Under the pieces are notes generated by a model, which saw only the letters and a list, made by a program, of their open reading frames with translations, searched no databases and had not been told where the DNA came from. Shown here piece after piece: positions 1 through 11,315 of a stretch of 11,315 nt of DNA. A program made the position numbers and the translations under genes. The first letter of the stretch is position 1; every line of letters begins with the position of its first letter. This DNA comes from Bacteroidales bacterium (GTDB lineage: Bacteria > Bacteroidota > Bacteroidia > Bacteroidales > WCHB1-69), in NCBI GenBank assembly GCA_017527945.1, contig JAFXPL010000126.1, positions 1 to 11,315 of the forward strand. The letters run 5' to 3'.

Positions 1-13
1 ACGATTTAAATTG

Positions 14-21
14 TATTTTTG
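14..21 (+). promoter_or_regulatory. Possible rightward -7 element
   Basis: TATTTTTG fits the TAnnTTTG -7 consensus of Bacteroidota. Its -33 partner would lie at or beyond the left edge and cannot be checked. If it is active, the transcript would run through the hairpin at 69-98 before reaching the first gene. In this AT-rich stretch it may be a chance match. Confidence 0.3.
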
Positions 22-41
22 CCATCTCTTTAGTTATGGTG

Positions 42-71
42 CAAAGATACAAAAATCTTTGACACGGCAAA
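42..71 (-). promoter_or_regulatory. Leftward Bacteroidota-type promoter
   Basis: Read on the minus strand, a TATCTTTG box (plus-strand 42-49) is preceded, after an 18-base spacer, by TTTG (plus-strand 68-71). This fits the Bacteroidota sigma-70 pattern of a -33 TTTG and a -7 TAnnTTTG. Transcription would begin near position 36 and run out of the left edge, so the gene it serves is not in the window. The -33 element touches the base of the hairpin at 69-98. Confidence 0.6.
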
Positions 72-101
72 GCCCTAACCCGCCAATGTTAGGGCTTTTT
101 T
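69..101 (+). terminator. Rho-independent terminator hairpin
   Basis: AAAGCCCTAAC (69-79) pairs perfectly with GTTAGGGCTTT (88-98) around an 8-base loop. Six T residues (96-101) overlap the 3' foot. This is a textbook intrinsic terminator for rightward transcription. It sits immediately before the first open frame, so it is either the terminator of a former upstream gene or an attenuator in the leader of the operon. Confidence 0.75.
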
Positions 102-576
102 GCAAAAAAAAGAGGGCGCGCCACTTTTGACACACCCTCTTGATGGCGAAGTGGAATGGAAGTCTCCTGCGAGTATGCAGTTTATGCTTATGCTTCCGAA
201 AGAGAATTCGGATGAGCTAATTAAATACTGGTCTTACTTTATAGAAACAAAAGTTGACGGCAATGACAGAACTCTGGCCATCGACTTTAAGACGGGCGAA
301 CCGGGTACCTATTCGGGAACATATGACTTTGAGAAACAAACATGGTCAACACAGGCAATTGATACCATCGAGTTGAGAATCTACAATGACACTATCTTGG
401 AGTCGTTGTGGCGAGGGGAGTCAGCGACCCTGAAACTCAATGAGTATAAATATACTCGCAAGAAACAATACGTCGATGCTGCATTGGATGCCGTCTTGGT
501 TAAGGAAGGAAGTACAGAGAAACGTAACATCAAGGTAGTTATTGAGAATCGCCTAGAGTTTTATAAAGCGAAGTAA
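100..576 (+). CDS. Unrecognised 158-residue protein, 5' end uncertain
   Basis: I do not recognise this family. The protein appears cytoplasmic: no signal peptide, membrane segment or nucleotide-binding motif is visible. Alternating hydrophobic and polar residues and many aromatics (around WSYFIETKVDG, YSGTYDF and IELRIYND) suggest a beta-rich fold. The start is doubtful. The longest frame begins with TTG at 100, inside the T-tract of the terminator. Other in-frame options are TTG at 127 and ATG at 175, none with a clear ribosome binding site, and the frame is open back only to a stop at 76-78. The gene may therefore have lost its original 5' end. Its TAA at 574-576 is one base from the ATG of the LRR gene, so the two are probably translationally coupled and may act together. 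Confidence 0.6.
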   Translation: MQKKEGAPLLTHPLDGEVEWKSPASMQFMLMLPKENSDELIKYWSYFIETKVDGNDRTLAIDFKTGEPGTYSGTYDFEKQTWSTQAIDTIELRIYNDTILESLWRGESATLKLNEYKYTRKKQYVDAALDAVLVKEGSTEKRNIKVVIENRLEFYKAK

Positions 577-577
577 A

Positions 578-1330
578 ATGGAGAAGGGTTATCAAGTAGT
601 TGATGGGGTAGGATATATCCCCGAAGGAACGGAGGAAGTGGTAAACTATGCTTTTGAGCATAGCGAAGAATTGCGGGAAATTGACATCCCCGATTCGGTG
701 AAAAATATTGGAATGGCTGCATTTGTGAAGTGTAAAAAACTAACGAGGGTAACATTTCCCAATTCGTTAAAAGAAATAGGAATGATTGCTTTTTCAGGAT
801 GTAAGAGTCTGAGGGAGATAAGGCTTCCAAATTCGCTTACATCCATAGGGAGCGCGGCTTTTAACGGCTGTACGAAGTTAGAACGTGTGAATCTTCCCAA
901 TTCCCTAAAGGAGATTATGGCCTATGCTTTTGAAAACTGCAAGACACTGACAGAAATAGAGATACCCAATTCTCTGTCGAGAATCGAAAATAAGATGTTC
1001 GCCAACTGCGTGAAGTTGACAAATGTAATTATTCCTGAATCGGTCATTGAGGTTGGTTGCTCAGCCTTTGAGAGTTGTATATCATTGACAGAAATTATTC
1101 TTCCGCAATCACTCACCACGATCGCTCCCGAAGCCTTTAAAGGGTGTGTGGGATTGAAAAAGGTGGTGCTTCCTAAGTCGATTCAAAGAATCGAAGATTT
1201 TGCCTTTATGGGTTGCACCGGATTGTCAGAAGTTGTTTTTCCAGATAACGAAGTTCACGTCTCGCAATTCGCATTTTTGAACTGCAAAGCATTTCTAATT
1301 CCAAAATCAGCTAAAGTTGTGGTATGGTAG
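578..1330 (+). CDS. Cytoplasmic BspA-like leucine-rich repeat protein
   Basis: This 250-residue protein consists almost wholly of BspA/Treponema-type leucine-rich repeats (LRR_5 type). The unit is 23 residues, roughly L-x-x-I-x-(I/L)-P-x-S-(L/V)-x-x-I-x-x-x-A-F-x-x-C. The conserved prolines fall at 38, 61, 84, 107, 130, 153, 176, 199 and 222, exactly 23 apart, giving nine units; the last is degenerate. Such solenoids generally bind proteins. Known BspA proteins are usually exported, but this one starts MEKGYQVVDGVGY with no signal peptide, anchor or sorting domain, so it probably works in the cytoplasm. It starts one base after the upstream stop and lies 25 bases before the ATPase gene. I infer a recognition or scaffold role for the ATPase operon. 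The family is clear; the partner is unknown. Confidence 0.92.
   Translation: MEKGYQVVDGVGYIPEGTEEVVNYAFEHSEELREIDIPDSVKNIGMAAFVKCKKLTRVTFPNSLKEIGMIAFSGCKSLREIRLPNSLTSIGSAAFNGCTKLERVNLPNSLKEIMAYAFENCKTLTEIEIPNSLSRIENKMFANCVKLTNVIIPESVIEVGCSAFESCISLTEIILPQSLTTIAPEAFKGCVGLKKVVLPKSIQRIEDFAFMGCTGLSEVVFPDNEVHVSQFAFLNCKAFLIPKSAKVVVW
647..1267 (+). repeat. 69-bp coding tandem repeats of the LRR gene
   Basis: The nine 23-residue protein units correspond to a 69-base period in the DNA. Short blocks such as CCCAATTC, coding for P-N-S, recur near 758, 896 and 965, but the copies have diverged between these blocks. Copy number could change by recombination, though this divergence suggests no recent expansion. 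Confidence 0.7.
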
Positions 1331-1355
1331 TAATTTTAAGTTAAGTTGATGTATT

Positions 1356-2552
1356 ATGGAGACGGAAAAGTATAAGATAGGATATGTTAGATGTATGCTC
1401 TTTGCAGATTTTGGTATCGAACCGGTTCGGGCCTTGCAGTTTATAAACGACATGGAGAAACGCCCTGACAAGGTGGCGCGATACAAAGAACTTGTGGTGA
1501 AAAGCCTCTCGCTCCAATATGAGGGATTAAAAGATTGGTCGAAGGATAAACTTGCCGAACTTGCCAAGCAACGGGCTAAGGCGTGGCGCAAACAGATGGG
1601 CGACATTGCCATGCCCGAATATTTGGCCATGAGCAAACGATGGAATATTCCGCTCGACAGATTTATAGACATTAAACTGACTCCCGAGTTCATTAAGAAA
1701 ATGCTCGATTGCTACATCATCGGACAAGAAGATTATAAAATCATGCTTTCCGTGTCGTTCTATAGTTATCTTCTGCAGAAACGAAGTCGTTCTATCCTTC
1801 CGAAAAGCAATTTGCTGGTGTGTGGTCCGAGTGGTTCTGGTAAGACTTATGGAATGCATATTCTGAGCAATCTGTTTCAAGTTCCATTTGTCATCATACA
1901 CTGCAATTCTATTGTGCAGGAAGGCATAGAGGGCTCAAAGATCACAGATGGCCTCACCTCGTTGCTGTTGAAGGGCTGGGAGAAAGAAGATATCAAACAC
2001 GCGGTGGTGTGCTTCGACGAGTTTGACAAACTATTCGAAAAAAGAAAATTTGGAATAGACTCAGGTGAGTATAATTCCAGAATCGTAAATGAAATGCTGA
2101 ATATTATTGACGACAAGGGGGAGGTGGAATTTCAGACATCGTATGAGAGGAGGAGCGACCGTGTGAAACTACCCACGAGTAAAATGATGTTCGTTTTCAC
2201 GGGTGTGTTTGACGGATTGCGAAAAAAAGATTCTGAGAAGGTATATCGAAAAGTGATGGGGAAAATTACCCGCAGCATCTCTCCGAAAACAGAAATCGAC
2301 GAATGCTACAAGGCGTTCCGTGAGGACAAGGCCAAACAATCCCTCCATAGCCATCTGATGGAGAAAGTGGATGCGCTCTACGCATGTTTCAAAAACGGAG
2401 AAAATCCGAAAAACAAACATATAGCCCAATTGGCATTAACCTATCTTTTCAACCAAAACGACCTCATCCATGACAACCTCGAAGGTGTCGGGTTGGTTGA
2501 CGACGTGACGGTGATTGACCATGCGTTGAAAATCATAAAAGGTTGTATATGA
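1356..2552 (+). CDS. ClpX-like AAA+ ATPase with C-terminal DUF1232-like domain
   Basis: This 398-residue protein has a helical N-terminal part (about 1-107) instead of the ClpX zinc-binding domain. A ClpX-like AAA+ core follows: LTPEFIKKMLDCYIIGQ at 108-124, Walker A GPSGSGKT at 157-164, a pore-1-like loop GIEG at 190-193 (ClpX has GYVG), Walker B VVCFDE at 217-222 followed by FDK, and a sensor-1 region near 273-288. After about residue 295 the ClpX features stop: no E-F-I-G-R arginine finger, no IGF loop and no sensor-2 G-A-R. Instead, residues about 335-395 match the DUF1232 (YkvA-like) pattern, with NDLIHD at 368-373 and G-L-V-D-D near 379-383, like the family's P-x-D-L-I-P-D and G-x-x-D-D. 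It lies 25 bases after the LRR gene and overlaps the next gene by ATGA. It probably binds ATP, but may need a partner for hydrolysis. The paralog at 4586-5920 is an obvious candidate. Confidence 0.88.
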   Translation: METEKYKIGYVRCMLFADFGIEPVRALQFINDMEKRPDKVARYKELVVKSLSLQYEGLKDWSKDKLAELAKQRAKAWRKQMGDIAMPEYLAMSKRWNIPLDRFIDIKLTPEFIKKMLDCYIIGQEDYKIMLSVSFYSYLLQKRSRSILPKSNLLVCGPSGSGKTYGMHILSNLFQVPFVIIHCNSIVQEGIEGSKITDGLTSLLLKGWEKEDIKHAVVCFDEFDKLFEKRKFGIDSGEYNSRIVNEMLNIIDDKGEVEFQTSYERRSDRVKLPTSKMMFVFTGVFDGLRKKDSEKVYRKVMGKITRSISPKTEIDECYKAFREDKAKQSLHSHLMEKVDALYACFKNGENPKNKHIAQLALTYLFNQNDLIHDNLEGVGLVDDVTVIDHALKIIKGCI

Positions 2553-4255
2553 GAGAATTATATAATAAATTCAAGTCACTTATGAGCAAAAATTCCGCCA
2601 TCCTCATCACCCACGGCACCGACACTCTCGCCTGGACGCACGCCGCCGTGCGCTATGCCGTGAAACACAACAAGGTCAACATCGCCATTACCGGCAGCCA
2701 GATCCCCATGCCCGACGGCGTGGGCGACTTCTCCGACGCCTACGCCAACATCGGCAACAGCATCCGGTTCCTCACCCAATTCAAGCCGCCGCATATCTTC
2801 ACCGTCTTCAACAACGGTCAGAACGCCTTCTCCGACTCGCTCTACAAAATCAACCGCTGGAACAACCAGGCGTTCGAGGGCGACCTCATCGGCACCATGC
2901 AGTGGGACGAGGTGAAGTTCCACGACGACGAGGTGGTGGAAACACTGGAGACACCCGAATCCCTGGACACCCTCTATGTGGTGACCACCGGCGGCACCAT
3001 CGAATCCACCTTCAACGGGGAGGGTGTGCTCTCGCCCCAGCAGAACCGGCTCTCCGAATTCATCAAGTCGAAGTTCGACAACCCCGACACCCGCATCATC
3101 TATGTGCCCGCCTGCACCATCGACTCGTCCGACCTCACCTTCGAGAAGATGCGGGCGGTCATTAACAAAGTGAAAGAGTGCTTCGACAATATGTCCCTGT
3201 CTGATGCCGAAGTGGACCTGGACTTCGACGAGAACGTCCGCATCCTCTACACCGATCCGTTCAAGACGGAGGCGCAGTACCGCAAGGAGATGGAAGGAGC
3301 CTCGGCGGTCATCCTCGCTGGCTACGGTGGCGGCAACATCAACATCGACGACGGTTCGGGATTCTCGCCGCTACAACTGATCCGGGAGAAAAGCAAGGAG
3401 ATGCCCATCGTGCTCACCTCGCAAGTGGCCCTCGGCCCAGCCGACTTCATCTACGAGAACGCCTGGGAGGCCGTCAAAGCGGGTGCCATCTCCGGCGTGG
3501 ACCTCTCCATCCCCGAGATCCAGATCCGCCTCGCCTACCTGATGGGCCACCGCCGGCAGATTGAATCCTACTGTCAAACGCACGGCAAAACCTTCATGGA
3601 GGTGGTGGAGTGGCTGTTCATGTCGGGCATGAAGTTCCGCACCCGCCGCAGCAGAAGGAAGTACGAGGAGTTAAGGGGCGTTGCCTTCGACAAGAGGGAT
3701 TTGCTGATTGACTACACGATGGAGGAGAGTCTTCACGTCTTCCAAGAGTTTACAGAAGCACTTGCGGACAACGAGATGGATGTTGAGAAAATCCTTGAAC
3801 TCGCTACAGAGTATTATGACAAAGGTCACAAAGAGAAAGGTTTTGCCTTGTATAAGAAAGCAGCCGAATTGGGCTCTGCTCAAGCCCAGCATTTTGTTGC
3901 GAATTGCTATCGATTCGGATTGGCGACAACAAAAGATGAGAATGAGGCTGTCCGTTGGTACCGGAAGGCGGCTGACCAAGATTATCTCCAGTCAATCTAT
4001 GCTCTTGCAGAATTTCACATGTGGGGAAGTTACGGTGTGGAAAAAAGCACTGAGAAGGCCGTGCAACTATGGCATAAAGCGGCCGAGACGGGAGACGTAA
4101 TAGCACAGCACAGTCTCGGCAACCTGTATCTTGAGGGACTTTATGTCGAACAAAACCGCGAAGAAGCCATCAAATGGTATCGAAAGGCGGCACAACAGGG
4201 ATACAAACCTTCAAGAAAAAAACTGCTTGCCCTTGGAGTTGAAGAGGGTATTTAA
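2549..4255 (+). CDS. Asparaginase-like (motif order rearranged) / Sel1-repeat fusion
   Basis: The start is the ATG at 2549, overlapping the ATPase stop (ATGA), giving 568 residues. Residues 1-130 match the middle of a bacterial type I/II asparaginase: THGTDT at 21-26, TGSQIP at 48-53, and K100 where the catalytic lysine is expected. Residues 140-215 match what is normally the start: TTGGTI at 146-151 and DSSD at 192-195. Residues about 229-332 match the C-terminal domain (LAGYGGGN at 256-263). All expected active-site motifs are present once each, but out of order, as in a circular permutation of the N-terminal domain. After a charged linker, about four Sel1 repeats (about 415-560) follow, with signatures such as A-x-x-W-Y-R-K-A-A; these usually scaffold proteins. 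No signal peptide is visible, so the protein is probably cytoplasmic. L-asparagine hydrolysis is the family reaction; activity here is inferred. The asparaginase part is GC-rich compared with both flanks. Confidence 0.85.
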   Translation: MRELYNKFKSLMSKNSAILITHGTDTLAWTHAAVRYAVKHNKVNIAITGSQIPMPDGVGDFSDAYANIGNSIRFLTQFKPPHIFTVFNNGQNAFSDSLYKINRWNNQAFEGDLIGTMQWDEVKFHDDEVVETLETPESLDTLYVVTTGGTIESTFNGEGVLSPQQNRLSEFIKSKFDNPDTRIIYVPACTIDSSDLTFEKMRAVINKVKECFDNMSLSDAEVDLDFDENVRILYTDPFKTEAQYRKEMEGASAVILAGYGGGNINIDDGSGFSPLQLIREKSKEMPIVLTSQVALGPADFIYENAWEAVKAGAISGVDLSIPEIQIRLAYLMGHRRQIESYCQTHGKTFMEVVEWLFMSGMKFRTRRSRRKYEELRGVAFDKRDLLIDYTMEESLHVFQEFTEALADNEMDVEKILELATEYYDKGHKEKGFALYKKAAELGSAQAQHFVANCYRFGLATTKDENEAVRWYRKAADQDYLQSIYALAEFHMWGSYGVEKSTEKAVQLWHKAAETGDVIAQHSLGNLYLEGLYVEQNREEAIKWYRKAAQQGYKPSRKKLLALGVEEGI

Positions 4256-4476
4256 CAACACGCCTGATTTCGGTCATGCTCCACCGCGAAAACCTCAAAT
4301 TCAAGGAGGAATGGATGAGTTGCTCATGAGATAAGTTCAGTATTATCCACTGTTTCATTCGCGGAACTTTTAGCACTCTCAGAGCAACGTGTTCAGAAGG
4401 CACGACACAAAGCAGCCAAGTACGAAATCCTCCCCCACCCCCTCAATTCATACAATAATCTGACACATTGGCACAT
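4256..4476. other. Intergenic stretch without a supported gene
   Basis: No convincing gene lies here. A short open stretch in the frame of 4258-4329 (R-L-I-S-V-M-L-H-R-E-N-L-K-F-K-E-E-W) reads like protein and ends at TGA 4327-4329, so it could be the tail of a decayed gene, but it is too short to assign. A CACATTGGCACAT motif with a short internal repeat lies near 4464-4476. A purine-rich AAGGAGG at 4303-4309 precedes only a seven-codon frame. Confidence 0.5.
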
Positions 4477-4512
4477 ATCGCCCTCAAAAGAGTGGCGATT
4501 GTTATCTTTTAT
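4477..4512 (+). terminator. Probable terminator of the first operon
   Basis: ATCGCCCTC (4477-4485) pairs with GAG-T-GGCGAT (4490-4499) around an AAAA loop, with one bulged T at 4493. A T-rich but interrupted stretch (TGTTATCTTTTATT) follows. The nine-pair stem fits an intrinsic terminator that separates the asparaginase-Sel1 operon from the next promoter. The imperfect T-tract lowers the confidence. Confidence 0.55.
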
Positions 4513-4514
4513 TC

Positions 4515-4522
4515 TATTTTTG
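4515..4522 (+). promoter_or_regulatory. Bacteroidota -7 promoter element for the second ATPase operon
   Basis: TATTTTTG followed by C matches the TAnnTTTG -7 box. The only nearby TTG (4499-4501) is too close to be an ideal -33 element and lies in the terminator foot. Transcription would start near 4528-4530, which supports the ATG at 4586 rather than any earlier start codon, leaving a leader of roughly 55 bases. Confidence 0.55.
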
Positions 4523-4585
4523 CAGCATTCCGTCCAGTTCAACGGCTGGCAGGCATCAACAATTATCACCATTAAAATCGAAAAA

Positions 4586-5920
4586 ATGAGAATGACCAAC
4601 CAAAAACGCAAGGAAAGCGCTGCAGACACGCTCTTCATCGACGTGATGTGCCCTGTCAAGACAGCTACTTCCTATTTGCGGTGCATCAATCAGAGCGAAA
4701 AGGCCGCAGACCTGATCCGAAAGGAATTCCAAAGCACAAGGATTCCAACCACCCGACAACAGCTGATGCTTTTGTCGAAAGAAGAGCGGGAATCCATCAT
4801 CATGAAACATGTGGATGAATGGCAGACAGAAATCGGACGCCCCTCCATCGCGAGTTTGGTGAAACTCTGCGATGCATGGGGCTGCTCCATCCAAACCTTC
4901 TATGACAAGCCCCTTACCCCTGTGCAAATCAAGAAAATCTTGCAGATGTATATCGTCGGACAGGACAAATATTGCGAACAACTCGCATTGGCCTTCTACC
5001 TGTACAACGACAGACTCAAGATGGATGACTACGAAAGTCGCAACGCGATGCGAGACAGTCTCTTCGTACTGGGACCGAGCGGAAGCGGGAAAACATACGC
5101 GATTCAGACACTCTGCCGGCTCTTCAACGCCCCCATGGTGCTCATACACTGCAATTCTTTGGTTCCGGAAGGAATCGTAGGGGTGAGCGTCAGCAACGTG
5201 TTCACGCAGTTCTACGAGAGCAACGGACAAGATATGGAAATGCTGAAACAGGCAGTCGTTGTCTTCGACGAGTTCGACAAGCCTCTTTTCAACAGAGAAA
5301 ACAACGGGCGCATCATGAGCGAGACGCTGAATATCCTCGACGACAGAGGAGAGGTGATGTTCGACGAAAAATTCGCCACGTCAGGAAATGTCAAAAAAAT
5401 CACAGTGCCCACAAATAAGATGCTCTTCATCTTCACCGGGGTGTGCGAAGGCTTGGAGGAAGTCACCCGCCGCAGACTGAACCTGGGCGGTCTGGGATAC
5501 GCTTCCTCAGAGGCAAAGGCCGCCGGAGCCGACTGGATTGAACAGGTGACCCACAGCGACCTGATAGACCTCGGCTTCATGTCTGAAGTCATCGGCCGCG
5601 TCCAGACCCTCACCCACACGGTCAACCTCACCGAAGATGAACTTATTGCCGCCTTGGACTCAGAATTGTCATCACCGCTGATTCCCTTTAAGCAGAAACT
5701 GGCGAAACACGGAATCCGGCTGGAAGTGTCAAACAGCGGGAAAAAGGCCATCGCCGCCGTGTCGCGCAAAAAACAACTTGGCGTGCGCGGCATGAAAAGC
5801 GTGCTTTACGACATTCTCCGCCATGAGTTGTCGCATCTTCTCTCCGAGGAATGTGAACATGAACGGATTCTGAGCATCAACAAAACGTTCGTCTCCAAAA
5901 CATTGAACATGTCTTTATAA
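4586..5920 (+). CDS. ClpX-like AAA+ ATPase without zinc-binding domain
   Basis: The ATG at 4586 follows the A-rich tract ATCGAAAAA and lies downstream of the promoter, giving 444 residues; the frame extends upstream to TTG 4499, but that precedes the expected transcript start. The N-terminal region (1-110) is helical and resembles that of the ATPase at 1356-2552, not the ClpX zinc finger. The core has MYIVGQ at 121-126, Walker A GPSGSGKT at 163-170, Walker B VVVFDE at 224-229, a GIVG pore-loop equivalent at 196-199, a probable arginine finger R338 in SEVIGR, and a sensor-2-like R401 in LGVRGMKS. It is therefore a complete ATPase. At the ClpP-docking IGF loop position the sequence reads GGLGY (301-305), which argues against ClpP partnership. 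The two downstream genes follow at 37 and 32 bases and are probably co-transcribed. Likely role: ATP-driven protein remodelling in the cytoplasm; substrate unknown. Confidence 0.9.
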   Translation: MRMTNQKRKESAADTLFIDVMCPVKTATSYLRCINQSEKAADLIRKEFQSTRIPTTRQQLMLLSKEERESIIMKHVDEWQTEIGRPSIASLVKLCDAWGCSIQTFYDKPLTPVQIKKILQMYIVGQDKYCEQLALAFYLYNDRLKMDDYESRNAMRDSLFVLGPSGSGKTYAIQTLCRLFNAPMVLIHCNSLVPEGIVGVSVSNVFTQFYESNGQDMEMLKQAVVVFDEFDKPLFNRENNGRIMSETLNILDDRGEVMFDEKFATSGNVKKITVPTNKMLFIFTGVCEGLEEVTRRRLNLGGLGYASSEAKAAGADWIEQVTHSDLIDLGFMSEVIGRVQTLTHTVNLTEDELIAALDSELSSPLIPFKQKLAKHGIRLEVSNSGKKAIAAVSRKKQLGVRGMKSVLYDILRHELSHLLSEECEHERILSINKTFVSKTLNMSL

Positions 5921-5957
5921 ATTCACTGAAATTCAAAACACTTAAAATCAATTAAAT

Positions 5958-6527
5958 ATGGAAAAAACATATCTTTTCTCGTTCTTGCATTTTGTAAATA
6001 AAATGCGCGAATATCCCGATAAAAAGAATATCATTGAGGAATACGAGAACTATTACGGCCCCATGCCTGCAGACTTCAGGGAAACCGACATTTACAAAAA
6101 ATACGTGAGCAAATTCACTCTTCCGGAAGGCTTCAGGCTCATCACACCCGATGAACTGGCGCTCGATTTCGACTGGGAACTACTCGAACAACTGATCGCA
6201 GCCTCTCTTTCTTCCGACTACTGGTATGAATTGTCCGAGGACACCACTTCGTACCAACTCAATGTCTCAGTCGCACACAACGGGGTAAAGGTTGTAAAGA
6301 AAATCAAGGAACTATGGGCTTTCCAAATTCTGAAGCTTTACAAAATCTACATTGAAGAGCAGATTAAACTCTTCACCTTGATGGCAGAAGATGACGAAGA
6401 GTACGAAGCCATCGCTGCAGAGCAGAAGACCAGAATCAAAAAATATAACCTCAAAACCTCCGGCCTGAAAAACAGCAACAACTTTTTCAACGAGCTTAAC
6501 CAAAAATTAGAAACAATCGCAAACTAA
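5958..6527 (+). CDS. Unrecognised 189-residue, mostly helical cytoplasmic protein
   Basis: I do not recognise a family. The protein is charged and seems mainly alpha-helical, with no signal peptide, membrane segment or catalytic motif that I can see. Residues about 1-55 are rich in aromatic and charged residues (HFVNKMREYPDKKNIIEEY). The C-terminal half (about 115-189) is strongly charged and could form coiled helices (LWAFQILKLYKIYIEEQIK, then DDEEYEAIAAEQKTRIKKY). The start is the ATG at 5958 after an A-rich leader, 37 bases behind the ATPase stop, and the next gene begins 32 bases after its end. The position suggests an adaptor, substrate or regulator of the ATPase, but that is inference from context alone. 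Confidence 0.8.
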   Translation: MEKTYLFSFLHFVNKMREYPDKKNIIEEYENYYGPMPADFRETDIYKKYVSKFTLPEGFRLITPDELALDFDWELLEQLIAASLSSDYWYELSEDTTSYQLNVSVAHNGVKVVKKIKELWAFQILKLYKIYIEEQIKLFTLMAEDDEEYEAIAAEQKTRIKKYNLKTSGLKNSNNFFNELNQKLETIAN

Positions 6528-6559
6528 ATTACAATCTGTATTCACAAAAACAAAAAATC

Positions 6560-7693
6560 ATGGAAGAAGAACTCCAAAAAGAAGAAATTGAAACCTCTGA
6601 TGTGGCCAACACCTCAACGGAAAAATCCCAACCTGAAGGAGAAGACTCCGCAAGCACATCGCAGAAATCCAGCGGCAAAACATTCCTCTATGTCTTAAAA
6701 GTGTTGCTGTTTTGGGCGATATTCTTGTCTGTCGGCACCGGGTTGGTCATGGGTGTCTGCCGACTCGTCCGGCGCCACACCGTGAAATGGAAACAATCGC
6801 TGAGCACCACCACGGAAATCGTCCGCTATGACAACAAAGACTACCAGCTGCGACGCACCGACAGCCACAAACGCCTCTCCAAGCGTTATGCGACCGCCGA
6901 CTGGTTGTACGCCTCCCGCGACTCCATCATCTTGCTCGGGAAAAAGGACCTTTACGTGATTTTCTCCCTCAAGAACAACCGATTTTGCGGTGATGAGCGG
7001 CATCGCTATAAAACGGTTCATAGTCCCGACACGACAGGCCTTGTCGCGGTGGTGGACGAGCAGGATACACTCACGTTTCTTTATCTCCACGACAACGGAC
7101 AACAAATGCCCGTTTCCTACCCCGTTGACGATGAAACGTGGTATGACATTCGCTTCAAAGGGGAGTATTGCGTGATTCCGCATCGCAACAAGGGAACATG
7201 CCTCATCAACCGGCAAGGCGACATCCTGCTGGAGGGTTACGAAGACATCTCGATCATAGGCAACGACTATATTCTGGCTACCGATGTGTGGGATAAAGAA
7301 AACCTGTATGACGCGCACACCCTCCGCCCGCTGCTGACCAACAAAACCACCATCTACGTCACAGCGTCCGGTATCTATTTCGACGAAGGCAACATCAGCT
7401 ATCTCATGGACTCGACGGTCACCAACGTGCTGACAAACATGGTTTTGGATGATTACGAAGAATACGTCGAGTGTCCAGGAGTGGCAACCCTCTACGAACC
7501 CGGCGAAGAGATTCCAAGTCCCTACAAAGCCTTCTTCATGAACGGCTTTACCGGCGTGTTCGACCGCGACTACCGCGTCATCATCGAACCGAGATGGGAG
7601 GAAATCCACTATCTTGGCGACGACCACTTCTCCTGCGTGTCGGGCAGCCGAGTCGTCATCATGGACAACAAGGGGAAAATGGTCAAACGATGA
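6560..7693 (+). CDS. Single-pass membrane protein with WG-repeat-like domain
   Basis: This 377-residue protein starts with an acidic, Ser/Thr-rich tail (1-40). One hydrophobic segment (about 42-67, with VLLFWAIFLSVGTG) follows, then a cluster of basic residues (RLVRRHTVKWK at 68-78) and a large domain to the C-terminus. The end resembles WG (KWG) repeats: G-F-T-G-V-F-D-R-D-Y-R-V-I-I-E-P-R-W-E-E-I, then V-I-M-D-N-K-G-K. Another degenerate unit is around CLINRQGDILLEGYEDI. WG repeats are thought to form beta-propeller or solenoid binding surfaces. By the positive-inside rule, the basic cluster after the segment would place the large domain in the cytoplasm, facing the ATPase encoded in the same operon; the alternative periplasmic topology cannot be excluded. 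It could act as a membrane anchor or sensor. Confidence 0.82.
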   Translation: MEEELQKEEIETSDVANTSTEKSQPEGEDSASTSQKSSGKTFLYVLKVLLFWAIFLSVGTGLVMGVCRLVRRHTVKWKQSLSTTTEIVRYDNKDYQLRRTDSHKRLSKRYATADWLYASRDSIILLGKKDLYVIFSLKNNRFCGDERHRYKTVHSPDTTGLVAVVDEQDTLTFLYLHDNGQQMPVSYPVDDETWYDIRFKGEYCVIPHRNKGTCLINRQGDILLEGYEDISIIGNDYILATDVWDKENLYDAHTLRPLLTNKTTIYVTASGIYFDEGNISYLMDSTVTNVLTNMVLDDYEEYVECPGVATLYEPGEEIPSPYKAFFMNGFTGVFDRDYRVIIEPRWEEIHYLGDDHFSCVSGSRVVIMDNKGKMVKR

Positions 7694-7715
7694 TTCCTCA
7701 AATGGAAAAAAATTG

Positions 7716-7723
7716 TATCTTTG
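7716..7723 (+). promoter_or_regulatory. Bacteroidota -7 promoter element for the LytTR operon
   Basis: TATCTTTG followed by C is a canonical -7 box of the TAnnTTTG type, located 22 bases after the preceding stop codon. No good TTTG -33 element is visible at the expected distance. Transcription would start near 7730, leaving a very short leader before the ATG at 7742 and supporting that start. Confidence 0.7.
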
Positions 7724-7741
7724 CATCGTTATTATATCCTT

Positions 7742-8095
7742 ATGCGCAAATTTTTTTCCATTTCAACCCCGACAAGCCTCCTCCATTTCGATGAGGACAC
7801 TCTGATGTATGTTCAGGCCGACGGCAACTATGTTACCCTGCATTTCCGGGACTCGTCCGCCAAAGTGCTGACCATGCAGCTGCACGAGTTCGAAGCGCTG
7901 CTGAGCCGGAAAGCGGTAAGCAAATTCAGCAAGGTGGGCAGAAGCCTGATTGTGAACATCCAGTATGTTTTCTCCATCAACACAACGAGACAAGAGCTTG
8001 TGATTTCAGACAAAGTGATGTTCTCGCACACGCTGACCGCCTCAAAGGATGCCGTGGAGAATCTTAAAAGAATCATTGAAAATTCAGAAAAATGA
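7742..8095 (+). CDS. Stand-alone LytTR-domain DNA-binding regulator
   Basis: This 117-residue protein is almost entirely one LytTR domain. Matching features are L-M-Y-V-Q-A-D-G-N-Y-V-T-L-H-F at 21-35, the helix region MQLHEFEALL at 45-54, and F-S-K-V-G-R-S-L-I-V-N at 62-72, the family's strongest signature. LytTR domains bind direct DNA repeats. There is no receiver domain, so it is not a normal two-component response regulator. The ATG at 7742 is chosen because an in-frame TTG at 7721 lies inside the promoter box. The stop overlaps the ATG of the next gene (ATGA), so regulator and NAGPA-like membrane protein are coupled. In many bacteria LytTR regulators pair with membrane proteins that control them; whether that applies here is inferred. 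Confidence 0.9.
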   Translation: MRKFFSISTPTSLLHFDEDTLMYVQADGNYVTLHFRDSSAKVLTMQLHEFEALLSRKAVSKFSKVGRSLIVNIQYVFSINTTRQELVISDKVMFSHTLTASKDAVENLKRIIENSEK

Positions 8096-8952
8096 AAACC
8101 GACCGTACGAGATACGATGACGACAATGTGTCCTATATCATAGGAGGGCACCCGCACAAGCCGTTCTACAAGAGGTGGTGGGTCTATGCAACAGCCGCGC
8201 TCTTAGTCCTGGCGGCCGTGGGCGGGTATATTCTGTCAAAACGGGAACTGTGGAATCCGACCGCCGATTTTCCCATTCCCACCGAATCCATCACCACCAA
8301 TGCCTCAAGCCAGACGCCGTCTTTCCGCAACGACTCCACCCAGCCCGGCAATGTCTCCTTCAGCAAAATCACCGTAAACGGCAAAAACCTGAAAGTCTGG
8401 CAATTCGAAAACGGTTATGCAGAGCTCCGTGTCGGGGCCATCGACACGGCAGAGCCAAACGTGATTTTTGCCACGCAGGCAGCGGACATCCGCTCCGACA
8501 ACCACGGAATCGTAGGCGCATTTGTGGACCGCGGGGAACTCGTCTCCAAAGGGCAGGCCAAAAAAGGGTTCTGCGCCATCATCGACGGGAACGTCGTGGT
8601 GGGAGCGGTCGAGCACTCCCCCTACTTGGAGGAAGCCATTGAAGAAGGCGGCTACTTTTTCCGGCAATACCCGCTGGTCTATGACGGAATGGTCATCAAC
8701 AACAAGCCCAAAGGGACCGCGCTGCGACGAGCCCTGTGCGAGCGCGACGGGGAAATCCTAGTCGTGGAATGCGACCATATCACCTTCCATGACTTCGCCC
8801 AAGCGCTGGCCGACTTCAATGTCCGCAACGCCATCTATCTTGTGGGGGCCGATGCCTACGGCTTCTATAGGACCGACAACGGCGTGGTGGAACATGGCAA
8901 CCCCCGCTGGAACCAAGAGCCCAATGTAACGTACATTTTGTGGAAAAAATGA
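8092..8952 (+). CDS. Membrane-anchored NAGPA-like (phosphodiester glycosidase family) protein
   Basis: This 286-residue protein has a short basic N-terminus, one membrane segment (about 29-48, WWVYATAALLVLAAVGGYIL) and a polar linker (50-88), suggesting an N-in orientation with the main domain in the periplasm. Residues about 90-286 resemble the NAGPA domain: GFCAIIDGNVVVG (159-171), a central EGGYFFRQYPLVYDG (185-199), then ALRRALCERDGEILVVE (210-226) and FAQALADFNVRNAIYLVGA (235-253). NAGPA proteins cleave phosphodiester-linked sugars. The last segment normally reads N-A-x-x-L-D-G-G; here it is NAIYLVGADAYG, so the usual Asp-Gly-Gly is missing. Catalysis may be lost or altered. The gene overlaps the LytTR gene by four bases. 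A sensory or envelope role under LytTR control is possible. Confidence 0.82.
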   Translation: MKTDRTRYDDDNVSYIIGGHPHKPFYKRWWVYATAALLVLAAVGGYILSKRELWNPTADFPIPTESITTNASSQTPSFRNDSTQPGNVSFSKITVNGKNLKVWQFENGYAELRVGAIDTAEPNVIFATQAADIRSDNHGIVGAFVDRGELVSKGQAKKGFCAIIDGNVVVGAVEHSPYLEEAIEEGGYFFRQYPLVYDGMVINNKPKGTALRRALCERDGEILVVECDHITFHDFAQALADFNVRNAIYLVGADAYGFYRTDNGVVEHGNPRWNQEPNVTYILWKK

Positions 8953-9033
8953 CCGCACGACGCACCGCAGCTCTTCAAAACAAGCATCTTCAACTTATTC
9001 TCCGCACATTGACCTCGACAATTGATTAGCTAT

Positions 9034-10737
9034 ATGAAACTTCACCACTGTTTGATTTTATTCTGCCTCCTGGTGTCCGTCTCCTGCGGCAGAGTCGATT
9101 TCGAAAAAATAGAGACGGGAGAAACCTACGCGGGCCTGTGGGAAAACAAACGCTGCGCAGTTGTATTCGATTATGCGGAGGGAGGGGATTTGAAAGGACG
9201 TCTTTACATTGACGAAGGCAGAATTGTTGCCACCCCGACAAACTTCTCCGCGAATCTGAAAAAAAACGGGAAAGGCGTTCTACAGGTAAACGGACAGGAG
9301 AAACCAATAAAAGTTGCGCTGGCAAAACGAGGGAAACTGCAAGGAACCGTTGAGGAGGATGCCTTCGAACTGACGTTGCAGCGCAACGACGACGAAAATT
9401 TCCACCCTATCTATAAAGAAGAGTGCTACGACGTGCTCACTACAACCGACATCGTGTATGCCCACACCAACGGCTATTGGAGCAGCTACCCCGATGAGGA
9501 CAAAAATTTTGTGGGAATCTATCTGCAAAGGGCTCCTGAATTGGGCGCTATGAAGGAACAGCCGCTTTGCATGGACATCTACCAGCCTGCGGACAGTTCC
9601 ACCCACTTGCGCCCTGTAGTGCTGATGATACACGGTGGCGCATTCTACAACGGCGACAAGCAGGACGAAACCTACGTGAAATGGTGCCGCCACTACGCTT
9701 CCTTGGGCTATGTGGCCGTGTCCGTCAACTACCGCATGGGCTTTCTACCCTACAAGAACGCCATCGACTGCGCCGGATACCGCGCCACCCAAGATGTGAA
9801 TGCCGCCATTCGATATTTGCTGCATCACGCTGACACTTACAGAATTAACCCCGACTGGATTTTCACGTGGGGCACGAGTGCGGGGGGCATCACGGCGCTG
9901 AATGTCGCGTTTATGAAGGATGAAAACCGGCCGAAGTCCGTCCTGCAAGAGGGAAAAATCGCCAAATTGAACCCGAAATTCACGGAGACTTTCAACATCA
10001 AGGCCGTGGCGAACATGTGGGGAGCCGTACACGACACGTGCATCCTCGCCAACAGCCGCATACCGGTCATCTCGTTCCACGGCGACGCGGACGGCATCGT
10101 GCCTTACGGCTACGGGCAGCCATTTTTGAAATTGCTGGCCTCTTCGCTGACAAGCGAGGTGAAGAACCAGCTCCAGCGTTTCCTGTCTGAACAGGCAAAC
10201 CCATCGGAGCATCGTGATGGGGCGTTGGAAGATCATCCCGTAACGATCAGCGTGTGGGATCCGGTGGCGGAAAAGGTACAGGAGTGGGTCCAATCCTTCT
10301 CGGTGCCCGTATGGGACAAGATTGTCTCGCCCATGTACGGCTCCGCGTGCATCCACGAATACCTCGACCGGCACGGTGTCCGCAACAAGCTGTTCACCGT
10401 GGCGGGCGCGAGCCAGCACAGCCTCCATGTCGATGAACATCGCAACATAGTTCCCTATTTCTACACCATCCAAGACTCCGTGGCGCAGTTCTTCTACGCG
10501 GAAATGGTGCCTAAGCCTGTAAACCTGCATCAAGAAAGTGCGGGATCCCCATTCTTCCGTATCGACAACACGGATGTCGCCGAAATACATTGGCAGGTGG
10601 ATGGTGGCGTGTTGTTGGAAAAGTCCGACAATCGTGCAAAGGTGGTGTTCTTCAGGGATGCGAAGCGGCACCTTGTCCGCGTGTCCGGACGATATAAGAA
10701 CGGGGTGGCGTTTAACGAAGAAATCCCAATGGTTTAG
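9034..10737 (+). CDS. Lipoprotein alpha/beta-hydrolase, carboxylesterase-like
   Basis: The ATG at 9034 gives 567 residues starting with a type II signal peptide (MKLHHCLILFCLLVSVSC), with the likely lipidated cysteine at 18. Residues about 28-120 form a beta-rich domain of unknown type. The alpha/beta-hydrolase domain follows: LMIHGGAF (197-204) for the oxyanion hole, G-T-S-A-G at 280-284 with nucleophile S282, a probable acid in FHGDADGIVP (348-357), and a probable histidine in SQHSLH (460-465). The order and spacing fit the esterase/lipase (carboxylesterase or HSL-like) families, which cleave ester bonds. A large insertion (about 365-440) separates acid and histidine. The last 60 residues (about 505-567) look Ig-like. 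The start is 81 bases after the NAGPA-like gene with no visible promoter between, so the two may share a transcript. Substrate unknown; acetylated glycans are a guess. Confidence 0.88.
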   Translation: MKLHHCLILFCLLVSVSCGRVDFEKIETGETYAGLWENKRCAVVFDYAEGGDLKGRLYIDEGRIVATPTNFSANLKKNGKGVLQVNGQEKPIKVALAKRGKLQGTVEEDAFELTLQRNDDENFHPIYKEECYDVLTTTDIVYAHTNGYWSSYPDEDKNFVGIYLQRAPELGAMKEQPLCMDIYQPADSSTHLRPVVLMIHGGAFYNGDKQDETYVKWCRHYASLGYVAVSVNYRMGFLPYKNAIDCAGYRATQDVNAAIRYLLHHADTYRINPDWIFTWGTSAGGITALNVAFMKDENRPKSVLQEGKIAKLNPKFTETFNIKAVANMWGAVHDTCILANSRIPVISFHGDADGIVPYGYGQPFLKLLASSLTSEVKNQLQRFLSEQANPSEHRDGALEDHPVTISVWDPVAEKVQEWVQSFSVPVWDKIVSPMYGSACIHEYLDRHGVRNKLFTVAGASQHSLHVDEHRNIVPYFYTIQDSVAQFFYAEMVPKPVNLHQESAGSPFFRIDNTDVAEIHWQVDGGVLLEKSDNRAKVVFFRDAKRHLVRVSGRYKNGVAFNEEIPMV

Positions 10738-10740
10738 CTT

Positions 10741-11202
10741 ATGAAAACGGTCAGACTTTTGCTTTGCGCGATGGTGCAGTGGACGTGGGGGATTGTTCAG
10801 AACGCCATCGGGTTGCTTCTGTTCCTGGTGTTCCTCCCGAACCGGCATTTCCTCTTCCGATCGAGCGTGGTGACCTGTTGGAAAATCCCTTACAGCGCCG
10901 GATGCGGGATGTTCATCTTCCTGAACGACACGGACTTGAGCGAAAGCGACAAAGGGGCGATTTCGAAGATGGACTACGACTTGCTGGTGCACGAATACGG
11001 GCATTGTCTGCAGTCCATCCTGTTGGGACCGCTGTTTTTACCGGTCATCGCCATCCCCTCCATCCTTTGGGCCGCCCTGCCCTGTTTTGAACGGTTCCGA
11101 AAGAGGAAAGGGATGTCGTACTACGAGCTGTACTGCGAGAAGTGGGCGAACCGGTTCGGCGACCGGGTGTGCGGGAACCGGCGGGTGTTTTGCCGTAAGT
11201 GA
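10741..11202 (+). CDS. Small membrane protein with HEYGH zinc-protease-like motif
   Basis: This 153-residue protein has a hydrophobic N-terminal segment (about 5-33, with NAIGLLLFLVFLP). The HExxH motif VHEYGHCLQS lies at 83-92, and a second hydrophobic segment (about 93-115, LLGPLFLPVIAIPSILWAAL) follows at once. The later EKWANRFG (133-140) could supply the third zinc ligand, as in gluzincin-type peptidases. The combination of L-V-H-E-Y-G-H-x-x-Q-S with L-G-P-L-x-L-P-V and E-x-W-A-N is familiar from small uncharacterised Bacteroidota membrane proteins; no substrate is known to me. It starts three bases after the esterase stop, so it is surely co-transcribed. It could be a true peptidase or an inactive relative, since only the HExxH is firm. 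Confidence 0.85.
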   Translation: MKTVRLLLCAMVQWTWGIVQNAIGLLLFLVFLPNRHFLFRSSVVTCWKIPYSAGCGMFIFLNDTDLSESDKGAISKMDYDLLVHEYGHCLQSILLGPLFLPVIAIPSILWAALPCFERFRKRKGMSYYELYCEKWANRFGDRVCGNRRVFCRK

Positions 11203-11215
11203 AATATCATTGGCT

Positions 11216-11247
11216 CTTGAATTGTTTGCTTTTATTTTGTAACTTTG
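11216..11247 (+). promoter_or_regulatory. Bacteroidota-type promoter
   Basis: TAACTTTG at 11240-11247 is a good -7 box, and CTTG at 11216-11219, 20 bases upstream, resembles the -33 TTTG. A second TTTG at 11225-11228 is too close. Transcription would start about 11253-11255, with a leader of some 18-20 bases before the ATG at 11273. Confidence 0.7.
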
Positions 11248-11272
11248 CAGGCAACAACTTTAAAATTTAGAG

Positions 11273-11315
11273 ATGAAAAAGAACGAGGCTGAACTTGTTG
11301 ATAATATGCATGCAG
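11273..11315 (+). CDS. 5' end of a gene cut by the window edge
   Basis: An ATG preceded by an AT-rich leader and a promoter opens a frame reading MKKNEAELVDNMHA that runs off the right edge. Only 14 codons are visible, too few to name the protein. Its own promoter suggests a new transcription unit, separate from the esterase and HEYGH genes. Confidence 0.5.
   Translation, partial: MKKNEAELVDNMHA

Follow-up and report, generated by a model that had tools for sequence, protein, structure and literature searches.

An asparaginase-like protein family in which the two halves of the N-terminal domain stand in swapped order

L-asparaginase has been studied extensively and serves as a drug against leukaemia. 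In its classical form, the motifs run TGGTI, DSS, HGTDT and Lys, followed by the C-terminal domain. The protein described here shares with type I (cytosolic) L-asparaginase (TIGR00519; PF00710 plus PF17763) the motifs, the modelled fold of the HGTDT half and the C-domain, and the Thr-Lys-Asp set. Unlike the type I enzyme, this protein and its relatives, which we call permuted, have the halves of the N-domain swapped, carry a helical extension after the C-domain and form a separate clade. TIGR00519 is the best NCBIfam asparaginase model for our protein, yet the score is 75.7 bits against a cut-off of 260.5. The protein also falls below the cut-offs of the models for archaeal GatD, with 51.3 bits against 324 (TIGR02153) and 58.6 against 310 (NF003217), and the two GatD-like sequences that we used, named by eye, have the classical order and a longer N-terminus and do not group with the permuted proteins. 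In the five permuted proteins scanned, none of the NCBIfam asparaginase and GatD models reached its cut-off on the permuted domain.

The fold of ASRGL1 is unrelated to that of the asparaginase family treated here. An engineered circular permutant of human ASRGL1, a laboratory-made Ntn-hydrolase that is an ‘asparaginase’ by name, appears as a title cited in PMC10204187. Glutamine-dependent NAD synthase (nitrilase plus NadE), which operates through ammonia transfer according to a passage of PMC3376133, resembles some relatives of our protein, though not the protein itself, in that NadE is joined to an amidase; in these relatives the permuted asparaginase follows a single-domain NadE, whereas in the known enzyme a nitrilase stands before NadE. 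In the open-licence literature we found no description of a natural permuted asparaginase, which may have been described elsewhere, nor of its fusions to NadE, receiver domains or Sel1 repeats.

The window, i.e. the whole stretch of 11,315 nucleotides that was analyzed, comes from a Bacteroidales bacterium. Translation of positions 2549-4252 (+) gives 568 aa, with two candidate start codons: ATG 2549, which overlaps the stop of the upstream AAA+ gene, or ATG 2582, which matches the homolog P0002, beginning MSKKSAILITHGTDT. Table 1 collects the features. The original prediction had placed HGTDT at residue 22, the lysine at 100, TGGTI at 147 and DSSD at 192, and retranslation reproduced these positions exactly; the order is not the classical one, and HGTDT at 22 ahead of TGGTI at 147 agrees with the permuted clade. 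The predicted end at 3660 was too short, as the asparaginase part reaches approximately 3750 and the ORF with its Sel1 repeats 4255; neither these repeats nor a widespread family had been anticipated in that prediction. The protein passes the superfamily profiles PF00710 (70 bits, cut-off 22.5) and PF17763 (38.6 bits, cut-off 34.6). The PF00710 hit is split into two stretches, the best of them aligning residues 3-124 with profile positions 64-187. The whole set of Thr, Thr, Asp, Lys and Ser residues is present as T150, T24, D25, K100 and S193, whose catalytic roles we take to be those established for asparaginases.

Table 1. Features of the permuted asparaginase gene and its neighbors in the window
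Feature	Coordinates	Strand	Details
BspA-type leucine-rich repeat protein, upstream of the first AAA+ gene	578-1330		
ClpX-like AAA+ ATPase, upstream	1356..2552	+	below ClpX cut-off; stop overlaps ATG 2549
Whole ORF, permuted asparaginase plus Sel1 repeats	2549..4255	+	568 aa from ATG 2549; alternative ATG 2582
‘Second’ asparaginase N-domain half, now first	2597..2947	+	aa 17-133; Pfam PF00710 and model alignment
HGTDT motif	2612..2626	+	aa 22-26 (T24, D25)
TGSQ motif	2690..2701	+	aa 48-51
Lysine K100, catalytic by homology	2846..2848	+	K in 219/220 aligned sequences
‘First’ N-domain half, now second	2963..3190	+	~aa 139-214; halves of homologs aligned with classical first halves
TGGTI motif	2987..3001	+	aa 147-151; T150 nucleophile by homology, T in 219/220
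DSSD motif	3122..3133	+	aa 192-195; S193 in 220/220
Asparaginase C-terminal domain PF17763	3236..3565	+	aa 230-339
Helical extension after the C-domain	3566..3748	+	in six permuted alignment rows; none in the four classical rows compared
Sel1 repeats	3800..4231	+	aa 418-561; three Sel1 stretches by Pfam
Second ClpX-like AAA+ ATPase, downstream	4499..5920	+	below ClpX cut-off

The GC content of the asparaginase part (window 2551-3750) was 0.55-0.61, compared to 0.40-0.46 in the preceding genes, and genes further downstream in the window also reach up to 0.59. A named defence system was discarded, given that PADLOC produced weak matches only (the best, IetA, at 32.9 bits in the upstream AAA+ protein). 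A phage or plasmid origin was likewise rejected: 50,697 phage records and 72,556 plasmid records gave no match to the window domain. The scan of viral contigs with query A1 matched 15 pattern stretches and gave zero relatives, while the Acidobacterial P0123 had one plasmid match, covering 28% of the query.

We searched for homologs, taken as clusters at 90% identity, with two queries. The window protein found 965 proteins at E≤0.001 among 7,990 candidates (120 listed), and A2, in which eight distant relatives are aligned, found 158 at E≤1e-10 among 7,997 candidates (120 listed). A protein was called permuted when an HGTDT-like motif stood 90-160 residues before a TGGTI-like one, with no classical pairing. 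Among the 240 listed matches, 219 were permuted, 13 classical and 8 not callable. The latter comprised P0029, P0075, P0119 and P0192, all without the first motif, together with P0077 (shortened between motifs), P0114 (matching through Sel1 repeats), P0224 (without a TGGTI motif) and P0237 (HGTDT at the classical place, no TGGTI-like match). In the A2 search, P0121-P0226 scored at least 287 bits, while the classical P0227-P0240 stayed at or below 129 bits. The swapped order is thus beyond chance, since 219 of 240 listed homologs have it. The original prediction had noted that homologs with a first TGGTI further upstream would make the window protein a truncated tandem copy; GGT[IL] preceded HGTDT in none of the 219 permuted proteins among the matches listed.

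We then aligned these 219 sequences with the window protein (220 rows). Position 100 is K in 219 rows, S193 is conserved in 220, and S194 and T150 in 219 each; T24 and D25 are found in 220/220, but both belonged to the selection rule. CGGAI is present in a single member of the 219. The same replacement of TGGTI by CGGAI was seen in a Thermoplasmata protein (L005, 5944-7551), whose sequence points to a probable loss of the nucleophile Thr. Mean-field couplings (220 rows, Neff 104) gave I20-V208, a pair linking both halves, as the top pair of a noisy, kinship-uncorrected list to which we attach little weight.

Trees were built from 35 permuted and 16 classical sequences, the latter including two GatD-like and one AnsA-like (named by eye) and none chosen as type II. 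The permuted proteins formed an exact split in the tree of each segment, with supports of 0.956 for the TGGTI half, 0.999 for the HGTDT half and 1.0 for the C-domain, and the tree of the joined segments gave a support of 1.0. The classical sample is small and long branches could favor such a split, yet the three segments agree. The permuted proteins are monophyletic in the sample used.

The original prediction had asked whether the motifs come together in a structural model, and here the answer was partial. Model residues from 1 onwards align to chain residues from 75 onwards of 5ot0_A, and the HGTDT half and the C-domain superpose classically on asparaginase chains, so that the model shows an asparaginase-like fold for these two parts. 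The fragment without the HGTDT half (TGGTI half plus C-domain) fitted classical chains loosely, at about 5-6 Å rmsd (5.2 Å) in rows spanning both parts. The TGGTI half may lie in the same site. Altogether, the proposal of a permutation inside the N-domain with its catalytic set retained is backed by the homologs and their conservation, by the trees of the individual segments and by a model of high confidence. The original prediction had also named duplication followed by loss of the outer half-copies as a possible route; no intermediate of such a route appeared among the homologs listed.

Regarding the distribution of the family, a scan of genome contigs confirmed 211 relatives. Among the 80 of these that were kept, the permuted order was found at sixteen loci (L001-L016), and matches from L017 on mostly cover the HGTDT half only. 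The loci are labelled Bacteroidales (L001, L002, L003, L004, L006 and L014), Thermoplasmata archaeon (L005), Acidobacteria (L007 and L009-L013), WOR-3 (L008), Ignavibacteriales (L015) and Cloacimonadota (L016). We did not accept Cloacimonadota as a further phylum, the DNA of L016 being identical to that of L015 over its whole 6,835 bases (1-6835 in both); one of the two bins is probably wrong, and the phylum of L015 is less sure because one sequence sits in both. Source names in the protein searches add Heimdall-, Thor- and Gerdarchaeota. At E≤1e-40 the family was sparse in species genomes, with the centre genome alone matched in samples of 199, 299 and 300 (1/199, 1/299 and 1/300), and again alone (1/199) in a further sample overlapping the first 199. 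The permuted family combines many metagenomic clusters with a rare occurrence in genomes. The Prevotella relative of L001 (2089-8247) is flanked on one side by a kinase-AAA protein with a small unknown gene and on the other by a Tubulin_2 protein.

Extensions of at least 100 aa were absent from 113 of the 219 listed permuted proteins, N-terminal in 74 and C-terminal in 32. Sel1 repeats occur in the window protein and in P0001-P0003. The Acidobacterial loci L007 and L009-L013 have an N-terminal extension; of the two scanned by Pfam, L010 has a receiver (Response_reg) over the cut-off and L012 one under it, and P0193 also passes. The idea, formed by eye, of a receiver-like N-terminal extension in L014 and L015 found no support (hhalign probability 1.3). 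P0195-P0209 and P0217 are forms of around 800 aa, several of them labelled as Asgard archaea. A class I GATase passed the cut-off in P0217 (25.6 against 22.8 bits), scored below it in P0195, P0204 and P0222, and gave no match in P0218 and P0226; in the forms of around 800 aa that were scanned, the match is C-terminal, significant in P0217 and sub-threshold in P0195 and P0204.

Five fusions of NadE to the permuted domain were found among the listed matches (P0076, P0078, P0080, P0084 and P0090), all retaining SGGKDS plus the asparaginase motifs. In L002 (5245-7158), a single-domain NAD synthase is fused in front of the permuted asparaginase. Compared with the stand-alone NadE proteins in the sampled genus, each fusion was 69-79% identical to the best of them, which is 244 aa in length, over 241-247 columns. 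PF02540 matches at 1e-15 occur in 92 of the 101 genomes from the G002 genus: 31 have frames of 246-320 aa with at least 143 bits, the fusion itself scores 152.7 bits in a frame of 640 aa, and 60 stay at or below 110 bits, 57 of these in frames of at least 495 aa, a length from which we read the long frames as putative nitrilase-type NadE. Judging from these scores, frame lengths and identities, the most likely ancestor of the fusion is a single-domain NadE. In G002, a possibly incomplete genome, the one strong match to NadE is the fusion (8e-45, the next at 4.6e-9), and in G003 the only strong match is interrupted by a contig end.

A different partner was found in L014 (4831-12264, Tannerella assembly) and L015 (5029-12295, Ignavibacteriales assembly), where GatA and a GatB-AspRS fusion of ~1100 aa come downstream of the permuted gene, the set standing after two unknown genes. 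Both GatA genes and the L014 fusion were identified by Pfam, and the L015 fusion by NCBIfam with both parts over their cut-offs. AspRS passes its cut-off in a separate copy plus the fusion in G010, and in the fusion only in G009. This cluster might be a movable set for tRNA-dependent amidation.

According to these results, we consider it likely that the window protein is an asparaginase-fold amidohydrolase of a monophyletic family, whose N-domain was permuted once, long ago. In the present chain the HGTDT-TGSQ-Lys half leads and is followed by the TGGTI-DSS half and then by the C-domain, and this chain most likely adopts the two-domain fold usual for asparaginases. Thr150, activated by the T24-K100-D25 set, would act as nucleophile in hydrolysing the side-chain amide of asparagine, glutamine or a related compound, which would release ammonia. 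Because the family retains what catalysis needs, an active amidohydrolase is the best reading of its sequences. For the window protein we infer its activity, its substrate and the role of its Sel1 tail, which probably binds partner proteins; with this tail and a location between two AAA+ genes, we read it as a protein-bound enzyme.

One could argue that the swap is only apparent, produced by a truncated tandem copy, by a chimera or by an error of assembly or start codon. P0029, P0075, P0119 and P0192 lack the first motif, though they resemble proteins of the same order that are short or start late. With 219 of 240 listed proteins sharing that order, at 90% identity clusters, no upstream GGT[IL] in any of the 219 and the same clade recovered from all three segments, this explanation is extremely improbable, and we regard tandem truncation and assembly error as ruled out. 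It is also unlikely, in our view, that the family consists of regulatory or sensor proteins that bind an amino acid or amide on an asparaginase fold with little or no turnover, the receiver, Sel1 and AAA+ parts carrying the signal. The Acidobacterial receiver fusions, the L005 protein without its nucleophile Thr, and the Sel1 repeats and AAA+ neighbors in the window would fit such a role, but Lys, Ser and Thr are nearly invariant at their positions across the 220 sequences, which argues for catalysis in most members.

An alternative that we hold to be quite possible, while somewhat short of probable, is that the permuted domain is a module that chiefly supplies ammonia to ATP-dependent amidating enzymes. 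The window form would then work with such a partner or be detached from it, and the Bacteroidales fusion, with a complete single-domain NAD synthase directly ahead of the module, would be a NAD synthase that uses asparagine or glutamine. The motifs kept in all five NadE fusions, the identity of their NadE to stand-alone enzymes over nearly the whole 244 aa, the sole strong NadE match of G002 and the genes for GatA and GatB-AspRS beside the permuted gene point in this direction. However, over half of the listed permuted proteins lack a long extension, the receiver and Sel1 fusions do not point to ammonia transfer, and Pfam detected no amidating-enzyme domain in the ten window proteins scanned. 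Moreover, according to a passage of PMC3376133, free ammonia is what the majority of single-domain NAD synthases use in vivo, and G002 may be incomplete. Returning to the amidohydrolase reading, the partners NadE and the Gat set consume ammonia, and by analogy with GatD this would suggest that ammonia is a used product in some branches.

We tentatively propose that a single ancient permutation gave rise to a portable amidase module that was recruited repeatedly: as ammonia donor of a NadE that had previously depended on ammonia, beside a GatA/GatB-AspRS set that would make Asn-tRNA, in fusions to GATase-like domains among Asgard archaea and, in Acidobacteria, under the control of receivers. 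The window protein would then be a form of the module tethered by Sel1, and the NadE fusion a new kind of NAD synthase that depends on amides and has no nitrilase. With the NadE fusions, a question raised by the part of PMC3376133 giving free ammonia as the rule for these enzymes can be put to the test: whether a committed amidase can partner a single-domain NAD synthase. Conservation of a permuted family would mean that new termini are tolerated by the asparaginase N-domain, which is useful for protein engineering, and would illustrate one route of topology evolution.
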